64,000 nucleotides of DNA from Sphingomonas sp. (lineage in GTDB: Bacteria; Pseudomonadota; Alphaproteobacteria; Sphingomonadales; Sphingomonadaceae). Below the pieces are notes generated by a model, which was not told where the DNA came from, made no database searches, and was given only the letters and a program-made list of their open reading frames with translations. The stretch lies in contig JAHBZH010000001.1 in assembly GCA_019635535.1 (NCBI GenBank), positions 62,001 through 126,000 of the forward strand, written 5' to 3'. The first letter of the stretch is position 1. The number at the start of each line of letters is the position of its first letter. Shown in pieces: positions 1 to 64,000 of the stretch. The translations under genes and the position numbers were made by a program.

Positions 1-1
1 C

Positions 2-97
2 CAGGCCGAGGCCGGCGTCGAGCGCGCCTGGGATGGCAAGGACCTGCGCGACCACGTGCTGGCCGGTCATAGGAGCGCGGCCGGATTCGGCTACTGA
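2..97 (+). CDS. C-terminal fragment of an unidentified protein (cut by left edge)
   Basis: An open frame enters from the left edge and ends at a TGA at 95-97. The visible 31 residues are rich in Ala, Gly and charged residues and finish in Gly-Phe-Gly-Tyr. The stop directly abuts the stop codon of the convergent HerA-like gene, which is what one expects for a real gene end. No family can be recognised from so short a tail. Confidence 0.5.
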   Translation, partial: QAEAGVERAWDGKDLRDHVLAGHRSAAGFGY

Positions 98-1654
98 TCA
101 ACGCCCTCGGAACAGCCCGCCGAGCAGGCCGCGCACGATCGAACCGGCCATGCGGTTGACCACCTGGCGCTGGACTGTCTTGCCCAATTGCCGCGCCACC
201 TGCTCGTGGATCGGCGGATTGCGGCGGCGCTCGCGCTCCAGCCGCGCCGCCTCGCGCTCCTCGGCGATGCGCGCTTTTTCCGCCGCTTTCTCCTCGGCGA
301 TCCGCGCTTTCTCCGCATCGGCCGCCGCCTGCGCCTCGGCGGCCTGGGTCGCCGCCTGCTCGGCGCGCGCCTTCAGTATCTCGAACGCGCTCTCGCGGTC
401 CACGACAGTGTCATAGGCATCGCCGATCGGCGAGATCGACTGGATGATCGCCCGCTCCTTCGGTGTCAGCGGGCCGAGCCGCGAGCAGGGCGGGCGCACG
501 AGCGTCCGCTCGACCGGGGTCGGCGCGCCTTTCTCGTCGAGCGTCGAGACCAGCGCCTCGCCGGTCTTCAATTCGGTGATGACGGTGCGGACATCGACGG
601 CCGGATTGGTGCGGAACGTCTCCGCCGCCGCCTTGATCGCCCGCTCGTCCTTCGGCGTGAAGGCGCGCAGCGCGTGCTGGATGCGGTTGCCGAGCTGGCC
701 GGCAATGTCATCCGGAATATCCACCGGATTCTGCGTCACGAAAAACACGCCGACGCCCTTCGAACGGATCAGCCGCACCACCTGCTCGATCTTGTCCTGC
801 AGCGCCTTGGGCGCGTCGTCGAACAGCAGGTGGGCCTCGTCGAAGAAGAAGACGAGCTTGGGTTTCTCCGGATCGCCAACCTCGGGCAGCTCCTCGAACA
901 GCTCGGAGAGCAGCCAGAGCAGGAAGGTGGCGTAGAGCCGGGGGCTCTGCATCAATTTGTCGGCGGCGAGGATGTTGACGGTGCCGCGCCCCTGATCGTC
1001 GGTCTTCAGGAAATCCGCGATGGTCAGCGCCGGCTCGCCGAAGAAATGGCCGCCGCCCTGCGAATCGAGCTGGAGGAGCTGGCGCTGGATCGTGCCGACG
1101 GAGGGCCGCGTGACATTGCCGTAGCGCGCCGAAAGATCGGCGGCATTCTCCGCGCAGAAGGCGAGCATCGACTGGAGATCGTCGAGATTGAGCAGCAGCA
1201 GTCCCTGCTCGTCGGCGACGCGGAAGGCGATCGAGAGCACGCCCTCCTGCGTCTCGTTGAGGCCCATCAGCCGGGCGAGCAGCAGCGGCCCCATTTCGGA
1301 GACGGTTGTACGCACCGGATGGCCCTGCTCGCCGAACAGGTCCCAGAACACGACCGGGAAATCGGCATAGGCGTAATCGGTCAGCCCGATCGCCTCGGCC
1401 CGCTCGATCAGCTTGGCATGGGCGGGCGCGCTCGCCGAGCCGGGCATCGCCATGCCGGCCAGATCGCCCTTCACGTCGGCCATGAACACCGGCACGCCGG
1501 CGCGCGACAGACCTTCGGCAAGGACCTGCAGCGTCACCGTCTTGCCGGTGCCGGTCGCCCCGGCGATCAGGCCGTGGCGGTTGGCGAGGCGGAGCAGCAG
1601 GTGCTGCGGCCCGCCTCCGCCCTGGCCGACGAAGATGCGGTCCGGCTGATCCAT
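98..1654 (-). CDS. HerA-like / DUF853 family ATPase
   Basis: A 518-residue P-loop ATPase of the helicase HerA-like C-terminal (DUF853, YjgR) family. A Walker A motif GATGTGKT lies at residues 32-39 and a Walker B block with FFFDEAH at 269-275. A conserved segment around [10 protein letters not shown] follows, and a charged Ala/Glu/Arg stretch predicted to be coiled coil occupies about residues 420-480. Full length for the family, with the ATG 26 nt from the end of the neighbouring protease gene, so the two minus-strand genes are separate but adjacent. Members are hexameric-type motor ATPases; the cellular role of this family is not well defined and nothing here narrows it. Confidence 0.85.
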
Positions 1655-1680
1655 ACGCCTACCCCCTGTTCATTCCGGCA

Positions 1681-3240
1681 TCAGCGCGCCCGGACGAGAT
1701 CGACCCCGACATAGAAAGGCGGCGCATTGCCGCGCCGCACGAGCAGCAGCACGGTGTTGCGACCGGCCCGGCGCGCGGCGGCGATGATGTCGTTCAACGG
1801 TTCGGTGGTCGGCGTCGCCGTCTGATTGACCGACAGGAGGATGTCGCCGGGGCGCAGCCCTTTCTGGCCGGCATCGCTGTTGGGATCGACTGCGGTAATC
1901 ACCAGCCCGCGCACGCTGGCATCGGCGATCTGGAGCTGGCGGGCCAGCGCCGGCGTCAGCGGCTGGAGCGTGAGGCCCAGGCTGGCGCGCGCCGATTCCT
2001 GGCCGGCGCTGGGCCGGTTTTCATCTTCCTTGGTGGCGTCGTCGGCCTGCGCGTCCGGCTCGCCGCCGCCCAGCCGCGCCAGCTCCTCCTCGCTCGGCCG
2101 CTCGGCGATCTGCACGGTCGCGGTGCGCCGCTGACCGCCGCGAATATATTCGAACGGCACGCGGGCGCCGATCTGCTGCTGCGCGACGAGATAGCCCAGC
2201 GTCTGGTCCGGCGTCACAGGCTGCCCCCCCACCGAGACGATCACGTCGCCCTGGCGGATGCCGGCGCGTTCGGCCGGGCCGCCGGGCGACACGCTGCGGA
2301 TCAGCGTGCCGCGATTGCGCTCGATGCCGAGCGCGGCGGCGACGCCTTCGTCCACGTCCTGCATGCCGATGCCGATATAGCCGCGCCGGACGCGCTCGCC
2401 GCGCCGCAGCGCCTCGACGATGGGGCGGACCTGCTCGGCCGGAATCGCGAAGCCGATGCCGACATTGCCGCCGGTCGGCGAGATCAAGGCGGTGTTGATG
2501 CCGATCACATTGCCGTTGACGTCGAACATCGGGCCGCCCGAATTGCCCGAATTGATCGAGGCGTCGGTCTGGATGTAGCGGTCGTAAAGGCCGGCATTGA
2601 TGTTGCGGTGGAGCGCCGAAACGATGCCGGCGGTCACGGTACCGCCCAGGCCGAACGGATTGCCGATCGCGACCACCCAGTCGCCGACCCGGACCCGGTT
2701 CGAATCGCCGAAGCGCACGAAGGGCAGGGCGCCGCGCGGAATGACCTTCAGCACCGCGATATCGGCGACCTGGTCGCGCCCGACCACCTCCGCCTCATAT
2801 TCGGTGCGGTCCGAAAGGGTGACCGTGATCTGCTCGACCACCGCGTCGGGCCGCGCGGGCGCGACGACATGGTTGTTGGTGACGATATAGCCGTCGGCCG
2901 AGATGATGAAGCCGGAGCCCAGCGATCCGCCGCGCTGCGTGATGGTGCCGCCGTCGCCGCCGCCTTCGGGGACCGGCGCGCCGAAGCGGCGGAAGAATTC
3001 CTCGAAGCCCGGCGGCATCTGGCGCTGGCGCACCTGGATGCTCTGGCGGGTGGAGATGTTGACCACCGCCGGCTGGAGCTGTTCGACCAGATCGGCGAAG
3101 CCGGGGGCGCCGCGCGCCGGCGGCGGCGTGATCGCCCCGGCCTGGTTCTGCGCGGTCTGCGCGCCGACCGGGTTGAGGGTCAGGGTCGCCGCGGCGCCGC
3201 CGAGCAATATGGCGGCGGAGATCCCATAGACGTAACGCAC
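1681..3240 (-). CDS. degP: Do family periplasmic serine endoprotease (DegP/DegQ/HtrA)
   Basis: A 519-residue HtrA-type protease/chaperone that degrades misfolded envelope proteins in the periplasm. Residues 1-28 form a signal peptide ending near Gly-Ala-Gln. The chymotrypsin-fold domain shows the catalytic triad His124 (TNNHVV), Asp160 (ADIAVLKV) and Ser234 (SGNSGGP). Two PDZ domains follow, at about 285-375 and 425-515, separated by an acidic linker. It lies downstream of hflK-hflC on the same strand, 122 nt away, a common alphaproteobacterial arrangement linking membrane quality control (HflKC/FtsH) with periplasmic proteolysis. DegP versus DegQ cannot be separated here. Confidence 0.93.
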   Translation of the reverse strand: MRYVYGISAAILLGGAAATLTLNPVGAQTAQNQAGAITPPPARGAPGFADLVEQLQPAVVNISTRQSIQVRQRQMPPGFEEFFRRFGAPVPEGGGDGGTITQRGGSLGSGFIISADGYIVTNNHVVAPARPDAVVEQITVTLSDRTEYEAEVVGRDQVADIAVLKVIPRGALPFVRFGDSNRVRVGDWVVAIGNPFGLGGTVTAGIVSALHRNINAGLYDRYIQTDASINSGNSGGPMFDVNGNVIGINTALISPTGGNVGIGFAIPAEQVRPIVEALRRGERVRRGYIGIGMQDVDEGVAAALGIERNRGTLIRSVSPGGPAERAGIRQGDVIVSVGGQPVTPDQTLGYLVAQQQIGARVPFEYIRGGQRRTATVQIAERPSEEELARLGGGEPDAQADDATKEDENRPSAGQESARASLGLTLQPLTPALARQLQIADASVRGLVITAVDPNSDAGQKGLRPGDILLSVNQTATPTTEPLNDIIAAARRAGRNTVLLLVRRGNAPPFYVGVDLVRAR

Positions 3241-3362
3241 CTTAACGATCCTTCCTTGACTGTCGCCCGCCCAGTGGCGCGCGCGGCCCGGACGGGCCCG
3301 CGACGCTCACGCTAGGCGGTCCGGCTGAATGGAATTTGAATGACTGCGACAAATGTGGCGCA

Positions 3363-4226
3363 TCAGCGCTGCCCCCGGAACTGCCGCAGATACTGGTTGT
3401 CGGGCGACAGGATCACGCTGGTCCGCCCGCGCGGATTATCCGCCGTGCCGCCAGCCGAGAAGCTCGCGTCGTAGGACTGCATCGCCCGATAGAAATCGTA
3501 GAAAGCGGGATCCTGGTTGAAGGCGCCGGCATAGGTCGCCGCCGCCTCGGCATCGGCCTCGGCGCGGATGATCTGCGCCTGCTTCAGCCCCTGCGCCTGG
3601 ATCGAGCGGGCCTCCTGCTCGCGCGCGGTGCGCATCCGCTGATAGGCGGATTCGAGCGGGGTGCCGTCCGGCAGGTCGGCGCGTTTGATGCGCACATCGA
3701 CGATCTGCGCGCCATATTGGATGGCGACGCGGTTGAGCGCGTTCTGGATATTGTCCATCATCTGCCCGCGCTCGGGGCTCAGCAAGGCCGCGAAGGGCCG
3801 CCGGCCGAGCTCGTTCCTCAGCGCGGAACCCAGAATGGGTCGCAGCGCGTCGGACACCCGCTCCTCCGTCTGCGCCGCCCGGTACATCTGCAGCGGATCG
3901 ACGATCCGGTAGCGGGCATAGGCATCGACCTGGAGCCGGAGCTGATCGGTCGAGAGCACCTGCTGATTCTCCATGTCGATGGAGAGGATACGCTTGTCGA
4001 TCCAGATGATCTGCTCGGCGAACGGGATACGCGCGGTGAGCCCGGCCCCGCTCTGCCCGAACGTCTCGTTCGGCCGGTAACGATTGATGATGCGGTCCGG
4101 TTCGCCGAAGCGGACGATCACCGCCTGCTTCGTCTCCGGCACGATCGCGAAGGTGCTGCCGACCACGACCAGCAGAATGATCGCGGCGAAGGCGAGCGCG
4201 AGGGGATTGCGGAAGAAGCGGGTCAT
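3363..4226 (-). CDS. hflC: HflC, SPFH-domain modulator of FtsH protease
   Basis: A 287-residue SPFH/prohibitin-family protein with one N-terminal transmembrane helix (about residues 8-27) followed by the periplasmic SPFH domain and a charged helical region with conserved EARSIQAQG-type sequence near residue 220. With HflK it forms a large membrane cage around FtsH and restrains degradation of membrane proteins. The start is the ATG at 4224-4226, whose ATGA overlaps the hflK stop by 4 nt, so translation is probably coupled. A much longer open frame continues upstream but merely runs through hflK in another frame. Confidence 0.93.
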   Translation of the reverse strand: MTRFFRNPLALAFAAIILLVVVGSTFAIVPETKQAVIVRFGEPDRIINRYRPNETFGQSGAGLTARIPFAEQIIWIDKRILSIDMENQQVLSTDQLRLQVDAYARYRIVDPLQMYRAAQTEERVSDALRPILGSALRNELGRRPFAALLSPERGQMMDNIQNALNRVAIQYGAQIVDVRIKRADLPDGTPLESAYQRMRTAREQEARSIQAQGLKQAQIIRAEADAEAAATYAGAFNQDPAFYDFYRAMQSYDASFSAGGTADNPRGRTSVILSPDNQYLRQFRGQR

Positions 4227-5335
4227 CGGCCCTGCCCTCCCTGCTGCGCCTGCGGCTCGGGCGCGGCCTGGACCTGGCCCTGACGGCGCGCAACCTCCGG
4301 CAAGGCCAGATAGGGCGTGACGCCGGGCGCCTCGACGATGGTGGTGTCGACACGGCTCAAGATTCGCTCCATCGTCTCGTAATACATGCGCCGCCGCGTC
4401 ACTTCGGGCGCGACGCGATATTCGGCATAGACCTTCTCGAACGCCGCCGCGTCGCCCTGCGCCTTGGCGGTGATCTGCAGCGCATAGGCGCGCGCGTCGT
4501 TCATGTAGCTCTGCGCCTGCTGCTGCGCGGCCGAGACCTGGAGAAAGGCCTCGTTGACCGCCGAGGGCGGCACCGACTGGTTGATCGCGACGCCCTGGAT
4601 ACGCACGCCCGCGCCGTAATCGTCGAGGATCTGCTGCATGATCTGCTCGACATTCTGCTCGATCTGGGAGCGGCCGGCGCCGATCGCGTCGTCGAGGCTG
4701 ACCCGGGCGACGGCGGCGCGCATCGCGCTTTCCGCGACCTCGCGGATCGTCACTTCCGGCTCGGCGATCCTGAACAGGTAGAATGCCGGCTCCTTGATGT
4801 TCCAGCGCACCGAATAGGCCAGATCGATAACGTTCTGGTCGCCGGTGAGGATCAGATTCTCGCTGCCGGTCGCATCGGGAACGCTCGTGGTGCGGATATT
4901 CTCGATATCGATCTTCTGCACCCGGCCGATCGGCGCGGGCCAGGAAAAGCCGATGCCCGGCTGGATGGTGTAGGAATATTCGCCGAACACGGTAACGACG
5001 CCACGCTCCTGCGGGCTGACCCGGTGGACGCTGGTGAGCCCCAGCCACAACAAGGCGAAGACGATCAGGCCATAGAGCCAGTAGGGACGTCCGTCCGACG
5101 GCGGGAAGCGGCCGCCGAACCGGTCGCGGCTCTTCTTCAGGAAATCGTCGAGCGAAGTGATGTCACCCCCGCCGCCGGTCCTGCGCCGGCGCGGGCCCGG
5201 CCCGCTTTGGCCGCCCCAGGGGTTGCGCGGACCGCCGCCCCCCGAACCGCCATCGTCTCCTCCACCGCCGTTGCCGCCGCCCCAGGGGCCGCCGCCGCGA
5301 TTGTCGCTCAATACCCAGCCGAATATGCGTCTCAT
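4223..5335 (-). CDS. hflK: HflK, SPFH-domain modulator of FtsH protease
   Basis: A 370-residue partner of HflC. The N-terminus is a Gly/Pro/Arg-rich cytoplasmic tail (about residues 10-60, long glycine runs), then a transmembrane helix near residues 95-115 and the SPFH domain beginning with the sequence around RVSPQERGVVTVFGEY. The C-terminal helical part carries AQQQAQSYMNDARAYALQ, typical of HflK. The start chosen is the ATG at 5333-5335; longer in-frame extension overlaps the divergent mrp gene and has no family support. The hflK and mrp starts are divergent, with about 70 nt between them that must hold both promoters. Confidence 0.93.
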   Translation of the reverse strand: MRRIFGWVLSDNRGGGPWGGGNGGGGDDGGSGGGGPRNPWGGQSGPGPRRRRTGGGGDITSLDDFLKKSRDRFGGRFPPSDGRPYWLYGLIVFALLWLGLTSVHRVSPQERGVVTVFGEYSYTIQPGIGFSWPAPIGRVQKIDIENIRTTSVPDATGSENLILTGDQNVIDLAYSVRWNIKEPAFYLFRIAEPEVTIREVAESAMRAAVARVSLDDAIGAGRSQIEQNVEQIMQQILDDYGAGVRIQGVAINQSVPPSAVNEAFLQVSAAQQQAQSYMNDARAYALQITAKAQGDAAAFEKVYAEYRVAPEVTRRRMYYETMERILSRVDTTIVEAPGVTPYLALPEVARRQGQVQAAPEPQAQQGGQGR

Positions 5336-5405
5336 GAGGCCCTTATAGGAAGCGTTTCGCGGAAAAACAGTGCCAAGCCTTGCCTGATTGCCTATCGGAA
5401 CGGCG

Positions 5406-6389
5406 ATGAGCGACCCGAACGACCCGATCGCCGCGGCGATCGCCGACATTCCCGACCCCGCCGGCCGGGGCAATCTCGCCGAATCCGGCCGCATCGCCAT
5501 GACCCGGGTTAAGGACGGCAAGGCGACGATCGTGCTCGACGCGACCGGCCTCACCGCCGATCAGCGCGCCGGGCTCGAGCGGCGGGTCCGCGCCGCCACG
5601 GTCGCACTGCCCGGCGTCGATGAAACGCGGGTGGCGATGACGGCGGAGCGGCTGGAACGGACCATCGTCGCGGTCGGCAGCGGCAAGGGCGGCGTCGGCA
5701 AATCGACCGTCGCCGCCAATCTCGCCGTCGCGCTGGCCCGGCTGGGCAAGAAGGTCGGCCTGATCGACGGGGACATTTACGGCCCCTCCCAGCCGCGCAT
5801 CATGGGCCAGGCGAACCGGCCGGAGATGATCGACGAACAGATCGTGCCGCTTCCCGCGCACGGCGTCCGGATGCTCTCGATGGGCCAGCTGATCGAGCCC
5901 GGCACCGCCGTCGCCTGGCGCGGGCCGATGACGGCCAGCGCCTTCACCAACCTGATGGAAGCCGACTGGGGCGATTGCGAGCTGCTGATCGTCGATCTGC
6001 CGCCCGGCACCGGCGACATCCAGATGACGCTGATCCAGAAGTTCCGGCCGGCGGGCGCGGTGATCGTCTCGACGCCGCAGGATCTGTCGCTGATCGACGC
6101 GACCCGCGCGATCGACATGTTCCGCAAGATGGACGTCGGCATATTCGGCCTCATTGAGAACATGGCCGGCTATGCCTGCCCCCATTGCGGCGAGATCAGC
6201 GATCCGTTCGGGACGGGCGGCGCCGAAGCGGCGGCGAAGACCATGGGCATCCCCTTCCTGGGCCGCATCCCGCTCACCATGTCGATCCGCAGCGATTCCG
6301 ATGCCGGCCGCCCGCCCGCGGCGGGGGAAGGCGAGGAAGCCGCCACCTTCCGGGCGCTCGCGCTCCGGCTGCTGGAGCAGGTAAGATAG
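5406..6389 (+). CDS. apbC: Mrp/ApbC family Fe-S cluster carrier ATPase
   Basis: A 327-residue Mrp/NBP35-type P-loop ATPase that binds and transfers iron-sulfur clusters to apoproteins in the cytosol. The first 80 residues are the MIP18-like (DUF59) N-terminal domain, here degenerate. The deviant Walker A GKGGVGKS spans 93-100. The DLPPGTGD switch motif is present, and a Cys-Pro-His-Cys pair near residue 255 is the expected cluster-bridging site at the dimer interface. ATG at 5406 is preferred over the earlier ATG at 5388 because it fits the family N-terminus. A CoA-binding protein gene follows 10 nt later, probably in the same transcript. Confidence 0.92.
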   Translation: MSDPNDPIAAAIADIPDPAGRGNLAESGRIAMTRVKDGKATIVLDATGLTADQRAGLERRVRAATVALPGVDETRVAMTAERLERTIVAVGSGKGGVGKSTVAANLAVALARLGKKVGLIDGDIYGPSQPRIMGQANRPEMIDEQIVPLPAHGVRMLSMGQLIEPGTAVAWRGPMTASAFTNLMEADWGDCELLIVDLPPGTGDIQMTLIQKFRPAGAVIVSTPQDLSLIDATRAIDMFRKMDVGIFGLIENMAGYACPHCGEISDPFGTGGAEAAAKTMGIPFLGRIPLTMSIRSDSDAGRPPAAGEGEEAATFRALALRLLEQVR

Positions 6390-6399
6390 GAGTGAGGCC

Positions 6400-6828
6400 A
6401 TGCCGCTGACCCGCGACGAGGACATTTACGCGCTGCTGGCCGATGCCCGCACGATGGCGATGATCGGCGCGTCCGACCGGCCCGACCGGCCGAGCTATGG
6501 GGTGATGAAGTTCCTCCAGGACCACGGCTACCGCGTCATCCCGGTCAATCCGCAGATCACCGGCGAGCATGTCCACGGCGAATATGTCTGGCGCGAGCTG
6601 GCCCAGATCGGCTTGGCCGTAGACATCGTCGACATCTTCCGCAACGCGGCGGCGGCCGGCGATGCGGTGGACGAGGCGATCGCGGCGGGCGCGAAGGCGG
6701 TGTGGATGCAATTGGGCGTGATCAACGAGGCGGCCGCCGCCCGCGCCGAGGCGGCCGGTCTCAAGGTGGTGATGGACCGCTGCCCGAAGATCGAGATCCG
6801 GCGCCTCGGCGTTCCGCCGGTCGGTTGA
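6400..6828 (+). CDS. CoA-binding protein, YccU family
   Basis: A 142-residue single-domain Rossmann-fold protein of the CoA_binding_2 (YccU) family. It opens with an acidic helix, then the MIGASDRPDRPSYGV nucleotide-binding turn (around residues 25-40) and the conserved VIPVNPQ strand; an MDRCPKIE block near the C-terminus is the family signature. It matches the normal family length. A GGAG Shine-Dalgarno at 6390-6393 sits 6 nt before the ATG, and the gene directly follows the Mrp ATPase. The physiological function of the family is not established. Confidence 0.9.
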   Translation: MPLTRDEDIYALLADARTMAMIGASDRPDRPSYGVMKFLQDHGYRVIPVNPQITGEHVHGEYVWRELAQIGLAVDIVDIFRNAAAAGDAVDEAIAAGAKAVWMQLGVINEAAAARAEAAGLKVVMDRCPKIEIRRLGVPPVG

Positions 6829-6837
6829 AGCCGAATC

Positions 6838-7806
6838 CTAGGGCGCGGCGGACGCCATCCGGATCGGCGGATCGAGGCGCGACGTCCCCGGCATCATCAC
6901 CCGCACGCGCCGGTTCGCGAAATCGACCGAAACCCGGTCGAACAGCCGCAAGGCGTCCATGCCGAGCAGGATCGCCGGGCGATTCTCCAGCCGCAGCTGG
7001 CGGAAGGGATGCGCGTCGGCGAAAGCGATGGGCAGATCGACGATGTCCACTCCGCCGATCTTGATGCGCCGCGCGACGCTCGCCTCGGCGGTGAAGCGGG
7101 TGCCGGTGACGCTCAGCAGCGAGACCGGCATGATCGGCCCGAGCTGGTTGCGGCGGGCGAGCGCGCGGCGCAGCGCTCCGTTGCCGACCGTCATCTGTGC
7201 GCCGGTATCGATGATCACATGGACGCGCTGGCCATCGACCGAGGCATCGACCAGCACGAGCCGGCCGAACAGGCTGCGGCCGGTGATGACGATCGTGTCG
7301 CCGTCCCAGCGTTCCTCGCGCTGTCGCGACGGCGTGATCGTCATCACCTCACGCGCGAAATCGAAATCGACGCGCTGCGACTGGAGGCTGTCCACGCCGA
7401 GCATGCCGGCGGCGCCGAGATTGCGCCGGGCGAGCGCGGGCGCGTGGATGTCGTCCATCCGCCGCGCGCCGACCTGAAGGCCGGGCACGATCACCGTCGG
7501 AATCCGGCTCACCTCGGTCATGCTGTGCACCGTCGCGATCCGCCCCGCGCCGAGACCGAGCTCGCGCGCCAGCTCGTGCGAGATCACCGTGCGCTCCGAT
7601 CCGGTATCGACGATGAAATCATAGGGCCCGCGCCCGGCGATGCTGACCGGCACGGTCATCCGCTGGGTGTCGTCGAGCAGATAGTCCAGCGTCTCCGCCT
7701 CGTCGGCCGGCGGCGGGGGCCCCGCATCCTGCGCCGGCAGCGGCGGCGCGAGCGCGATGGCCATCGCCAGACCGGCCGCGCGCAGGGTCGAAAAGCCCAC
7801 CTGCAT
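6838..7806 (-). CDS. Exported retropepsin-like aspartic protease
   Basis: A 322-residue predicted exported protein with a signal peptide over about residues 1-25 (Ala-rich, ending near PAQ). It contains two retropepsin-like halves, each with an aspartyl protease active-site signature: FIVDTGSERTVI near residue 70 and VIIDTGAQMTVG near residue 205. Two DTG motifs in one chain suggest it can form an active site intramolecularly, unlike single-domain retropepsins that dimerise. The ATG at 7804-7806 is preceded by a GGGAGAG-type ribosome site; the longer frame upstream is antisense to nothing but has no protein-family support. Substrate unknown. Confidence 0.8.
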   Translation of the reverse strand: MQVGFSTLRAAGLAMAIALAPPLPAQDAGPPPPADEAETLDYLLDDTQRMTVPVSIAGRGPYDFIVDTGSERTVISHELARELGLGAGRIATVHSMTEVSRIPTVIVPGLQVGARRMDDIHAPALARRNLGAAGMLGVDSLQSQRVDFDFAREVMTITPSRQREERWDGDTIVITGRSLFGRLVLVDASVDGQRVHVIIDTGAQMTVGNGALRRALARRNQLGPIMPVSLLSVTGTRFTAEASVARRIKIGGVDIVDLPIAFADAHPFRQLRLENRPAILLGMDALRLFDRVSVDFANRRVRVMMPGTSRLDPPIRMASAAP

Positions 7807-7901
7807 GTCGCTCTCCCGTTTGTTATCCGCGGGACAGGTAACGCAGACCGCCGCCAGGCGCGACGCCGCTTCGACGAACGTCACATATCGGGCCGCCAGC
7901 G

Positions 7902-8663
7902 TCAGACGACGGCGAGCGCGCGTTCCCGGAGCCGCTCGACGGCGGCGGCGTGGATGCCGGGCGTGGCGACGAGCACGCCGAACGCCTCGCCCGAGGCGGT
8001 GTTGAAGGCGAGCGGCTGGCCGAGCGCGCCGGTGACGGTGGCGCCCGCCTCCTCGGCGATCAGGGCGGCGGCCGCGATGTCCCATTCGAAGCCCCAGCGC
8101 AGGGTGGCGAGCAGGTCCGCCTCGCCGGCCGCGACCATCGCGATCCTGAGCGCGATCGAATTGGGCTTGGCGACGGCGGCCAGATCGGCATCGACCGTGG
8201 GCAGGCTGTCCGCCGGCACCCGCGCCCCGGCCAGCTTTGTGCGGGGGGCGACGCGCAGCCGCTGACCGTTGCGCCAGCTCCCCTGCCCGCGCGCGGCGGT
8301 CCACAACTCGCCGCGCATCGGCGCGGCCAGCGCGCCCAGCACCGGCACCCGATCCTCGACCAACGCGATCGAGACCGCCCAGCCCGGCCGCTCGCGAACA
8401 TAATCGCGGGTGCCGTCGATCGGATCGACCACCCACAGTCGCCGTCGCTCGATCCGGTCGGACAGGTCCACCGTCTCCTCGGACAGCCAGCCCGCCTGCG
8501 GATCGAGCGCGGCCAATTGCGCGCGCAGATAGGCGTCGACCTCCAGGTCCACGTCGCAGACCGGCTGGCCGGGCACTTTCTCCCAGCGTCTGAAATCGGT
8601 GCCGAACCGGCCGGCGGCGATTCGTCCCGCGGCCTCGGCGATGGCGGCGACGTCCTCAAGCAC
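7902..8663 (-). CDS. Inositol monophosphatase family phosphatase (CysQ/HisN-like)
   Basis: A 253-residue Mg2+/Li+-sensitive phosphatase of the FIG superfamily. Metal-ligand motifs are visible: the WLSEE block near residue 59, DPIDGTRDYV around 81-90 and WDIAAAALIAEEAG around 207-220. Substrate could be inositol-1-phosphate, 3'-phosphoadenosine-5'-phosphate or histidinol phosphate; the sequence does not decide between these. The start is GTG at 8661-8663, lying 8 nt inside the 3' end of pmbA, which suggests translational coupling in one transcript with pmbA upstream. Confidence 0.85.
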   Translation of the reverse strand: MLEDVAAIAEAAGRIAAGRFGTDFRRWEKVPGQPVCDVDLEVDAYLRAQLAALDPQAGWLSEETVDLSDRIERRRLWVVDPIDGTRDYVRERPGWAVSIALVEDRVPVLGALAAPMRGELWTAARGQGSWRNGQRLRVAPRTKLAGARVPADSLPTVDADLAAVAKPNSIALRIAMVAAGEADLLATLRWGFEWDIAAAALIAEEAGATVTGALGQPLAFNTASGEAFGVLVATPGIHAAAVERLRERALAVV

Positions 8664-10002
8664 CGGCGACCATCATCCCTTCGATGCGCAGGGTGGGAAC
8701 ATTGACGGCGCGGCGATGTTCCAGGTCGTTCGCGGGGACGAGCGCGCGGAACATGTCGATCAGGTTGCCGGCGATGGTGATCTCCGCCACCGGCGCGGCG
8801 ATCTCGCCGTTCTCGATGAGGAAGCCGGATGCCCCCCGGCTGTAATCGCCGGTCACCGGATTGACGCCCTGGCCGATCAGCTCGGTCACATAGACGCCGC
8901 GCTTCACGTCCGCCATCAGCTCGGTCGGGCTCAGCGCGCCCGGCTCCAAATGGACGTTGGTCGCCCCCGCGCCCGGCGCGCCGCCGGTGCCGCGCACGGC
9001 ATGGCCGGTCACGTCCAGCCCGAGCTGGCGCGCGGCGGCGGCGTTCATCAGCCAGCCGGTCATCCGCCCATTGTCGATCAGCCGGCGCGCGACGGTCGCC
9101 ACGCCCTCGCCGTCGAACGGCTTGGATTTGAGCCCGCGCGGCCGGTGCGGATCGTCGACGATGACGATGCCGGGCGCGAACAGCGTCTCCTCTTCCCGCC
9201 CCAGCAGAAAGCTCGACTTGCGCGCCACGGACGGCCCGTTCAGCGCGCCGACCAGATGGCCGATCAGGCTGCCGCCGATGCGCGGATCGAAGATCACCGG
9301 CATCGCCCCGCTCGGCAGGCGCGCCGGATTGAGCCGCTTCACCGCCCGTTCGGCGGCCAGCCTGCCGATCGCCTCGGGCGCGTCGAGATCGACGAAATGG
9401 CGAACCGAGTGGCTGGCATGATCGCGCTGCATCCCCGCGCCCTCGCCGGCGATCACGCTCGCCCAGCCGCCATAGCCGCTGGTCGTATAGGCGCGCGCGA
9501 AGCCGTGGCTGGTGGCGAGCCCGACGACGGTGCGCCCGGCGCTCATCCCGCCGCCTTCGCTGTTGGTGATGCCCGGATGGGCACGCGCCGCATCCTCGGC
9601 GGCCAGCGCCAGCGCCTTCAATTCCACCGGCGAGGGATCGGCGCCGTCGTCCGCCTCGATCCCGGCCATCGCGCCGGTCAGCAGCCGTTCGGCCGGCGCG
9701 AGTCCGGCATAGGGATCCTCCGGCGCCTCGCGCGCCATCGCGGTGGCGCGCTCGACCAACGCGGTCATCGCATCGTCGGACAGATCGGAAGAGGAAACGC
9801 TCGCGGACCGGCTGCCCACGAACAGCCTGAGGCCGATCTCCTCGCCCTCGGCGCGGGTCACGTCTTCCAGCTCGCCCAGGCGCACCTGCACGCTGGTCGC
9901 GGCATCGCCGACATAGAGCGCATCGGCGGCATCGGCCCCGGCACGCATCGCGGCCTCGACGAGCGCGGCGGCACGCTGCTCGGCTTCATTGACACTAAGC
10001 AT
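8656..10002 (-). CDS. pmbA: PmbA/TldE subunit of TldD-TldE metalloprotease complex
   Basis: A 448-residue TldD/PmbA (peptidase U62) family protein. In the known TldD/E heterodimer TldD carries the zinc site and PmbA (TldE) is the non-catalytic partner; the complex trims peptides such as microcin precursors and CcdA. The HEXXXH metal site of TldD is absent, supporting PmbA. The glycine-rich C-terminal half with conserved LVGALNGPS and the GFLIENGEI segment typify the family. The ATG at 10000-10002 was chosen; an in-frame GTG 9 nt upstream is possible. Its stop overlaps the phosphatase gene start by 8 nt. No tldD lies in this window. Confidence 0.9.
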   Translation of the reverse strand: MLSVNEAEQRAAALVEAAMRAGADAADALYVGDAATSVQVRLGELEDVTRAEGEEIGLRLFVGSRSASVSSSDLSDDAMTALVERATAMAREAPEDPYAGLAPAERLLTGAMAGIEADDGADPSPVELKALALAAEDAARAHPGITNSEGGGMSAGRTVVGLATSHGFARAYTTSGYGGWASVIAGEGAGMQRDHASHSVRHFVDLDAPEAIGRLAAERAVKRLNPARLPSGAMPVIFDPRIGGSLIGHLVGALNGPSVARKSSFLLGREEETLFAPGIVIVDDPHRPRGLKSKPFDGEGVATVARRLIDNGRMTGWLMNAAAARQLGLDVTGHAVRGTGGAPGAGATNVHLEPGALSPTELMADVKRGVYVTELIGQGVNPVTGDYSRGASGFLIENGEIAAPVAEITIAGNLIDMFRALVPANDLEHRRAVNVPTLRIEGMMVAGA

Positions 10003-10039
10003 CAGGAGCACCTAGGGCCGCGCCCCCCAAAAGCAAGCC

Positions 10040-10978
10040 TCAAGCGGTCCCCACCACATAGCAGGCGGCGAACATCAGCAGGCCGGCGAAGCGGTTCGAG
10101 CGGAACCTGGCGAGCGCATCCTCCCCGTCGTCGATCCGCAAGGTCGCGACCTGCCAGCCGAGATGCGCCGCCATCGGCAGCAGCGCCAGCAGCGCGAACC
10201 ATTCGATCCGCACCAGTTGCACCGCCGCCGCCCAGCAGGCGAGCGCGACGAGGTAGCAGACGGCCACCCCCATCTTGGCATGGCGCCCCAGCGCCCGCGC
10301 CGAGGATTTGACGCCGACCAGCGCGTCGTCCTCCTTGTCCTGCAGCGCGTAGATCGTGTCGTAGCCGATCGTCCAGAAGACCGACCCGGCATAGAGCAGC
10401 AGCCCCGGCACCGCGATCCCGCCCGTCACCGCCGGCCAGGCGACCAGCGCCGCCCAGGAGAAGACCAGCCCCAGCCAGGCCTGCGGCCACCAGGTGATCC
10501 GCTTCATGAAGGGATAGGCCGCGACCGGCGCGAGGCTGGCCAAAGCGATGCCCTGCGCCATCGGATCGAGCCGGAGCAGCACGACCAGCCCGATCAGGCT
10601 CATCGCCACCAGCAGCGCCCAGGCCGCCCTCAGCGACACCCGCCCGCTGGCCAGCGGGCGCAGCCGGGTGCGCGCCACCGCCTTGTCTAGGTCCTTGTCG
10701 ACGATGTCGTTATAGACGCAGCCCGCCGATCGCATCGCGAAGGCGCCGAGCGCCAGCCAGCCGATCAGCGCCCAGCCCTGGGTCCCCGCGCCGCCGCCAT
10801 TCATCCCCGCCAGCGCCACCGCCCACGCCCCCGGCCAGAAGAGCAGCCACGCGCCGATCGGCCGGTCCAGCCGGATCAGCGAGGCGAACGGCCGCACGGG
10901 CGCCGGCAACGCGCCGATCAGCCCGCGCCGCTCGCTGTCGGGAACGATGTCCGAAATATCCGATTTGTCGGCCAACAT
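10040..10978 (-). CDS. ubiA: 4-hydroxybenzoate polyprenyltransferase UbiA
   Basis: A 312-residue integral membrane prenyltransferase that attaches the polyprenyl tail to 4-hydroxybenzoate, the first membrane step of ubiquinone synthesis. Two aspartate-rich Mg-diphosphate motifs are visible: YNDIVDKDLD (NDxxD, near residue 90) and YALQDKEDD (near residue 215). Between them lie eight or nine hydrophobic helices. Start chosen at the ATG at 10976-10978, preceded by AGGTG; an ATG 48 nt further upstream is possible but adds residues not typical of the family. The divergent 160-nt gap to rsmE contains an interspersed hairpin repeat. Confidence 0.93.
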   Translation of the reverse strand: MLADKSDISDIVPDSERRGLIGALPAPVRPFASLIRLDRPIGAWLLFWPGAWAVALAGMNGGGAGTQGWALIGWLALGAFAMRSAGCVYNDIVDKDLDKAVARTRLRPLASGRVSLRAAWALLVAMSLIGLVVLLRLDPMAQGIALASLAPVAAYPFMKRITWWPQAWLGLVFSWAALVAWPAVTGGIAVPGLLLYAGSVFWTIGYDTIYALQDKEDDALVGVKSSARALGRHAKMGVAVCYLVALACWAAAVQLVRIEWFALLALLPMAAHLGWQVATLRIDDGEDALARFRSNRFAGLLMFAACYVVGTA

Positions 10979-11034
10979 TTGGCTACACCTAACGACAGGT
11001 CGCGACTTGTCGAAGGCCATTTCCACCAGATTCT

Positions 11035-11121
11035 CGTCACCCCGGGCTTGACCCGGGGTCCACCTTTCAGCCTTTGCTTGTGCCGTAAGAAGGTGGATGC
11101 CGGGTCAAGCCCGGCATGACG
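11035..11121. repeat. Intergenic inverted-repeat element
   Basis: An 87-bp imperfect palindrome: the left arm (11035-11070) reads into GGGCTTGACCC and a GGTCCACCTT segment, and the right arm (11090-11121) is its near-complement with GGGTCAAGCCC and AAGGTGGATG. The central loop is unpaired and unrelated. Elements with this GGGTCAAGCCC core are common between genes in sphingomonads and other proteobacteria. It lies between divergent ubiA and rsmE and ends 20 nt before the likely rsmE coding start. Confidence 0.8.
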
Positions 11122-11140
11122 TACAAGAATCGTCGAGGAG

Positions 11141-12909
<1,769 letters not shown>

Positions 12910-12994
12910 TCCGACATCTGGGGGGCTGGCGCGCGCCACCGCGACACCGTAGCTTCGTTTCGAATGCGATCCTTTGCTTTGGGGAGTAACGATC

Positions 12995-13729
12995 ATGCGC
13001 CTGGCTCTTCGCACTGTCCTCGCCGCCTCGGCCGCCGCCGCCATCCTCGCCACGCCGCTCGCCGCCCAGCCAGCTCCGGCGCCGAACCGGCCCTTCACCG
13101 CGACCGGCACGCTGCAGGGCTGCAACCCCCGGGCCGGCGATCATGCCGTCCGCCTCACCGCCGGCACGCGCTACACGATCCGGGCCGCGTCAGAGGATTT
13201 CGATACGATCCTCGCGCTCTACCGGACCGACAGCAACGAGCCGGTCGCCCAGAATGACGATGCGGACGGCAGCCTCAATTCGCGGATCGGCTACACGGCG
13301 AGCGAGACCGGCACCTATTGCCTGCGCGTCACCGGCTATGGCGGCGGCGCCGGCGGCAGCTACACGGTGAGCGCCGAGGTCGCGCCGCCCGCGCCGCCCG
13401 CCAATGCGACGCCGACCCGGACCGAATCGACCGAATGGCGCGTGTTCGACGGCGAGCTGGCCGGCGACGGCGCGCCGCGCGACTATGCGCTGACCCTGGC
13501 CGAGGGCCAGATCGCGATGATCAGCCTGGAATCCGACGCTTTCGATCCGGTCGTCGAGGTCCGCCGCGCCGACGATCCGGACGGCGATGCCATCGAGATG
13601 GACGACGATGGCGGCTCCGGCCTCAACTCCTTCCTCGTCTTCTCCGGCGAGGCGGGCGACTATCTGGTCCGGGTGCGCGCCTACAGCTCCAGCGGCGAAG
13701 GCGCCTACACGCTCAAGATCGGCCAGTAA
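12995..13729 (+). CDS. Exported protein with two PPC (pre-peptidase C-terminal) domains
   Basis: A 244-residue predicted secreted protein. Residues 1-26 are a signal peptide ending at Ala-Ala-Gln. Two bacterial pre-peptidase C-terminal beta-sandwich domains follow, at about 28-125 and 145-243, each showing the family pattern of an FDTILALY or FDPVVEVR strand, a DDD/DDDG acidic turn and a final YTVSAE or YTLKIG strand. There is no catalytic domain, so it is not itself a protease; PPC domains usually act as binding or processing modules. GGGGAG at 12981-12986 supports the ATG at 12995. Confidence 0.8.
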   Translation: MRLALRTVLAASAAAAILATPLAAQPAPAPNRPFTATGTLQGCNPRAGDHAVRLTAGTRYTIRAASEDFDTILALYRTDSNEPVAQNDDADGSLNSRIGYTASETGTYCLRVTGYGGGAGGSYTVSAEVAPPAPPANATPTRTESTEWRVFDGELAGDGAPRDYALTLAEGQIAMISLESDAFDPVVEVRRADDPDGDAIEMDDDGGSGLNSFLVFSGEAGDYLVRVRAYSSSGEGAYTLKIGQ

Positions 13730-13743
13730 TCATTCGCCGATAA

Positions 13744-15063
13744 TCATTCGGCCGCGACCGGGCCGGCCTCGCCGGCCCGGCCCGGCCTGAGCCGCCGGAT
13801 CAGCCTTGGGATGGGACCGTTGCGGTCCATCCATTCGGCATAGTCGACATAGGCCGGGTCTTCGGAAAGGTGCTGCTCCTCGGTCTTCGCGCGCCAGTAA
13901 TAGACGCCGCTGACCAAAGCGAGCACCGCCGTGTTGCGGATCATGTCGACCGGATTGCCGCTGGTCGCGAGGAAGGGCAGCACCGCGCACCACCAATAGA
14001 GGTTCTTGGCCACATAGGCCGGATGCTTGGTCCAGGCATAGGGTCCGTGGGTCAGGATGCCGCGATGGGTGAGGTTGGAGAAGCGCAGCCCGAACGCCAC
14101 CGTCGCCCAGGCATAGACACCGGTCAGGAAGGCCAGCCACAGCCCCATCAGCGCCATGGCGAGCGGATGGTCCGCCAGCCAGTGTGTCCATTCGCCCGAT
14201 CCCATATGATAATCGAGCGGCCCGCCCGGGTTCATCAGGATGAAGGGCGGATAGCAGATGAGCGCCGCCGTCCACCCCGCCGCATAGGGGTTCGCGGAGC
14301 GGATATGGGCGTCGAGCGGCTTCAGCGTCAGCACATAGCCGACGGTGGCGAAGGTCACGTCCACCAGGAACATCGCGCCGATCAGCCAGAGCGCGAGATT
14401 GACCGGGCTGGCCGCGATCCACGCGGAGTCCGCCGCGATCGTCACCTCCCAGTTTCCCGGCACGATCGAGATCATGAAGGCGAGGAAGAAGCCCTTCACC
14501 GCCCAGGCGCGCAGGAATTCGTGCACCTGTTCGCGCTCCGCCTCGCCTGGCCGGCCGATCAGCATCAGCCCGAAATGCCAGGCCCCGTCGCGCGGCTCGG
14601 CCAGCCGCCGGTCCAGCCAGATCACATAGGGGATCGAGGCGACGGCGAAGGGGATGATCGCCACCCCGATCACCTGCATGGCGAAGAGATAGGCGCCGTC
14701 CCAATACCAGCGCGCGATGCAGTAGCAGGCGCCGATCGCCGCCCAGATGCCCCACAGGCCGGCGATCTTGACGATGCTGATGTCGATGCTGTCCTTCAGC
14801 GGCCGGCACGGCATCGCCCAGTCGATCCCGGTCGTCGCCCTGCGATGCACCTTGTCGACGATCAGCGACCAGGCGACCATCGGCACCGCGCAGGCCAGCA
14901 GGGCGACGAGCGCCGCCAGCGGCCCGGCCAGGCCGAAGGCGCGCGCCGCCGCCACCCAGGCGACCAGCCCGGCCAGGCCGACCAGCCCGACCATCGTGCT
15001 CACCGCGGATTGCGGGCGCGGATCGTGGCGCGCGTCCGGCGCGATCTTCACCTCGGCATTCAT
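13744..15063 (-). CDS. Polytopic membrane protein with ICMT/PEMT-like methyltransferase domain
   Basis: A 439-residue integral membrane protein with about ten hydrophobic segments. The last third has the isoprenylcysteine carboxyl methyltransferase/phospholipid methyltransferase pattern: a GPYAWTKHPAYVAK segment, then RAKTEEQHLSEDPAYVDY, which in this superfamily bind SAM and the acceptor. The N-terminal two thirds are additional helices not found in minimal ICMT proteins, including a DWAMPCRPLKD loop. Substrate unknown; a membrane lipid or other small hydrophobic acceptor is more likely than a prenylated protein in a bacterium. The start is the ATG at 15061-15063. The stop is 14 nt from the convergent PPC-domain gene. 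Confidence 0.65.
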   Translation of the reverse strand: MNAEVKIAPDARHDPRPQSAVSTMVGLVGLAGLVAWVAAARAFGLAGPLAALVALLACAVPMVAWSLIVDKVHRRATTGIDWAMPCRPLKDSIDISIVKIAGLWGIWAAIGACYCIARWYWDGAYLFAMQVIGVAIIPFAVASIPYVIWLDRRLAEPRDGAWHFGLMLIGRPGEAEREQVHEFLRAWAVKGFFLAFMISIVPGNWEVTIAADSAWIAASPVNLALWLIGAMFLVDVTFATVGYVLTLKPLDAHIRSANPYAAGWTAALICYPPFILMNPGGPLDYHMGSGEWTHWLADHPLAMALMGLWLAFLTGVYAWATVAFGLRFSNLTHRGILTHGPYAWTKHPAYVAKNLYWWCAVLPFLATSGNPVDMIRNTAVLALVSGVYYWRAKTEEQHLSEDPAYVDYAEWMDRNGPIPRLIRRLRPGRAGEAGPVAAE

Positions 15064-15130
15064 CGCCGGCCGCTCTGGCACACAAGTCGTAAGCAAGCGG
15101 TGAAGAGGTGGGACGCATCGACATCAAATC

Positions 15131-15153
15131 CCCTCTCCCCGCCGGGGAGAGGG
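15131..15153. repeat. Short perfect hairpin in intergenic region
   Basis: A 10-bp perfect inverted repeat, ccctctcccc and ggggagaggg, separated by gcc, lies in the 206-nt gap between the divergent ICMT-like and PilZ genes. There is no T tract after it, and it sits upstream of both genes, so it is not an ordinary terminator. Hairpins with this sequence are frequent between genes in high-GC alphaproteobacteria. Confidence 0.6.
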
Positions 15154-15269
15154 AGCATGGCACCGCCGCGATCTCGCCTTCCTGCGGCAATAACGGGGGC
15201 GCAAGTAAGGGATTCTTAAAGTTATTTCTGCGCAAATCATGTCCGGGGAAAGCCGTGTCGACGGCGGGG

Positions 15270-15902
15270 ATGGTGATGTTTTTACAGGAAAACGTCGTGG
15301 AGACGAGCTTCTCCTTTTCCAGCCAGGTTCCGCAACCGCCCGAGCGGCGGCAGGCGGAGCGCCATATCAAGATCCTGCGCGTCGGCACGCTGGTGATCGA
15401 CGGCCGGCGCGAGCTTTGCCTGATCCGCAACGTCTCGGCCGGCGGGCTGATGGCCCATGTCTACAGTCATGTCGCGCCCGGCCAGGCAGTGATCGTCGAG
15501 CTCAAAACCAATCAGCAGGTCGCCGGCCGCATCGCCTGGGTGCGCCAGTCCAATGCCGGCATCGCCTTCGACAACGAGGTCGATATCGAGGAATTGCTCG
15601 CCAATCCCCGCGTGCTCGACAATGGCTGGCAGGCTCGCGCCCCGCGCATCGAGGTGGACCGCGCCGCGGCCCTGCGCGCCGGCGCCCGCACGCACCGCAC
15701 CCGCACGCTCGACATCTCCCAGAGCGGCATCAAGCTCGACACCGACGCGACGTTCGAGCCCGGCGACGAAGTGGTCGTCACCCCGGAGGATTTCCGCCCC
15801 CTCGCCGGCGTCGTCCGCTGGCAGAACGGCCGCCAGTGCGGCGTCGCCTTCAACCAGATCGTGCCGCTGTCGGAGCTGATCGGCTGGCTGAAGCGGCGCT
15901 GA
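15270..15902 (+). CDS. Tandem PilZ-domain protein (probable c-di-GMP receptor)
   Basis: A 210-residue soluble protein with two PilZ domains in tandem. The first (about residues 24-105) has the RRQAER pair and the RNVSAGGL motif. The second (about 128-208) has RTHRTRTLDISQSGIKL. These correspond to the RxxxR and [D/N]xSxxG signatures that bind cyclic di-GMP, so both may be ligand-competent. There is no enzymatic or output domain; such proteins act through partner binding. The ATG at 15270 is one choice; an ATG at 15276 is equally possible. The preceding 200 nt hold a hairpin and an AT-rich stretch suited to a promoter. Confidence 0.82.
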   Translation: MVMFLQENVVETSFSFSSQVPQPPERRQAERHIKILRVGTLVIDGRRELCLIRNVSAGGLMAHVYSHVAPGQAVIVELKTNQQVAGRIAWVRQSNAGIAFDNEVDIEELLANPRVLDNGWQARAPRIEVDRAAALRAGARTHRTRTLDISQSGIKLDTDATFEPGDEVVVTPEDFRPLAGVVRWQNGRQCGVAFNQIVPLSELIGWLKRR

Positions 15903-15982
15903 GGCGGCGGGCGGCGATGCCCGCCATCGAAGTATCGGCACGCATGCTCACACGTCCCGCGCCGTCATGCCGACTTAAAATG

Positions 15983-16707
15983 GGGACAGTATATATTTAA
16001 TTCCCAGTTCCGACCTGCTATCGCCCGCTCATGCCGCGCCTTGCCCGCCTCGTCGTCCCCGGCCTCCCGCACCATGTCACGCAGCGCGGCAATCGCCGCC
16101 AGCCGACCTTCTTCGGCGAGGAGGATTACGCGCTCTATCTCGATCTGCTGCGGCGCTGGTGCGCGAAGGCGGGCACGCGGATCTGGGCCTGGTGCCTGAT
16201 GCCCAATCATGTCCACCTGATCCTCGTGCCGGCGCATGAGGACGGGCTGCGCGCCGCGCTCGGCGAGGCGCACCGGCGCTACACGGCGCACGTCAACGCG
16301 CGGGAGGGCTGGCGCGGCCATCTGTGGCAGAGCCGCTTCGCCTCCTTCCCGATGGACGAGGACTGGCTGATCGCCTGCGCGCGCTATGTCGAGCTCAATC
16401 CGGTCCGGGCGCGGCTGGCGAAGCGGCCGGAGGACTGGCGCTGGTCGAGCGCGCGGGCGCATCTCGCCCTGGCGCAGGACAATGTGACGGAGACGGCGCC
16501 GCTGCTGGAGCGGATCGGCGACTGGCGCGCGCTGCTCGACGGCGGGCTGGACGACGAGGCGCGCGAGGCGATCCGCAGGCGCGAGCGCAGCGGACACGCG
16601 CTCGGCGGCGACGCGTTTCTGGACGGTCTGGCGGCGATGCTGGGCCGCGAGGTCAGACCCCGCCCGCGCGGCCGCCCCCGGCGAAGCGAATAAATATATA
16701 CTGTCCC
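15983..16707 (+). mobile_element. RAYT transposase gene bounded by perfect 17-bp inverted repeats
   Basis: The sequence gggacagtatatattta at 15983-15999 recurs as its exact reverse complement at 16691-16707, enclosing one Y1-type transposase gene. The right repeat begins at the TAA stop of that gene. The AT-rich repeats contrast with the high-GC gene and surroundings. No direct target duplication is evident just outside, which fits a HUH/Y1 enzyme and not a DDE-type IS. Whether this is a mobile unit or a domesticated RAYT locus cannot be decided from one copy. Confidence 0.75.
16031..16693 (+). CDS. REP-associated tyrosine transposase (RAYT, Y1/IS200-like)
   Basis: A 220-residue Y1 single-strand transposase of the RAYT group. 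The metal-binding HUH motif is His60-Val-His62 (CLMPNHVHLI) and the nucleophile is Tyr119 in ARYVELNPVRA; the early GLPHHVTQRGN segment is also characteristic. Such enzymes cut and rejoin single-stranded DNA at hairpin (REP) sequences. The catalytic residues are intact, so the gene is not obviously dead. It stands alone between the PilZ gene and pepN, and the stop codon is embedded in the right terminal repeat. The C-terminus ends in a basic Arg/Pro tail. Confidence 0.9.
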   Translation: MPRLARLVVPGLPHHVTQRGNRRQPTFFGEEDYALYLDLLRRWCAKAGTRIWAWCLMPNHVHLILVPAHEDGLRAALGEAHRRYTAHVNAREGWRGHLWQSRFASFPMDEDWLIACARYVELNPVRARLAKRPEDWRWSSARAHLALAQDNVTETAPLLERIGDWRALLDGGLDDEAREAIRRRERSGHALGGDAFLDGLAAMLGREVRPRPRGRPRRSE

Positions 16708-17161
16708 GGTTTTTTCCGAGATCAGCAGCCAATAAGGCGTTCCCTCCCACGCGCGTCCCCCGGAGATTGCGGCCTCATGCCGCCCTCACAAGGCAACCGA
16801 CGATCAGGGGTTTGCGCGCATGCCTCCTGACCCCATTAGGCCGATGCGCGATGGAGTGGGCGTCCGCAACAGGTCGGAAGTGATCCTCTGCCCCGCCCGC
16901 TTCCAATGTAGGAAATGCTCTGCCACGCTTGCCCCGACTCGGGGCCCATGCCCCGGTTCGCCGGCTCTTTGAATCGTCCGTTTCGCCCAAAAAATTTCGT
17001 AGGCACACCGTCGCGCATATGGGTGAAGATGCTGAAGTTTCGCGCTCTTGCCTTCCGCCCTTCGACCCCGCCAAAACACCCCTCACCCTGTCAACTTTGT
17101 CAACTTAACAGAGAGGGACGCCCTGATTGCGCGGCGGTGGCGGCGGGCCTAAATTCGCCCG
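16708..17161. other. Long gap without a supported gene upstream of pepN
   Basis: About 450 nt with no credible coding sequence; open frames here lack ribosome sites and family support. It holds an 18-nt sequence at 16905-16922 (aatgtaggaaatgctctg) resembling pieces of two repeats elsewhere in the window, and a perfect 9-bp tandem duplication of tgtcaactt at 17089-17106, just upstream of pepN. The duplicated element could be an operator or part of a promoter; nothing more can be said. Confidence 0.4.
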
Positions 17162-19744
17162 ATGCTCGACGCCCTCTCCGCACCCGCCGCGCCTCATGTG
17201 ATCCGTCGCGAGGAGTATCGCGCGCCGGACTGGCTGGTGCCCGAAATCGCGCTCGAATTCGATCTGGACGCGGCGCGCACCATCGTCCGCGCCGCGCTGA
17301 CCGTCGAGCGGTCGGGCGATCACAAGCTCCCCGTCCGGCTCGATGCCGAGAATCTGCGCCTGATCCGCGTCGCGGTGGATGGGCAACCGGTCAATTATTG
17401 GTTCGAAGGCGATGTGCTGAAGGTGCCGGTCGAGGGCGACCGCGCGGTGATCGAGACCGAGGTCGAGATCTCCCCGCGCGCCAACACCCAGCTCATGGGC
17501 CTCTACGAATCGGGCGGCCTGCTCTGCACCCAGTGCGAGGCCGAAGGCTTCCGCCGGATCACGCCCTTCCCGGACCGCCCCGACGTGCTCAGCCGCTACC
17601 GGGTCAAAATGACCGCCGACAAGGCGCTCTATCCGGTGCTGCTGTCCAACGGCGATCCGGTCGGCGCCGGCGAGCTGGACGGCGGCCGCCACTGGGCCGA
17701 ATGGCGCGATCCCTTCCCCAAGCCCTGCTACCTCTTCGCCCTGGTCTCCGGCGATCTGGTCGCCAATCGCGACAGCTTCACCACCCGTTCGGGCCGCACG
17801 GTCGATCTCGGCATCTGGGTCCGCGACGGCGATGCCGAGCGCACCCGCCATGCGATGGACTCGCTCAAGGCGGCGATGAAGTGGGACGAGGAGGTGTTCG
17901 GCCGCGAATATGATCTCGATGCGTTCAACATCGTCGCGGTCGCCGATTTCAACTTCGGCGCGATGGAGAACAAGGGCCTCAACGTCTTCAACTCGCGCTA
18001 CATCCTGGCCGATCCGGACACCGCGACCGACATGGATTACGACGCGATCGCCGGCGTCGTCGCCCACGAATATTTCCACAATTGGTCCGGCAATCGCGTC
18101 ACCTGCCGCGACTGGTTCCAGCTCTCGCTAAAGGAGGGCTTCACGGTCTTCCGCGACCAGCAGTTCAGCGCCGACATGGGCAGCCGCGCGGTGAAGCGGA
18201 TCGAGGATGTCCGGATGCTGCGCGCCGCCCAGTTCCCGGAGGATGCCGGTCCGCTCGCCCATCCGGTGCGCCCCGATTCCTATATCGAGATTTCGAACTT
18301 CTACACCGCGACCGTCTACAACAAGGGCGCCGAGCTGATCCGGATGATGCACACCATCCTCGGCCCCGAGCGGTTCCGCGCCGGCTGCGATCTCTATTTC
18401 GAGCGGCATGACGGCCAGGCCGTCACCTGCGAGGATTTCGTCAAGGCGATGGAGGAGGCGAGCGGCGCCGATCTCGGCCAGTTCCGCCTCTGGTACAGCC
18501 AGGCCGGCACGCCCAAGGTCACCGCCCGCCTCGCCCGCGACGGCGATGCGGTGACGCTGGAGCTGGCGCAGGAGGTGCCCGCCACGCCCGGCCAGCCGGC
18601 CAAGCAGCCCATGGCGATCCCCCTCAAGGTCGCCCTGCTCGACGAGGCGACCGGCAAGGCGGTGGACGAGCGGCTGGTGATCCTCGACGCCGGCCAAGCC
18701 AGCATCCCGCTGGCCGGCGCGCCCGTCAGGCCGGTCCTCTCGATCAATCGCGATTTCTCCGCGCCGGTGATCGTCGAGACCGACCGCGCCGCCGCCGATC
18801 TCGCCTTCCTCTCCGGCTGCGACGACGATCCCTTCGCCCGCTACGAGGCGATGCAGCAGTTGATGCTCGACACGCTGATCGCAGGCGTCACGTCCGGCGC
18901 GGGCGATCATGGCGCGGTGGTCGATGCCGTCCGCCGCACGCTGACTGACGAGGCGCTCGACCCCGCCTTCGTGGCCGAGACCGTCCTGCTCCCCAGCGAA
19001 TCCTTCGTCGGCGACCGGATGGCGCAGGTCGATCCCGAAGCCATCCACCGCGCCCGCGAGGCGCTGCGCGCCGATCTCGGCGCGGCGCTCGACGACATCT
19101 GGCGCGGCGCCTATGCGGCCAGCGTCGCCAACCGATATGAATACAATCCCGCCGCCAAGGGCGCGCGGCGCCTGCGCACCATCGCGCTCGGCTATATCGC
19201 CGCAACCGGCGCCGCCGATGCCCCCGCTCTGGCCAAGCGCCAGTTCGACGAGGCGGACAACATGACCGACCGGCAGGGCGCGATGGGCGTCCTCGTCAAC
19301 GGCGATGCGCCGGAGCGGGCGGCGGCGCTGGCCGCCTTCTATGATCGCTACCGCGACAACGCGCTGGTGATCGACAAATGGTTCACCACCCAGGCGCTCG
19401 CCACCCGCGCCGACACGCCCGCGCTGGTCGAGGAGCTGGCGAAGCACCCGGATTTCACCCTTGCCAATCCGAACCGGCTGCGTTCGCTGGTCGGCGCCTT
19501 CTCGGTCAACCAGCGCGCCTTCCACGACGCCTCGGGCCGCGGCTACCGCTTTCTCGCCGACATGATCCTGGCCGAGGACAGGCTCAATCCGCAGACCGCC
19601 GCCAAGCTGGTCCCGCCTTTGGGCCGCTGGCGCCGCTTCGACGAGGGCCGCGCCGCCCTGATGCGCGCCGAGCTGGAGCGGATCGTCGGGACGGACGGCC
19701 TCAGCAAGGACGTGTTCGAACAGGCCAGCAAGAGTCTGGCCTGA
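17162..19744 (+). CDS. pepN: Aminopeptidase N (M1 family)
   Basis: An 860-residue zinc aminopeptidase of the M1 family, close to the length of E. coli PepN, that removes N-terminal residues from peptides in the cytoplasm. The substrate-anchoring GAMEN motif is at 266-270, the zinc site HEYFH at 302-306 and the third ligand Glu325. The C-terminal half (about 440-860) carries the DUF3458 Ig-like and helical domains of the PepN subfamily. No signal peptide is present. The ATG at 17162 has no strong ribosome site, but homology starts within a few residues. It is convergent with the Mla operon, 9 nt away. Confidence 0.96.
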   Translation: MLDALSAPAAPHVIRREEYRAPDWLVPEIALEFDLDAARTIVRAALTVERSGDHKLPVRLDAENLRLIRVAVDGQPVNYWFEGDVLKVPVEGDRAVIETEVEISPRANTQLMGLYESGGLLCTQCEAEGFRRITPFPDRPDVLSRYRVKMTADKALYPVLLSNGDPVGAGELDGGRHWAEWRDPFPKPCYLFALVSGDLVANRDSFTTRSGRTVDLGIWVRDGDAERTRHAMDSLKAAMKWDEEVFGREYDLDAFNIVAVADFNFGAMENKGLNVFNSRYILADPDTATDMDYDAIAGVVAHEYFHNWSGNRVTCRDWFQLSLKEGFTVFRDQQFSADMGSRAVKRIEDVRMLRAAQFPEDAGPLAHPVRPDSYIEISNFYTATVYNKGAELIRMMHTILGPERFRAGCDLYFERHDGQAVTCEDFVKAMEEASGADLGQFRLWYSQAGTPKVTARLARDGDAVTLELAQEVPATPGQPAKQPMAIPLKVALLDEATGKAVDERLVILDAGQASIPLAGAPVRPVLSINRDFSAPVIVETDRAAADLAFLSGCDDDPFARYEAMQQLMLDTLIAGVTSGAGDHGAVVDAVRRTLTDEALDPAFVAETVLLPSESFVGDRMAQVDPEAIHRAREALRADLGAALDDIWRGAYAASVANRYEYNPAAKGARRLRTIALGYIAATGAADAPALAKRQFDEADNMTDRQGAMGVLVNGDAPERAAALAAFYDRYRDNALVIDKWFTTQALATRADTPALVEELAKHPDFTLANPNRLRSLVGAFSVNQRAFHDASGRGYRFLADMILAEDRLNPQTAAKLVPPLGRWRRFDEGRAALMRAELERIVGTDGLSKDVFEQASKSLA

Positions 19745-19753
19745 GGCGTCCCG

Positions 19754-20335
19754 TTACTGCCCGATCCAGGCGGCGACCTGATCGGCCACCTGGTTGGCGG
19801 CCTGGTTGAGCGCCGGCGCGACCGCCTCGGCCGTCGCCTCGGCGACCGGCACGCGCGCCTCGAAACGGTTGGCCGCGACGCTGCCGCCCGCCTGGGGAAT
19901 CGTCGCGTCATAGACGACCACCGCCTCCATCGCATTGGGATCGAGCCCGAAGCGGGCGAGATGGCCGGTCACGCGGGTGCCGGGATCGCGGGCATATTGG
20001 GCGGGATCGAGCACCACCCGGCCGGTCCGGACCGCGATCGTCTCGCCGAGCAGGCGGGCGAAAAGCGGACCGGGATATTCGACCCAGGCGGCGCCGGTCA
20101 GATACTGGATCGTCGTTTCGTTCACATAGACCGGCACGCGCGCCGTGCGCAGCGCCTGCGGCACGGTGGGCTCGGCGACGGTGACGGCGGCGCCCTGCCC
20201 GGCGGTGCGCGGGCTCGCCGCCGGCCGCGTCTCGGCGGAGGTCAGGGTCAGCAGCCGGTCCGGCCCCTTCGACCCGCCGAAGCAGGCGGAGAGAGAAAGG
20301 GCTGCGGCCAAGGCGGCCAGGGCTTTCACGCGCAT
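19754..20335 (-). CDS. ABC-type transport auxiliary lipoprotein of the Mla operon
   Basis: A 193-residue lipoprotein: the signal sequence ends in the lipobox LSAC (Cys18). The mature part matches the ABC-type transport auxiliary lipoprotein (PqiC/LptE-like DUF330) family, including the FARLLGETIAVRTGRVVL block and a WVEYPGPLF segment. These outer-membrane lipoproteins pair with MCE proteins in intermembrane lipid traffic. It is the last gene of a four-gene minus-strand operon, starting 2 nt after the mlaD stop. The longer open frame upstream is only a shadow of mlaD. Confidence 0.85.
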   Translation of the reverse strand: MRVKALAALAAALSLSACFGGSKGPDRLLTLTSAETRPAASPRTAGQGAAVTVAEPTVPQALRTARVPVYVNETTIQYLTGAAWVEYPGPLFARLLGETIAVRTGRVVLDPAQYARDPGTRVTGHLARFGLDPNAMEAVVVYDATIPQAGGSVAANRFEARVPVAEATAEAVAPALNQAANQVADQVAAWIGQ

Positions 20336-20337
20336 CG

Positions 20338-21330
20338 TCAATTCCCCCTTCCGGGCCGATAGTCTGGCAGGCGCTGCCCGCCGATCACGCCCCCGACGCC
20401 GCGCTGGTTGAGCCGGTCGGTGATCTCGCGCAGCGATTCCGAGGTCGCGCGCAGATCGCGGATGAGCTGACCGACCTCCGGGAGCGTCTGCGTCGAGAAG
20501 GCCTGGATGCCCGGCCGCGCATCGCCGATCGCGCCTTCGAGCTGGCGCATGCTCTGGTTCGCAGCGCGCAGGGTCTCGCGCAAGTCGGCGAGCAACGGGC
20601 GGCCATCCTGTTCGACCAGGTTGCCGGTCGTTTCGGCGAGCTGGCCGATCCGCTCCGCCGCCTGCCCCGCCTGTGCGATCGCGACCCGCGCCTCGGCCAA
20701 GGTCGCCGCGATCTCCGGCGAGCGCTCGTTGAGCGAGCGCGTCACGCCCTCGATATTGTCGAGGATCGCGGCGAAGCTCTCCTGGTTGCGGTCGGACAGC
20801 AATTCGGTCAGCCGCTCGGTCAAGGTCGTCACCCGCTCGAGCAGCTCCGGCGCGGTGTTGAGCAACTGGCCGAGCGCGCCTGGCCGGGTCGGGATCACCG
20901 GATAGCCATAAGGGCATTCGGATTCCGGGTTTCGCTCGGGGCAGCGTATCTCGGCCACCGGCTGCCGATCCCCCGCGCGTTGCTCAGGCGGATCGAGTTG
21001 TATCTGGGAGACGCCGGTGAAACCGACGCCCCGGATCGTCGCGGTCGTTCCCTCCAGTACAGGCGTGTTGTTGCTGACCGTGATCCGCACCCGGATGAAT
21101 TGCGGGCTGCGCGGCTCCAGGTTGATCGAGTGGATCTGCCCCACGGGAACGCCCCGGAAGGTCACGCCCGATCCCTTGGCGAGACCCTCGACCGATTGCT
21201 GGAAGAAGACGTCGTAGGTCTTCTGCCCGCCTTCGCCGAACTGGCCGAGCCAGATGATGAACGCGATCATCGCCGCGACCAGGCCGAGCACCACGCTGCC
21301 GACGAGGATTTGGTTGGAACGTGTCTCCAT
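20338..21330 (-). CDS. mlaD: MlaD-type MCE-domain protein
   Basis: A 330-residue MCE protein: one N-terminal transmembrane helix (about residues 9-29), a single MCE beta-barrel domain (about 38-115, with VTFRGVPVGQI), then a long helical tail with repeated heptad-like Leu/Ala patterns. MCE domains form hexameric rings that carry phospholipids across the periplasm. The sequence between about 115 and 150 contains a Cys pair (RCPERNPESEC) in an inserted loop. Start and stop overlap both neighbours closely: its ATG shares one base with the mlaF stop. Confidence 0.9.
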   Translation of the reverse strand: METRSNQILVGSVVLGLVAAMIAFIIWLGQFGEGGQKTYDVFFQQSVEGLAKGSGVTFRGVPVGQIHSINLEPRSPQFIRVRITVSNNTPVLEGTTATIRGVGFTGVSQIQLDPPEQRAGDRQPVAEIRCPERNPESECPYGYPVIPTRPGALGQLLNTAPELLERVTTLTERLTELLSDRNQESFAAILDNIEGVTRSLNERSPEIAATLAEARVAIAQAGQAAERIGQLAETTGNLVEQDGRPLLADLRETLRAANQSMRQLEGAIGDARPGIQAFSTQTLPEVGQLIRDLRATSESLREITDRLNQRGVGGVIGGQRLPDYRPGRGN

Positions 21331-22124
21331 CAGCTCCCGGCCTCTTCGCGTTCATTGATCGTCGCCGCCGCGCGCCCGCGCGGCCCCTTGAAGTAATCCT
21401 GAATCCACTGATGGTCCAAAGCCAATAATTCCGGAATCGTTCCGATGGCCACTACCTTGCGGTCGGCCAGCACCGCGACCCGGTCGCAAACCGCATAGAG
21501 CGTGTCCAGATCGTGCGTGATCAGGAAGACGGTGAGCCCGAGCGCGTGCCGCAACTCCTTGATGAGCTGATCGAACGCCGCCGCACCGATCGGGTCGAGT
21601 CCCGCCGTGGGCTCGTCCAGGAACAGCAATTCCGGATCGAGCGCCAGCGCGCGCGCCATGCCGGCGCGCTTCTTCATGCCGCCGGATAGCTCGGCCGGAT
21701 AGCGCGTGGCGGCCAGGGCCGGCAAGCCGGTCATCGAAATCTTGTAGGCCGCGATCTCGTCGAGCAGGTCGCGATCGAGGCCGTGGAAGAATTCGCGGAT
21801 CGGCACCTGGACATTCTCGGCGACGGTCAGCGTCGAGAAGAGTGCGCCGCCCTGGAACAGGACGCCCCAGCGGCGGCGGACATGCTTGGCCTCCTCCTCG
21901 TCGCGGCCGACCATCGGCTCGCCGAACACCTCGATCTCGCCGGCCTCCGGCGTCTGCAGGCCGATGATCGCGCGCATCAACACCGATTTGCCGGTGCCCG
22001 ATCCGCCGACCACGCCCAATATCTCGCCGCGCCGGACGTCGAGGTCGAGCCCGTCATGGACCACCTGCTCGCCGAACGCGTTGCGCAGCCCCCGCACCGA
22101 GATGATCGGATCGGCGTGTTCCAT
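21330..22124 (-). CDS. mlaF: MlaF-type ABC transporter ATP-binding protein
   Basis: A 264-residue ABC ATPase. Walker A is GGSGTGKS near residue 40, the signature LSGGMKKRAGMARA near 145 and Walker B LLFLDEPTAGLDP near 165, followed by the switch His in TVFLITHDLD. The LSGGMKKR form of the signature is typical of MlaF/MkL ATPases. It powers lipid movement through MlaE. Its ATG overlaps the mlaE stop by one base and its own stop overlaps the mlaD start the same way, so the three genes are probably translationally coupled. Confidence 0.93.
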   Translation of the reverse strand: MEHADPIISVRGLRNAFGEQVVHDGLDLDVRRGEILGVVGGSGTGKSVLMRAIIGLQTPEAGEIEVFGEPMVGRDEEEAKHVRRRWGVLFQGGALFSTLTVAENVQVPIREFFHGLDRDLLDEIAAYKISMTGLPALAATRYPAELSGGMKKRAGMARALALDPELLFLDEPTAGLDPIGAAAFDQLIKELRHALGLTVFLITHDLDTLYAVCDRVAVLADRKVVAIGTIPELLALDHQWIQDYFKGPRGRAAATINEREEAGS

Positions 22125-23233
22125 CAGGTCCAGCCGATCGAGGTGAAGAAGACGGCGAAGAAGGCGTCGAGGACGATGACCAGGAAGATGCCCTGGACGA
22201 CGGCGGTGGTGGTCCTGAGGCCGACCTCCTCGGCATTGCCGCGCACCTGGAGGCCCTGATAGCAGCCGGCCATGGCGACGATCATGCCGAAGACCGGCGC
22301 CTTTATCAGGGTGCGGTAGATGTCGGTCATCGGCACGATTTCCTGCACCCGCTGAAAGAAGGTGACCGGTGGAATGTCGAGCACGGTCCAGCAGAAGAAC
22401 CCGCCGCCGACGATTGCGATGACGGCGGCATAGAAGCCCAGCAAAGGCATCATCAGCACCGTCGCCAGCACGCGCGGCAGCACCAGCGCCTCCATCGGCG
22501 AGACGCCGATGGTGCGCATTGCGTCCACCTCCTCATTGAGCTTCATCGAGCCGAGTTGCGCGGCGAAGGCGGAGCCCGAGCGCCCTGCGACCATGATCGC
22601 GGTCATGAGCACGCCCAATTCCATGAAGGCGGCGCGCGCGATCAGGTTGATCGTATAGACTTCCGCGCCGAACTGGCGGAGCTGCACCGCGCCCTGCTGG
22701 GCGATGACGATGCCGACCAGGAAGCTCATCAGGCCGATGATGCCCAAGGCGTTGACGCCGACCATCTCGAAACGCGTCACCACCGCATTGAAGCGGAAGC
22801 GGCGCGGATGCTTGATCAGGTGCCAGACCGAGATGCACAGCGCGCCGAAAAAGCCGAGCAGGCCGACCAGCGTGGTCAGCGCTGCCTTGGTTGCCGCGCC
22901 GACATCGGCGACCATGCCGAGCATCTGCGGCTCGGGCTCGGCGCGGACCTGCATCGGCTGGTCCGCCTTGGCGACCTGGTCGAGCAGCAATTGCTGCTCC
23001 TCGCTCACCCCTTCAATCCGCGCGCCGCGATCGCGCGCCAGCTTGTGGATCAGCCAGGCGCCGACCGTGTCCATCCGCTCGACGCCGGACAGGTCGACCA
23101 GAATGTCGTTGGCAGTGATCGCGTCCAGCTCCTCGGAGAGCTTGCGCAGCCGCAGCAAGGTGAGACTGCCGGTGAAGCGCAGGACGCACCGGCCATTCTC
23201 GACATTGCTGCTGAATTCGGCGGTGACGCTCAT
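22124..23233 (-). CDS. mlaE: MlaE-type permease with fused N-terminal STAS (MlaB-like) domain
   Basis: A 369-residue permease. Residues 1-95 form a STAS domain (MLVDLSGVERMDTVGAW-like core) equivalent to the separate MlaB of E. coli. The remainder is the MlaE permease domain with five or so helices and the conserved stretch EVDAMRTIGVSPMEALVLPRV. The fused MlaB-MlaE arrangement is usual in alphaproteobacteria and replaces the MlaB subunit. First gene of the operon; the ATG at 23231-23233 fits the STAS start, although the ribosome site is weak and a longer in-frame version up to 23272 exists. The promoter must lie in the 79-nt gap to the divergent HAD gene. Confidence 0.92.
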   Translation of the reverse strand: MSVTAEFSSNVENGRCVLRFTGSLTLLRLRKLSEELDAITANDILVDLSGVERMDTVGAWLIHKLARDRGARIEGVSEEQQLLLDQVAKADQPMQVRAEPEPQMLGMVADVGAATKAALTTLVGLLGFFGALCISVWHLIKHPRRFRFNAVVTRFEMVGVNALGIIGLMSFLVGIVIAQQGAVQLRQFGAEVYTINLIARAAFMELGVLMTAIMVAGRSGSAFAAQLGSMKLNEEVDAMRTIGVSPMEALVLPRVLATVLMMPLLGFYAAVIAIVGGGFFCWTVLDIPPVTFFQRVQEIVPMTDIYRTLIKAPVFGMIVAMAGCYQGLQVRGNAEEVGLRTTTAVVQGIFLVIVLDAFFAVFFTSIGWT

Positions 23234-23312
23234 GCAAGGAGACTGCTTCAATTCCCGGGATGCGGCAAGCAACCATGGACAATGTTCAAGCTTTCATGTT
23301 CGAGGAGGTTCC

Positions 23313-24005
23313 ATGACCGAGGCGCTCGCCATCTACGATATGGACAAGACGGTGACGCGACGGCCGACCTTCACGCCGTTCCTGATCCATGCCTGCGCGC
23401 GGCTCGCACCGTGGCGGGCGGTGCTGCTGCCGGTCGTCGCATTGACCGTGCTGGCCTATGGGATGCGGCTGATCGACCGAGGCCGGCTCAAGGAGCTGAA
23501 CTACCGGCTGCTGATCGGCCGGCCGACGCCGGAGGCGCTGGAGCCCGTCATCCACAGCTTCGCCGACCGGCAGGTCGCGACCAACATCCTGCCCGGCGCG
23601 CGGACCCGCCTTGCCGAGGACAAGGCGGCCGGGCGTCGGCTGGTGATGGCGACCGCCTCCTACCGGCTCTACGCCGCTGCGATCGCCGCGCGGCTGGGCT
23701 TCGACGACGTGATCGCCACCGACACCCTGGCCGACCGCAAGGGGCGGATCGTCGCCCGGATCGACGGCGCCAATTGCTACGGCCTCGGCAAGCTCGACAT
23801 GATCGAGGCCTGGCTCCAGCGCGAGGGGCTGGAGCGCGAGGCGGTCCATATCCGCTTCTATTCCGACCACATCTCCGATTCGCCGGTCCACGCCTGGTCG
23901 GATGAAGCCTTCGCCACCAACGCCCACGACCGGCTGGTGCGCCTGGCCACGGACGAAGGCTGGGAAGTGCTCGACTGGCGCGACCGGAAACGGGCGCGGC
24001 GCTAG
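23313..24005 (+). CDS. HAD-IB family phosphatase (SerB-like)
   Basis: A 230-residue HAD-superfamily subfamily IB hydrolase. Motif I is YDMDKTVT near residue 8 (nucleophile and acid/base Asp), motif II is the ATASY stretch near residue 110, and motif III/IV is the YSDHISDSP segment near residue 185. A hydrophobic segment at about 30-48 may be a membrane-associated helix and is common in this group (PlsC-linked IB phosphatases). The substrate is likely a small phosphate ester, perhaps a phosphoserine or lysophosphatidate-type molecule. GAGGAGG just before the ATG at 23313 is a strong ribosome site. Confidence 0.85.
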   Translation: MTEALAIYDMDKTVTRRPTFTPFLIHACARLAPWRAVLLPVVALTVLAYGMRLIDRGRLKELNYRLLIGRPTPEALEPVIHSFADRQVATNILPGARTRLAEDKAAGRRLVMATASYRLYAAAIAARLGFDDVIATDTLADRKGRIVARIDGANCYGLGKLDMIEAWLQREGLEREAVHIRFYSDHISDSPVHAWSDEAFATNAHDRLVRLATDEGWEVLDWRDRKRARR

Positions 24006-24035
24006 TTTCCTCCCCGCGATTTCGCGAGGAGGAAA
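24006..24035. terminator. Hairpin between convergent genes, possible bidirectional terminator
   Basis: Two 14-nt arms, 24006-24019 and 24022-24035, pair with one mismatch around a 2-nt loop (tttcctccccgcga against tcgcgaggaggaaa). It lies in the 36-nt gap between the convergent HAD and trans-sulfuration genes, with a T run at one edge and an A run at the other, so it could end transcription from both sides. The U tract is short. Confidence 0.5.
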
Positions 24036-24041
24036 GGGGCT

Positions 24042-25346
24042 CTAAACCGCCTTCAGCGCCTGGTCGAAATCGGCGATCAGGTCGTCGGGGTCCTCCACCC
24101 CGATCGAGATGCGGACCAGATTGTCGGTGATGCCGAGCGCCGCCTTGCGCTCCGGCGGGACCGACAGGTGCGTCATCGCCGCCGGCGCGCTGGCCAGCGT
24201 CTCGGTGCCGCCGAGGCTGACCGCGAGATGGGCGATCTTCAGCGAATCGAGGAAGGCGAAGCTCTCCGTCTCGCCGCCCTTCAGGTAGAGCGAGAAGGTC
24301 GATCCCGCGCCGGTGCAGTGCCGGCGGTAGATGTCCGCCTGCCGCCCGTCCTTCAGGAAACCGAGATAGCCGACGCTCTCCACCTTCGGATGATCGCGCA
24401 GGAATTCGCACACCTTCTCGGCATTCTCGCCGGCGCGGGTCATGCGCAGCTCCAGTGTCTCGAGGCTCCTGAGCAGCATCCAGGCGGTGTTCGGATCGGT
24501 GATCGTGCCGATCGTGTTGCGGAGCATCCGGATCGTGTTGATGAGTTCCTTCGACCCCGTGATGCCGCCCGCGACCAGATCGCTGTGTCCGCCGGCATAT
24601 TTGGTGAGGCTGTAGACGCTGAGGTCCGCGCCGTGGCGCAGCGGCTGCTGCCAGAGCGGGCCCAGGAAGGTGTTGTCGATCGCGATCGGCGGGCGCTCCC
24701 CTTGCGCGAACATCTCGTCGCGCACCTTGCGCACCGCCTGGATATCGACCAGCGCGTTGGTCGGATTGGCCGGGCTCTCCAGATAGATGAGCGGGACGCG
24801 GCCCTGCGCCTTCGCCTGCTCGACCACGGCGGCGATCTCCGCCTCGGTCGCGCCGGCGGGGAAATCGAGCCAGGCGACGCCGAAGCGGCCGAGGATGCGG
24901 CCGATCAAGGTCTCGGTCGCCGCGTAGAGCGGGCCGGAATGGACGACCACGTCGCCCGGCTGGACGAGCGCGAGCAGCAGGGTCGCGATCGCCGACATGC
25001 CGGAGGAGAAGGTGAGCGCGTCCTCGGCATCCTCCCAGAGGCCGAGCCGGTCCTCGAGAATCTCCTGATTCGGCCCGTTGAAGCGCGAATAGACCAGGCC
25101 CTCGGCGCCGCCGGGGCGCTTGCCGGTCACGCCTTCGAAATGGCGCTTGCCGGCCGCCGCATTCTCGAAGACGAAGGTGGAGGTGAGGAAGATCGGCGCC
25201 TTCAGCGAGCCTTCCGACAAGGCCGGATCGAAGCCATGGCCCATCATCAGCGTCGAAGGCTTCAGCTTGCGCCCGCCGATTTCGAGCACGTCGGGCTTGG
25301 GGCGGCGGCGCGGGGTCGCGCCCGTCAGTTCGGATTCGTCTGCCAT
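24042..25346 (-). CDS. Cystathionine gamma-synthase family PLP enzyme (trans-sulfuration)
   Basis: A 434-residue Cys/Met metabolism PLP-dependent enzyme. The PLP lysine lies in SLTKYAGGHSD near residue 240, with the YSRFNGPN and ESPANPTN motifs of the fold-type I gamma-elimination/replacement family. The exact reaction (cystathionine gamma-synthase, gamma-lyase or O-succinylhomoserine sulfhydrylase) cannot be fixed from the sequence; the about 40-residue N-terminal extension before the core domain is unlike MetB. The ATG at 25344-25346 has a GGAG site on its strand at 25352-25355, about 5 nt away. The gene stands alone. Confidence 0.88.
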   Translation of the reverse strand: MADESELTGATPRRRPKPDVLEIGGRKLKPSTLMMGHGFDPALSEGSLKAPIFLTSTFVFENAAAGKRHFEGVTGKRPGGAEGLVYSRFNGPNQEILEDRLGLWEDAEDALTFSSGMSAIATLLLALVQPGDVVVHSGPLYAATETLIGRILGRFGVAWLDFPAGATEAEIAAVVEQAKAQGRVPLIYLESPANPTNALVDIQAVRKVRDEMFAQGERPPIAIDNTFLGPLWQQPLRHGADLSVYSLTKYAGGHSDLVAGGITGSKELINTIRMLRNTIGTITDPNTAWMLLRSLETLELRMTRAGENAEKVCEFLRDHPKVESVGYLGFLKDGRQADIYRRHCTGAGSTFSLYLKGGETESFAFLDSLKIAHLAVSLGGTETLASAPAAMTHLSVPPERKAALGITDNLVRISIGVEDPDDLIADFDQALKAV

Positions 25347-25490
25347 TCTTCGTCTCCTTCCGCTGCACGCGGATGCTGTGTGGAGACCGAGCCTGTCGCG
25401 TCGGGACAGGCTCAAGGCCGGCTCGTCCGAGCGGCCCAGGGGTGAGGTCCGTTGCCCGCCGCTGCTCTAGCCGAACTTGGCGATGCGCCG

Positions 25491-26258
25491 CTAGCCCCGA
25501 AGCGCGATCAGCGAGAGCTGGCGGCCGTAATCGGGCAGCCCTTCATGGGTCGCGCGGCGGTAGCTGAAGAAACGGTCCGGCTGGGAATAGGTGTCGAGGC
25601 CCAGCGCTTCCACGCGCCCCACCCCGGCGGCGGCCAGCCGGGCGGCGGCATAGCCTTCCAGGTCGAACTGGTGGTAGCCGTCGCGCCCGGCGGTGAAGAA
25701 GCGGTCGTTCTCCGGATCGGCCTCGACGAAGCGGCGGTGGAAGCCATCGTCCACCTCATAGGATCTGCGGGCGATGGCCGGGCCGATCGCCGCGACGATG
25801 CCGCCGCGCGCCGCGCCCAGTTTCTCCATCGCCGCCAGCGTCGCTTCGATCACGCCGCCGAACGCGCCCTTCCACCCCGCATGGGCCGCGCCGATCACGC
25901 CCGCGCCCATGTCGGCGAACAAAACCGGTGCGCAATCGGCGGTGAGAATGCCGAGCGCAAGGCCTGGCCGGTTCGTCACCAGCGCGTCGGCATGGGGCCG
26001 CGCGTCGTCCGGCCAGGGCGCGGCGGCGAAGATCGCATGGGGCGAATGGACCTGGTGCACCGTTGCCAACCGCGCGCCCGGCGCCACAGCCGCAACCGCG
26101 CGGCGGCGATTCTCGGCGATCGCCTCCCGCTCGTCGTTCGAGCCGAAGCCGACATTGAGGCCGGCGCACGCGCCTTCGGAGACGCCGCCGCGCCGGCCGA
26201 GAAAGCCGTGCGGCAGGTCGCCCAGCACGGCGGCCCGGATCGCCTCGACCGCGCTCAC
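25491..26258 (-). CDS. pgeF: Peptidoglycan editing factor PgeF (YfiH/laccase-domain)
   Basis: A 255-residue member of the YfiH/LACC1 multicopper-polyphenol-oxidase-like family. Metal-ligand motifs are visible: VHQVHS near residue 65, the TADCAPVL strand near 110 and HAGWKG near 125, which in this family form a zinc site, with a nearby Cys. Known members act on peptidoglycan precursors or purine nucleosides. The start is GTG at 26256-26258, whose GTGA overlaps the stop of the upstream GNAT gene by 4 nt, so a longer in-frame reading is only an antisense shadow. It ends a run of three minus-strand genes with the two GNATs. Confidence 0.88.
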   Translation of the reverse strand: MSAVEAIRAAVLGDLPHGFLGRRGGVSEGACAGLNVGFGSNDEREAIAENRRRAVAAVAPGARLATVHQVHSPHAIFAAAPWPDDARPHADALVTNRPGLALGILTADCAPVLFADMGAGVIGAAHAGWKGAFGGVIEATLAAMEKLGAARGGIVAAIGPAIARRSYEVDDGFHRRFVEADPENDRFFTAGRDGYHQFDLEGYAAARLAAAGVGRVEALGLDTYSQPDRFFSYRRATHEGLPDYGRQLSLIALRG

Positions 26259-26767
26259 AGGTCGCGCCGCATGACGGGATCGATCATGACCGACGCGCCG
26301 AGCGTGAAGGGCGCCGATCCCGCGATCTCGAAGCCATGCTTGCGATAGAAGGCGATTGCCCGCGCGCCCTTTTCCCAAACGCTCAGGAACAAAGCCGGCG
26401 CGCCGCGTTCGCGCGCGGCTCCGATCGCCCAGTCCATCAGCGCCGCCGCGATGCCCGCACCCTGCCAGGGCGTCAAAATATAGAGCTGCCTGATCTCCAG
26501 CGAACCTGTCGGATGATCGACCGGCAGACCCATCGGCATCAGCTTCAGGTAACCGGCAATCTCGCCGTCCGCCTCGGTCATCCACACGCGACAGGCGGGA
26601 TCGTCGAGATCGGCGGGCAGGCCGCCGGGGCCGAAGCTGCGGTCGAGATGAAGCGCCATGTCGTCCGGCGCGAAATGGGGGCCGAAGGTTTCGGCGAAGC
26701 AAAGCCGGCCCACAGCGGCGAGCGCCTGGTCATCCGCCCGCGTGGCGAGACGATAAGTGACGCTCAC
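26255..26767 (-). CDS. GNAT family N-acetyltransferase (second of a tandem pair)
   Basis: A 170-residue GNAT-fold acyltransferase. The acetyl-CoA binding core is QLYILTPWQGAGIAAALM near residues 90-107, followed by the C-terminal AIAFYRKHGFE segment. It is similar along its full length to the neighbouring gene at 26764-27276, sharing the RLCFAETFGPHF/VRTFTETFGHLY opening and the LFLSVWEKGARA/LYLSVFIDNARA strand, so the two arose by duplication. Both ends overlap neighbours by 4 nt. Substrate unknown. Confidence 0.87.
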   Translation of the reverse strand: MSVTYRLATRADDQALAAVGRLCFAETFGPHFAPDDMALHLDRSFGPGGLPADLDDPACRVWMTEADGEIAGYLKLMPMGLPVDHPTGSLEIRQLYILTPWQGAGIAAALMDWAIGAARERGAPALFLSVWEKGARAIAFYRKHGFEIAGSAPFTLGASVMIDPVMRRDL

Positions 26768-27276
26768 AATTTCAGCCGCATGACGATGTCCTCGTCGGCA
26801 TGGGTGCCGACCATGAAGTCGTAGCGCCCCACCGCCTCGAACCCATAGCGACCATAGAAGCGCCTGGCACGCGCATTGTCGATGAAGACGGAGAGATAGA
26901 GCTCGGCGGCGCCCTGCGCGCGCGCCCGATCCAGCACCCAGGCCATCAGCACCGGCGCGATGCCCTCACCGTGCCAGGGCTTCAGCACATAGAGCTGGCG
27001 CAACTCCGCGCTCGGCCCCTCCGGCTTGAACGGCAGCGAGGGCGGGCCGAGCTTGGCGAAGCCCGCCGCCTGCCCGTCCGCCTCGGCGATCCGGATCGCG
27101 TAACGCGGATCCTCAAGCTCGCGGCGCCAGGTCGCCTCGCTGTGATTTTCGAGGAAGGCGGCGAGATTCTCCGGCGTGTAGAGATGGCCGAACGTCTCGG
27201 TGAACGTACGAACGCCGAGCGCGGACATCAACGCCGCATCGTCGACCATGCCGTCGCGATAGGTGATGTGGGACAT
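26764..27276 (-). CDS. GNAT family N-acetyltransferase (first of a tandem pair)
   Basis: A 170-residue GNAT-fold acyltransferase with the acetyl-CoA loop QLYVLKPWHGEGIAPVLM (about residues 92-109) and the RRFYGRYGFEAVGRYDFMVG C-terminal segment typical of ElaA/RimI-like enzymes. It is the upstream member of a tandem pair with the gene at 26255-26767, both 170 residues long, and its ATGA stop/start overlap with it suggests coupled translation. The likely acceptor is a small molecule or protein amine; it cannot be assigned. Confidence 0.87.
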   Translation of the reverse strand: MSHITYRDGMVDDAALMSALGVRTFTETFGHLYTPENLAAFLENHSEATWRRELEDPRYAIRIAEADGQAAGFAKLGPPSLPFKPEGPSAELRQLYVLKPWHGEGIAPVLMAWVLDRARAQGAAELYLSVFIDNARARRFYGRYGFEAVGRYDFMVGTHADEDIVMRLKL

Positions 27277-27300
27277 TCCGGTGCGCCGCCTTTTCCATAA

Positions 27301-27386
27301 CCGTTCGGGCTGAGCCTGTCGAAGCCCTGCCCTTTCTTGCGCACTAAAGAGAAGAACAGGGCTTCGACAAGCTCAGCCCGAACGGG
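27301..27386. repeat. Interspersed inverted repeat with GTTCGGGCTGAGCCTGTCGA arms
   Basis: An 86-bp element with arms of about 30 nt: the left arm (27301-27330) and the right arm (27357-27386) are near-complements, both built on the GTTCGGGCTGAGC core, with an AGAGAAGAACAGG segment inside. A relative lies at 56396-56483. These cores are common in sphingomonad intergenic DNA. Read through in frame it encodes a Val-Arg-Ala-Glu-Leu-Val-Glu-Ala peptide, which is an artefact and not a gene. Confidence 0.85.
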
Positions 27387-27394
27387 ATTTTGGG

Positions 27395-28372
27395 TCACAA
27401 TCCCGCAGGCCGCGGCCAGTTCGACGCCAGTACCGCCATCGCCTTGAACAATCGCCCCATCTGTTCCGGCGCGGTGAGGCGCAACCGGGCGGCCTCGATC
27501 TCCTCGGTGCGCGACGGCACGGCGCGGGCCAAGGCGGCGGCGCGCAGCGCGATGCCCATCGCGTCGAGCCAGTCGCCCTGCCCCACCGGTCCCGCGATCC
27601 GCGCGCCGCTTTGTCGCGCGGCGGCACCCAGCGCATGGAAATCGACATGGGCGGTGAGATCGCGCGTGCCCGGCGCCATCCACGGATCGGCATATTCATG
27701 CCCCGCCACCGCCTGGAGCGTGTCGCCCCGGCCGGGCCGGTCATGACCGTAATCGACGATCAGCATCGCTCCACCCTGCGTGGCGAGCCGTTCGGCCAGC
27801 GCGCGCACGATATCCAGCGAGGCGGGCGAGATCTCGGTTTCGACCGCGCCGTCCCGGGCAAAAGCGTCATCCGCCAACGCGACCCGAAGCTCGCGTCCAT
27901 CGGCGGCGAACTGGCATATCGGCAGCGCATCGAAGAATTCGTTGGCGACGATCAGCAGCGGCCGGTCCGCCGGCAGGGTCGCGATATCGTCATGCCAGAG
28001 CGCACCGGGCACCCGCTCGGCCTGCGCGCCGCGCAGCAGCGGGCTCGTTTCGACGAAATGGACCGCAGGGGCGAGGCCCGCCGCCTTCATCGCCCGCAGC
28101 GCGTCGGCGGCGAGCGTGCCGCGACCCGGCCCCAATTCGACATAGGCGGCTTCGGCGGGCGCGCCGGCGCGGGTCCACAGGTCCGCCAGCCAGACGCCGA
28201 TCAGCTCGCCGAACATCTGGCTGATCTCCGGCGCGGTGGTGAAATCGCCCTTCACACCGAGCGGATCGCGGGTCGCGTAATAATGCGCGTTGGCCGCCGC
28301 CATGTAATCGGCGACGCTGATCGGCCCTTCGCGCGCAATCCGGGCCCTCAGCGCCGCGTCAGGCGCCGGCAT
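27395..28372 (-). CDS. MidA/NDUFAF7-family SAM-dependent methyltransferase
   Basis: A 325-residue class I methyltransferase of the COG1565/DUF185 family, the bacterial relatives of NDUFAF7, which methylates an arginine of a complex I subunit. The glycine-rich SAM loop [12 protein letters not shown] is near residue 80, with NEFFDALPI near 145. It overlaps the lgt stop by 14 nt, so the two are likely expressed together. The bacterial target is not known; a role in complex I assembly is inference from the mitochondrial relative. Confidence 0.85.
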
Positions 28373-29252
28373 CGGCCGGGACCGGCCGCACCCGGTCGGC
28401 GCGCCGGCCGGCGGTCAGCACCAGATAGAGGCCGCCCAGGATCATCGGCAGCGATAGCCATTGGCCCATGTGAAGCTGACTTCTCTCGGCGAAATCCACG
28501 AGATGCGCGTCCGGCAGGCGGACGAACTCAACGGCGAAGCGGCTGAGGCCGTAGACGAGCAGGAAGACGCCGACGAGCATCCCGGGCCGGTAGCGGGCGC
28601 GGGTCTTCCAGAACATGACCGCCAGAATCAGGAAAAGCAGGATGCCTTCCAGCGCCGCTTCGTAAAGCTGGCTGGGATGGCGGGGCGGACCGAGCACCAG
28701 CATGCCGTCCACGACTTCCGGAAAACGCACCGCCCAGGGCACGTTCGTCACGGAGCCCCACAATTCGGCATTCACGAAATTGGCGAGGCGGCCCAGGAAC
28801 AGGCCGGCGGGGATGCAGCAGGCGACATAATCGTGGATGCGCAGCCAATCGAGCCCCTGCCGCCACGCCATCCAGAAGATGCCGAGGCTGACGCCGATCA
28901 CGCCGCCGTGGAACGACATGCCGCCGTCCCAGAGTTGCAATATCTCGATCGGGTGATGAAGATAATGAAGCGGTTTGTAGAAGAGGACATAGCCCAGCCG
29001 GCCGCCCAGGATGACGCCGAGCGTCGCATAGAAGACCAGATCGTCGGCATGGCGACGCGCCATCGGCGCGGCGGGCTGGGCGATAAGCTTCAGCAGATAC
29101 CACCAGCCGAAGACGATGCCGGCCAGATAGGCCAGGCTGTACCAGCGGAGCTGGAACCAGCCGAGATCGAGCGCGATCGGGCTGAGGCCGAGATCGACAT
29201 AGCTGATCGCCCCGCCATGTGCTGTCATTTGTGTAAATAGGGCGTCGATCAA
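28359..29252 (-). CDS. lgt: Prolipoprotein diacylglyceryl transferase Lgt
   Basis: A membrane enzyme that adds diacylglycerol from phosphatidylglycerol to the lipobox Cys of prolipoproteins, the first step of lipoprotein maturation. The signature [13 protein letters not shown] and the upstream HGGVIGV segment are present, with seven hydrophobic helices. The start is uncertain: TTG at 29250-29252, preceded 2 nt away on its strand by AGGGGGAAG (29253-29262), gives 297 residues; the ATG at 29226-29228 gives 289 but has no ribosome site. Lnt, the last enzyme of the same pathway, lies at 51734-53212. Confidence 0.93.
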
Positions 29253-29316
29253 GGCTTCCCCCTTCGGGCTTGCGCCTTCATAGTGGGGGCACAAGAAAAG
29301 GCAAAGAGGAGCGAGG

Positions 29317-30984
<1,668 letters not shown>

Positions 30985-31036
30985 TCGCGCAACCGATGGC
31001 CCGGCCGATCATTATAGCCGCGTAAGGAGAAGATCG

Positions 31037-31396
31037 ATGCGCGCATCATTGATTCCGCTCGCGGCGCTGGCGCTCGCGGCCTGCCAGGGACAGGCTCCGG
31101 AGCCACATAACGAGGCCGCCGGGACCGCCGAAGCCACCGCGACGCAGAACCAGATCGAGGCGATGCCGGAAGGCCAGCGCAATGCGGTCTTCATCCGGGC
31201 CCTGCTCGATGCCCGGCAGGATTGCCAGCATGTCGATCAGTCCGTCCGGGCCGGCGATCATGAAGGCTTCCCGCTCTGGTCGGTACGCTGCGATAACGGG
31301 CGGGCCTATACGATCGCGATCGGCAATGGCGGCGAGGCGCAGATCATCGACAATCCGGTGGCCCAGCCCGGCACTGCTCCGGATTCTGGCCAATGA
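31037..31396 (+). CDS. Small predicted lipoprotein A of a tandem pair
   Basis: A 119-residue predicted lipoprotein. The signal peptide ends in LAAC, making Cys16 the lipidated residue. The mature domain shares with the next gene the pattern of a FIRALLDA or IMRAIRDS helix, a DCQHVDQS or RCTRVEAT cysteine strand, then a WSVRCDNGRAYTIAIG or WVALCDDGRHWAVFIA strand, so the two are paralogues. AAGGAG at 31024-31029 lies 7 nt before the ATG at 31037. No known domain is recognised. The stop overlaps the next ATG by 4 nt. Confidence 0.8.
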   Translation: MRASLIPLAALALAACQGQAPEPHNEAAGTAEATATQNQIEAMPEGQRNAVFIRALLDARQDCQHVDQSVRAGDHEGFPLWSVRCDNGRAYTIAIGNGGEAQIIDNPVAQPGTAPDSGQ

Positions 31397-31800
31397 GAGC
31401 AGCTCTCGCGCTGGCATTCGGATGCGCCGCGCTGGCGCTCGCCGGCTGCGAGGACGGCCGGCCAGTCGAGAACCGTACGCAGATCAAGGTCGAAAATCCG
31501 CACCACGACCGGCTCGCCGCCTTGTCCGCTCCGATGCAGCGGCTCGGCATCATGCGCGCCATCCGCGACAGCGGCAGGCGCTGCACGCGGGTCGAGGCGA
31601 CGGCGCACCAGGAGACCTATCGCGGCATGGAGATGTGGGTGGCGCTGTGCGACGACGGCCGCCACTGGGCCGTCTTCATCGCCCCCAACGGCGACATCCA
31701 GACGCGCAATTGCGACGAGCACGCCCAGCTCGACCTGCCCCAATGCCGCCCGGTGGCGCCGGCCGTGCCGGAATCGGACGGAAATGGCGTGACCTTCTAA
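31393..31800 (+). CDS. Small predicted lipoprotein B of a tandem pair
   Basis: A 135-residue predicted lipoprotein with a signal peptide ending in LAGC (Cys19 by the ATG at 31393). Two conserved cysteines in the mature part, at the CTRVEAT and ALCDDG strands, match those of the upstream paralogue, so an intramolecular disulfide is likely. A further pair of Cys in the C-terminal tail (NCDEHAQLDLPQC) is unique to this copy. It starts inside the ATGA overlap with gene A and is 4 nt from the convergent YdeI-like gene. Function unknown. Confidence 0.78.
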   Translation: MRAALALAFGCAALALAGCEDGRPVENRTQIKVENPHHDRLAALSAPMQRLGIMRAIRDSGRRCTRVEATAHQETYRGMEMWVALCDDGRHWAVFIAPNGDIQTRNCDEHAQLDLPQCRPVAPAVPESDGNGVTF

Positions 31801-31804
31801 CCGC

Positions 31805-32398
31805 TCAGCAATTCTCGTATTTCCAGTTCCGCCGCTTGCCTTCCGCCAGCCATTCCACCGTCTGGGCCAGGCGCTTCGCGCGCGTCTCGTCGCGCTTCGC
31901 CTCGGTGACCCATTCGACATATTCGCGTTGACAGCTCGGCGGGAAGGCGTCGAACGTCGCCTTGGCGGCGGGGTCCGCGTCGATCCCGGCGCGCAGGTCT
32001 TGCGGCACGGTCAAGGGCGGCTTCTTCGCCGTCGCGCGCGGCGGCTTCGCGCCCGTTTCGATCAGCGCCATCGACTGGCGGGTGAGATCGATCAGGGTCG
32101 CGCGCGATGGCAGGTCGTCGATGCTCGTCAGCCGGCCGAACTGGCCCATCGCCGAACGGTTCTTCTCGTCCTGGCCCAGCATCGCGTCGTTCCAGTAGCC
32201 GAAGGTCGCATGCGCCTTGAACGCGGCCATGCCCGCCAGGATCTTCCCGCGCCACATGAAGCTCGGCATGCTCCACTTCAGCGTCTCCTCGGCCTCCGGA
32301 CAGGCCTCGTGGATCATGGCGCGCAGATGCTCCAGGATCGGCCGGGCGAAATCCGCGCGCGCGGCGATATAGGCGTCGATTCTGGGATCGGTCTTCAT
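31805..32398 (-). CDS. YdeI/OmpD-associated family protein with DUF1801-like domain
   Basis: A 197-residue protein. The N-terminal part (about residues 20-120) is DUF1801-like, with a KWSMPSFMWRGKILAGMAAFK strand pattern; the C-terminal part carries the bacteriocin-protection YdeI/OmpD-associated motif (VPQDLRAGIDADPAAKATFDAFPPSCQREYVEWV region, residues about 130-165). Members are small cytosolic proteins of unclear role, sometimes linked to polymyxin or bacteriocin tolerance. The start is the ATG at 32396-32398. Convergent with lipoprotein gene B. Confidence 0.8.
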   Translation of the reverse strand: MKTDPRIDAYIAARADFARPILEHLRAMIHEACPEAEETLKWSMPSFMWRGKILAGMAAFKAHATFGYWNDAMLGQDEKNRSAMGQFGRLTSIDDLPSRATLIDLTRQSMALIETGAKPPRATAKKPPLTVPQDLRAGIDADPAAKATFDAFPPSCQREYVEWVTEAKRDETRAKRLAQTVEWLAEGKRRNWKYENC

Positions 32399-32429
32399 GG
32401 CCGTTTCATCCTCCGGCCCCGGCAAGGCG

Positions 32430-33344
32430 TCAAGCGATCTCCGCGGCGGCGATCCGGGCGCGGTGCGCGGCGCGCAGCCCGTCGAAGGTGAACAGGGCCA
32501 GCGCCGTCCAGATCGCGCCGAAGCAGATCGCATGGGCGCGGGTCAGCGGCTCACCGAAGGCCAGCACCGCGAGCAGGAATTGCAGCGACGGCGCGAGATA
32601 CTGGAGGAAGCCCAATGTGGAGTAAGGCAGCCGGCGCGCGGCGGCGGTGAACAGCAGCAACGGCACCGCCGTGACCGCGCCGCCCAAAGCGAGGAGGAGC
32701 GCGGTGGTCGGGCCGGCGGCAAGGAAGCTGCCCGTCCCGGCCTGCTGGAGCCACAGCACCCAGCCGAGCGCGAGCGGGGCGAGGATCACGGTTTCGATCG
32801 ACAGACCCTCCAGCGCCTCGACCGGCGCGATCTTGCGGAGGAAGCCGTAGCTGGCGAAGCTGACCGCCAGCACCAGGCTGATCCACAGCCCCGATCCCGC
32901 CCCGGCGGCGAGCGCCACCACACCCGCTCCCGCGATCAGAGTCGCCGCGACCTGAAGCCGGCTCAGCCGCTCCTTCAGGATGACGACGCCGAGCAGGATG
33001 TTGACCAGCGGATTGAGATAATAGCCGAGGCTGCCCTCCAGCACATGGCCGCTGACCACGGCATAGATGTAGACCAGCCAGTTGACCGCGATCAGCACCG
33101 AGGTGACGGCGAGCAGCAGCATCGCCCGGCGATTGGCGAGCGCGGCGCGCACCGCCGGCCAGCGCCGCCACAGGGCGATCAGCGCGCCTAGGAAGACCAG
33201 CGACCAGAGGATGCGGTGCGCGACGATCTCGACCGGGCCGACATGGGTCAGCGCCTTGAAATAAAGGGGCATCACGCCCCACAGCAGATAGGCGCCCACG
33301 CCGAACATCAGCCCGGCGCGCCGCTGGCGTTGACCTTCATCCAT
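32430..33344 (-). CDS. rarD: RarD-like EamA-family transporter
   Basis: A 304-residue, roughly ten-helix drug/metabolite transporter superfamily protein matching RarD: the early GVMPLYFKAL segment, HRILWSLVFL, the NWLVYIYAVVSGHVLEGSLGYYLNPL stretch and the C-terminal LQYLAPSLQFLLAV are signature regions. RarD proteins are EamA permeases, originally linked to chloramphenicol resistance, with unknown natural substrate. Full length, ATG at 33342-33344. Divergent from the lipoprotein gene at 33437 with 92 nt between them. Confidence 0.9.
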   Translation of the reverse strand: MDEGQRQRRAGLMFGVGAYLLWGVMPLYFKALTHVGPVEIVAHRILWSLVFLGALIALWRRWPAVRAALANRRAMLLLAVTSVLIAVNWLVYIYAVVSGHVLEGSLGYYLNPLVNILLGVVILKERLSRLQVAATLIAGAGVVALAAGAGSGLWISLVLAVSFASYGFLRKIAPVEALEGLSIETVILAPLALGWVLWLQQAGTGSFLAAGPTTALLLALGGAVTAVPLLLFTAAARRLPYSTLGFLQYLAPSLQFLLAVLAFGEPLTRAHAICFGAIWTALALFTFDGLRAAHRARIAAAEIA

Positions 33345-33436
33345 GGCGCGCGCCTAGAGGAGCCGGGACGGCGCGGCAAGCGGCGCATTGTGTTATCTGT
33401 ATAATACAGCTAAAACAGCCTGAAAGGAGAGCTTCG

Positions 33437-33952
33437 ATGACCAAGGCCAGACTGATTCCGGCGATCGCCGCCGTCGCCTTGCTTGGCGCTTGCGAGGCGC
33501 GTTTCGGCAACGATGCCGCCCCGGTCGCCGAGAATGCGACGGCGGCAGGCCGCGCCGAACCGGGTCGCCTCACGATCGAGGCGCCGGGCTTCAATCTCCA
33601 GCTCGACATCCCGGAGTCGATCCTGAACCGCGCCGACATGGACGGCGACAATGCCCTGATCTACCCGGATTCGACGTTCGGCGGCATCCACGTCCAGGGC
33701 AATCGGCCGGAAAGCGACACTGACGAGGTCGAGCTGCGCTTCTCGACCGGCGACGAGATCGGCCGGGTCGCGGCCTGGTATCGCGATCCGGCGCGGCGCG
33801 GCTCCTTCACCATCGCCACCGACGCGGCCGAGGGCGCGGGCTTCGTGATCGCCGGCACCGGGCGGCGCGACGGCGAGCGGTTCACGCTGCGCATCGCCCC
33901 GCGCCAGGGCGGCGGCACCGAGGCCCGGCTGTTGTTGAGCGACACGAACTGA
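33437..33952 (+). CDS. Predicted lipoprotein related to the one at 34435
   Basis: A 171-residue predicted lipoprotein; the signal peptide ends in LGAC (Cys19). The C-terminal half has the pattern IYPDSTF, a FSTGDEIGRVAAWYRDPARRG helix and a GERFTLRIAP strand, which parallels the C-terminal half of the lipoprotein at 34435-35043 (LYPGARL, FRTGDRYERVIAYYRAAVTRAG, AYYLIVTP). The two look like diverged copies of one domain, possibly a ligand-binding fold. AAGGAG at 33423-33428 supports the ATG at 33437. Function unknown. Confidence 0.72.
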   Translation: MTKARLIPAIAAVALLGACEARFGNDAAPVAENATAAGRAEPGRLTIEAPGFNLQLDIPESILNRADMDGDNALIYPDSTFGGIHVQGNRPESDTDEVELRFSTGDEIGRVAAWYRDPARRGSFTIATDAAEGAGFVIAGTGRRDGERFTLRIAPRQGGGTEARLLLSDTN

Positions 33953-33954
33953 TA

Positions 33955-33974
33955 GCCCTCCCGGCCGGGAGGGC
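33955..33974. promoter_or_regulatory. Perfect 20-nt palindrome covering the ribosome site of the next gene
   Basis: gccctcccggccgggagggc is its own reverse complement. It begins 2 nt after the stop of the upstream lipoprotein gene and its 3' arm (gggagggc) is the only ribosome-site candidate for the GTG start at 33980. In mRNA it could fold and hide that site, or act as an intrinsic stop without a U tract. Both are inferences. Confidence 0.5.
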
Positions 33975-33979
33975 ATGTC

Positions 33980-34366
33980 GTGAGTCTGTTCGCCGATCCG
34001 AAGGAAGTACACGCTCATCTCGTCGCCGCGGCGAGGGCCGGGACGGCCTTGTCCTATGGCGAGCTGCTCGAGCATCTCGGCTACCGCTTCACCCGGCCCA
34101 AGATGCGCGCCTTGTGCGCCATGCTGGGCGAGATCGACCGGGACGCCGAGGCGCGCGGTGAGCCTGAGCTCGCGGTGCTGGTGGTGCGTGCCAGCGACGG
34201 AATACCCGGCCAAGGCTGGTGGGTTAGCGGCGGGGCGCGGTCGCGCGGCTATGGAGGGCCGTGGGAAGGCCCGGAAGCCGTGCATTTCATCCGCTCCGTG
34301 CAGGCCGAAACCTTCGCCTGGTGGCAGTCCCAAGACGGGACAGAGGGGCAAAGCGCCCCGGATTAA
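33980..34366 (+). CDS. Uncharacterised 128-residue protein
   Basis: A 128-residue soluble protein of unrecognised family with a GTG start. The first half (ALSYGELLEHLGYRFTRPKM, about residues 23-42) resembles a small winged-helix-like helical unit, followed by a strand-rich section with AVLVVRASDGIPGQGWW and an aromatic tail (FIRSVQAETFAWWQ). There is no signal peptide. It sits between two related lipoproteins on the same strand and is preceded by a palindrome that overlaps its ribosome site. No function can be assigned. Confidence 0.6.
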   Translation: MSLFADPKEVHAHLVAAARAGTALSYGELLEHLGYRFTRPKMRALCAMLGEIDRDAEARGEPELAVLVVRASDGIPGQGWWVSGGARSRGYGGPWEGPEAVHFIRSVQAETFAWWQSQDGTEGQSAPD

Positions 34367-34434
34367 CCATTTCATCTCACCCATAAGGGCGCGGAATCGG
34401 GCATAGCGGCGCGGACCCCGAAAGGACTCCGCGC

Positions 34435-35043
34435 ATGCCGACCCGTCTCGCTTCCGCTCTTCGCGCCGCCCCGCTTGCCGGGCTGATGCTGCTCGCCGCC
34501 TGCTCCGGGCGGAACGAGGTGGCCGAGCTCGACAACGAATTGCTCGCCAATGGCGCGGACCCGGCGCTGACCAGCGCGCTGGAGGATCAGATCCTGGTCG
34601 ATCCCAACCTGGTCCAGCAGGCCAATCCGAACAGCGCCCGCCGGCCCGAGACGCCGGTCCAGGCGCAATATCCCGCCGGCAGCGCCCAGAACGCCGCCGC
34701 GCGGATCGGCGCGGACCTGCAATATGGGCCGGAATGGGCGCAGCGCCTGCCGGCCGAGTTCACCCTGTATCCCGGCGCGCGGCTGACCGAGGCGGCGGGC
34801 AGCAACCGCGACGAGCGCCGGCTGCGTGTGGTCACCTTCCGCACGGGGGACCGCTACGAGCGGGTGATCGCCTATTACCGCGCCGCCGTGACCCGCGCCG
34901 GCTACAATGCCGAACAGCAAAGGCGCGGCGCCGATCATGTGCTGGGCGGCGTCAACGAGCAGAATGACGGCGCCTATTACCTGATCGTCACGCCGACCGA
35001 TGCCGGCTCGGACGTCGCGCTGATCGTCAATAACGGGCGATAG
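34435..35043 (+). CDS. Predicted lipoprotein (diverged copy of 33437 gene)
   Basis: A 202-residue predicted lipoprotein with a signal peptide ending LLAAC (Cys23). A linker with repeated Asn/Leu/Gln follows to about residue 100, then a C-terminal domain beginning at LYPGARLTE with the TFRTGDRYERVIAYYRAAVTRAG helix and the closing YYLIVTPTDAGSDVALIV strands, matching the C-terminal domain of the lipoprotein at 33437-33952. AAAGGA 9 nt before the ATG is a reasonable ribosome site. Function unknown. The next 559 nt contain no gene. Confidence 0.75.
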   Translation: MPTRLASALRAAPLAGLMLLAACSGRNEVAELDNELLANGADPALTSALEDQILVDPNLVQQANPNSARRPETPVQAQYPAGSAQNAAARIGADLQYGPEWAQRLPAEFTLYPGARLTEAAGSNRDERRLRVVTFRTGDRYERVIAYYRAAVTRAGYNAEQQRRGADHVLGGVNEQNDGAYYLIVTPTDAGSDVALIVNNGR

Positions 35044-35602
35044 CGGGCGACCCAAAAGTTAGGGAAAAGTTAGCCCAAGGAATTGTCCAGGCGGACGCGA
35101 ATGTTCACGAATGTTCGCACTGGCCTGGCAGTTTTTCAGGCGCGCGATGCGGGTGCCGAAATCATCAAAGGCAAATGTGCGCGCGGAGGCGCGGAGGCGC
35201 TGGCGACGTGAAAGCCGTCCTGAGCCGAAGCCGCTCGACGCCCCAACCGGCACGAGTGGCACAATCGGCACGACTGGCACGAATGTCACATGGAATCGCA
35301 GGGGATCCTTGTCCCCGATGCGCCGCTGCCGGGGCGCGCCGGTATGCTCCGATTCGAGGATCGGGAGCGGATCGAGCAAACGATGCAAAGAGCCGTGCCC
35401 GGGGCCGAACCCCGAGTCGCGGCGCAGCATGACAGATTGCGGGCGTGTAGGAAAATGGGCATCAGCCACGCTGGGCTTTGGGGGGTAAGTAATTCGAGGC
35501 TTAAGCAACCTGTCGCCGCAGTCCGTCTCGCCTCTGTCGTTTCGCGAGAGGTTGCCATTGGCACGATGTAATGGCACCTTTCTCGATCGGGGCCGGGGAT
35601 AG
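35044..35602. other. 559-nt intergenic mosaic of short direct repeats upstream of the Thoeris-like pair
   Basis: No credible gene. It holds two aaaagttag copies (35054-35073), two cgaatgttc copies in tandem (35098-35116), a GC-rich gcgcggagg repeat near 35178, and a 9-bp tandem array (35248-35292). The open frames on the minus strand here have no ribosome site and their peptides resemble repeat read-through. The 3' end (about 35540-35600) must carry the promoter of the macro-domain gene, but I cannot place it with certainty. Confidence 0.55.
35248..35292. repeat. Degenerate 9-bp tandem repeat
   Basis: Five units of 9 bp: cggcacgag, tggcacaat, cggcacgac, tggcacgaa, tgtcacatg. Four share GGCAC at positions 2-6, the fifth is decayed to GTCAC. 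It is too short and contiguous for a CRISPR array and has no spacers. Confidence 0.7.
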
Positions 35603-36460
35603 ATGCTAAACGTATTAAAGTCGCTGAACGCAGGCGTCCGCCGCCGGTGGATGCCTGGCCTGCGCGCCGTACTCGGATCCCTTGGCGCTATCTGGCTACT
35701 AACTGAGATCGCCGACTTTCTATTCGAAGGCGCACAAGACTGGTTCAGGGCCCAAACCGCACTCTATATCGGGTCGATTTCCACCGTTGCTCTTCTGACA
35801 TTCCTAGTCCGCGTGTATGAGCCTCGCTCGGTCCAGTTCGCTATCCCCACAACGAACACTCACCTGAACATCAAGTATGGCAATTTGTTTGATGAGCAGG
35901 CCGACCTGATTGTCGCAGTGAATGAGTTCTTTGATGGGGATATCGGTCAAGTTGTCTCGCCGGATTCCGTGCATGGACAATTCATAGCTCGATACTTTCA
36001 ATCCCATGCCCCAACCTTTAGAGCGGTCGTGGACCCCTTGCTGGCCCTGCACCTCGGCGAGGATGTAACGCGCCCCAATCTGCCAGCCACGAAGTACCCG
36101 ATAGGGACGACGCTGATGGTTCCGATCGGTGCTCAACATGCCTTTGTGGTGGCTCTCGCCACTACAGATATCCAGACGCACCGTGCATCCACCACGGTCG
36201 CCAATTTCTGGTTGGCGGTGACAAACGCGCTGGAAAGCGTCTATCACCTCAACAATGGTCGTCCCCTCGCGCTTCCCCTGATTGGCAATGGACGATCCAG
36301 CTTGAATCTGGAGCCCCAGCATCTCTTGCGGCTCCTTGTGCTGGCCATCATAGATACTGCAAGGAAGATGCAACTGCCTGAAAAGATTACGATAACACTG
36401 CCGGAAGCCTGCTTTGATAAGCTCGATCTTCGGGAGATCGCGGGTACTTGGAGAAAGTGA
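35603..36460 (+). CDS. thsA: Membrane-anchored macro-domain protein, candidate type II Thoeris effector ThsA
   Basis: A 285-residue protein with two predicted transmembrane helices at about residues 18-41 and 52-71, then a cytosolic macro-like domain (about 88-275) of the DUF6430 kind. Visible landmarks are GNLF at 93-96, the VNEFFD motif at 106-111, DSVHGQFI at 121-128 and PLIGNGRSSL at 225-234, where macro domains bind ADP-ribose. In type II Thoeris such a TM-macro protein is the membrane effector opened by a TIR-made signal. It starts at the ATG at 35603 and its TGA is shared with the ATG of the downstream TIR gene. Codon use is less GC-rich than the neighbouring genes. Function is inferred from architecture and partner. 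Confidence 0.8.
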   Translation: MLNVLKSLNAGVRRRWMPGLRAVLGSLGAIWLLTEIADFLFEGAQDWFRAQTALYIGSISTVALLTFLVRVYEPRSVQFAIPTTNTHLNIKYGNLFDEQADLIVAVNEFFDGDIGQVVSPDSVHGQFIARYFQSHAPTFRAVVDPLLALHLGEDVTRPNLPATKYPIGTTLMVPIGAQHAFVVALATTDIQTHRASTTVANFWLAVTNALESVYHLNNGRPLALPLIGNGRSSLNLEPQHLLRLLVLAIIDTARKMQLPEKITITLPEACFDKLDLREIAGTWRK

Positions 36461-37011
36461 TGGCCTATCGGAATGGAACTTATATCGCGTTCCACGCTGA
36501 GGGGATCACTGATCCAACGGCGTCTGATATCAAGTACTTCAACATAATGAAGGCTTGGCATGAGAATGATGATATCTCATTTCGATTTATTAATAGTCAC
36601 GATAAGGTTTATGCTGTCAGAGACAGTAGCAAAATGGAGACTCTTAGAAGGAGTCTGGTAGAGCGGCTCAATAATTCAAAGAACATGGTGTTGATCGTCG
36701 GCCCGCGAACTAGATACGATTTGGACTGGGTTCCGTTCGAGATCAATTATGCGGTCGAAAAATGTGGGTTGCCGATTATAGTGACCTATCCCGGCTATAC
36801 ATCTATAATGAACCCGAAGGCCCTCTCCGAACTTTGGCCGAAAGCGCTTGCAAACCATATTGGAACCGGCGCTGTGCGCGCGATTCACGTGCCTTTCCAA
36901 AGGAACGCCATAGACGCAGCGATCCGCCAATATGACCTAAACAAAAAACCTGGCTCCAGCCTTGATTATTGGAGCGCTACGGCTCACCGAAGCTTTGGAA
37001 TAAACGTGTAA
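36460..37011 (+). CDS. thsB: TIR-like protein, candidate Thoeris ThsB signal synthase
   Basis: A 183-residue single-domain TIR-like protein of the Thoeris ThsB (DUF1863) family. Landmarks: the opening strand TYIAFHAE near residue 10, the long helix starting IKYFNIMKAWHEND, MVLIVGPRTR at 76-85, and DWVPFEI at 89-95, whose Glu94 is at the position of the catalytic glutamate of ThsB proteins. ThsB TIRs turn NAD+ into a cyclic or adducted ADP-ribose signal when a phage is sensed. The ATG at 36460 shares a base with the upstream stop, with GGAG at 36450-36453 inside that gene. An in-frame TTG at 36448 is less likely. The gene is strikingly AT-rich: 19 G/C in the 60 nt at 36541-36600. Confidence 0.82.
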   Translation: MAYRNGTYIAFHAEGITDPTASDIKYFNIMKAWHENDDISFRFINSHDKVYAVRDSSKMETLRRSLVERLNNSKNMVLIVGPRTRYDLDWVPFEINYAVEKCGLPIIVTYPGYTSIMNPKALSELWPKALANHIGTGAVRAIHVPFQRNAIDAAIRQYDLNKKPGSSLDYWSATAHRSFGINV

Positions 37012-37056
37012 GCGCTTTGAGGATTTCCACAAACCGACCGTCACACCGGAGGAAAT

Positions 37057-37635
37057 ATGCGGAGATCAAAACTTGTGGATGCCGCAGCAATTCTCTCGAC
37101 GGCGGCAACATTCCCGGTTTCATCGGTGTCTTCACAGCAGCCAGGCAATACTGACAGCGTCCTGCGTGAGATCGGCGCCGAGTCCGTCCGCGAAATTAGC
37201 GCCGACATCGCTCTTCCTGCAACGGCTGAGGAGTATGAAGCACTCGGAAGGCACGCGATTATGATGGTGAGATCGTCGAGCGCGATCTCGACCGAACTTC
37301 CGCTGCGGTCAGTTTACGTGATGCATCGGAATGTTCGAATACCGCTCCATCGCATTCTTCTCCTGGACAAGCAGGTGGACGCCCCCAACTCCCGTGCCGT
37401 CCAAGTGTCATTCTACCTCATCCCCATCCAGTTAATGAAAGTCGACTCGCAGATCCTGGCCGATTTTAGCGGTGACCGCCGAGGGTTCAGTTTTTTGCGT
37501 TTTACGGAGGTGGAGGGCCTCGGCCCCGGCGCCCCGGCCTTCGCGCGACTTGACGCCTACGACACACCCACCGACCCTGACCCATCCGCGATAGCTGAGG
37601 TGCTTGCCCGCGAATTTCCTGGACAGTTCCGGTAG
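37057..37635 (+). CDS. Predicted exported protein of unknown family, third gene of the AT-rich island
   Basis: A 192-residue protein. The first 28 residues look like a signal peptide (basic MRRSK start, a hydrophobic AAAILSTAATF stretch, small residues before SSQQPG). The rest has no motif I recognise; a central strand-rich part contains RSVYVMHRNVRIPLHRILLLD and a C-terminal helix ends EVLAREFPGQFR. The ribosome site GGAGGA is 6 nt before the ATG, and the gap from the TIR gene is only 45 nt, so co-transcription is plausible. It is not a known Thoeris component. Composition is intermediate between the TIR gene and the flanking chromosome. Confidence 0.65.
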   Translation: MRRSKLVDAAAILSTAATFPVSSVSSQQPGNTDSVLREIGAESVREISADIALPATAEEYEALGRHAIMMVRSSSAISTELPLRSVYVMHRNVRIPLHRILLLDKQVDAPNSRAVQVSFYLIPIQLMKVDSQILADFSGDRRGFSFLRFTEVEGLGPGAPAFARLDAYDTPTDPDPSAIAEVLAREFPGQFR

Positions 37636-37760
37636 CGGTTAACTCCGGGCGACAAGTCCAACACTCGCTTCGTAAGTGCCTTGCAATTGAGGTGACAAGT
37701 ATTGTCTGCGCGATCCCGGCCACTGGCGCCTCCCCGCCCCGCCCGCTAAACGCTCTCCCC

Positions 37761-38138
37761 ATGCCTCATCTCCTCCTAGTCATGATCGGCGGCGCGCTGG
37801 GCGCGGGAGCGCGTTATGAGGTGGGGCGGTGGACGCTGCGGCACCTGGCGACGCCCTATCCCTGGGGGACGCTGACGGTGAACCTCGTCGGCGGGCTGCT
37901 GATGGGGCTGCTCGCGGGCTTCTTCTTCGGGCGCAATCCGGCGGACCAGACGCTGTGGCTGTTCCTTGGCGTCGGCGTGCTCGGCGGCTTCACCACCTTC
38001 TCGGCCTTCAGCTTCGACATGTTCGCGATGATCGAGCGCGGGCAGTGGGCGGGCGCCGCTTCCTACGCGCTCGTCTCGGTGATCGGCGCGCTGGCGCTCT
38101 TCTTCCTCGGCTTCTGGCTCGCGCGGCTGGCGGCATGA
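37761..38138 (+). CDS. crcB: Fluoride efflux channel CrcB/Fluc
   Basis: A 125-residue four-helix membrane protein of the CrcB/Fluc family, which forms dual-topology dimers exporting fluoride. The conserved GGALGAGARYEVGRW start, the NLVGGLLMGLLAG segment (Asn of the pore) and the GVLGGFTTFSAFSFDMF helix (FTTFS, fluoride and sodium site) are all visible. The ATG at 37761 was chosen over an earlier in-frame start because it fits the family. No fluoride riboswitch is evident in the 125-nt leader. It begins a six-gene chain of overlapping genes to 41376. Confidence 0.94.
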   Translation: MPHLLLVMIGGALGAGARYEVGRWTLRHLATPYPWGTLTVNLVGGLLMGLLAGFFFGRNPADQTLWLFLGVGVLGGFTTFSAFSFDMFAMIERGQWAGAASYALVSVIGALALFFLGFWLARLAA

Positions 38139-39232
38139 GCGCGGACGTCCGCCAGTTCACTGTTTCCGAGGAGGATGACGGCATCCGGCTCGACCGCTGG
38201 TTCAAGCGCAACCTGCCGGACGCCAGCTTCGGCCAGGTGTCGCGCTGGGCGCGCACCGGCCAGCTGCGCGTGAACGGCAAGCGCGCCACGCCCGGCGACC
38301 GGATCGAGGCTGGCCAGATCATCCGCGTGCCGCCGCAAGGCGAGGACGCCGCTCCGGCCGCCAGTACCCGGCCGCAGCGTCAGCGGGAAATCCTGAGCGA
38401 GGACGAGATCGAGTTCGTCCGCGCCATGGTCATCCAGTCCGATCCCGCCGGCATCGTGCTCAACAAGCCGCCGGGCCTCGCCACGCAGGGCGGGACCAGG
38501 ACGAAGGACCATCTCGACCGCCTGCTCGAAGGCCTGGTCGACGTGGGCCAGCCGCGCCCGAAACTCGTGCACCGGCTCGACAAGGACACGTCCGGCGCCC
38601 TGCTCGTCGCCCGCACGCCGCGCGCGGCGGCGTTCTTCTCGAAGAGCTTCTCCGGGCGGACGGCGCGCAAGGTCTATTGGGCGCTGGTCACCGGCGTGCC
38701 TTCGGTCGAGGACGGGATGATCGACCTGCCGCTCGCCAAGCAGCCGGGCACGGGCGGCGAGAAGATGCATGTGGACGAGGCGGAAGGCCAGCCGGCGCGC
38801 ACCCGCTACCGGGTGATCGAGCGGGCCGGCAACCGCGCCGCCTGGGTCGAATTGCAGCCGCTGACCGGGCGCACGCACCAGCTTCGCGTCCACATGCTGG
38901 CGATCGGCCATCCGATCGTCGGCGACGGCAAATATGGCGGGCAGGACGCCTTCCTGACCGGGACGATCAGCCGCAAGCTGCACCTCCACGCCCGGCGCCT
39001 GCGGATCGACCATCCCGACGGCGGGCGGATCGACGCCATCGCCGAATTGCCCGAGCATTTCGCGGCGAGCCTCGCCAGCCTCGGCTTCGATCCCGCGCTG
39101 GGCGACGCGCTGCCGCTCGACGAGGTGAAATATTCCGAGACGGCGGAGGGCAAGCGCAAGGCCGCGTCCGCCGCCGCCAAGGCGAAGCGCCGCGAGCGCA
39201 AGGGCGAGCGCCGCTCGCGCCGGCGCGGCTGA
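38135..39232 (+). CDS. RluA-family 23S rRNA pseudouridine synthase
   Basis: A 365-residue protein: an S4-type RNA-binding domain (about residues 20-70) followed by the RluA-type synthase domain. The catalytic Asp lies in HRLDKDTSGALLVART near residue 150, and the C-terminal GRTHQLRVHM and GDGKYGG motifs complete the active site. A basic Lys/Arg tail ends the protein. Whether it is RluC- or RluD-like cannot be settled here. The ATG at 38135 overlaps the crcB stop by 4 nt, and its own stop shares a base with the next ATG. Confidence 0.92.
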   Translation: MSADVRQFTVSEEDDGIRLDRWFKRNLPDASFGQVSRWARTGQLRVNGKRATPGDRIEAGQIIRVPPQGEDAAPAASTRPQRQREILSEDEIEFVRAMVIQSDPAGIVLNKPPGLATQGGTRTKDHLDRLLEGLVDVGQPRPKLVHRLDKDTSGALLVARTPRAAAFFSKSFSGRTARKVYWALVTGVPSVEDGMIDLPLAKQPGTGGEKMHVDEAEGQPARTRYRVIERAGNRAAWVELQPLTGRTHQLRVHMLAIGHPIVGDGKYGGQDAFLTGTISRKLHLHARRLRIDHPDGGRIDAIAELPEHFAASLASLGFDPALGDALPLDEVKYSETAEGKRKAASAAAKAKRRERKGERRSRRRG

Positions 39233-39819
39233 TGCATCCGAACCGCGCCTTCGCCTGGGCTGACCGCGACGCGCTGCTCGCCTTCGTCGCCGACATCTCC
39301 TTCGCGACGATCGCGGTGGACGGGCCGTTCGTGGTCCACACGCCGGTCGTCGTCGCCGGGCCGAACCGGCTGCGTTTCCATGTCGCGCGCGGCAACCGGG
39401 CGGCGAAGGCGCTGGACGGCGCGCGCGCCCTTGCCTCTTTTCTCGGCCCCGACGCCTATATCAGCCCGGACTGGTACGGCACGCCGGATCAGGTGCCGAC
39501 CTGGAATTATCTCGCGGTCGAGGCGGAAGGTCCGCTCAGGCGGCTCGACCCAGACGAGCTCGCCGACCTGCTCGACGATCTGAGCGCGGCGCATGAGGCC
39601 CGGCTCGCGCCCAAGCCGGCCTGGACCCGCGCCAAGATGGCGCCCGGCCGGTTCGAGGGGTTGCTGAAGGCGATTGTCGGCTACGAACTGCGGATCGAGG
39701 CGCTGCGCGGGACGCGCAAGCTCGGGCAACACAAGAACGAGACTGAGCGAGCCGGCGCGGCAGCTGGGCTGATACCCTACGCGCCGGAACTCGCCACGCT
39801 GATGCAGGGCCCGCAATAG
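39232..39819 (+). CDS. PaiB-like FMN-binding protein (negative transcriptional regulator family)
   Basis: A 195-residue protein of the FMN-binding negative transcriptional regulator (PaiB) family, a split-barrel flavin fold. The HPNRAFAW opening, RLRFHVARGNRAAKAL strand, YISPDWYGTPDQVPTWNY segment and the RIEALRGTRKLGQHK end are family hallmarks. In Bacillus PaiB represses sporulation and protease genes; the alphaproteobacterial role is not known. Its start (ATG 39232) shares a base with the preceding stop and its stop shares a base with the GTG of the next gene. It interrupts a run otherwise of RNA-modification and phosphatase genes. Confidence 0.85.
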   Translation: MHPNRAFAWADRDALLAFVADISFATIAVDGPFVVHTPVVVAGPNRLRFHVARGNRAAKALDGARALASFLGPDAYISPDWYGTPDQVPTWNYLAVEAEGPLRRLDPDELADLLDDLSAAHEARLAPKPAWTRAKMAPGRFEGLLKAIVGYELRIEALRGTRKLGQHKNETERAGAAAGLIPYAPELATLMQGPQ

Positions 39820-40478
39820 TGACCCGCCTCGCCATCTTCGATTGCGACGGCACTCTGGTGGACAGCCAGCACAATATCTGTGCGGCGATGGCGTCCTGCT
39901 TCGCCGCGGCCGGGCTGGCGCCGCCGCCGCACGCGCAGACCCGCCGCGTCGTCGGTCTCAGCCTGGTCGAGGCGATGCGCGCGATGCTGCCCGAGGCGGA
40001 GCCGGATTTCCACGCCGCGCTCGCCGAGGATTACAAGCGCGCCTTCCAGGCGATGCGCGCGCGCGGGCTGGACGAGGAGCCGCTCTATGAAGGCATCGCC
40101 GGGCTGATCGATGCGCTCGAAGCGGACGGCTGGCTGCTCGCCGTCGCGACCGGCAAGTCGGACCGGGGGCTCAATCTCTGCCTGGAGCATCACGGGATCG
40201 CCGGCCGTTTCGTCAGCCTGCAGACCGCCGACCGCCACCCGTCCAAGCCGCACCCGTCGATGATCGAACAGGCGATGGCGGACGCGGGCGCCGTGCCCGA
40301 ACGCACGGTGATGATCGGCGACACCAGCTACGACATGGCGATGGCGCGCGCCGCCGGGGTAAGCGCGATCGGCGTCGCCTGGGGCTATCACGACGCGTCC
40401 GAGCTAAGCCGCGCCGGCGCGCATCATGTCGCCGAGACACCCGGCGAGATCATCGCATATATGAGGACATGGGCATGA
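39819..40478 (+). CDS. HAD-IA family phosphatase (phosphoglycolate-phosphatase-like)
   Basis: A 219-residue HAD-superfamily IA hydrolase. Motif I FDCDGTLVD is near residue 8, the ATGKS motif II near 110, the KPHPSM motif III near 145 and GDTSYDM motif IV near 165. A cap domain separates motifs I and II. Phosphoglycolate or pyrophosphate-type phosphatases are candidates; the substrate is undecided. GTG start at 39819 overlaps the previous stop by one base; its own stop overlaps the small membrane-protein gene by 4 nt. Confidence 0.88.
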   Translation: MTRLAIFDCDGTLVDSQHNICAAMASCFAAAGLAPPPHAQTRRVVGLSLVEAMRAMLPEAEPDFHAALAEDYKRAFQAMRARGLDEEPLYEGIAGLIDALEADGWLLAVATGKSDRGLNLCLEHHGIAGRFVSLQTADRHPSKPHPSMIEQAMADAGAVPERTVMIGDTSYDMAMARAAGVSAIGVAWGYHDASELSRAGAHHVAETPGEIIAYMRTWA

Positions 40479-40699
40479 CGGGACAGGACGATATCTGGCG
40501 CAACCGCTTCATCGCGATGAACCTGCTCAGGATCGGCGCGACCTTCGTCGTGCTGTTCGGCATCCTCTTGTGGCAGAGCGACGTGATCGTCGAGGGCGGC
40601 AATGTGATCGGCTTCCCGCTCGCCTTCATCGCGCTCGTCGTCAGCTTCTTCGGGCCCAAATGGCTGGCCGGGCGCTGGCAGCGGCCGCCCGACGCGTGA
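40475..40699 (+). CDS. Small two-helix membrane protein
   Basis: A 74-residue hydrophobic protein with two predicted membrane helices, about residues 19-36 and 44-62, an acidic N-terminus and a basic C-terminal WLAGRWQRPPDA. No family is recognised. The start is the ATG at 40475 in ATGA overlap with the HAD gene; an ATG 6 nt earlier is possible. Its stop overlaps the ATP12 GTG by 4 nt. The position in a gap-free gene chain supports that it is real. Confidence 0.7.
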   Translation: MTGQDDIWRNRFIAMNLLRIGATFVVLFGILLWQSDVIVEGGNVIGFPLAFIALVVSFFGPKWLAGRWQRPPDA

Positions 40700-41376
40700 A
40701 ACGCTTCTACCAAGAGGCCGCGGCGGCCGACGATCGCCGCATCCTGCTCGACGGCCGGCCGGTGCAGACGCCGGGGCGCGCCGATCTGGCGGCGCCCAGC
40801 GCCGCGCTCGCCGAGGCGATCGCGGACGAATGGAACGCGCAAGGCGAGACGATCGACCCGCGCGCCATGCCGCTCACCGGCCTCGCCAACGCCGCGATCG
40901 ACCGGATCGCGCCGGACCGGGAGAACTTCGCGCGCGGCCTCGCCATTTATGGCGAAAGCGACCTCACCTGTTATCGCGCCGAGGGACCGGCCGGTCTCGT
41001 CTTGTGCCAGTCGGAACGGTGGGACCCGATCCTCGCCTGGGCGCGCCGCCGCTACGACGTGGACTTCGAGATCGCCACCGGCGTCATCCACAAGGCCCAG
41101 CCGGCGCACACGATCGCGCGGCTCGCGCACGCGGTCGCGGTGCGCGATCACTTCCAGCTCGCCGGGCTGTCGCCGCTGGTGACGGTGTCCGGCTCGCTGC
41201 TGATCGCGCTGGCGCTCGCCGAGAACGCGTTCGACCTGGAGACGGCCTGGGCCGCCGCCTCGCTGGACGAGGAATGGCAGGCCGAGAAATGGGGCGAGGA
41301 CGCGGAGGCCGCCAGGGCGCTCGCCAACCGGCGGGCCGACTTCGAAGCGGCCTATCGATTCCTGAACCTGATCTAG
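40696..41376 (+). CDS. ATP12-family F1-ATPase assembly chaperone
   Basis: A 226-residue ATP12-type chaperone that stabilises the F1 alpha subunit during ATP synthase assembly. The family pattern runs from KRFYQEAAAAD through ILLDGRPVQTPGRADLAAPS to the central LTCYRAEGP and WDPILAWARRRY segments, with an acidic C-terminus. It is the last of six overlapping genes starting at crcB. GTG at 40696-40698 gives GTGA overlap with the preceding stop. The stop overlaps the convergent membrane-protein gene by 4 nt. Confidence 0.9.
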   Translation: MKRFYQEAAAADDRRILLDGRPVQTPGRADLAAPSAALAEAIADEWNAQGETIDPRAMPLTGLANAAIDRIAPDRENFARGLAIYGESDLTCYRAEGPAGLVLCQSERWDPILAWARRRYDVDFEIATGVIHKAQPAHTIARLAHAVAVRDHFQLAGLSPLVTVSGSLLIALALAENAFDLETAWAAASLDEEWQAEKWGEDAEAARALANRRADFEAAYRFLNLI

Positions 41377-41951
41377 ACGTCGGTCGGCATGTCGGCCGGA
41401 GCCCCGCGCACGCTGGGCAGGAACCAGGCGAGGATCAGCCCCGCGACGACCAGCATCGTCGTGTCGGCGACGAAGGCATAGACCGCGTTCGCCCAGTCGT
41501 GGTGATAATAGACCGGCCGGCCAAGATGCCCGAAAATGGTTGCTCCCAGGGGGAACAGCACGGCCAGCCGGACGCGCACGGCGGAATCGGCCACGAAACC
41601 AAGCGCCAGGCCGATCAGCAGCGCGACGATGAAATTCAGCGCGAGTCCGCCGATCAGCGCGCCCGAATCCATCGCCGCGAACCCGCCGATATTGTAGTGG
41701 ACCGTGGCGATCGGCCCTTGCCCGTACATCACGGTCTGCGCCGCCGACCCATCCGGATCCGGCACGAAATAGGTGCCGGTATGCGGCAGGTTCGCCGCCA
41801 GCGCCTGCTGAACCGCCGCCGCCTGCGTATCGTCAAGGCTGGCGGAACCGAGGCGCGCCAGCGGCGTCGCGAAAAAGATGAAGCCGATGACGAACATCGC
41901 AATGGTCGCCGCCGCCGCCCCGATCACGACGCGCCCAAGCATCTTGCCCAT
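41373..41951 (-). CDS. Uncharacterised four-helix membrane protein
   Basis: A 192-residue membrane protein with hydrophobic segments near residues 6-28, 98-120, 128-150 and 165-185, and a soluble loop of about 65 residues between the first two. No family is recognised. The start was set at the ATG at 41949-41951, with GGGAGG 8 nt upstream on the minus strand; a second ATG 6 nt before it sits too close to that site. It converges on ATP12 and stands alone. Confidence 0.7.
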   Translation of the reverse strand: MGKMLGRVVIGAAAATIAMFVIGFIFFATPLARLGSASLDDTQAAAVQQALAANLPHTGTYFVPDPDGSAAQTVMYGQGPIATVHYNIGGFAAMDSGALIGGLALNFIVALLIGLALGFVADSAVRVRLAVLFPLGATIFGHLGRPVYYHHDWANAVYAFVADTTMLVVAGLILAWFLPSVRGAPADMPTDV

Positions 41952-42013
41952 CGCCATCCTCCCTGTTGCGCTCACGCCATCCTAGGCGAAATCCGCGAGC
42001 CGGGCGAAAGGTT

Positions 42014-42646
42014 TCAGCCGATCAGCTCGCGCACGAAGTCGTGGAGGAAGACGCGCCGCGTCGCCTTCAGCCGCTCGGCCTTCAGGATGTTGTGAACGAG
42101 TTCGCGGCATTTCTCCGCATCGTTGTTGATCAGCACATAATCATATTCGGCCCAGTGGCTGATCTCCGCCGCGGCGCGCTCCATGCGTTTTTCGATCACC
42201 GCGTCGCTGTCCGTGCCGCGCCCGCGCAGCCGGCGCTCCAGCTCGGCCATGGAGGGCGGCAGGATGAAGACCCGAACGATGTCCGGATCGACCTGCTTCA
42301 GCTGCTGCGTCCCCTGCCAGTCGATGTCGAGCAGCACGTCGCGGCCGGCCTCGATCGTCTTCAGCACCTCGCTCTTCAGCGTGCCGTAGCGATGGCCGAA
42401 GACATGCGCCCATTCGAGGAATGCGCCCTCGGCGACCATCTCCTCGAACCGCGCTGTGCTGACGAAATGATAGTCGCGTCCGTCCACCTCGCCGGGACGG
42501 ATCGGGCGGGTGGTGGCGGAGACCGACATGGCGATGCCGTCATCGACGGCCATCAGCATGCGCGCGATCGTGGATTTGCCCGCGCCCGAGGGGCTGGAAA
42601 GGACGAAGAGCAGGCCCCGTCGCTTGAACGCGCTGGCGATTTTCAT
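42014..42646 (-). CDS. gmk: Guanylate kinase
   Basis: A 210-residue enzyme that phosphorylates GMP to GDP with ATP. The P-loop SSPSGAGKST spans residues 17-26, and the GMP-binding segment SATTRPIRPGEVDGRDYHF is intact. Full length for the family. The ATG at 42644-42646 matches the usual start, but it has no clear ribosome site; a longer in-frame version starting at 42691 would overlap the divergent DUF1697 gene region less than expected, so this is open. It stands alone here. Confidence 0.95.
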   Translation of the reverse strand: MKIASAFKRRGLLFVLSSPSGAGKSTIARMLMAVDDGIAMSVSATTRPIRPGEVDGRDYHFVSTARFEEMVAEGAFLEWAHVFGHRYGTLKSEVLKTIEAGRDVLLDIDWQGTQQLKQVDPDIVRVFILPPSMAELERRLRGRGTDSDAVIEKRMERAAAEISHWAEYDYVLINNDAEKCRELVHNILKAERLKATRRVFLHDFVRELIG

Positions 42647-42718
42647 GAGGGCTAGTGGCGTGGCCGGACGGCGCGCGTCAAGGGGAGACATGCGCGCGGA
42701 TGCTGCTAATCTTGTGCC

Positions 42719-43255
42719 ATGGGGCGGATGGTCGCGTTGCTGCGGGCGGTGAATGTGGGCGGGCGCAAGCTGCCGATGGCGGAGCTGCGCGCCGATTGCG
42801 CCGCGCTCGGATGGCGCGACGTCGCCACCTATATCCAGAGCGGCAATGTGGTGTTCGACGCCGATGCGGCGCCCGCCGAGGCCGAGACGGCGCTGGAGGC
42901 GCTGATCGCCCGCGAATATGGCTACGAGGCGCCGGCGATCGTGCGCACCGCCGCGCAATGGGCCGCCTATGCGCCGGGCTGCCCCTTCCCCGAAGCCGCG
43001 CGTGACGAGCCGAACCGGCTGCTCCTGCTCGTTTCGAAACATCCGCCCGTCGCGGGCGCCGTTGCCGCGATCCAGGGCCGCGTCGCCGCCGGAGAGAAGG
43101 TCCGCGCGGCGGGCGACGCACTGTGGATTCACTATCCAGAGGGCTCGGGCACGTCGAAGCTCACGCCGGGCATCATCGACAAGGCGATCGGCTCGCCCGC
43201 GACCAGCCGCAATTACCGCACCGTGGTCACGCTGGACGAGATGCTGCACGCATGA
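42719..43255 (+). CDS. DUF1697 domain protein
   Basis: A 178-residue protein of the DUF1697 family, recognisable by the opening VALLRAVNVGGRKLPMAELR (residues 5-24), the DVATYIQSGNVVF strand and the KLTPGIIDKAIGSPATSRNYRT C-terminal segment. The family is widespread and small; its function is not established. Its stop shares 4 nt with the start of the DUF2585 gene, so the two are likely coupled. The ATG at 42719 follows gmk on the opposite strand by 72 nt. Confidence 0.88.
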   Translation: MGRMVALLRAVNVGGRKLPMAELRADCAALGWRDVATYIQSGNVVFDADAAPAEAETALEALIAREYGYEAPAIVRTAAQWAAYAPGCPFPEAARDEPNRLLLLVSKHPPVAGAVAAIQGRVAAGEKVRAAGDALWIHYPEGSGTSKLTPGIIDKAIGSPATSRNYRTVVTLDEMLHA

Positions 43256-43824
43256 CCAACGCGCCGCTCATCCCACGCGGCTACTGGCTGATCGCCTTCG
43301 GGCTGGTCGCGGTCATGGCGGCGATCCTGCTCTGGATGGGCCGTTCGCCGATCTGCGAATGCGGCACGGTGAAATTGTGGGTGCCGACCGTCCACGGCCC
43401 AGACAACAGCCAGCATCTCGCCGACTGGTATACGCCCAGCCATATCATCCACGGCTTCCTGTTCTACGCGCTCGGCTGGTTCTTCCTGCGCCGCAACCCG
43501 CCCGGCGACCGGCTGATCGCCGCCGTCGTGATCGAGGCGGCGTGGGAGATATTGGAGAACAGCCCGATCATCATCGATCGCTACCGCGAGGCGACGATCG
43601 CGCTCGGCTATACCGGCGACAGCGTGATCAACTCGGTGGCGGACGTCGCCTGGATGATCCTCGGCTTCGCCATCGCGCGGCGGATTCCCGTCTGGGCGAC
43701 GATCGCCATCGCCCTCGCCTTCGAGCTGCTGACCCTGATCGTCATCCGCGACAATCTGACGCTCAACGTGCTGATGCTGGTCTGGCCGGTGGACGCGATC
43801 CGGGTCTGGCAGGCGGGCGGCTGA
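43252..43824 (+). CDS. DUF2585 (UPF0314) family membrane protein
   Basis: A 190-residue membrane protein with five or so helices. The ICECGTVKLWVPTVHGPDNSQHL segment and HIIHGFLFYALGWF near residue 65 mark the DUF2585/UPF0314 family, almost exclusive to alphaproteobacteria. Function unknown; its Cys pair near residue 33 could be redox- or metal-related. ATGA overlap (43252-43255) with the DUF1697 gene. It is convergent with the channel gene, 7 nt away. Confidence 0.88.
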   Translation: MTNAPLIPRGYWLIAFGLVAVMAAILLWMGRSPICECGTVKLWVPTVHGPDNSQHLADWYTPSHIIHGFLFYALGWFFLRRNPPGDRLIAAVVIEAAWEILENSPIIIDRYREATIALGYTGDSVINSVADVAWMILGFAIARRIPVWATIAIALAFELLTLIVIRDNLTLNVLMLVWPVDAIRVWQAGG

Positions 43825-43831
43825 GAGAGCC

Positions 43832-44257
43832 TCAATGCTGGTGCCGGCGCGCGGCGACCGTGACGATGAACGCGATCGACCAGCCGAGCAGTACGATGCC
43901 GTTGATGCCCTCGATCGCGGCTACGAGACGCCAGCCGGACGCGATGCCCTCATCGTCATAGCCGACCGTCCCGTAGGTGATCGTCGAGAAATAGAGCGAC
44001 GTGTGCAGATCGGGCAGGGCGCCGACCAACCAATACAGGAAGGCATAGCACCAGATTTCTATGCCGTGCAGCGCGAACAGGCCTAGAACGAGGAACAAGG
44101 CCAATATCATGCCGCGCGGCGAGAGAGGCTGCACCGGGATATCGCCGGCGTGCATCGCTTCCAGCCGCAGCGCGCGGCTGAGCGCATAGAGCCCGAGCGC
44201 ATGGATGAACGCCGTCAGCAGCACCATGAAGGTTGCGACGGCGAGCTCCTCGATCAT
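43832..44257 (-). CDS. Small two-pore-helix ion channel (potassium-channel-like)
   Basis: A 141-residue membrane protein with three or four helices. Near residue 95 a pore-loop sequence reads STITYGTVGYDD, matching the TVGYGD potassium selectivity filter except that the last Gly is Asp. The helix before it (about 50-75) and the helix after it (about 115-138) would line the pore. It has no voltage sensor, RCK domain or other regulatory part. The start is the ATG at 44255-44257 and the gene closely follows fumC, 8 nt on the same strand, so it could be co-transcribed. Confidence 0.68.
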   Translation of the reverse strand: MIEELAVATFMVLLTAFIHALGLYALSRALRLEAMHAGDIPVQPLSPRGMILALFLVLGLFALHGIEIWCYAFLYWLVGALPDLHTSLYFSTITYGTVGYDDEGIASGWRLVAAIEGINGIVLLGWSIAFIVTVAARRHQH

Positions 44258-44264
44258 CCTCTGC

Positions 44265-45662
44265 TCACCGCCCCAGCATGTTCTCCGGGATCACCACGCG
44301 ATCGAAGGTCGCCTCGTCGACCAGGCCCAGCTCGATCCCCGCCTGCTTGAGCGTCAGCCCTTTCTTGTGGGCGTGCTTGGCGATGTTGGCGGCATTGTCG
44401 TAGCCGATCTCGGGCGCCAGCGCCGTCACCAGCATCAGCGATTCGTTCATCAGGTCGGCGATCCGCGCCTCGTCCGCCTCCATGCCGTCCAGGCAACGCG
44501 CGGTGAAGCTCTCCATGCCGGTCGAGAGGATGTCGATCGAGCGCAGCACGTTGGCGCCGATCAGCGGCTTGAACACGTTCAATTCCATATGGCCCTGGAG
44601 GCCGCCGATCGTGACCGCGACATGATTGCCCATCACCTGCGCGCAGACCATGGTCAGGCTTTCCGCCTGCGTCGGATTGACCTTGCCCGGCATGATCGAG
44701 CTGCCCGGCTCGTTTTCGGGCAGCCGCAATTCGCCAAGGCCGCAGCGCGGACCGGAGCCGAGCAGGCGGATGTCGTTGGCGATCTTGGTCAGCGACACGG
44801 CGATGACGTTGAGCACGCCCGAAAGCTCGACCAGGGTGTCGTGGGTCGCCAGCGCCTCGAACTTGTTGGGCGCGGTGACGAAGGGCAGCCGCGTCAGGTT
44901 CGCGATCTCGGCGGCGAATTTCTCGCCGAAGCCCTTCGGCGCGTTGAGGCCGGTGCCGACCGCGGTGCCGCCCTGCGCGAGCTCATGCAGGCGCGGCAGC
45001 ACCGCCTCGACGCGGGCGATCCCCATCTCGACCTGATGGGCATAGCCGGAAAATTCCTGGCCCAGGGTCAGCGGCGTCGCGTCCTGGAGATGGGTGCGGC
45101 CGATCTTGACGATCCGGTCCCACCCTTCCGCCTGCTCCTTGAGCTTGCGGTGGATGACGCGCAGCGCCGGCAGCAACCGCTGGTGGACGGCGCGCGCGGC
45201 GGCGACATGCATCGCGGTCGGGAAACTGTCGTTGGACGATTGGCCCTTGTTGACATGATCGTTCGGATGGACGGGCGACTTGCCGCCGCGCTGGCCGGTG
45301 AGGATCTCGTTGGCGCGGCCGGCCACCACTTCGTTGGCGTTCATGTTGGACTGGGTGCCCGAGCCGGTCTGCCAGATGACGAGCGGGAACTGGTCGTCAT
45401 GCTCGCCGGCGGCGACCTCGCCGGCCGCCTGCTGGATCGCCTCGGCAAGGCCGGCGTCGAGCCCGCCCTCGCGCGCGTTCACCCGCGCCGCGGCCTGCTT
45501 CACGAAGCCGAGCGCGTGGACGATCTCGATCGGCATCCGCTCCTGTGGCCCGAACGGGAAGTTCTCGATCGACCGCTGTGTCTGTGCGCCCCAATAGGCA
45601 TCGGCCGCGACCTCGATGGGGCCAAAGCTGTCGGTCTCGGTGCGTGTGTTGGCGACGTTCAT
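44265..45662 (-). CDS. fumC: Class II fumarate hydratase FumC
   Basis: A 465-residue iron-independent fumarase of the TCA cycle. The superfamily signature [11 protein letters not shown] lies around residue 320, with the earlier [13 protein letters not shown] segment and the [14 protein letters not shown] loop also present. Full length. ATG at 45660-45662. The gene is followed 7 nt later by the small channel gene; no [4Fe-4S] fumarase is in the window. Confidence 0.96.
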
Positions 45663-45743
45663 CCTGTCCCCCTCGAAGCGACTCTTTGCCGCTCGTAAAG
45701 CGATCGCGCCGGGAGGTGAAGGGGGCGCGAATATGACGGGACG

Positions 45744-46589
45744 CTATTGCTCGCCGACCACCGCCGCAATCCATTCGGCATGATCGGCGACTCTCGTATA
45801 GGCCAAGGCGGGTTCGGCGACAGCGCAGCCAGTGCCGAGGCTGAGAATTCCGATCAGTCGATCGTCTCCGCCGGGGCGCGGCGCGACAAGCGGGCCGCCC
45901 GAATCCCCGACGCAGGCATCCACGGACGGCGCGCCGAAGCAAAGCTGGCGGCTGTCCTCGATCTTGCCGAAATCGGCGAGCGGCGTGCAGCGCGCGGGAT
46001 CGATCCGCCGCACCTGCGACTGACGCAGGCGATACGAGGTCTGCGAAGTCGGAGACCCGGATGCCGAAAGCGCATTGGCGGCCAGGCGGCCCTCGTAGAA
46101 GCTGCCGAAGCCCAGCGCCGTGGCGGCGGGCGCATCTCCGTCACGCAAGGTCGCCAGCGCGGCGACGAGGGGCCCCGCGATCGTATCCAGCCGAACCAGC
46201 GCGATATCGCTGTCCTGTGATGCGGGATCGTAGCCGGGATGGAGAATGACGCGGTCGATGCCGATCCGCGCCTCCTTGTCCAGCACGTCCAGGCGATCGC
46301 GTCCGACCACCGCCGACAGCCCGGCTTCGCCGATCCACTGTCCGTCCCGCGTGAAGAAGCAATGCGCCGCGGTGACGATCCAGCGCGGTGCGACCAGCGC
46401 GCCGCCGCAGAAGAAGACCGAATCCGCCTCCGCCCCGCGCGCGAGCGCCGCGACATAAGGATAGCGCACTGCGTCAGCCGGCGCGCCCGCGGGCTGGGCA
46501 TGGGCGGTGCCGGCCGACAGAGCGGCCGCGGCGAGAGCCGCCAGGCTCCGCCCGCTACTTCTTGCGGCTGAAATCCACCGAAACGACAT
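45744..46589 (-). CDS. Exported trypsin-like serine protease
   Basis: A 281-residue S1-family protease. The signal peptide covers about residues 1-31, ending at Ala-His-Ala-Gln. The catalytic His is in TAAHCF near residue 76, Asp in DIALVRLD near 124 and Ser in VGDSGGPLV near 229; disulfide Cys pairs flank each. Trypsin-like proteases of this compact kind are uncommon in bacteria and are usually secreted. The ATG at 46587-46589 is 35 nt inside the 3' end of sspB, so translation may be coupled. Confidence 0.88.
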   Translation of the reverse strand: MSFRWISAARSSGRSLAALAAAALSAGTAHAQPAGAPADAVRYPYVAALARGAEADSVFFCGGALVAPRWIVTAAHCFFTRDGQWIGEAGLSAVVGRDRLDVLDKEARIGIDRVILHPGYDPASQDSDIALVRLDTIAGPLVAALATLRDGDAPAATALGFGSFYEGRLAANALSASGSPTSQTSYRLRQSQVRRIDPARCTPLADFGKIEDSRQLCFGAPSVDACVGDSGGPLVAPRPGGDDRLIGILSLGTGCAVAEPALAYTRVADHAEWIAAVVGEQ

Positions 46590-47037
46590 TGGAGCCGTCC
46601 TCGACAGGCTCGGCGGCCGGGGGATCGTTCTCGGCCTGATCGTGCTCCTCGAAGCCCGATTCCTCCGCCTGCGCCTGGAACTGGAGCGCGAAATTGACCG
46701 CCGGATCGACGAAGCCGGTGATCGCCGAGAAGGGGATGACGAGCCGTGCCGGCGACTGGTTGAAGCTGAGGCCGACCTCGAACCCGTCCTCGCGCACTTT
46801 CAGGTCCCAGAAGCGGTTCTGGATGACGATCGTCATCTCGTCCGGGAATCGCTCGGTCAGGTGCTTCGGGATATCGACGCCGGCGGCGGCGGTCTTGAAG
46901 GTGATGTAGAAATGATGCTCGCCCGGTAATTGCCCGGTCGCCTCGATCTCGCCCAGCACCCGCCCGACGACCGCGCGCAGGGCTTCCTGGACGATCTCGT
47001 CATACGGAATCAGGCTGTCGGGCGTCTCGTCGCTCAT
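46555..47037 (-). CDS. sspB: SspB-like ClpXP adaptor (alphaproteobacterial type)
   Basis: A 160-residue adaptor that delivers ssrA-tagged proteins to ClpXP. The opening SLIPYDEIVQEALRAVVGRVL, the HHFYITFKTAAAGVDIP strand and the MTIVIQNRFWDLKV segment match the SspB-alpha family, and the C-terminal acidic tail ends in a VVSVDFSRKK motif, which is the ClpX-binding peptide of SspB. The start at the ATG at 47035-47037 fits; an earlier ATG at 47073 would add 12 residues not typical of the family. Confidence 0.93.
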   Translation of the reverse strand: MSDETPDSLIPYDEIVQEALRAVVGRVLGEIEATGQLPGEHHFYITFKTAAAGVDIPKHLTERFPDEMTIVIQNRFWDLKVREDGFEVGLSFNQSPARLVIPFSAITGFVDPAVNFALQFQAQAEESGFEEHDQAENDPPAAEPVEDGSNVVSVDFSRKK

Positions 47038-47126
47038 CAGGGCGACTCGTAACGCGCGGGACATGAGGGTCAAGCGCGTTGCTCGCGCCGCCCCGCGCGC
47101 TTATCCGCTTGGCGAGGAGGACCGCC

Positions 47127-47504
47127 ATGCCGATCGACGCCACTTTGCCCTATGACGACGCCAACATCTTCGCCCGCATCCTGCGCGGGGAAATACCGGC
47201 GAAGCGGGTGTACGAGGACGAATTCGCCCTCGCCTTCCACGACATCAATCCGCAGGCGCCCACCCATATCCTGGTGATTCCGAAGGGCGCCTATGTCTCC
47301 TGGGACGATTTTTCCGAGCGCGCCCCGGCCGAGGAAATCGCCGGCTTCGTCCGCGCGGTGGGGAAGGTGGCGCGCGATGCCGGCCTGGTCGCGCCGGGCT
47401 ACCGCCTGCTCGCCAATGTCGGCCCCGACAGCGGACAGGAGGTGCCGCATCTGCACGTCCATCTCTTCGGCGGGCGCGGCCTGGGCCCGATGCTGGCCGG
47501 ATAG
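47127..47504 (+). CDS. HIT-family (HINT-type) nucleotide-binding hydrolase
   Basis: A 125-residue histidine-triad protein close to HINT in length. The HxHxH motif is His108-Leu-His110-Val-His112, and the IFARILRGEIPAK opening and NINPQAPTHILVIPK-like strand are family standards. It hydrolyses adenosine phosphoramidate-type substrates in vitro; the physiological substrate is unclear. GGAGGA 6 nt before the ATG supports the start. Divergent from sspB. Confidence 0.92.
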   Translation: MPIDATLPYDDANIFARILRGEIPAKRVYEDEFALAFHDINPQAPTHILVIPKGAYVSWDDFSERAPAEEIAGFVRAVGKVARDAGLVAPGYRLLANVGPDSGQEVPHLHVHLFGGRGLGPMLAG

Positions 47505-47532
47505 GCCCGCGCCGCGATTCCTATTCGATTGC

Positions 47533-47690
47533 AATGTAGGATTTCTTCTGCGCGAGTCCCGGAATGGATCGCGCCGCTTTTCCCGTCGTCCCGCCTTGTT
47601 CCCGCCCGGATCGGCAAACGTCGCCTTGCGGGCTTCGCGGGGAGGGGCGTCGGTCCCCGACGTGGCGTCAGGTTCGTCAACTTCCGCGCC
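47533..47690. repeat. Interspersed repeat copy 1 (shares ends with 54543-54702)
   Basis: A stretch whose right part (cgacgtggcgtcaggtt, gtcaacttccgcg) matches the reverse complement of 54545-54575 at 30 of 31 positions, and whose left end (aatgtaggatttcttctg, 47533-47550) matches 54678-54695 in 15 or more of 18 positions. The middle is not conserved. It fills the 304-nt gap between the HIT gene and the permease; no gene is supported there. Confidence 0.7.
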
Positions 47691-47808
47691 CGCTTCCCGC
47701 GCGACAACATGAGCCGATTATGAGGCTTGCGGCGACGGATTTAGCGGTTAGGCTCCGCGCCAAACATAAAGGAGCGGCCAAGGGAGCCGCAGGTTCAGGG
47801 GAAATTCC

Positions 47809-49386
47809 ATGATCTTAGGGCGCGTTAAGCCACTCGACGCCATTCTTGCCACCGCCGAAAAAAAATCGCTGCATCGCTCGCTGGGGCCGATTCAGCTCAT
47901 CCTGTTCGGCGTTGGCTGCATCATCGGCACCGGCATTTTCGTGCTGACCGCGGTCGGCGCGCAGAAAGCCGGCCCCGGCCTGATGATCGCCTTCATGGTC
48001 GCCGGCGCGGTGTGCGTCGTCGCCGCGCTCTGCTATTCCGAGATCGCCTCGATGGTCCCCGTCGCCGGCTCGGCTTACACCTATACATATGGCGCGTTGG
48101 GCGAGCTGCTCGCCTGGACGGTCGGCTGGGGTCTGATCCTCGAATATGCCGTCGCGGCCAGCGCGGTCTCGGTTGGCTGGTCGGGCTATTTCGTCGGAAC
48201 GATGGACCAGTTTCTGGGGATACAGGTCCCCGCCGCTTTGGCCGCCGGGCCGGCGGCGCTGGGTGGCTCGCCGGACGGCTTGATCAACCTGCCCGCCGTC
48301 TTCATCGCCGGTCTCATCACCTGGCTGCTGATGATCGGCACCACCGAATCCGCGCGCGTCAACGCCGTGCTGGTGGCGATCAAGATCATCACCCTCACCG
48401 CCTTCATCGCGCTGACCCTGCCGGCGGTCGAGATGGAGAATTTCAATCCCTTCCTGCCGGCCGGCATGTTCGGCGGCTTCGGATCGGGTATCGGCGTGGT
48501 CGGCGCGGCCGCGACGATCTTCTTCGCCTATGTCGGCTTCGACGCGGTCTCGACTGCGGCGGAGGAAACCAAGAATCCGCAGCGTAACGTACCGATCGGC
48601 CTGATCGGCTCGCTGCTCGTTTGCACGATCTTCTACATCCTGGTCGCCGCCGGCGCGATCGGCTCGCTCGGCGGCCAGCCGATCATGGGCCCGAACGGCG
48701 TTCCGTTCCCGGCGGGTTCCGAGGCGCTGGCCCTGCAATGCGCGATGCCGGAATACAGCCAGATGCTGGTCTGCTCGAACGAGGCGCTGGCGCATGTGTT
48801 GCGCCAGATCGGCTTCTCGGGCTTCGGCAACCTGCTCGGCATCGCCGTCTTTGTCTCGATGCCCTCGGTCATCCTGATCCTGTTGTTCGGCCAGACGCGC
48901 ATCTTCTTCGTGATGTCGCGCGACGGCCTGTTGCCGGAGAAGCTGTCGACCGTGCATCCGAAGTGGAAGACGCCGTATATCGTCACTGCGATCACCGGCG
49001 GTGTCGTGGCCTTCGCCGCGGCTTTCCTGCCGGTCGGCCAGCTCGCCGACATCGCCAATGCCGGCACGCTCTACGCCTTCTTCATGGTGGCGATCGTCGT
49101 GATGGTGCTGCGCCGCACGGATCCGGCCCGGCACCGGCCGTTCCGCACGCCGGCCATCTGGCTGATCGGGCCGCTGACCATCGCGGGCTGCCTGTTCCTG
49201 TTCCTCAACCTGCCGTTCAAGGCGATGTTGGTGCTGCCGATCTGGACCGCGATCGGTCTCGTCGTCTATTTCCTCTACAGCTACCGCAACAGCCATCTCG
49301 GCCGCGGCCTGGTCGAGGTGCACGAATCGGAGATTCAGGACATCGAGCCCGGCATCCCCGGCGTGGACGACGCCGACCGGAACTGA
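47809..49386 (+). CDS. APC-family amino acid permease
   Basis: A 525-residue transporter of the amino acid-polyamine-organocation superfamily with about twelve helices. The GVGCIIGTGIFVLTAVGA segment near residue 40 is the substrate-binding GxIxGTGIF motif, and the FFAYVGFDAVSTAAEET segment near 245 is the family hallmark of cationic or broad amino acid permeases. ATG at 47809. A clear intrinsic terminator follows 24 nt after the stop. Substrate is not resolved. Confidence 0.88.
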   Translation: MILGRVKPLDAILATAEKKSLHRSLGPIQLILFGVGCIIGTGIFVLTAVGAQKAGPGLMIAFMVAGAVCVVAALCYSEIASMVPVAGSAYTYTYGALGELLAWTVGWGLILEYAVAASAVSVGWSGYFVGTMDQFLGIQVPAALAAGPAALGGSPDGLINLPAVFIAGLITWLLMIGTTESARVNAVLVAIKIITLTAFIALTLPAVEMENFNPFLPAGMFGGFGSGIGVVGAAATIFFAYVGFDAVSTAAEETKNPQRNVPIGLIGSLLVCTIFYILVAAGAIGSLGGQPIMGPNGVPFPAGSEALALQCAMPEYSQMLVCSNEALAHVLRQIGFSGFGNLLGIAVFVSMPSVILILLFGQTRIFFVMSRDGLLPEKLSTVHPKWKTPYIVTAITGGVVAFAAAFLPVGQLADIANAGTLYAFFMVAIVVMVLRRTDPARHRPFRTPAIWLIGPLTIAGCLFLFLNLPFKAMLVLPIWTAIGLVVYFLYSYRNSHLGRGLVEVHESEIQDIEPGIPGVDDADRN

Positions 49387-49410
49387 GGCCCGGCCTCAAG
49401 GCAAAAGAAA

Positions 49411-49435
49411 GGGGAGGCCGAGGCCTCCCCTTTTT
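49411..49435. terminator. Intrinsic terminator after the permease gene
   Basis: An 8-bp perfect stem (ggggaggc at 49411-49418, gcctcccc at 49423-49430) with a cgag loop is followed by five T residues at 49431-49435, and preceded by an A-rich run. It lies between the permease and the convergent kinase gene and could serve both strands. Confidence 0.85.
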
Positions 49436-49458
49436 CGTTCCGGGATTGGCGTGGGGCG

Positions 49459-50454
49459 TCAGCCGAGCCGGGCCGCGACGAGCGCCTTCAGGTCCGCTTC
49501 GGGCCGCGCGCCGTAATGCGAGATCACTTCGGCGGCCGCGATCGCGCCGATGCGCAGCGAATCTTCGAGGTTCCAGCCCCGCATGTGGCCGAACAGGAAG
49601 CCGGCGGCGAACAGGTCGCCCGCGCCGGTCGTGTCCACCACCTTGGCCACCGGTTCGGCCGCGACCTCGGCCCGCTCGGCGCCGGCGAGGGCGATCGCGC
49701 CCTTCTCGGAACGGGTGACGACGAGAATCTCCACCTTGTCCTTCACCGCCGCGACAGCGGTCTCGAAATGGGCGACGGCGGCGAGCGACTGGATCTCCGC
49801 CTCGTTAGCGAAGAGGATGTCGATGCGGCCTTCGTCCAGCAGCGTGTTGAAGCCGTCGCGATGGCGATCGATGCAGAAGGTGTCGGACAGGGTGAACGCG
49901 ACCTTCCGGCCGGCGCGCCGCGCCACGTCGATCGCCTTCACCATCGCGTAGCGCGGCGCCTCGGGATCCCAGAGATAGCCTTCCAGATAGAGCACGCCCG
50001 CGTCGGCGATCTGCGCCTCGTCAAGCGCGGCGGCCGGCAGGAGCTGGGCAGCGCCCAGAAAGGTGTTCATCGTGCGGTGCGCGTCGGGCGTCACCAATAC
50101 CATCGAGCGCGCCGTCGGCTCGCCCAGATCGGCGGCCGGGGTGGTGAATTCGACGCCGGTGGCGGTGAGGTCGTGACGGTAGAATTCGCCGAGCTGATCC
50201 GGCGCCACCTGGCCGATGAAGCCGGCCTTGCCGCCAAGCGCCGCGATCCCCGCCGCCGTATTGCCGGCCGAACCGCCGCTCATCTCGCGCGCCGGGCCCA
50301 TATGATCGTAAAGCCGGGTCGCCTCCTCGGCGTCGATCAGCCGCATCATCCCCTTGGTCAGCCCCTCACGCGCCAGAAAGGCATCGTCGCAATCGGCGAT
50401 GATGTCGACGATGGCGTTGCCGATGCACAGCACGTCGAGGCGGGTTCCGGTCAT
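49459..50454 (-). CDS. PfkB-family sugar/adenosine kinase
   Basis: A 331-residue ribokinase-family enzyme. The Gly-rich GGSAGNTAAGIAALGG segment near residue 55 and the C-terminal DTTGAGDLFAAGFLFG (Asp the catalytic base) near 275 are the two PfkB signatures. Adenosine kinase is the closest alphaproteobacterial match by length and the early TRLDVLCIGNAIVDI segment. ATG at 50452-50454 preferred over one 42 nt upstream. The stop is 23 nt from the terminator of the permease. Confidence 0.86.
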   Translation of the reverse strand: MTGTRLDVLCIGNAIVDIIADCDDAFLAREGLTKGMMRLIDAEEATRLYDHMGPAREMSGGSAGNTAAGIAALGGKAGFIGQVAPDQLGEFYRHDLTATGVEFTTPAADLGEPTARSMVLVTPDAHRTMNTFLGAAQLLPAAALDEAQIADAGVLYLEGYLWDPEAPRYAMVKAIDVARRAGRKVAFTLSDTFCIDRHRDGFNTLLDEGRIDILFANEAEIQSLAAVAHFETAVAAVKDKVEILVVTRSEKGAIALAGAERAEVAAEPVAKVVDTTGAGDLFAAGFLFGHMRGWNLEDSLRIGAIAAAEVISHYGARPEADLKALVAARLG

Positions 50455-50632
50455 TGGGCGCTCCTGGCGGGAAAGCGAGCGCCCTAGGGCGTACACTCAT
50501 GATTGGCAACGGCCAGGATCGTTGGAGGCAGGCCGGATCGCGCCGGTTTCATGCTGGATTCATCTTCTCCTGGCCAGAGGGTTGCCCGGGGAGGGCGCCA
50601 GAACCGAACTGCAACAGCGCCGGAGCCGTGTC

Positions 50633-51688
50633 ATGAGTATCGAGACCCTCACGCCATTTATCGCCAATCCGGAATTCGCGGCGGCGGCGGACACCGTTCG
50701 CGGCGTCTTCGGCAAACTGTTTTCGCGTTTCCACTGGACATCCTTACTTTCGGCGACGTTGATCGCGTTCGGTGTGTGGGCGTGGCGTGCACGATCGGAA
50801 CCTGCGGTGCGCGCGCAGGGCTTCCTGGGTTTCTTGTTTCCCAGGGATGTGTGGCTGCATCGCTCGGCGCTGCTCGACTATCGCTTCGTGCTGTTCGACA
50901 AGGTGGCGCTGGGCGTGCTGGTCGGCCTGGTCGCGATCCTGGCCTCGCCCCAGCATGTCGAGGCGGTGGCGAAGGGTGGGCGCTGGGCGGCGGACAATGC
51001 CGCGCAGGCGAGCCTAAGCGTGGTCATCGCCTATACGGTCGCCCTGCTCTTCGCCGAGGACTTCTTCCGCTACTGGGCGCACCGGCTGATGCACTGGAGC
51101 CCGTTCCTGTGGCAGTTCCACAAGGTCCACCACAGCTCCGAGACGCTGGTGCCGGTTTCGCAGCTGCGCAACCATCCGGTCAACGGCCTGGTCAATCTCG
51201 GCCGCAGCCTGATCGCCGTGCCGATCGTCACCGGCGCCTTCCTCATCGCCTTCCCCGGCCAGCTCACCGTCATGTCGATCCTGGGCATCAATGCCGGCCG
51301 CTTCGCCTTCGACATGCTGGGCGCCCAGCTGCGTCACAGCCATATCTGGGTCGCCTTCCCGCAATGGCTGTCGCGCCTCGTCATCAGCCCGGCCATGCAC
51401 CAGATCCACCACAGCCGCGCCGAAAAGCACTGGGACCGCAATTTCGGGTCGCAATTCGCTTTGTGGGACTGGCTGTTCGGGACGATCTACGTGCCCAAGG
51501 AGCGCGAGGACCTCTCCTTCGGCATCGACAAGCGCGACACCGAGCGCATGCGGACCGTCGCCTCGCTCTACATCGTTCCGTTCAAGGATGCGTGGAATGT
51601 GGTGAGGGCGCGACGGCGGGACAAAGCCATCGTCGCGCGCCGGAGCAAGCCGCCCCTGCGGGAGCTGACCCGGCGCCACGCCGCCTGA
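50633..51688 (+). CDS. Sterol desaturase/fatty acid hydroxylase superfamily membrane oxygenase
   Basis: A 351-residue di-iron membrane protein. Three histidine clusters typical of the superfamily are visible: HRLMH near residue 153, HKVHH near residue 165, and HQIHH near 255, with HSH near 235 between them. Several hydrophobic segments precede the cluster region. In bacteria these often hydroxylate or desaturate lipids or carotenoids; the substrate is undetermined. The ATG at 50633 fits a GGAG site at 50622-50625. Confidence 0.88.
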   Translation: MSIETLTPFIANPEFAAAADTVRGVFGKLFSRFHWTSLLSATLIAFGVWAWRARSEPAVRAQGFLGFLFPRDVWLHRSALLDYRFVLFDKVALGVLVGLVAILASPQHVEAVAKGGRWAADNAAQASLSVVIAYTVALLFAEDFFRYWAHRLMHWSPFLWQFHKVHHSSETLVPVSQLRNHPVNGLVNLGRSLIAVPIVTGAFLIAFPGQLTVMSILGINAGRFAFDMLGAQLRHSHIWVAFPQWLSRLVISPAMHQIHHSRAEKHWDRNFGSQFALWDWLFGTIYVPKEREDLSFGIDKRDTERMRTVASLYIVPFKDAWNVVRARRRDKAIVARRSKPPLRELTRRHAA

Positions 51689-51733
51689 TCGGCCATTGAC
51701 GCCGGCCATCGCCGGTCCGCATAGCGTGGGGCG

Positions 51734-53212
51734 ATGCCGCCTCTCGCCCTCGCCTTTCTCGCCGGCCTCGTCTCGGCGCTCGGCTTCGCGCCGGTGGAGT
51801 TCTGGCCGCTCACGCTCGTCGCCTTCGCCGGCCTGCTGTGGCTGATCGACGATGCGCCGAGCCTGCGTTCCGCGCTGGCGCGGGGCTGGTGGTTCGGCTT
51901 CGGTCAGTTCGTGCTGGGCCTGAACTGGATCGCGACCGCTTTCACCTATCAGGCGGCGATGCCGGCCTGGCTCGGCTGGCTCGCCGTGCCTTTGCTGTCG
52001 CTCTATCTCGCGATCTTCCCTGCGGCGGCGGCCGGCCTCGCCTGGCGCTGGGGACGCGCTGGCCCGCTGACGCTGACGCTCATCCTCGCCGCCGCCTGGA
52101 TCGTCACCGAATGGCTGCGCGCTACAATGTTCACCGGTTTCGCATGGAATCCGGTGGCGGTGGCGCTGATGCCGAGCGGGCTGGCGGGACTGGCGCGGTG
52201 GATCGGCACTTATGGACTGTCCGGTGTCGCGGTGCTCATGGGCGGGGCCTTCCTCCTCGTCCTGCGCGGCGCCAGGACCGCCGGGGCGATCGCTATGCTG
52301 GCCGTAATCGGCGGCGGCACCTTGGCCTGGATGGCGGTCCCGGCTCTGTCCGGCGCCGGCCCGCTGATCCGCGTCGTCCAGCCCGATATCGGCCAGCAGA
52401 ACAAGTGGGATCCGAATTTCGAGGCCGAGAATTTCCGCCGGCTCGCGCGGCTGACCGGGGAGCCGTCCGACACGCCGCGCCTCATCCTGTGGCCGGAGGC
52501 GGCGACGCCCGATTATCTCTCCGTCCAGTCGCGCGCGCGCCAGCGCATCGCCGCGTTGATGGGGCCGGACGACATGATGCTGCTCGGCGGGGTCGAGCTG
52601 GTCTTCGGCGACGACGGCTATGCCACCGCCGCCTATAACAGCCTCTTCATGATCGACCCGCAGGGCCGGTTGGGGCCGCGCTACGACAAGGCGCATCTCG
52701 TGCCCTATGGCGAATATCTGCCGATGCGCCCGTTCCTCTCCGCGCTCGGGCTCAGCCGGCTGGCGCCGGGCGATCTCGATTTCCATGCCGGGCCGGGACC
52801 GCGTACGCTGGCCGTGCCCGGCTTCGCCCGCGCCGGCATCCAGATCTGCTACGAGATCGTCTTTTCCGGCCAGGTCGCGGATCGCGCCGACCGGCCGGAC
52901 TTCATCTTCAATCCCTCCAACGACGCCTGGTTCGGCGCCTGGGGTCCGCCCCAGCATCTGGCCCAGGCGCGGCTGCGGGCGATCGAGGAGGGCCTGCCGG
53001 TGGTCCGCGCGACGCCGACCGGCATTTCGGCGGTGATCGACGCGCATGGCCGGGTGCTGGAGAGCATTCCCTCGGGCGCCGGCGTGATCGACACGCACCT
53101 GCCAGGGGCGGCGCTCCCCACCCTCTTCGCCCGCTTCGGCAACGCCCTCCCCCTCGCCTTCGCGCTGTTGCTCGTCGCAGGGGCGATTGCCCTGCGCCGT
53201 AAGGCGCGCTAG
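51734..53212 (+). CDS. lnt: Apolipoprotein N-acyltransferase Lnt
   Basis: A 492-residue membrane enzyme that N-acylates the Cys of lipoproteins, the last step of lipoprotein maturation. An N-terminal membrane domain of about seven helices is followed by a nitrilase-like domain with the catalytic triad: Glu in ILWPEAATPDYL near residue 255, Lys in YDKAHLVPYGEYLP near 320 and Cys in IQICYEIVFSG near 375. Full length. Its partner Lgt is at 28359-29252. ATG at 51734. Confidence 0.94.
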   Translation: MPPLALAFLAGLVSALGFAPVEFWPLTLVAFAGLLWLIDDAPSLRSALARGWWFGFGQFVLGLNWIATAFTYQAAMPAWLGWLAVPLLSLYLAIFPAAAAGLAWRWGRAGPLTLTLILAAAWIVTEWLRATMFTGFAWNPVAVALMPSGLAGLARWIGTYGLSGVAVLMGGAFLLVLRGARTAGAIAMLAVIGGGTLAWMAVPALSGAGPLIRVVQPDIGQQNKWDPNFEAENFRRLARLTGEPSDTPRLILWPEAATPDYLSVQSRARQRIAALMGPDDMMLLGGVELVFGDDGYATAAYNSLFMIDPQGRLGPRYDKAHLVPYGEYLPMRPFLSALGLSRLAPGDLDFHAGPGPRTLAVPGFARAGIQICYEIVFSGQVADRADRPDFIFNPSNDAWFGAWGPPQHLAQARLRAIEEGLPVVRATPTGISAVIDAHGRVLESIPSGAGVIDTHLPGAALPTLFARFGNALPLAFALLLVAGAIALRRKAR

Positions 53213-53226
53213 GAAGCGCGCCGCAC

Positions 53227-53242
53227 ATAAGGATATCTTTAT
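53227..53242. promoter_or_regulatory. Palindrome upstream of metK, possible methionine/SAM-regulator site
   Basis: ATAAGGATATCTTTAT is a 16-bp palindrome with one mismatch, centred on GATATC, 40 nt before the metK ATG. The leader (about 69 nt from the lnt stop) is too short for a large SAM riboswitch. An ArsR/SahR-type repressor site is one candidate, but I have no regulator gene in the window to link it to. Confidence 0.4.
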
Positions 53243-53281
53243 ATCCGCATTCCCTTTCTCCAGAAGGATCGTCGTTCCGCG

Positions 53282-54484
53282 ATGCGCAGCACCTATCTCT
53301 TCACGTCCGAATCGGTGTCCGAAGGGCACCCCGACAAGGTCAGCGACCAGATTTCCGACGCGATCGTCGATCTGTTCCTGTCCAAGGATCCGGAAGCGCG
53401 CATCGCCTGCGAGACGCTGACCACCACCCAGCTCGTCGTCCTGGCCGGCGAGATCCGCTGCAAGGGCGTCTATGAGAACGGCGAATGGGCGCCGGGCGCG
53501 CAGGAAGAGATCGAGCGGACGGTCCGCGAGACGGTGAAGCGGATCGGCTACGAGCAGTCCGGCTTCCATTGGGAGACTTTGCGCTTCGAGAACAATCTCC
53601 ACGGCCAGTCCGCGCATATCGCGCAGGGCGTGGACGAGAGCGGCAACAAGGACGAGGGCGCGGGCGACCAGGGCATCATGTTCGGCTATGCCACCGACGA
53701 GACGCCGGACCTGATGCCGGCGACGCTCTATTACAGCCACAAGATCCTCGAGAAGATGGCCGCCGACCGCCATGCCGGCGCCGCGCCCTTCCTGGAGCCG
53801 GACGCCAAGAGCCAGGTGACGCTGAAGTTCGAGAACGACAAACCGGTCGCCGCGACCGCGATCGTCGTCTCGACCCAGCACGCCAAGGGCTATGACGAGG
53901 GCGACAAGGAAGCCGAGCTCAAGGCCTATGTGAAGCGGGTCGTCGCGGACGTGATTCCGGCGGAGCTGCTGTCCGACCGGACGGTCTACCACATCAACCC
54001 GACCGGCAGCTTCGAGATCGGCGGGCCGGACGGCGATGCGGGCCTGACGGGCCGCAAGATCATCGTCGACACCTATGGCGGCGCGGCCCCCCATGGCGGC
54101 GGCGCGTTCAGCGGCAAGGACCCGACCAAGGTCGATCGTTCGGCCGCCTATGTCAGCCGCTATCTCGCCAAGAACATCGTCGCCGCCGGCCTCGCCCGGC
54201 GCGCCACGATCCAGCTTTCCTACGCGATCGGCATCGCCGAGCCGCTGTCGCTCTATGTCGATCTGCACGGCACCGAGCTGAACGGCGCGACCGCCGAAAA
54301 GCTGGAGGAGGTTCTGCCCCGGCTGGTGCGGCTGACGCCCAAGGGCATCCGCACCCATCTCGGCCTCAACAAGCCGATCTATTCGCCGACCGCCGCCTAC
54401 GGCCATTTCGGCCGCAAGGCGGAGGGCGATCATTTCTCCTGGGAGCGGACCGACCTGGTCGACGCGCTGAAGCAGGCGGTCTGA
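53282..54484 (+). CDS. metK: S-adenosylmethionine synthetase MetK
   Basis: A 400-residue enzyme that makes SAM from methionine and ATP. The N-terminal [16 protein letters not shown] signature near residue 7, the [12 protein letters not shown] hexapeptide region near 130 and the [17 protein letters not shown]-loop-like motif near 275 are all intact. Full length. It follows lnt by 69 nt, which contain a candidate operator. SAM-using enzymes in the window include RsmE, TrmB and the MidA-like protein. Confidence 0.97.
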
Positions 54485-54542
54485 CCCGATTCGATAACCT
54501 CGCGCACGGCCTCCCTTCCCTTTCGGCAAGAGGGATACCGAG

Positions 54543-54702
54543 CCGCGGAAGTTGACTAACCTGACGCCACGTCGGGGGTGAGTCCCCCTCCCGCAAGAAC
54601 ATTCAGAGCAGAAAGAACGGGAGGGGCGAGGCCGACGGCCCTGGATCATGATATGCTCCGTGTCGCGGCGACCCTGACAGAGCAAATCCTACATTCCAAT
54701 GG
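54543..54702. repeat. Interspersed repeat copy 2 (inverted relative to 47533-47690)
   Basis: Carries the cgcggaagttgac and aacctgacgccacgtcg core at 54545-54575 and the cagagcaaatcctacatt end at 54678-54695, both in inverted orientation to the copy at 47533-47690; the middle differs. It occupies most of the 251-nt gap after metK. No gene is supported in it. Confidence 0.7.
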
Positions 54703-54735
54703 GCTGACGCAGCCGAACGTCGATGCGGCCTGGGG

Positions 54736-54891
54736 TCAGCGCCGCCGTCGCCGCGACATCGAGAGGGCGATCGCGAAGACGAGGCCGATCGCAATGCCCG
54801 CGCCGATGCTGTCAAACATCAGCCCGATAGCGATGCCGACGGCGAGGCCGATCGCAATGGCGCCGCCGTCCAGTGATGCACGTTTCTCCAT
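54736..54891 (-). CDS. Small glycine-rich membrane protein
   Basis: A 51-residue protein that is almost entirely one or two membrane helices: after a short polar start it runs GGAIAIGLAVGIAIGLMFDSIGAGIAIGLVFAIAL with repeated Gly every three or four residues (glycine-zipper pattern), ending in a basic SRRRRR. Small proteins of this type are found between genes in many bacteria. The ATG at 54889-54891 is used; a much longer frame exists but its upstream part is a shadow of the synthetase gene. Function unknown. Confidence 0.6.
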   Translation of the reverse strand: MEKRASLDGGAIAIGLAVGIAIGLMFDSIGAGIAIGLVFAIALSMSRRRRR

Positions 54892-54977
54892 GCCCGGCAG
54901 ATGGCGACGCGCGGCACCAGCGCAAGCGCGGACGGGACGAAGCGCTTGGCTGGCGCGGCGGTTGCCGCGATAGAGCG

Positions 54978-56378
54978 ATGATGGACGCGAACCTCTGGAC
55001 CCTGATTGCTTCGGCGGCGAAGGCCGCCGGCGATAGGCCTGTCTTCGTCGAAAAGAGTGAGGTCCGCCTGCGTTACGACGAGCTGGACGCGGCCGTCGCG
55101 GGCTGGGCAAACGCGCTGGCCGCGCGCGGTGCGAAGCCCGGCGACCGGATCGTGGTGCAGGCCGAAAAGTCGGTCGACAATGCCCTGCTCTACCTCGCCA
55201 GCCTGCGCGCCGGCCTTGTCTATGTGCCGCTCAACACCGCCTATACGACGGCGGAACTGGACTATTTCATCGAGGATGCCGAGCCTTCGGTGGTGATCGC
55301 GCCGGGCCATCTCGACCTCGCCGATCTCGCGCCCGCGCCCGGTCCGTTCGAGACCGTGGCGCGCGACCCCGGCGATCTCGCCGCCATCCTCTACACGTCC
55401 GGCACCACCGGCCGCTCCAAGGGGGCGATGCTCAGCCACGAAAATCTGTCGTCCAACGCGCTGGTGCTGAAGGATTATTGGCGCTGGCGGCCGGACGACG
55501 TGCTGATCCACGCTCTGCCCATCTATCATGTCCACGGTCTGTTCGTGGCGCTGCACGGCGCGCTGCTGGGCGGCTCGACGATGCTCTGGCACAGAAGCTT
55601 CGACGCCGATGCGGTGATCGGCGACCTGTCCCGCGCCACGATACTGATGGGCGTGCCGACCTTCTACGTGCGACTTGTCGCGCATGACCGGCTGACGCGG
55701 GACGCCGTAGCGAATATGCGGCTGTTCATCTCGGGATCGGCGCCGCTGCTGGAGGCGACCTTCACCGGTTTCGAGGCGCGGACCGGGCATCACATCCTGG
55801 AGCGCTACGGGATGACCGAGGCGGGGATGATCTGCTCCAACCCCTATGACGGGGATCGCATTCCCGGCACGGTGGGCTTCCCGCTCCCCGGCGTCGAGGC
55901 GCGCATCCGCGACGAAGTGCTCGAAATCCGCGGCCCGAACCTGTTCAAGGGTTATTGGCGCAATCCCGAAAAGACCGCCGAGGAGATGCGCGCCGACGGC
56001 TTCTTCATCACCGGCGACATCGCGACCATGGCCGAGGACGGCCGCGTCGCGATCGTCGGGCGGGCCAAGGACCTGATCATCGCCGGCGGACTCAACATCT
56101 ATCCCAGAGAGATCGAGCTGGCGATCGACGCGGTGCCGGGCGTCGGCGAAAGCGCGGTGATCGGCGTGCCGCACCCCGACCTGGGCGAGGCCGTGGTCGC
56201 GGTGGTGACGCGCGCCGATCCGGCGCTCGACGAGGCGGCGGTGCTGGCCGGCATCACGTCCCTCGCCCGCTTCAAGCAGCCGCGCCGCATCCTCTTCGCC
56301 GACGCGCTGCCGAGGAACGCGATGGGCAAGGTCCAGAAGGTGGCGCTGCGCGAGGCGCATAGCGGGCTGTTCGGGTAG
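54978..56378 (+). CDS. Malonyl-CoA-synthetase-like adenylate-forming enzyme (MatB type)
   Basis: A 466-residue ANL-superfamily enzyme, shorter than MatB of about 500 residues. The ATP loop TSGTTGRSKGAML is near residue 142, the ILERYGMTEAGM adenine motif near 273 and the C-terminal hinge VGRAKDLIIAGGLNIYPREIE with the catalytic Lys in RNAMGKVQKV close to the end. The ERYGMTE form is characteristic of malonyl-CoA synthetases, which make malonyl-CoA from malonate, but other short-chain substrates are possible. ATG at 54978; a second ATG is at 54981. Confidence 0.75.
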   Translation: MMDANLWTLIASAAKAAGDRPVFVEKSEVRLRYDELDAAVAGWANALAARGAKPGDRIVVQAEKSVDNALLYLASLRAGLVYVPLNTAYTTAELDYFIEDAEPSVVIAPGHLDLADLAPAPGPFETVARDPGDLAAILYTSGTTGRSKGAMLSHENLSSNALVLKDYWRWRPDDVLIHALPIYHVHGLFVALHGALLGGSTMLWHRSFDADAVIGDLSRATILMGVPTFYVRLVAHDRLTRDAVANMRLFISGSAPLLEATFTGFEARTGHHILERYGMTEAGMICSNPYDGDRIPGTVGFPLPGVEARIRDEVLEIRGPNLFKGYWRNPEKTAEEMRADGFFITGDIATMAEDGRVAIVGRAKDLIIAGGLNIYPREIELAIDAVPGVGESAVIGVPHPDLGEAVVAVVTRADPALDEAAVLAGITSLARFKQPRRILFADALPRNAMGKVQKVALREAHSGLFG

Positions 56379-56395
56379 GAGAGTTTGACGCAACG

Positions 56396-56483
56396 CTCCG
56401 TTCGTCCTGAGCCTGTCGAAGGACTGTCTTTTCCTTGGAACAAAGAGAAGGACAGGGCTTCGACAGGCTCAGCCCGAACGGAG
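56396..56483. repeat. Second copy of the GTTCGGGCTGAGCCTGTCGA inverted-repeat element
   Basis: Left arm 56396-56425 and right arm 56454-56483 are near-complements and share cores with the element at 27301-27386: the right arm carries the AGGCTCAGCCCGAACGG core. The copy lies in the 133-nt gap between the synthetase gene and the MscS-type gene. The central loop again contains an AGAGAAGG segment. Confidence 0.85.
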
Positions 56484-56511
56484 GGGAGATTCAAGACAGG
56501 AGAATCCGGCT

Positions 56512-57732
56512 CTAAGCCGCCTCCCGTGCCTCTCCGAAACCCCGCTGGAAATCGAGGCCGGTGGGCTGCTGGAACAGGCGCAGGCCGAATTCCGGCAGGG
56601 TCGCGATCAGGTGATCGAAGATATCCGACTGGATGTCCTCATACTCGCCCCAGGCGGTGGTCGCGGTGAAGCAGTAGATCTCGATCGGCAAGCCCTCCGG
56701 CGAGGGGCTGAGCTGACGCACCAGCATCGTCATTTCGTTGGTGATGCCCGGATGCGCCTTCAGATAGGCGGAGATATAGGCCCGGAAGGTGCCGACATTG
56801 GTGAGCCGCCGCGCGTTCACCGCATCCGACGCGCGATCCGGGCTGGCGCGGTTCCATTCCGCGATCTCCGCTTCCTTGCTCTCCAGATAGGGCCGGATCA
56901 GGGCGAAGCGATCGAGGCCGTCCGCCTCCTCCCCGCTCAGGAAGCGCACGCTGTTCTGGTCGATCATCAGCGGGCGCTTGATCCGCCGGCCGCCCGATTC
57001 CGACATGCCGCGCCAGTTCTTGAACGAATCCTCGATGAGCTTGTGGGTCGGGATCGTGGTGATCGTCTTGTCCCAGTTCTGCACCTTCACCGTGTGCAGC
57101 GCGATGTCGATGATGTCGCCGTCCGCGTCATATTTGGGCATCTCGATCCAGTCGCCGACCCGGATCATGTCGTTGGAGGTGAGCTGGACCGAGGCGACGA
57201 GCCCCAGGATCGTGTCCTTGAACACCAGCATCAACACCGCCGCCATCGCGCCGAGGCCGGACAGGAGCAGGATCGGCGACCGGTCGATCAAGGCGGCGAC
57301 GATCAGGATCGCGGCGGCGCAGAAGATGACGATCTTGCCGACCTGCACATAGCCCTTGATCGGCCGCGACCCCGCGTCCGGGCGGCGGGCATAGACATGG
57401 TTGCCCAGATCCATCGCGGCGCCGATCGCCAGCGCGACGGTGAGGATCGCGAAGCCGGTCGCGACGTTGCGGACCAGCACCGGCGCCCAGCCGGGCAAAT
57501 GCGGGACCGCGAGGATGCCGGTGCTGACGATGAGGGTGGGAACCAGATTCGCCAGCCGCTTCACGATCCGGGTGACGGCGCCCGCTTCCTCGCCGATCGG
57601 CGAATGGGCGATCAGCCGCCCGATGACCTTGAGGACGATCTTCTTGGCGATCCAGTTGCCGATCCAGGCGATCAGGATCAGCACGGACAGCGAGATCAGG
57701 GTTTGCAGCCAGGCTTGGTCGGTGACGGTCAT
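56512..57732 (-). CDS. MscS-family mechanosensitive channel
   Basis: A 406-residue membrane protein of the small-conductance mechanosensitive family, similar in layout to YbdG/YnaI: four or so N-terminal helices, then the pore helix and the cytosolic beta domain marked by RVGDWIEMPKYDADGDIIDIALHTVKVQNWDKTITTIP (residues about 180-220). Such channels vent solutes on osmotic downshock. ATG at 57730-57732. It stands alone, divergent from the small exported-protein gene by about 100 nt. Confidence 0.85.
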   Translation of the reverse strand: MTVTDQAWLQTLISLSVLILIAWIGNWIAKKIVLKVIGRLIAHSPIGEEAGAVTRIVKRLANLVPTLIVSTGILAVPHLPGWAPVLVRNVATGFAILTVALAIGAAMDLGNHVYARRPDAGSRPIKGYVQVGKIVIFCAAAILIVAALIDRSPILLLSGLGAMAAVLMLVFKDTILGLVASVQLTSNDMIRVGDWIEMPKYDADGDIIDIALHTVKVQNWDKTITTIPTHKLIEDSFKNWRGMSESGGRRIKRPLMIDQNSVRFLSGEEADGLDRFALIRPYLESKEAEIAEWNRASPDRASDAVNARRLTNVGTFRAYISAYLKAHPGITNEMTMLVRQLSPSPEGLPIEIYCFTATTAWGEYEDIQSDIFDHLIATLPEFGLRLFQQPTGLDFQRGFGEAREAA

Positions 57733-57830
57733 TCCGATCAGGTCGGCGATGAGAGCCTCCTTCGAGCGATGATTTGGGGATGAGCCACCCTAACGCGCCC
57801 GCGGGGGAAATTCACCCCCCTCCCGCGACC

Positions 57831-58205
57831 CTAGCCGCTTTCCTGGCAGCGCACCCGCCATTGCCGGCCGCGCAGGATGAGGATGCCGGCATAGCCCGTT
57901 CCGGCCCGCCGGGTGTCGAGGCGCGCGATACGCTCGTCGGCATTGCCGTCGAGGATGTCGAGCTTGAGCTGGTCGCGGTCGAGCCAGGACTGGGCGATCA
58001 TCGGCGCGCCCGCGCCATCGCCGGTGGCGAGGGACCGGCCGCCTTCCGCCAGCCGCGCCTGGACGATGCCGCCCGCGCCGACGACCAGCGACAAGGCCGG
58101 CCCGTCCGTCGGGCTGGTGGTCGAACGGCACGATATCGTGCCGGTGGCCAAGGCGGGCGGCGCGGCCGCGAGCAGGGCCGCGGCGATACAGCTTGCGAGT
58201 CTCAT
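57831..58205 (-). CDS. Small exported protein
   Basis: A 124-residue protein with an N-terminal signal peptide (about residues 1-20, ending LATG). The mature domain is mostly beta-strand with one Cys near the start (TISCRSTT) and another at the end (WRVRCQES), suitable for a disulfide linking the two termini. No family is recognised. The ATG at 58203-58205 is divergent from trmB by 35 nt. Confidence 0.68.
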   Translation of the reverse strand: MRLASCIAAALLAAAPPALATGTISCRSTTSPTDGPALSLVVGAGGIVQARLAEGGRSLATGDGAGAPMIAQSWLDRDQLKLDILDGNADERIARLDTRRAGTGYAGILILRGRQWRVRCQESG

Positions 58206-58240
58206 GGGAAGCGCGATAGCAGCGCGGCACTGGCCGAACC

Positions 58241-58921
58241 ATGAACGATCCCACCACCATCCGCCGTCTCTACGGCCGTTCCAAGGGCCGCCCGCTCCGC
58301 CAGGGCCAGGCGGCGCTGATCGAGGAGCTGCTGCCCGCGCTCAGCGTGCCGGAGGACGGGCCGATCGACGCGGCGAGCCTGTTCGGTCATGATTGCCCGC
58401 TCCATTTCGAGATCGGCTTCGGCGGCGGCGAGCATCTCGCCTGGCGCGCCGATCTGCTGCCGGATCACGGCTTCATCGGCTGCGAGCCGTTCCTGAACGG
58501 CGTCGCGACCGCGCTCGGTCATATCCGCGACCAGCGGCTCGCCAATGTCCGTCTCCATATGGGCGACGCGCTGGAGGTGCTGGCGCGGTTGCCGGACGCG
58601 AGCCTGCGCTTCGTCTACCTGCTCCATCCCGACCCCTGGCCCAAGGCGCGGCACGCCAAGCGGCGCATGGTCAATCCCGGCCCGCTCGACCTGATCGCGG
58701 CCAAGCTGCAGCCGGGCGGCGAGTTCCGGCTCGGCACCGACGATCCGACCTATTGCCGCTGGGCGATGATGGTCATGAACGGCCGCCGCGACTTCGAATG
58801 GCTGGCCGAGCGCGCGAAGGACTTCCTCGTCCGTCCCGGCGGCTGGCCGGAGACGCGCTACGAGGCGAAGGCCCGGCGCGAGGGCCGCGAAGTCTGGTAT
58901 TTCCGCTATCGCCGCATCTGA
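58241..58921 (+). CDS. trmB: tRNA (guanine-46-N7)-methyltransferase TrmB
   Basis: A 226-residue class I SAM enzyme that makes m7G46 in the tRNA variable loop. The FEIGFGGGEHLAW SAM-binding motif is near residue 55, the HPDPWPKARHAKRR segment near 130 (substrate-binding DPWxxxxxxKRR) and the GTDDPTYCRW end are diagnostic. Full length. ATG at 58241. Confidence 0.95.
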   Translation: MNDPTTIRRLYGRSKGRPLRQGQAALIEELLPALSVPEDGPIDAASLFGHDCPLHFEIGFGGGEHLAWRADLLPDHGFIGCEPFLNGVATALGHIRDQRLANVRLHMGDALEVLARLPDASLRFVYLLHPDPWPKARHAKRRMVNPGPLDLIAAKLQPGGEFRLGTDDPTYCRWAMMVMNGRRDFEWLAERAKDFLVRPGGWPETRYEAKARREGREVWYFRYRRI

Positions 58922-58960
58922 ACTATAATCGCCGCCGTCATCACGGGGTCAGGGGGCGAT

Positions 58961-59395
58961 ATGGCTGCGGTCTGGACTTGTCAGGATACGACCTGCGGAC
59001 GCACCGTCGATACGAAGAGCGACGCCTGCCCCAAATGCGGCGGGGCGATGAAGAAGATCGGGGAATCGCCGATCCGCGCCTGGGCCGCGATCGTCTGCGG
59101 CGTGCTGCTGATCGGCCTGATGGGCACGATCCTTCTGGCCCTGGGACCGGCGCTCAATCAGACCGTCGCGACGGGCAGTTCCGAGAATTTCACCGGCACC
59201 GCCGAGCAGGCGCAGGCGGTCCTGCACCTTTTCTATGTGGTCATCGCGTTCGGTGTTCTCGCCCTCGTCAACGGCATCTACATGCTGGTGACGGGATCGC
59301 AGCACCGCGCGTTCATCATCGTGACGTTGCTGATGGTGCTGGTGCTGTTCTACGTCCTCTACCGGACGTTCAGCCTGCTGTCGGCGTCAGCCTGA
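58961..59395 (+). CDS. Membrane protein with N-terminal zinc ribbon
   Basis: A 144-residue protein. The first 27 residues carry two Cys pairs, CQDTTC and CPKCG, as in a zinc ribbon. Three predicted helices follow at about 42-62, 88-110 and 117-137, with a loop of 25 residues between the first two. The ribbon would face the cytosol. No enzyme domain. The 3' end overlaps the convergent sugar dehydrogenase gene by 26 nt. Confidence 0.75.
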   Translation: MAAVWTCQDTTCGRTVDTKSDACPKCGGAMKKIGESPIRAWAAIVCGVLLIGLMGTILLALGPALNQTVATGSSENFTGTAEQAQAVLHLFYVVIAFGVLALVNGIYMLVTGSQHRAFIIVTLLMVLVLFYVLYRTFSLLSASA

Positions 59396-60521
59396 GCAGC
59401 CGCCCGCCCGATCCCTCGCGCTGGTCCTCGAGCAGGTAGATCGACCCGTCCGGCCCCTGCTCCACCTCGCGGATGCGCTGGCCCATGTCGAACCGCTCCG
59501 CCTCGCGGGCATTGTCGCCGTCGAAGGTGACGCGGACCAGCGAGCGGCTGGACAGACCGCCGATCAGCGCGCTGCCCCGCCATTGCGGGAACATGTCGCC
59601 CGAATAGAAGATCAGGCTGGAGGGCGAGATGACCGGCGTCCAGGTGATCTTCGGCGCGGCGAATTCCGGCCGCGTGTCGTGGTTCGGGATCGGGCGGCCG
59701 TCATAATGATCGCCGTTGGAGACGGTCGGATAGCCGTAATCGGCGGCGCGCTCGACCAGGTTCAGTTCGTCGCCGCCCTGCGGTCCCATCTCGACATTCC
59801 ACAACCGCCCCTGCCCGTCGAAGGCGAGGCCGAGCGGGTTGCGATGGCCGAGGCTCCAGACCTGCGAGATGATCCGGCCCTGATCGTAGAAGGGATTGTC
59901 GGACGGGACCATGCCGGTGTCGGTCAGCCGCACGATCTTGCCGGCATTGGAATTGCGGTCCTGCGCCGGATCGAATTGCTGGCGCTCGCCGGAGCTGATG
60001 TAGAGGAACTGGCCGTCGGGCGAGAAAGCGAGGCGGTGGCCGTAATGGCCGCGCCCGGTGAAGCCCGGTTCCTGCCGCCAGATCACCTGGAAGCCGTCGA
60101 TCCGCGCATTGCCGCCCTCGACGACCAGCCGGCCCCGGCCGACCGCCGCATGGCGGGTGCCGCCCTCGCCCGCTTCGGCATAGCTCAGATAGACGATGCT
60201 GTTGTTGGCGAAATCGGGATGGACGATCACGTCGCCGAGCCCGCCCTGCCCGCCATATTCGACCGCCGGCACGCCAGCGACGTCGATCGCCGCGCCGCCG
60301 ACCGTCCACAGCTTCAGCGTGCCCGCCTTCTCGGTGATCAGCGCCTGGCGGCCGCCGGGCAGAAAGGCCATCGCCCAGGGTTCGCGGAACTGCGCGATCT
60401 CCTCCACCGCGAACGGCCGCCCTTCCGACGCCGTCGCCTGGCCGGCATTGCCTGCGTCGCTGGCGGCGGTGCAGCCGATCAGGACCAGAGCGGGAAGCAG
60501 GACGGTGCGAATAGCGCGCAT
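59370..60521 (-). CDS. PQQ-dependent sugar dehydrogenase-like lipoprotein
   Basis: A 383-residue six-bladed beta-propeller of the glucose/sorbosone dehydrogenase (Yli/GSDH) family. The signal peptide ends LIGC (Cys17), so it is probably an outer-membrane lipoprotein. The opening PWAMAFLPGGRQALITEKAG, the HRLAFSPDGQFLYISSGE and HRNPLGLAFDGQGRLWNVEMGPQGGDE segments are the family hallmarks. Soluble family members oxidise aldoses with PQQ; whether this one does is not shown. The ATG at 60519-60521 was chosen over one 78 nt upstream, which overlaps the divergent lipoprotein gene. Confidence 0.87.
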   Translation of the reverse strand: MRAIRTVLLPALVLIGCTAASDAGNAGQATASEGRPFAVEEIAQFREPWAMAFLPGGRQALITEKAGTLKLWTVGGAAIDVAGVPAVEYGGQGGLGDVIVHPDFANNSIVYLSYAEAGEGGTRHAAVGRGRLVVEGGNARIDGFQVIWRQEPGFTGRGHYGHRLAFSPDGQFLYISSGERQQFDPAQDRNSNAGKIVRLTDTGMVPSDNPFYDQGRIISQVWSLGHRNPLGLAFDGQGRLWNVEMGPQGGDELNLVERAADYGYPTVSNGDHYDGRPIPNHDTRPEFAAPKITWTPVISPSSLIFYSGDMFPQWRGSALIGGLSSRSLVRVTFDGDNAREAERFDMGQRIREVEQGPDGSIYLLEDQREGSGGRLLRLTPTAG

Positions 60522-60628
60522 GGGAAAGCTCCTGTGTGGCTGGTGCCGGGGCAACGCTCCGGCTCGCGGGATGGCTCCTGATAGCCAGCCGATTTGCATT
60601 GTGCGACCCCCGCGATAGGTTGGGCGCC

Positions 60629-61219
60629 ATGAAACAGGCCCTTTCGCTCATCGCCGCCGCTGCGGCCGTCGCCCTTCCCGCCTGCGCCACCGCCCAGGGA
60701 AGCTCCGATCCACAGGCCGAATTCATGGCCGCGCTCAACGCCCTGTGCGGCAACGCCTATGAAGGCCGGGTCGTGACCAATGACGAGGCGGACCGCGATT
60801 TCGCGGCCAGCCGGCTGGTCATGCATGTCCGCCAGTGTGCGCCGGACGATGTGCGCGTCCCCTTCCATGTCGGCGAGGACCGGTCGCGCACCTGGGTCAT
60901 CACCCGCACCGCCGACGGGCTGCGCCTCAAGCACGACCATCGCCACGAGGACGGGAGCGAGGACGTGCTCACCCAATATGGCGGCGACACCGCCAATGCC
61001 GGCACCGCGACGCGGCAGGAATTTCCGGCCGATCAATTCTCCCGCGACCTGTTCGTCGCGCGGGACATCCCCCAGTCGGCGACCAATGTCTGGGCCGTCG
61101 AGGTCGTGCCGGGGCGGATCTACGCCTATGAGCTGCGCCGGCCCAATCGCTTCCTGCGCGTCGAATTCGATCTCACCCGCCCGGTGACGCCGCCGCCGGC
61201 GCCCTGGGGCCACGAATAG
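60629..61219 (+). CDS. Predicted lipoprotein or exported protein of unknown family
   Basis: A 196-residue protein whose N-terminus is a signal peptide ending LPAC (Cys19), fitting a lipobox. The mature part starts SDPQAEFMAALNALCGNAYEGRVV and includes a conserved-looking HVRQCAPDDVRVPFHVGEDRSRTWVI block with two Cys, and ends AYELRRPNRFLRVEFDLTRPV. No recognised domain. The ATG at 60629 is divergent from the sugar dehydrogenase by 107 nt. The stop is 9 nt from the convergent GST gene. Confidence 0.75.
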   Translation: MKQALSLIAAAAAVALPACATAQGSSDPQAEFMAALNALCGNAYEGRVVTNDEADRDFAASRLVMHVRQCAPDDVRVPFHVGEDRSRTWVITRTADGLRLKHDHRHEDGSEDVLTQYGGDTANAGTATRQEFPADQFSRDLFVARDIPQSATNVWAVEVVPGRIYAYELRRPNRFLRVEFDLTRPVTPPPAPWGHE

Positions 61220-61228
61220 GGGCGAAGC

Positions 61229-61969
61229 CTAAAGGGCCATGATGCCCTTGCGGGGCTCGCGCGTGCCAAGAGTGTCGGCGGCCAGCGGGGCGCCGGCGGC
61301 GAGCAAGGCGGCCCGGCGCCCCTTCGCATCGGTGCTGAGCTGCGCCTGCTCGTATTTCAGAAAGCGGTGGATGCAGTCGTGCGCCAGCGTGCGCGCGACC
61401 CATCCGGCCGCTTTCGGCCAGCGCGCGGCGTCGATCTCGAAGCCGGCATAGGCGGCGTTGCGGAAGAAGCAGGCGATCGCGATGTCGGCGAGGCCGATCT
61501 GGCCGAACAGGAAACCCGAATCCGGCGCCTCGCCTTCCAGATAGTCGAGCGCGGCGGGCAGCCCCTCGGTCAGCGTGCGCTCCACCCGCGCCGCGTCCGT
61601 CGCCTCGCCGAACACCATCGGGCCGACGATCTTCTGGTAGAACAGGCCCCAGATGGCGAGGTCGCCGAGCCGGGTATCGGCATATTCCTCCAGCCAGCGC
61701 GCCCTGACGCGGTCGGCCGGATCGGCGGGGAGCAGGGGATGGCCGGAAAAGGCCTCGTCCAGCCAGGCGCAGATCACGGTGGAATCGTTCAGCACCAGAT
61801 CGCCGTGGAGCAGCACCGGGATGCGCCGGAGCGGCGACAGCCGTTGAAACGCCTCGCCGCCGAAAAAGGGCGTGATCGGATCGATCTCGTAATCGTCGAT
61901 CCCTTTCAGCGCCATGCAGGCGAGCACCTTGCGGACATAAGGGGAGACATAGCTGCCGATGATCTTCAT
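61229..61969 (-). CDS. Glutathione S-transferase family protein
   Basis: A 246-residue cytosolic GST. The N-terminal thioredoxin-fold part (residues 1-80) has the YVSPYVRKVL active-site region and the RRIPVLLHGDLVLNDSTVICAWLDE glutathione-binding loop (Ser near residue 64); the rest is the helical domain with the FLFGQIGLADIAIACF segment. Conjugates glutathione to unknown electrophiles, or acts as a maleylacetoacetate-isomerase-like enzyme. ATG at 61967-61969; the divergent gene is the CadC-like regulator. Confidence 0.87.
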   Translation of the reverse strand: MKIIGSYVSPYVRKVLACMALKGIDDYEIDPITPFFGGEAFQRLSPLRRIPVLLHGDLVLNDSTVICAWLDEAFSGHPLLPADPADRVRARWLEEYADTRLGDLAIWGLFYQKIVGPMVFGEATDAARVERTLTEGLPAALDYLEGEAPDSGFLFGQIGLADIAIACFFRNAAYAGFEIDAARWPKAAGWVARTLAHDCIHRFLKYEQAQLSTDAKGRRAALLAAGAPLAADTLGTREPRKGIMAL

Positions 61970-62086
61970 GGCCCAGCTCCTGCCAGATATCCGGCGGCGC
62001 CACCATGGACGATTCACGCGCCCCGCATCGAGACTCGCCTTTGCCGAAGGCCGCAGATACGATACCCGTCTGGGGCGGGGAGAAGA

Positions 62087-63694
62087 GTGTTGGGCGAGGA
62101 AACGCGCTCGATCAAGCTGGCGCAGGTGCCGCCGTTCCGGCTTGGCGAAGTGCTGGTCGATCCGCCACGCCGGCGGGTGTCGCGCGATCACCGCGCCGTG
62201 ATCCTCGAACCCCGGGTGATGCAGGTGCTGGTGCTACTCGCCAAGGCCCGGGGCGCCGTGATCTCCCGCGACGAGCTGATCGAACGCTGCTGGGGCGGCC
62301 GCATCGTCGGCGAGAACGCGATCAACCGCGTGATCTCCCGCATCCGCCAATTGGCGGCGGAGCTCGGGGTCGACTCCTTCCTGCTCGAGACCATCACCAA
62401 GGTCGGCTACCGCATGGTCGTGATGGGCGAGGCGGAAGCCGTGGGCGTGCCCGATTTGTCGCCGCCCTGGCCGGTGGGCAACCGCGAACCGCCCCCCATG
62501 GCCCTCGCCGATGTGGAAGAGAACGACCAACCCACGCCTCCCCGCCTGACACGACGGCGGTTCGTCGCCGCCGGCGCGGCGCTGGCCGGGCTCGGCGCGG
62601 CGGGAACCTGGCTGTGGCGCGGCAGACAGGGCCATGTGCCGCATCCCAGGGCGCTGGAATTCCACCGGCGCGGCCAGCTCGCGCAGCGCCAGGGCGTGCC
62701 CGAGCAGGTGCGCCAGGCCATCTCCTTCTTCCGCCAGGCGACCGAGATCGATCCGCTCTATGCCGATGCCTGGGGCGGACTGGCCTTGTCCTACCGCCAT
62801 GTCCTGGAAGGCTATGCGGACGGCGAGCTGGACAGCCTGCCGGGCCTGATCGAATCCGCCGCCAACCGGGCGCTTGCGCTCGATTCCGGCAATGCCGACG
62901 CGGCGACCGCGCTGGCCATGATCGACCCCTATTTCCGCAACTGGGCGCGGATCGAGCGCGACCTGCTGCGCATCGCGCGCGATCATCCCGATCACTGGTT
63001 CGTGCAGGGCCAGCTCGGCCTCATCCGCTACGAGACCGGGCGGTGGCGCGACGGCCTGCCGCATACCGAACGGCAATTGGAGATCGAGCCGTTCATCCCG
63101 ATCCCGCATGTCTCGCACGCCCGCGCCTTGTGGGGCGTGGGCCGGCTGCACGAGGCGGAAACTGCGCTCGATGCCGCCGTGGCGCGCTGGCCGGGCAATT
63201 TCCTTCCCTGGAACCTCAAGTTCAGCTTCCTGCTGTTCAACCGGCGGCCGGCCGCCGCCGCCGCCTTCGTGATGAATCCCGAGATGCGGCCCGAGCAGCT
63301 CCGGGAGGACGGCATCCAGGCCCGGCTGGTGCTGGCCCGCGCCGTCGAACGGGGCGATCCCGCCGACATCGCCGCGAGCCTGGCCGACCAGCGCGCGATG
63401 CTGCCGTCGATCGGATCAATGCCGATGACAGCGCCCGTGCTCGTCCTGTTGGGGCAGCCTGACCTGGCGATGGCGGCGATGGAGCGCTATTTTCTGGGTG
63501 GCGCGGCGAGCGAAATCGGCCCCGCGATCGCCCCGCCGACCCGCTACGAACGCCGCTACACGCATTTCCTGTTCATGCCCAACATGGCGCGGCTCTGGCC
63601 CGAGCCGCGCTTCGCGGCCCTGCTCGAAAGCATCGGGCTGGAGCCTTACTGGCGCGCCACCGGAACCGTGCCGGACCATCGCCGCACCGCCTGA
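62087..63694 (+). CDS. CadC-like winged-helix transcriptional regulator with membrane helix and TPR-like domain
   Basis: A 535-residue protein. Residues about 20-112 are an OmpR-type winged helix (RDELIERCWGGRIVGENAINRVISRIRQL recognition region; VGYRMVV wing). A membrane helix lies at about 158-177, after a Pro-rich linker and an RRR basic stretch that mark the cytosolic side. The remainder (about 185-530) is helical with tetratricopeptide-like repeats and would face the periplasm. This is the CadC-type one-component regulator layout. The start is GTG 62087; TTG 62090 is almost as likely. Signal and target genes are unknown. Confidence 0.82.
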   Translation: MLGEETRSIKLAQVPPFRLGEVLVDPPRRRVSRDHRAVILEPRVMQVLVLLAKARGAVISRDELIERCWGGRIVGENAINRVISRIRQLAAELGVDSFLLETITKVGYRMVVMGEAEAVGVPDLSPPWPVGNREPPPMALADVEENDQPTPPRLTRRRFVAAGAALAGLGAAGTWLWRGRQGHVPHPRALEFHRRGQLAQRQGVPEQVRQAISFFRQATEIDPLYADAWGGLALSYRHVLEGYADGELDSLPGLIESAANRALALDSGNADAATALAMIDPYFRNWARIERDLLRIARDHPDHWFVQGQLGLIRYETGRWRDGLPHTERQLEIEPFIPIPHVSHARALWGVGRLHEAETALDAAVARWPGNFLPWNLKFSFLLFNRRPAAAAAFVMNPEMRPEQLREDGIQARLVLARAVERGDPADIAASLADQRAMLPSIGSMPMTAPVLVLLGQPDLAMAAMERYFLGGAASEIGPAIAPPTRYERRYTHFLFMPNMARLWPEPRFAALLESIGLEPYWRATGTVPDHRRTA

Positions 63695-63728
63695 GCGGGC
63701 GGAGCCGGGGCCCCGCCCGCCTTTCGGG

Positions 63729-64000
63729 TCAGAATTCCCCCGCCACGCCGGCGCGGAAGGCATTGTTGCGATTGCCGGCGAAGGAAAAACCCAGGCCGAT
63801 CGCGAACGGCACGTTCGTGTCGAGCCGATGGACGATGGACCCGCCGAGCGCGAACTCGCCCCGGAAGGTGGAGCCGTTGAGGACGTAGGAGGTCCGCCCC
63901 GGCGCCGAGGGCATCGGCGCATGGCCCATCGCGACGGCCGCCGCAACGCCCTGGCGCATGTCGCGGCGATCAAGATCGCGCAGATCGAACAGGTCGTCGA
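63729..64000 (-). CDS. C-terminal part of a YadA-anchor outer-membrane protein (cut by right edge)
   Basis: The visible 89 residues end at the TGA at 63729-63731 and match a YadA-like trimeric autotransporter membrane anchor: alternating strands such as FRGEFALGGSIVHRL and FAIGLGFSFAGNRNNAFRAGVAGEF, the last residue being aromatic Phe as in outer-membrane beta-barrels. The upstream part, with the stalk or head, lies beyond the right edge. The start is not in the window. The gene is convergent with the CadC-like regulator. Confidence 0.8.
   Translation of the reverse strand, partial: DDLFDLRDLDRRDMRQGVAAAVAMGHAPMPSAPGRTSYVLNGSTFRGEFALGGSIVHRLDTNVPFAIGLGFSFAGNRNNAFRAGVAGEF

Follow-up and report, generated by a model that had tools for sequence, protein, structure and literature searches.

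A TIRtron-type unit in Sphingomonas sp.: a RAYT-family transposase gene between tagged terminal inverted repeats

The RAYT-family Y1 transposase gene described here is bracketed by two terminal inverted repeats and, as judged from its sequence, the whole constitutes a new example of the TIRtron class. This kind of unit is a known one, since Di Nocera et al. (2013; PMC3733652) had given the names TIRYT and TIRtron to RAYT genes with terminal inverted repeats instead of REP hairpins. Their article describes a GGGGWSAS motif, repeats that in some cases overlap the 3′ end of the gene, and dimers, clusters and dispersed repeat families in some genomes. The explanation that we favor, and consider quite probable as a whole, is that of an autonomous transposon-like unit whose transposase would act on two cognate repeats tagged with GGGGACAG.

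Anatomy of the unit and its transposase

The window, i.e., the whole 64,000-nt stretch of DNA that was analysed, derives from Sphingomonas sp. (assembly GCA_019635535.1, contig JAHBZH010000001.1, positions 62,001–126,000 of the forward strand); its relevant features are collected in Table 1. Perfect 17-bp inverted repeats around the gene, AT-rich in a GC-rich context and with the stop codon inside one of them, had been described in an earlier note on this DNA, and all three observations are confirmed. The 17-mer GGGACAGTATATATTTA occupies positions 15983–15999 of the plus strand and its exact reverse complement positions 16691–16707; the GC content is 29% for the 17-mer vs. 68% for the window; and the right repeat opens with the TAA stop (16691–16693). 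Once the A-rich flanks are counted, the arms reach 23 nt at 91%, and the unit measures approximately 725–737 bp. Further sites of the 17-mer within 3 mismatches were not found in the 64-kb window (shuffle mean 0.01), and this pair is the only exact 17-bp inverted repeat of the window with a gap of 20–1000 bp (mean of 30 Markov-1 controls, 0.07).

Table 1. Features of the unit and of its surroundings (window coordinates)
Feature	Position	Strand	Basis
Upstream neighbor, PilZ-domain protein; anchor for the comparison of occupied and unoccupied sites	15300..15902	+	Matched in 26 of 26 genus genomes
Left terminal inverted repeat: AAAAT + GGGGACAG tag + TATATATTTA	15977..15999	+	Exact 17-bp core 15983–15999
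RAYT/TIRYT Y1 (HUH) transposase, 220 aa, HVH 60–62, Y119 with Y---NP	16031..16693	+	ORF, profiles, alignment, model
Right terminal inverted repeat, opening with the TAA stop; tag CGGGACAG	16691..16713	-	Sequence
Dispersed ~220-bp repeat copy, outside the unit	16887..17110	+	39 BLAST matches genome-wide, in which a copy is sometimes split
Downstream neighbor, M1 family aminopeptidase (PepN-like)	17162..19744	+	Also in range of the PilZ gene in G009

The tag of the left repeat, GGGGACAG, fits the GGGGWSAS motif and starts 49 bp ahead of the ATG, a position comparable to that of the tags in relatives, while the tag of the right repeat, CGGGACAG, is one base off, the first G being altered. The proposal that coding end and element end are fused holds for the window unit, where the right tag has its outer edge 17 bp past the last sense codon, but not as a trait of the family, of whose range this is the short end: in relatives with a downstream tag this edge is 15–132 bp past the matched end (median 37; ≤19 in 4 of 42). 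The predicted single-strand fold of the unit has its two ends paired, and no Rfam family matched between 15900 and 17200 up to E = 1.

The gene was also correctly read as an intact Y1 transposase with the HVH motif at residues 60–62 and Tyr119. Its complete 220-aa ORF matches Pfam Y1_Tnp (E = 5e-10) and the NCBIfam profile REP_Tyr_transpos (NF047646; 76.2 bits, E 2.3e-21, just short of the curated cut-off of 80), and residues H60, H62, Y119, N123, and P124 are invariant across an alignment of 20 sequences. The AlphaFold2 model built from this alignment has a mean pLDDT of 92, and its top match among solved structures is 4er8, the complex of a REP-associated tyrosine transposase with a REP hairpin, followed by the transposases (TnpA) of ISDra2 and IS608. 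In the view of Quentin et al. (2018; PMC6006769), TIRYTs probably correspond to their subclass 2.1, for which they report a C-terminal HTH domain (Bac_DnaA_C, HTH_23, or HTH_28). A Pfam scan of the 20 members up to E = 5, in which the HMMER filters drop most weak matches, gave no HTH family, yet the C-terminus of the modeled protein is helical (residues 156–162, 165–171, 175–187, and 194–204); we do not place the protein in subclass 2.1.

Repeat copies in the host genome and occupancy of the site

The earlier note had proposed a genome-wide search for the 17-mer and for whole-unit copies, which returned three extra 17-mer sites and no second unit. The transposase is single-copy in its own 2.75-Mb genome, with no second RAYT match at E ≤ 0.001. 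A third exact copy of the 17-mer is found at C1:1148403 and copies with 2 mismatches at C1:235250 and C1:2654710, compared to 0 sites for the reversed 17-mer used as control. The three solo sites and the repeats of the unit have in common an A-rich 5′ extension ahead of the tag. Within 1.5 kb of the solo sites no partner repeat was detected at ≤4 mismatches, while weaker ones exist at 5–6 mismatches; the solo repeat that was folded (L033) forms no hairpin by itself. The 18-mer including the full tag is present in 3 of 396 genomes of the order, that of the window included.

These data bear on the possibility that the unit is a dying relic, which arrived by transfer, never spread, and left the solo repeats as decaying debris. 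The 2 mismatches in two of the three extra sites, the lack of a recognizable partner at these sites, and a genome without any further transposase match are what such a relic would leave. On the other hand, an intact gene with its catalytic residues and two unit repeats that show no difference over 17 bp speak against long decay. Taken together, we regard the relic reading as possible, if on the unlikely side. It overlaps the explanation by a transposon-like unit and differs from it solely on present activity. That the window copy is still active we consider rather doubtful.

The state of the site in the genus was assessed using the upstream PilZ-domain neighbor, which is matched in all 26 genus genomes. 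For each genome the best PilZ locus was taken (47%–100% identity, orthology being assumed) together with up to 1.5 kb of flank, or less where a contig ended. The transposase occurs inside this flank in the window's own genome only. Among the 25 congeners, a single one (G009) shows both the PilZ gene and the aminopeptidase gene in range; no transposase lies between them, and the spacer of about 655 bp holds a 173-aa ORF without match to the unit. Because the two neighbors occur in G009 without the transposase, and the PilZ flanks of the other congeners are also without it, the locus of the unit is, as far as these sequences indicate, not fixed across the genus. The search for empty sites thus yielded one bracketed site without the transposase and no nucleotide-precise empty site among the 25 congeners (flanks up to 1.5 kb). 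The outcome that the earlier note had named as a refutation, a 17-mer found nowhere else together with a locus fixed in all relatives, did not materialize on either count, given the extra copies and G009. Its suggestion that a RAYT with precise terminal inverted repeats is a unit able to move or to be mobilized is upheld as regards the class and the plausibility; this support does not extend to the mobility of the window copy, which is single-copy and has no precise empty site.

The surroundings of the 17-mers contain other repeats. Each of the four 17-mer loci has near it the core CTTCCAATGTAGGAAAT of the dispersed ~220-bp repeat, at distances of 14, 15, ~190, and 288 bp and always in one relative orientation. 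The core by C1:2654710 is degenerate (3 mismatches), and the proximity is a post hoc observation. Short inverted pairs of CCGTTCGGGCTGAGC and CTGAGCCTGTCGAAG are found in the window at 27301–27385 and 56407–56472, and they resemble a REP-like repeat that is also present upstream of the third 17-mer copy (L033).

Related transposases and their tags

The distribution of the transposase is patchy: at E ≤ 0.001 and with fragments counted, 23 of the 60 relatives are positive, as are 12 of the 26 genomes of the genus when that of the window is included. A single genome may have as many as six matches, some of which are fragments or have stop codons. Order-wide, 42 of 396 genomes carry the transposase at E ≤ 1e-30, and 7 of 72,556 plasmid records hold a RAYT at E ≤ 1e-20, all below 60% identity. 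According to the record titles, mostly of metagenome bins, the relatives belong to Pseudomonadota, Thermodesulfobacteriota, Myxococcota, Planctomycetota, Armatimonadota, and Elusimicrobiota; three more phyla are represented among the listed relatives by one row apiece.

The flanks were surveyed for the best 80 named loci of a longer list, of which 75 had enough flank for the tag count and 78 for the inverted-repeat count; three of these 80 are the same DNA as loci from the G-numbered genomes (L168 = L005 of G037, L195 = L008 of G047, and L216 = L024, the second transposase of G007). Among these best 80 listed loci, 50 of 75 relatives carry the tag GG[GT]GACA[CG] at most 150 bp upstream, the exact tag being absent in the other 25, and 42 of 75 have the inverted tag in the interval from 10 bp ahead of the matched end to 140 bp past it; both are present together in 33. 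In the control windows, 21 of 1865 were positive in each direction. The commonest distance from tag to start in the relatives is 55 bp, compared to 49 in the window. Likewise, a flanking inverted repeat at score ≥12 was obtained in 58 of 78 of the best listed loci, and not in 20, vs. 42 of 229 cross pairs, a control inflated because the tag is common to many loci, so that the tag-window control is the cleaner of the two.

The chance origin of the inverted repeat, or its being a transcription terminator beside an ordinary IS200-like gene, we consider, as far as sequence can tell, extremely improbable and have discarded: the 0.07 exact repeats expected per window mean that the repeat length by itself is only suggestive, whereas relatives are flanked by the tag at comparable distances, far over control, and the 17-mer recurs elsewhere in the same genome. 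It is because of its position around the gene, its third genomic copy, and the tag flanking the relatives that the repeat is accepted as real.

On a quick tree of the transposases, in which each duplicate locus was entered once and two rows with one internal stop each were read as X, the phylum labels are clustered but impure (13 changes; minimum 8, shuffled mean 24.5), and the genus members are spread over several separate parts. The smallest starred set around the window sequence, at 97, comprises five rows: the window, G007, the second transposase of G007, G019, and G036. Along the tree, the tag changes 8 times at its third base (G or T), compared to a shuffled mean of 15.9, and 14 times at its last base (C or G), compared to 27.0; in both cases 0 of 500 shuffles were as low. 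The tag states were taken from anywhere in the 150–170-bp flanks, paired repeat or not, and 7 of 98 rows for G/T and 16 of 98 for ACAC/ACAG are without a clear state. This pattern fits cognate repeats evolving with their transposase, although the clustering is due in part to the ancestry shared by near relatives.

These results also bear on the alternative of a domesticated, immobile RAYT with a host function, whose repeats would be binding or regulatory sites, e.g., for autoregulation or at the mRNA end. RAYTs have been called single-copy and vertically inherited (PMC8049555), and the one transposase copy in the window's genome is in line with domestication. However, the presence of the gene is patchy at the level of the genus, the relatives, and the order; genomes with up to six matches, some broken, occur; the genus members fall in separate parts of the tree; the neighborhood is not retained; and the repeats are found apart from the gene. 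We therefore hold domestication to be improbable. More generally, the TIRYT branch is patchy, multi-copy in some relatives, and accompanied in some by gene-less pairs with a matching tag, and this mobile look of the relatives sits badly with RAYTs as domesticated, single-copy, vertically inherited genes.

Gene-less repeats, copies of the unit and the proposed mechanism

When the 60 relatives were scanned with the pattern GGGGACAGTN6TTT, three transposase carriers had several sites (G007, 125; G048, 12; G037, 4), and the other 57 genomes had 0–1 each, with 0 in that of the window; the reversed pattern gave 14 sites in 12 of 60 genomes, with at most 2 in any. Most other transposase carriers are without a tag population by this one pattern scanned, and their tags mostly differ. 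Four stretches of G007 contain 43 tags that form 19 convergent pairings: 13 of 71–75 bp with arms alike and varied middles, three of 52 bp adjoining the transposase, and three of greater length in which a reverse tag is used again. Two of the pairs were folded and both gave strong predicted hairpins. Judged by sequence, the inverted tag pairs of G007 have the REPIN layout. The same genome has 82 further GGGGACAGTTAC sites, none in common with the 125 (207 tags in all), and G048 with its 12 tags likewise carries inverted tag pairs. In G019, GGGGACAGTTAC is found at 19 sites, and seven of those in forward orientation are followed, 14 bp further, by a reverse partner, forming 26-bp palindromes; no such palindromes were found in the eight other genomes scanned, and the control gave one.

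Copies of the unit in three relatives support its transposition, although ordinary recombination could yield the same arrangements. G041 has a full unit on C16 and, on C4, a second copy minus the middle ~360 bp; on the left the copies share 207 bp at 97.6% identity and on the right 171 bp at 83%, and the homology between them stops at the right terminal inverted repeat. An IS interrupts or masks the deleted copy at its left end, and what is known of the left flank of the full unit comes solely from 141 bp that overlap the end of contig C1. G005 contains further diverged partial copies (77%–84%) which end, as judged by eye, at or near the repeats. Finally, on C47 and C102 of G003 (L146, L147) the RAYT unit is found in a tandem array with a period of 1195 bp, 99.5% identical. 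Movement of the unit is supported in the relatives and presumed for the window copy.

Compared with known systems, the window unit agrees with TIRtrons in having a Y1 RAYT-like gene between terminal inverted repeats with GGGGWSAS, one repeat overlapping the 3′ end of the gene. It resembles REPtrons and REPINs in its fold, with 4er8 as first match, its Y---NP motif, a short tag by the repeat, and the inverted pairs of congeners. Unlike in those systems, for which cleavage rules on GTAG REPs have been reported (PMC8266576), the repeats bracketing the gene are tagged with GGGGACAG instead of GTAG and are not GTAG-tagged REP hairpins, and the single solo repeat folded forms no hairpin alone. With IS200/IS605 elements the unit shares the Y1 HUH core, seen in Pfam Y1_Tnp and the ISDra2 and IS608 structures; however, the transposases of those elements recognize subterminal secondary structures at the element ends (PMC6006769), whereas the window unit has plain terminal inverted repeats. 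Among the papers that a literature search listed, those containing the letters GGGGACAG deal, to judge by their titles, with other subjects.

The explanation by an autonomous transposon-like unit draws on the anatomy, the tags around relatives and their change along the tree, the dispersed repeats, the absence from G009, and the deleted copy of G041, all of which are seen in the sequences. The unit would work as follows: (i) when the locus becomes single-stranded, e.g., on the lagging strand, the repeats would anneal and place the gene in the loop of a giant hairpin; (ii) the transposase would recognize the GGGGACAG-tagged end, cut the single-stranded DNA through Tyr119, and rejoin it elsewhere, its cargo being either the whole unit or gene-less repeat pairs; (iii) gene-less pairs with the same tag would make up the REPIN-like populations of congeners, and single repeats left behind would be the three extra sites of the window's genome. 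The use of the hairpin in the cell, the single-strand cleavage, and actual transposition are thus presumed steps. A broader and much more tentative idea, which we think has perhaps the weaker chance of being right, is that one RAYT lineage of the genus is seen here at three stages, the gene-carrying unit of the window, the pairs of G007, and the palindromes of G019; REPIN and REP populations may then arise from the ends of still-mobile TIRYT transposons, and TIRYT genes may move as units rather than being domesticated. Since the gene-carrying form and two repeat forms exist in one genus, the step from transposon end to REPIN lends itself to testing in near relatives and with a small number of purified proteins.

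A separate observation concerns IS ends located at one same place inside TIRYT-type repeats, in G041 (L251, L255, L258, L260, L261, L262, and a variant in L271) as well as in G005 (L254, L257, L259). The joints read ..TATACYG/TTGTCTAATTGA.. or degenerate forms of it in G041 and ..GTATTGYG/TTGTCTAATTGA.. in G005, where the slash marks the joint, and the sequence up to the joint resembles each genome's own repeat. The IS end from the G041 repeat gave no match against the plasmid records. A 62-aa C-terminal fragment by the joint of L268 had no match in Pfam; it matches the NCBIfam IS110 family RNA-guided transposase at 2.4e-10 (40.1 bits, below the full-length cut-off). PMC11208160 cites cases of IS elements that insert into REPs and of IS1111-type elements that insert into the ends of Tn21, and the TIRYT repeats, to go by the partial IS sequence from which the element is known, look like another such case, as targets of IS110-like elements.
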